Below, piece by piece: positions 1 to 5,195 of a stretch of DNA of 5,195 bases. A model generated the notes under the pieces. The model did not search any database. It saw only the letters and a list, made by a program, of their open reading frames with translations, and was not told the origin of the DNA. Numbering within the stretch: the stretch's first letter is position 1; every line of letters begins with the position of its first letter. This stretch comes from JAGLHV01 sp023132075 [NCBI: bacterium]. Lineage in GTDB: Bacteria > CBDUZB01 > JAGLHV01. Both the position numbers and the translations under genes were made by a program. The stretch lies in the NCBI GenBank assembly GCA_023132075.1, contig JAGLYT010000125.1, positions 1 to 5,195 on the forward strand, in the 5' to 3' direction.

Positions 1-107
1 ATTTATTTTTAGTTTTAAGTTTGGCCGTAGCAATTTATTTTATAGCGCTTTACTTATTGAAAGGAATTAGTAAGCAGGATATAATGGAATTAATGAATAA
101 AAAATAG
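1..107 (+). CDS. C-terminal end of a membrane protein, probably a polysaccharide/lipid flippase (partial)
   Basis: An open frame enters from the left edge (whole codons from base 3) and ends at TAG 105-107, giving 34 residues. The first two thirds are strongly hydrophobic (LFLVLSLAVAIYFIALYLL) and form one transmembrane helix. A short polar tail follows, with GISKQDIMELMNKK at the end. A last helix followed by a tail of the type G-[IL]-[ST]-K-x-D-[IL]-x-x-[LM] resembles the ends of MOP-superfamily flippases (Wzx or MurJ type), which move lipid-linked sugars across the inner membrane. The position directly upstream of lpxK and an O-antigen ligase suits such a role. Only the tail is visible, so the family call is an inference; an ABC transporter or another membrane protein is possible. 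The stop touches the likely true start region of lpxK, suggesting one operon. Confidence 0.5.
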   Translation, partial: LFLVLSLAVAIYFIALYLLKGISKQDIMELMNKK

Positions 108-190
108 AAAAATATTTTTTTGATTTATTTTGGCAAAAAGAAAAAAGTATATTTAATTTTTTTCTTTTTTTACCTTTATGGTTTCTGTCT

Positions 191-1255
191 TTGTTTTACG
201 GTGCTTTGGTAAAAGTGAGACTTTTTTTGTATAAAGCAGGTGTTTTTAAAAAGAAAAAGATAAAGTGTCTGGTAATTTCCGTGGGTAATATTGTTGTTGG
301 CGGTGTGGGTAAAACCCCGGCAGTAATGATGTTGGTGCGTATGTTTAGCCGGCAGGGGAAGAGGGTTGCAATATTAAGCAGGGGATATAAGAGTGGTTTT
401 TCCCGGTCGAAGAGTAAATCGAAGAAAGAAAAGAAAAATTTTCTGGTAGTTAGTGACGGCAAAAATATTATCTCTGATTCTCTCCAGTCCGGGGATGAAC
501 CTTATCTTTTAGCCGAAGCTTGTAGGAGTGTTCCGGTCATTATAGGGAAGGACAGATATGTTAGTGGGAAGTATGCTTTGGAAGAATATAGCAGCCAGGT
601 GCTTGTTCTGGACGATGCTTTTCAGCATCTGCCTTTGCATCGGGATTTAGATATTGTGATAATAGATGCCTTGCTTCCTTTCAGTAACGGGTATCTTCTT
701 CCCCGGGGAGGGTTAAGGGAGTATCCTTCCGGATTGAAAAGGGGGGATGTTTTTTTTATTACCCATACTGACCAGGTAAAGAAAGAAATATTGGAAAATA
801 CTATTGCTCAATTAAAGAAAATTAATCCGCATGCAGCAATAGTAAAAACTTTGCATCAACCGGTGGGAGTGTTATCTCTGGATTCTAAGCGAAGGGTAGA
901 GCAGGTAGACTTTCTTAAAGGAAAAGAAATATTAGCCTTGTGTAGTATTGGAAATCCTTTATCTTTTCGAAAAACACTGGAATCATTAGAGGCAAATATT
1001 GTTGATTTTATAAGTTTTTCCGATCATTATGTTTATGAAAAAAAACAGCTCGAAAAAATTTTAAAAGGAAGGGAGAACGGGATTATTGTAACCACCCAAA
1101 AGGATGAGGGAAAAATAAAACAACTTAAGCTGGATGAGAAATTAAAAGCAAATATTTTTGCTTTAGTAATTGAGTTGAAAACTATTGGTAATGAGGGAAA
1201 TTGGGATAAAAAAATACAGGAAAAAATGCAAAATTTTCTTGATAAGGATAAATAA
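191..1255 (+). CDS. lpxK: Tetraacyldisaccharide 4'-kinase (lipid A 4'-kinase LpxK)
   Basis: LpxK transfers the ATP gamma-phosphate to the 4' position of the tetraacyldisaccharide 1-phosphate, forming lipid IVA at the cytoplasmic face of the inner membrane. Numbering from TTG 191 (354 residues), the Walker A loop is VGNIVVGGVGKTP (31-43). LSRGY is at 62-66, GDEP at 101-104 (D102 matches the catalytic D99 of Aquifex LpxK), DDAFQH at 141-146, LLPRGGLRE at 169-177, SIGNP at 252-256, FSDHYVY at 276-282 (H279 matches Aquifex H261) and TTQKD at 301-305. A K/S-rich basic insert lies at about 71-83. TTG 191 is the first recognised-type start in the frame but lacks a Shine-Dalgarno. Conserved LpxK residues (including LPLWFLS) are encoded upstream, so the true start is probably near the ATA at 104, giving about 383 residues. 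The stop overlaps the next start by one base (TAATG). The family call is very secure; the start is not. Confidence 0.95.
   Translation: MFYGALVKVRLFLYKAGVFKKKKIKCLVISVGNIVVGGVGKTPAVMMLVRMFSRQGKRVAILSRGYKSGFSRSKSKSKKEKKNFLVVSDGKNIISDSLQSGDEPYLLAEACRSVPVIIGKDRYVSGKYALEEYSSQVLVLDDAFQHLPLHRDLDIVIIDALLPFSNGYLLPRGGLREYPSGLKRGDVFFITHTDQVKKEILENTIAQLKKINPHAAIVKTLHQPVGVLSLDSKRRVEQVDFLKGKEILALCSIGNPLSFRKTLESLEANIVDFISFSDHYVYEKKQLEKILKGRENGIIVTTQKDEGKIKQLKLDEKLKANIFALVIELKTIGNEGNWDKKIQEKMQNFLDKDK
1244..1248 (+). promoter_or_regulatory. Ribosome binding site of the glycosyltransferase gene
   Basis: AAGGA sits six bases before ATG 1255, inside the last codons of lpxK. Together with the TAATG stop/start overlap it points to translational coupling of the two genes. 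Confidence 0.7.
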
Positions 1256-2034
1256 TGAGTAATTTGAATAAAAAAAAATGCCGGATTTCTGCTTTGATTA
1301 TCACTAAAAATGAAGAAAAAAATATAGAAAGGTGCTTACAAAGTTTAGGCTGGCTTGATGAAATTATAATTCTTGACTCACAGAGTGAAGACAAGACGGT
1401 AGAAATTGCAAGAGGTTATACCGATAAGGTTTTTTCTGTTCAATGGCAGGGGTTTGCTAAAACAAAAAATATGGGAATTGAAAAAACAAGCGGAGAATGG
1501 ATTTTATGGATTGATGCTGATGAAGAGGTTTCTTCTTCTTTAGCGGAGGAAATGCATAATGCGATAAATCGGGACGGAGTTAACGGGTTTTATATTTTGA
1601 GACAGTCACAATTTTTAGGCAGATGGATAAAACATTGCGGATGGTATCCGGATTACGTATTAAGGTTGTTTAGAAAAGATGAAGGCAGGTTTGACGAAAG
1701 CAAACGGGTTCACGAAAGTATAATTTTAAACGGAAAATCAGCATATTTAAAAAATATTTTGTTCCATCGTCCGTATTTAGGTTTGAAAGATTATTTTAAT
1801 AAAGTCAATCGCTATACGAGTTTGTCTGCTGATGAAATGTGGGATAAAAATAAAAGGGCAAAATGGTATCATTTTTTTGTTTATCCGTTTATTGTTTTTT
1901 TTAAAAAATATATTTTTAAATTAGGAATATTAGATGGGCTGGAAGGATTTATTTTATGTGTTTTAAATGTTTTTTATGTCTTCAGTAAATATACAAAATT
2001 ATGGTGGAAAGAAAATGAAACAGATAGAAATTGA
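1255..2034 (+). CDS. Family 2 glycosyltransferase, WaaE/KdtX-like (LPS core)
   Basis: This 259-residue protein is an inverting GT-A-fold glycosyltransferase that should move a sugar from a nucleotide donor to a growing LPS core or other glycolipid at the cytosolic membrane face. The N-terminal strand and loop ISALIITKNEEKNIERCL (11-28) are typical of GT2. IILDSQSEDKT (38-48) forms the nucleotide-binding region, and WIDADEE (85-91) holds the metal-binding DxD-type motif. RVHE at 151-154 is shared with WaaE/KdtX beta-1,4-glucosyltransferases. The C-terminal part (about 204-246) is hydrophobic and aromatic-rich and probably sits against the membrane. Length matches the WaaE family (about 250-260). 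ATG 1255 has a good Shine-Dalgarno (AAGGA, 1244-1248), overlaps the lpxK stop by one base, and the 3' end overlaps the next gene by 20 bases. The fold and class are secure; donor and acceptor sugars cannot be read from the sequence. Confidence 0.88.
   Translation: MSNLNKKKCRISALIITKNEEKNIERCLQSLGWLDEIIILDSQSEDKTVEIARGYTDKVFSVQWQGFAKTKNMGIEKTSGEWILWIDADEEVSSSLAEEMHNAINRDGVNGFYILRQSQFLGRWIKHCGWYPDYVLRLFRKDEGRFDESKRVHESIILNGKSAYLKNILFHRPYLGLKDYFNKVNRYTSLSADEMWDKNKRAKWYHFFVYPFIVFFKKYIFKLGILDGLEGFILCVLNVFYVFSKYTKLWWKENETDRN
2006..2011 (+). promoter_or_regulatory. Ribosome binding site deciding the ligase-phosphatase start
   Basis: GGAAAG precedes ATG 2015 with GGA ending six bases before the start. 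The earlier in-frame ATG at 1967 has its nearest purine-rich stretch (GGAAGGA, 1941-1947) about 19 bases away, too far to serve it. Starting at 2015 also removes 16 residues that precede the natural N-terminus of the ligase. Confidence 0.6.
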
Positions 2035-3943
2035 AAATCGGCTGGATAAAGTAATATATGGTGGGTTAATTTTTTTGGCAGCGGTACTTCCCTTGCCCAT
2101 ACCTTGTATTAGCATCGTATCGGTTGTTTTACTATCAGCCTGGGTATGCAGAATGATTTTAACTAAAGGGGAAGGATTTAAGGCTTCGTCATTAATGATT
2201 CCTATATTTATTTTTTTAGGGATAACCTTTTTGTCTGTTGTTTTTTCCATCGATCTTGTAAGAAGCATTAAAGGGTTAAAGAGAGAATTATGGGTTTTGA
2301 TGTTTTTTTTGATGATTAGTAGTGTAAAAGATATTAAGCAATTAAAGAAAATGATTAAGTGGTTTGTTTTAGGAACATTTATTGTTTCTTTATTTGCTAT
2401 TTTTCAGTATATTCTGGGAATCAATCGTGTTGCGGATAAAATAGATGTTCCTTTTAAAATATTGTCTTGTTTGCCGAAAAAGATACTTCGGTTTTTAAGT
2501 TTGTATGACCAGAGGGTAACCGGCAGTCGTGATCATCCCATTAGTTTTGCCGAAGGATTAAGCATGGCTGGAATTTTAATCAGCAGCCTTTTTTTATTTG
2601 CTAAGGTTCATAAAAGAAAGAAAATATATTTAGGATTATGTCTATCGGTTTTATCCTTGAGTTTAATTTTTACTTATTCCCGTGGTGCATGGTTAGGAGC
2701 AATAGCGGGTTTGGTTTTTATTGAAATAATAGGAATTAGAAGTTTTTTCCCCTCCTCTTCCAGAATAAAAAAGATTTTATTGCCGGCAACACTAATTATG
2801 TTGATTTTTATTGTTTTTATATCCAGCGGGATAGCTTTTTTTAGAGGAGAAGCCAAATATTCAGCTTTCAGCAGGGCAAAGAATTTTTGTGATTCGGAGA
2901 GGATTTATATGTGGAAGAGCGGTTGGGAAATGTTTAAAGATTATCCTGTCATAGGGATTGGTTTGAAAAATGTTTCTTTGCTTTATCCTGCCTATAAAAA
3001 TCCTGCAGCAATTGTAGAAAGCCAGGGGCATTTACATAATAATTTTATTCAGATTGCCGCAGAGCGGGGAATATTGGGTTTGGCAGCATTTATAATTTTG
3101 TTGGGGGCATGTTTGAAAAAAGGTTTTGGTGTATACTTGAGAATATCCGAAACTAAAAGGTATGAAAAAGCGGTAGTTCTGGGTTGTTTGGGGGCAGTGG
3201 TAGCTTTTATTGTTTCGGGTTTAACGGAATATAACTATGGTGATTCGGAAATATTAGGGTTGTTTTGGTTTATGATGGGGATAATAGTTATAATTGGCAA
3301 TCAGGAACAATTACCGGCTCGAATGAGCGGTAGAAAAGAGAATAATAAAAAAACCGGGGTATTTCTGGATAGGGATGGAACGATTAATCAGGAAGGGGGG
3401 TATATTAATCATCAGGACAGGTTTAAGCTACTACCTCGTACGGCAGAAGCAATTAAGTTATTAAATCAGGAAGGAATTAAGATTATGGTGGCTACCAACC
3501 AGGCAGGTGTAGCCAGAGGTTATTTTAAAGAGAAAATGGTTAATGTTGTTCATCAAAAAATGCGTGATTTATTAGCTCAGGAGGGGGCTTATCCGGATGC
3601 TGTTTATTATTGTCCTCATCATCCTGACGTGGGGGAAGGGGATTATAAACTTGATTGTAATTGCCGTAAGCCTAAAACCGGAATGTTAGAAAAAGGAGAA
3701 AAAGAGTTTGGTCTGGATTTAAAACAATCCTTTATTGTGGGGGACAAAATTAGCGATATTAAATGGGGACATAAAGTAGGGGCTAAAAGTGTTATGGTTT
3801 TAACGGGTTATGGAAAGGGCGAGTATCAATACCAGAGGCAGGATTGGGATGAACAGCCGGATTTTATCGCTTCTGATTTATATGAGGCAGTAAAATGGAT
3901 AATAAGACAAATAAACAAGAGGGAAGAAATTGAACGACAATAA
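2015..3943 (+). CDS. Fusion: O-antigen ligase (WaaL/Wzy_C) + D,D-heptose 1,7-bisphosphate phosphatase (GmhB)
   Basis: This 642-residue protein has two parts. Residues 1-430 are a polytopic membrane protein with about 11-12 hydrophobic segments and O-antigen ligase/polymerase motifs: TYSRGAWLG (220-228), a long loop with MWKSGWEMFKDYPVIGIG (299-316), HLHNNFIQIAAERG (339-352) and GLTEYNYGDSE (402-412). Ligases of this type join polymer from an undecaprenyl carrier to lipid A-core on the periplasmic side. After a short polar linker (about 429-446) comes a HAD phosphatase: DRDGT (D452 nucleophile, D454), ATNQAGVARG (493-502), zinc ligands C533, H535, C548, C550, then RKP (551-553) and VGDKISD (575-581). 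Distances from D452 to C533 (81) and to K552 (100) equal those in E. coli GmhB. That domain removes the 7-phosphate of heptose 1,7-bisphosphate in the cytosol. Start ATG 2015 was chosen over ATG 1967 because only 2015 has a nearby Shine-Dalgarno. No stop or frame break separates the domains. Confidence 0.9.
   Translation: MKQIEIENRLDKVIYGGLIFLAAVLPLPIPCISIVSVVLLSAWVCRMILTKGEGFKASSLMIPIFIFLGITFLSVVFSIDLVRSIKGLKRELWVLMFFLMISSVKDIKQLKKMIKWFVLGTFIVSLFAIFQYILGINRVADKIDVPFKILSCLPKKILRFLSLYDQRVTGSRDHPISFAEGLSMAGILISSLFLFAKVHKRKKIYLGLCLSVLSLSLIFTYSRGAWLGAIAGLVFIEIIGIRSFFPSSSRIKKILLPATLIMLIFIVFISSGIAFFRGEAKYSAFSRAKNFCDSERIYMWKSGWEMFKDYPVIGIGLKNVSLLYPAYKNPAAIVESQGHLHNNFIQIAAERGILGLAAFIILLGACLKKGFGVYLRISETKRYEKAVVLGCLGAVVAFIVSGLTEYNYGDSEILGLFWFMMGIIVIIGNQEQLPARMSGRKENNKKTGVFLDRDGTINQEGGYINHQDRFKLLPRTAEAIKLLNQEGIKIMVATNQAGVARGYFKEKMVNVVHQKMRDLLAQEGAYPDAVYYCPHHPDVGEGDYKLDCNCRKPKTGMLEKGEKEFGLDLKQSFIVGDKISDIKWGHKVGAKSVMVLTGYGKGEYQYQRQDWDEQPDFIASDLYEAVKWIIRQINKREEIERQ
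3323..3943 (+). other. gmhB: GmhB-like phosphatase domain within the fusion protein
   Basis: This marks the part of the fusion that would be a stand-alone gmhB in most genomes (residues 437-642, about 206 residues; E. coli GmhB is about 190). An in-frame ATG at 3323 lies just before the domain and could act as an internal start. The bases ahead of it (CCGGCTCGA) contain no Shine-Dalgarno at a workable distance; the only AGGA is 16-17 bases upstream. The domain carries every catalytic and zinc-binding residue of the family, so it should be active whether it is made as a fusion or separately. Confidence 0.7.
3919..3926 (+). promoter_or_regulatory. Strong ribosome binding site supporting a TTG start
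   Basis: GAGGGAAG ends three bases before TTG 3930, with the GGGA core at about five bases spacing. No ATG or GTG start fits the kinase frame nearby, and the PfkB N-terminal strand begins some 20 residues later, so this site fixes the start at the TTG. It lies inside the 3' end of the upstream gene. Confidence 0.7.
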
Positions 3944-4931
3944 AAGGGAACAATTGAAAAAAATATTAAATAATTTTAATAAAAAGAAGATATTAGTTCT
4001 GGGAGATTTAATCGGCGATGAATATATTTATGGGAAAACTACCCGTATCTCCCGTGAAGCACCTGTTTTAATTTTAAAATTTGAATCGAGAGAGGTTATT
4101 TTAGGCGGGGGAGCAAATTCGGTTAATAATATTTGGTCTTTAGGAGGGAAAGTTTTTCCTGTGGGAGTAGTAGGTAAAGATAATATTGGAAGTAGTTTAT
4201 TGCAAATAATGAAAGATAAAAAAATAAATACAGCAGGTGTTTTTATAGATAAAATAGATCCTACTATTACTAAAACACGGATAATGGCAGGGGGCTATCA
4301 TACGGCAAAGCAGCAGGTTATTCGAGTAGATAAAGAAATAAGCAATAAACTTAGCCGTAGCATAGAGGATAAGATTTTAAATTTTTTAAAAATAAAAATT
4401 CCGCAAATAAATGCTATTTTAATTTCGGACTATGGGGGAGTAGTTACTCCCCGGATAATAAAGTGGTTAATTCCTTATGCTAAGAAGCTAAATAAACCTG
4501 TAGTTGTTGATTCCCGTTTTAGGGTATTGGATTTTAAGGGTGTTTCTTTGGTTACTCCTAATGAAACAGAAGCGGGTCCTTCTTTAGGTATAAAAATTAA
4601 GGATAAACAATCGTTACTTTATGCCGGAGAAAAATTGTTGTCCGATTTAGGTTGTAAGGGGGTTCTAATTACCAGAGGGAAAGAAGGAATGAGTTTGTTT
4701 GAGAAAGATGGAAAAGTGATTCATATACCTATTGTTGGTTCGGATGAGCCGGTAGATGTTACTGGGGCAGGGGATACGGTAGCCAGTTGTATCACTTTGG
4801 CTTTAGCCAGTGGAGCCAGTTTTAGGGATGCGGCTTATTTATCAAACTATGCGGCAGGACAAGTAGTGATGAAGAGAGGAACCGCGGTAGTAACGGTTGG
4901 GGAAATTTCAGATTGTCTGGAAAGTAACTGA
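3930..4931 (+). CDS. hldA: Heptose 7-phosphate kinase, PfkB family (HldA / HldE domain I type)
   Basis: This 333-residue PfkB/ribokinase-fold kinase probably phosphorylates D-glycero-beta-D-manno-heptose 7-phosphate at C1, producing the substrate of the GmhB domain encoded just upstream. Visible motifs are VLGDLIGDEYIYG (23-35), RISREAPV (39-46; RISPEAPV in E. coli HldE), GGGANSVNN (59-67), PTITKTRI (111-118), SDYGGVVTP (166-174), TPNETEA (209-215) and DVTGAGDT (276-283), with D282 as catalytic base. It stops where HldE domain I ends, so the nucleotidyltransferase must be encoded elsewhere. Differences from E. coli HldE include a five-residue longer GGYHTAK stretch (121-127) and DSRFR (194-198) in place of DPKG. 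The start is TTG 3930, supported by a strong Shine-Dalgarno (GAGGGAAG, 3919-3926), with a 14-base overlap with the upstream gene. Kinase fold is certain; the heptose substrate is likely from context, and another sugar phosphate is possible. Confidence 0.88.
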   Translation: MNDNKREQLKKILNNFNKKKILVLGDLIGDEYIYGKTTRISREAPVLILKFESREVILGGGANSVNNIWSLGGKVFPVGVVGKDNIGSSLLQIMKDKKINTAGVFIDKIDPTITKTRIMAGGYHTAKQQVIRVDKEISNKLSRSIEDKILNFLKIKIPQINAILISDYGGVVTPRIIKWLIPYAKKLNKPVVVDSRFRVLDFKGVSLVTPNETEAGPSLGIKIKDKQSLLYAGEKLLSDLGCKGVLITRGKEGMSLFEKDGKVIHIPIVGSDEPVDVTGAGDTVASCITLALASGASFRDAAYLSNYAAGQVVMKRGTAVVTVGEISDCLESN

Positions 4932-4950
4932 CGGTGGATAATATCAATAA

Positions 4951-4988
4951 TAGTCATAAGTAGCCATACAATAGTCAAAAAGTAGTCA
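4951..4988. repeat. Four TAGYCA hexamers spaced by one helical turn
   Basis: TAGTCA at 4951, TAGCCA at 4961, TAGTCA at 4972 and TAGTCA at 4983 start 10, 11 and 11 bases apart. They can also be read as two copies of a roughly 21-base unit (4950-4970 and 4971-4991) that diverges in its second half. One-turn spacing puts all copies on the same DNA face, as in arrays bound by a repeated protein. It could equally be a decayed minisatellite. Confidence 0.55.
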
Positions 4989-4993
4989 AAAAT

Positions 4994-5030
4994 TGTAAAC
5001 GATGTCCCCGGTTTAAAATGTAAACCATGT
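4994..5030. repeat. 12-base direct repeat TGTAAACSATGT with embedded hairpin
   Basis: TGTAAACGATGT (4994-5005) recurs as TGTAAACCATGT (5019-5030), an 11 of 12 match at a 25-base period. Between and overlapping them, GGTTTA (5010-5015) and TAAACC (5021-5026) form a six-pair stem with a five-base loop. Repeated short motifs with partial inverted symmetry are common at insertion-sequence ends, and this may be such an end. No transposase is present in the window to confirm it. Confidence 0.5.
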
Positions 5031-5089
5031 TTGTGTTGCACAGGATTTGTGATTATTTGTGACAATTGTATTTATAAGCCAGGAGTTTG

Positions 5090-5120
5090 CCTGTCCGCCA
5101 GTCTGTAAGGCGGGAGCAGG
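5090..5120. repeat. GC-rich hairpin
   Basis: CCGCC (5095-5099) pairs with GGCGG (5109-5113) across a nine-base loop, and the flanking CCTG (5090-5093) and CAGG (5117-5120) can extend the stem past a small asymmetric internal loop (T against GAG). It stands out against the AT-rich genes. Neither strand has a T-run after the stem, so I do not call it an intrinsic terminator. It could be part of a dispersed palindromic repeat. Confidence 0.45.
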
Positions 5121-5195
5121 GAAAATAAAGGTAAAACATGTTTTTCTCGCTTACGCATAATTTTACCCTGCGGGCACGCAAAAACAAGCTAAAAA

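What the first reader, a model, noticed from the sequence alone, without database searches (positions are those of the whole stretch)
2015..3943. O-antigen ligase fused in frame to a GmhB heptose-bisphosphate phosphatase
Seen: one uninterrupted frame encodes a polytopic ligase (TYSRGAWLG, HLHNNFIQ, GLTEYNYGDSE) followed by a GmhB domain with DRDGT, the C-x-H / C-x-C zinc site and VGDKISD, at the same nucleophile-to-zinc spacing as E. coli GmhB. Known: these are normally separate proteins; WaaL acts on the periplasmic side and GmhB in the cytosol. Inference: the ligase C-terminus would be cytosolic, so the fusion is topologically possible and would tether a heptose precursor enzyme to the membrane, perhaps as a scaffold that keeps core-sugar supply close to the LPS machinery. 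I do not recall this pairing as a described architecture, but I cannot search for it.
Basis: partly seen in the sequence, partly recalled or inferred. Interest (0 to 1): 0.72.

Follow-up and report, generated by a model that had tools for sequence, protein, structure and literature searches.

The report
Surface-sugar ligase fused to heptose phosphatase
One gene in an uncultured bacterium joins the membrane enzyme that attaches surface sugar chains to a cell-interior enzyme that makes a building block of the same coat, and the same joined gene turns up in a second, distant group of bacteria, so it is real and not an assembly slip, though what the joining is for is unknown.

Summary
Window 2015-3943 is one open frame: a polytopic Wzy_C (WaaL-type) ligase, a ~21-residue linker, and a complete GmhB heptose-bisphosphate phosphatase. 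Ligase residues matching E. coli WaaL R215/R288/H338, and the GmhB nucleophile and zinc motifs, are present. The junction is open in the one close relative that carries the locus, and the same fusion occurs in 4 of 5 held genomes of another phylum, downstream of LpxK. Of 399 genomes searched with the junction, 6 show it. The fifth genome of that phylum has the two as neighbouring genes overlapping by ATGA with a strong ribosome site, the expected unfused state. The linker changes like coding sequence and shares no in-frame start codon. The fused GmhB is the only GmhB match in 5 of the 6 genomes. Loop charges put GmhB in the cytosol. Fusions of LPS-operon neighbours occur elsewhere too (heptosyltransferase-GmhB, glycosyltransferase-ligase), so I call it a new variant of a known kind. 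Trees do not decide between one fusion and two.

The parts
2015..3943 (+). Fused gene, 642 aa: Wzy_C/WaaL-type ligase plus GmhB phosphatase
   Evidence: start 2015 has an upstream GGTGGAAAG
2015..3295 (+). Ligase part, residues 1-427, about 12 membrane helices (hand-set layout) and two long loops taken as periplasmic (residues ~134-177 and ~277-352)
   Evidence: Wzy_C match; WaaL structure 7tpg profile match E 6.7e-9; loop charges; a simple hydropathy scan found 10 helices here
2681..3037 (+). Ligase functional residues R223 (2681-2683), R296 (2900-2902), H341 (3035-3037), matching E. coli WaaL R215, R288, H338
   Evidence: conserved in 6 of 6 rows and in L034; E. coli residues from PMC3643930, passages read
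3296..3358 (+). Linker, residues 428-448, charged, no conserved internal start codon
3359..3940 (+). GmhB part, residues 449-642
3368..3376 (+). DRD nucleophile and acid/base motif (D452, D454)
   Evidence: aligned with E. coli GmhB 2gmw; roles recalled
3611..3664 (+). Zinc motif C533-x-H535 ... C548-x-C550
   Evidence: same ungapped spacing as 2gmw and 3l8e; zinc role recalled
191..1255 (+). LpxK (lipid A 4'-kinase), same strand and gene run; coding similarity extends upstream to about 101
1255..2034 (+). Family 2 glycosyltransferase, overlaps the fusion start by 20 bases
3930..4931 (+). RfaE1 / HldE kinase-domain homologue, which would make the GmhB substrate; TTG start with GAGGGAAG upstream, overlaps the fusion end
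   Evidence: TIGR02198 321 bits against a cut-off of 345

Best explanation
A genuine bifunctional inner-membrane protein of the LPS pathway. The N-terminal part is a WaaL-type polytopic ligase whose active site faces the periplasm. Its last helix ends in the cytosol, where a short charged linker carries a working GmhB domain that removes the 7-phosphate of heptose 1,7-bisphosphate made by the kinase encoded next (RfaE1). The gene arose when neighbouring, translationally coupled genes (ligase then gmhB) in a lipid A / inner-core operon lost the stop between them. Shown here by computation: one frame, both sets of functional residues, conservation in two phyla, an unfused neighbour pair in a relative. 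Inferred: the enzyme activities, cytosolic GmhB, and that fusion mainly fixes the two activities in one membrane-bound protein with no direct hand-over of substrate, because the two reactions lie many steps and one membrane apart.
For: Single open frame with both domains. Junction kept in L034. Fusion in 4 of 4 family-f198 genomes of another phylum. G386 of that phylum has the two genes apart with ATGA overlap and AGGAGGG. Linker pN below pS in 5 of 5 genome pairs (four of them among the same four f198 genomes), with in-frame indels. No start codon shared across the linker; in G240, G387 and G388 none lies between the last helix and the first phosphatase strand. GmhB motifs match the solved enzyme; ligase R/R/H conserved in 6 of 6. 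Only one GmhB match in G000 and G001 at E 0.001 and in G240, G368 and G387 at E 1e-15, so the fused domain is the pathway's likely GmhB; GmhA-like (below its cut-off) and RfaE2 (above its cut-off) genes are present in all 6 fused genomes. K/R in short loops 15-24 inside against 1-3 outside.
Against: No protein or activity data. G002, same genus and 97% complete, has GmhA-like and RfaE2 genes but no GmhB match, no fusion and no close copy of this operon's RfaE1, only a 48% match: assembly gap or loss. L034's own ligase reading is broken by a frame shift. RfaE1 lies beside the fusion only in the window, L034 and, past a 77-codon ORF, G368; it is three genes on in G387 and elsewhere in G240 and G388. 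The GmhB and RfaE1 equivalog scores fall short of NCBIfam's cut-offs. Wzy_C also covers enzymes other than the core ligase. The hydropathy scan gave 7-11 helices per protein, not 12, and the structure prediction failed (mean pLDDT 35, two-row alignment).
Confidence: 0.82

Rival explanations
1. The two domains are translated or processed separately: GmhB is made from an internal start or released by proteolysis, and the fused frame matters little.
For: ATG 3323 (residue 437) lies 11 codons before the GVFLDRDGT strand; G001 has an in-frame TTG in the linker and G368 an in-frame ATG three codons before FMDRDGT.
Against: ATG 3323 has no ribosome site at proper spacing and is GTA in G001; G001's TTG is TTA in the window; G240, G387 and G388 have no start codon in the linker. 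Proteolysis cannot be tested from sequence.
Confidence: 0.1
2. The fusion is an assembly or sequencing artefact (lost stop or indel) in this genome.
For: Fragmented draft genome, 389 contigs; the window is a whole 5195-base contig.
Against: Junction open in another genome of the genus and in four genomes of another phylum, with codon-like change in the linker.
Confidence: 0.01
3. A selected scaffold: GmhB is held at the inner membrane so that heptose supply is coupled in place or amount to core assembly and O-chain ligation.
For: Both domains are under stronger constraint than the linker, not decaying; the fusion is retained in two phyla; other core-pathway fusions exist.
Against: The ligase and heptose steps are far apart in the pathway; linker sequence and length are not conserved between phyla; neighbours fuse in several other combinations, as expected from neutral operon fusion.
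Confidence: 0.2
4. The membrane part is an O-antigen polymerase (Wzy) or another Wzy_C enzyme rather than the core ligase.
For: Pfam Wzy_C covers ligases and protein O-glycosylation enzymes, which BLAST cannot tell apart (PMC3643930 passages); that it also covers some polymerases is recalled; G000 has three more matches to the ligase part.
Against: Sits among lipid A / inner core genes; the only solved match is 7tpg, deposited as a polysaccharide polymerase/ligase and known to me as WaaL; WaaL R/R/H residues kept; no PglL-specific Pfam model (PF15864) among the listed matches.
Confidence: 0.2

Closest known systems
WaaL O-antigen ligase (PF04932; structure 7tpg/7tpj)
   Same: Profile match E 6.7e-9, three functional residues and long loop, LPS gene run
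   Different: WaaL as known to me ends after the last helix; here a phosphatase follows
[quoted passage not shown]
   Same: DRDGT, zinc motif and spacing, RKP, GDK-D motifs
   Different: Normally a free ~190 aa protein; here fused to a membrane protein
Heptosyltransferase (GT9)-GmhB fusions in other bacteria (L048, L094, L101)
   Same: GmhB appended to the C-terminus of another LPS core enzyme
   Different: The partner is a heptosyltransferase, not a polytopic periplasm-facing ligase
Glycosyltransferase-ligase fusion (L046, 805 aa)
   Same: Wzy_C ligase fused to another LPS-type enzyme, directly upstream of RfaE1
   Different: The extra domain is N-terminal and a glycosyltransferase
Separate neighbouring ligase and gmhB genes of G386 (L109, L110)
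   Same: Same two genes, same order, related ligase and GmhB sequences
   Different: Stop codon between them; on L109 an ATGA overlap and own ribosome site

Membership tests
Wzy_C / WaaL O-antigen ligase | Pfam PF04932 above the curated cut-off | tested here: met
   90.9 bits against 31.7
Wzy_C / WaaL O-antigen ligase | Residues equivalent to E. coli R215, R288, H338 | tested here: met
   R223, R296, H341, spacing 73 and 45 (E. coli 73 and 50); 6 of 6 rows (PMC3643930 passages)
Wzy_C / WaaL O-antigen ligase | Transfers O-chain to lipid A-core | not testable with these tools
   needs complementation or an in vitro assay
PglL protein O-glycosylation enzymes | PglL_A model PF15864; gene outside LPS loci | tested here: not met
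   no such model listed at E up to 0.001; gene lies among LPS genes
GmhB | HAD DxD nucleophile, Zn C-x-H/C-x-C, GDK-D | tested here: met
   alignment to 2gmw and 3l8e
GmhB | NCBIfam PRK08942 equivalog cut-off (178 bits) | tested here: inconclusive
   175.2 bits for the window; 172.7-176.5 for the four f198 fusions; 180 for the free G386 copy
GmhB | 7-phosphatase activity on the beta-anomer bisphosphate | not testable with these tools
   a beta-type RfaE1 homologue, below its cut-off, is encoded next
GmhB operon-neighbour fusions (kind filed under) | GmhB in one frame with another LPS core enzyme, conserved in more than one genome | tested here: met
   6 of 399 genomes, two phyla, for the ligase pairing

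The most novel reading that the evidence does not exclude
A membrane-anchored heptose-precursor phosphatase on the cytosolic end of the O-antigen ligase physically links an early step of inner-core sugar supply to the last step of LPS assembly, across the membrane, as a selected coordinating device that arose twice.
Probability: 0.15. Interest if true: 0.7.

Novelty: new variant of a known kind. Interest (0 to 1): 0.45.

Why it matters
It is a conserved enzyme pairing, not found described in the papers searched, that spans both faces of the inner membrane, in two sparsely sampled phyla. It gives a natural system, with fused and unfused relatives, for asking whether LPS precursor enzymes gain anything from being held at the membrane. 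It also warns annotation pipelines that GmhB may sit inside an O-antigen ligase protein in genomes that look GmhB-less.

Tried and rejected
Assembly artefact: rejected. Internal start at 3323: not conserved and no ribosome site. Ligases with long C-terminal extensions: the three I read out (L134, L135, L138) end in what I take by eye, without a search, to be TPR-like repeats, not GmhB. Other long GmhB frames: the four scanned were GT9-GmhB (three) and GmhB-DUF3108 (one); several more (for example in L093, L095, L096, L097) were not scanned with Pfam, but no ORF outside the six fused genes matched both my ligase and GmhB queries at E 1e-6 in the loci held. More fusions in three further phyla with similar GmhB: none among the matches in 3, 9 and 4 genomes. 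One fusion or two: AU tests of the fused rows as one clade gave p 0.159 (ligase), 0.221 (GmhB), 0.347 (both); not decided. AlphaFold with a two-row alignment: mean pLDDT 35, unusable, so no fold search was run. Organism name: not found; the relative's record is titled only 'bacterium isolate RS_2_16' and the paper search for it gave nothing. Repeats at the window's right end: none found. Limits: the match list was cut off near E 2.6e-32, at most five candidates per genome were scored there, and few genomes per family were sampled, so rarer or more divergent fusions can have been missed.
Full report
The observation. Window 2015-3943 holds one stop-free frame on the + strand. Pfam finds Wzy_C (E 8.7e-26, cut-off passed) in the first part and HAD hydrolase families in the last; NCBIfam places the C-terminal ~180 residues nearest to GmhB (PRK08942, E 9.5e-52, 175.2 bits against a cut-off of 178) and above cut-off in the wider histidinol-phosphatase and HAD-IIIA domain models. 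ATG 2015 has GGTGGAAAG just upstream; the earlier ATG 1967 overlaps the glycosyltransferase gene and has none that I can see. The neighbours are LpxK, a family 2 glycosyltransferase and an RfaE1/HldE kinase homologue, all on the same strand and overlapping or abutting.

Both halves look intact. A profile of five ligase parts matches only one solved sequence at E up to 1, 7tpg, deposited as a polysaccharide polymerase/ligase and known to me as WaaL (E 6.7e-9). A paper on the family (PMC3643930, passages read) names E. coli WaaL R215, R288 and H338 as functionally important; the window has R223, R296 and H341 at spacing 73 and 45 (E. coli 73 and 50), conserved in 6 of 6 aligned proteins and in L034. 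The same passages say that PF04932 holds both O-antigen ligases and PglL enzymes, and that the PglL genes found lie outside LPS loci; this gene lies among LPS genes.

Is the join real? The genome is a draft of 389 contigs and the window is a whole contig, so I looked for independent copies. Its phylum holds three genomes. G001 (L034, JAGLHV010000053.1) has the same gene order with the junction open, 74% identical over residues 67-638 and 82% over GmhB; its ligase is interrupted by a frame break in a T run about 100 residues in, far from the junction. G002 (97% complete) has no GmhB match and no fusion, and only a 48%-identical RfaE1, although it has GmhA-like and RfaE2 genes: operon lost or unassembled, I cannot tell.

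A wider search with the junction-spanning stretch over 386 genomes brought two more fused genes, and a search of their phylum (5 genomes) showed the fusion in 4 of 4 genomes of one family (G240, G368, G387, G388; 617-636 aa as the longest frame). Pfam confirms Wzy_C plus a HAD family in all four. An LpxK gene lies upstream in all four, with two genes between in G240, G368 and G387 and one in G388 (in G368 LpxK is cut by the contig end). RfaE1 follows the fusion past a 77-codon ORF in G368, is the third gene on in G387, and is on another contig in G388; G240 shows only a distant RfaE1 elsewhere. In all, 399 distinct genomes were searched with the junction stretch and 6 are fused. Among ORFs of 90 aa or more in the loci held, only these six genes match both ligase and GmhB queries at E 1e-6; these loci include 40 fetched neighbourhoods of GmhB genes and ligase loci from a profile search of 290 genomes.

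The unfused state was found too. The fifth genome of the second phylum, G386, has the ligase and gmhB as neighbouring genes in different frames, on two contigs (two variants; on L110 gmhB is cut by the contig end; the genome is scored 5% contaminated). On L109 they overlap by ATGA and an AGGAGGG sits before the gmhB start. Trees put the window pair, the f198 fusions, G386 and G144 (unfused, the two genes on different contigs) in one group: support 100/99 for the ligase, 89/86 for GmhB (whose bootstrap had not settled), and 98/97 for both together against only four outgroup rows. Within the group the order is weak: GmhB joins G144 to the window pair at 98/76, against a single fused clade, and the joint tree joins G386 to the f198 rows at 54/29. 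Holding all fused rows together is not rejected (p 0.159, 0.221, 0.347), nor is G386 or G144 beside the window pair (p 0.157 and 0.262). So one fusion with later splits and two separate fusions both remain open. The linker is five residues shorter in three of the four f198 proteins and six shorter in G368, which leans to two events but does not prove it.

Is it made as one protein? The linker changes like coding sequence: pN is below pS in 5 of 5 genome pairs, with in-frame length changes (12-18 codons each, four pairs drawn from the same four genomes, so weak; G240/G368 is near saturation with pN 0.557 and pS 0.796). A separate GmhB from a conserved internal start is therefore unlikely. Only one GmhB match was found in G000 and G001 (E up to 0.001) and in G240, G368 and G387 (E up to 1e-15); G388 has a second, distant one (39% identity). 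GmhA (E 2.5e-54 or better, but below the curated cut-off, as in all 8 genomes searched) and RfaE2 (above the cut-off) are present in all six fused genomes.

Topology. A plain hydropathy scan gave 10 helices for the window protein and 7 to 11 for four relatives. I set a 12-helix layout by hand from that scan and from the helices of the (unreliable) AlphaFold model, with both ends inside. On it, short loops assigned to the cytosol carry 15-24 K/R and those assigned outside 1-3, in each of six proteins, the two long loops left out. Cytosolic loops are also longer in total (64-83 against 26 residues), so the density contrast is smaller than the raw count, but it points the same way. The three helices after the large H341 loop, known to me as periplasmic in WaaL, also bring the C-terminus, and so GmhB, inside. 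AlphaFold on the two rows I was allowed gave pLDDT 35 and supports nothing by itself.

How it most likely works. WaaL-type ligation in the periplasm and heptose-bisphosphate dephosphorylation in the cytosol by one polypeptide; in the window the next gene's product would supply the GmhB substrate. The two reactions share no intermediate, so I see no channelling; the simplest history is stop-codon loss between coupled neighbours, tolerated because the ligase C-terminus is cytosolic. GmhB domains are also found fused behind heptosyltransferases (L048, L094, L101), before a DUF3108 domain (L052), and one ligase is fused behind a glycosyltransferase and sits directly before RfaE1 (L046). This favours a general ease of fusion in these operons over a special role of this pair, without excluding one. 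That loss of GmhB alone is partly compensated in H. pylori and E. coli (PMC8204981, passages read) means the fused domain need not be essential.

Known or new. Full-text searches for O-antigen ligase with GmhB and fusion, with heptose bisphosphate phosphatase and fused, GmhB with bifunctional or domain fusion, GmhB with heptosyltransferase, fused, ligase and bifunctional, and ligase with gene fusion and domain architecture listed no paper whose title or abstract start describes this pairing. The first two returned none; of the papers listed by the others (15 of 232, 4 of 4, 1 of 1) I opened one (PMC8204981, passages). Subscription papers and protein databases were not searched. I rate it a new variant of a known kind.

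Noticed in passing
window 101-190: LpxK coding similarity to L034 continues about 30 residues upstream of the first ATG/GTG/TTG (TTG 191); the frame opens after TAA 98-100 with AAA ATA GAA and no usual start codon, where L034 has an ATG start. Non-standard start, or an indel in an A/T-rich stretch.
   Followed up: partly
window 3-107: C-terminal end of another open frame ending at TAG 105-107, looking like the tail of a membrane protein (possibly a polysaccharide flippase, by eye only); in L034 LpxK is preceded instead by an ORF at 2022-2990 that looks by eye like a heptosyltransferase.
   Followed up: no
L046 1011-3428 (-): 805 aa glycosyltransferase (Glycos_transf_1 type) fused in front of a Wzy_C ligase, directly upstream of an RfaE1 gene: another LPS fusion.
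   Followed up: partly
L048 4945-6567, L094 4233-6215, L101 4934-6586: Heptosyltransferase (GT9) fused in front of GmhB.
   Followed up: partly
L052 5203-6567 (-): GmhB followed by a DUF3108 domain in one frame, beside LpxK.
   Followed up: no
G387 contig 63, G368 contig 15, and G240, G388: All four f198 genomes carry a second RfaE2-like gene and a more distant RfaE1-like gene (40-42% identity), hinting at a second heptose pathway; for G240 one search lists only the distant RfaE1.
   Followed up: no
L034 near 5220-5260: Frame break in a run of T within the ligase of the close relative; contingency run or assembly error.
   Followed up: no
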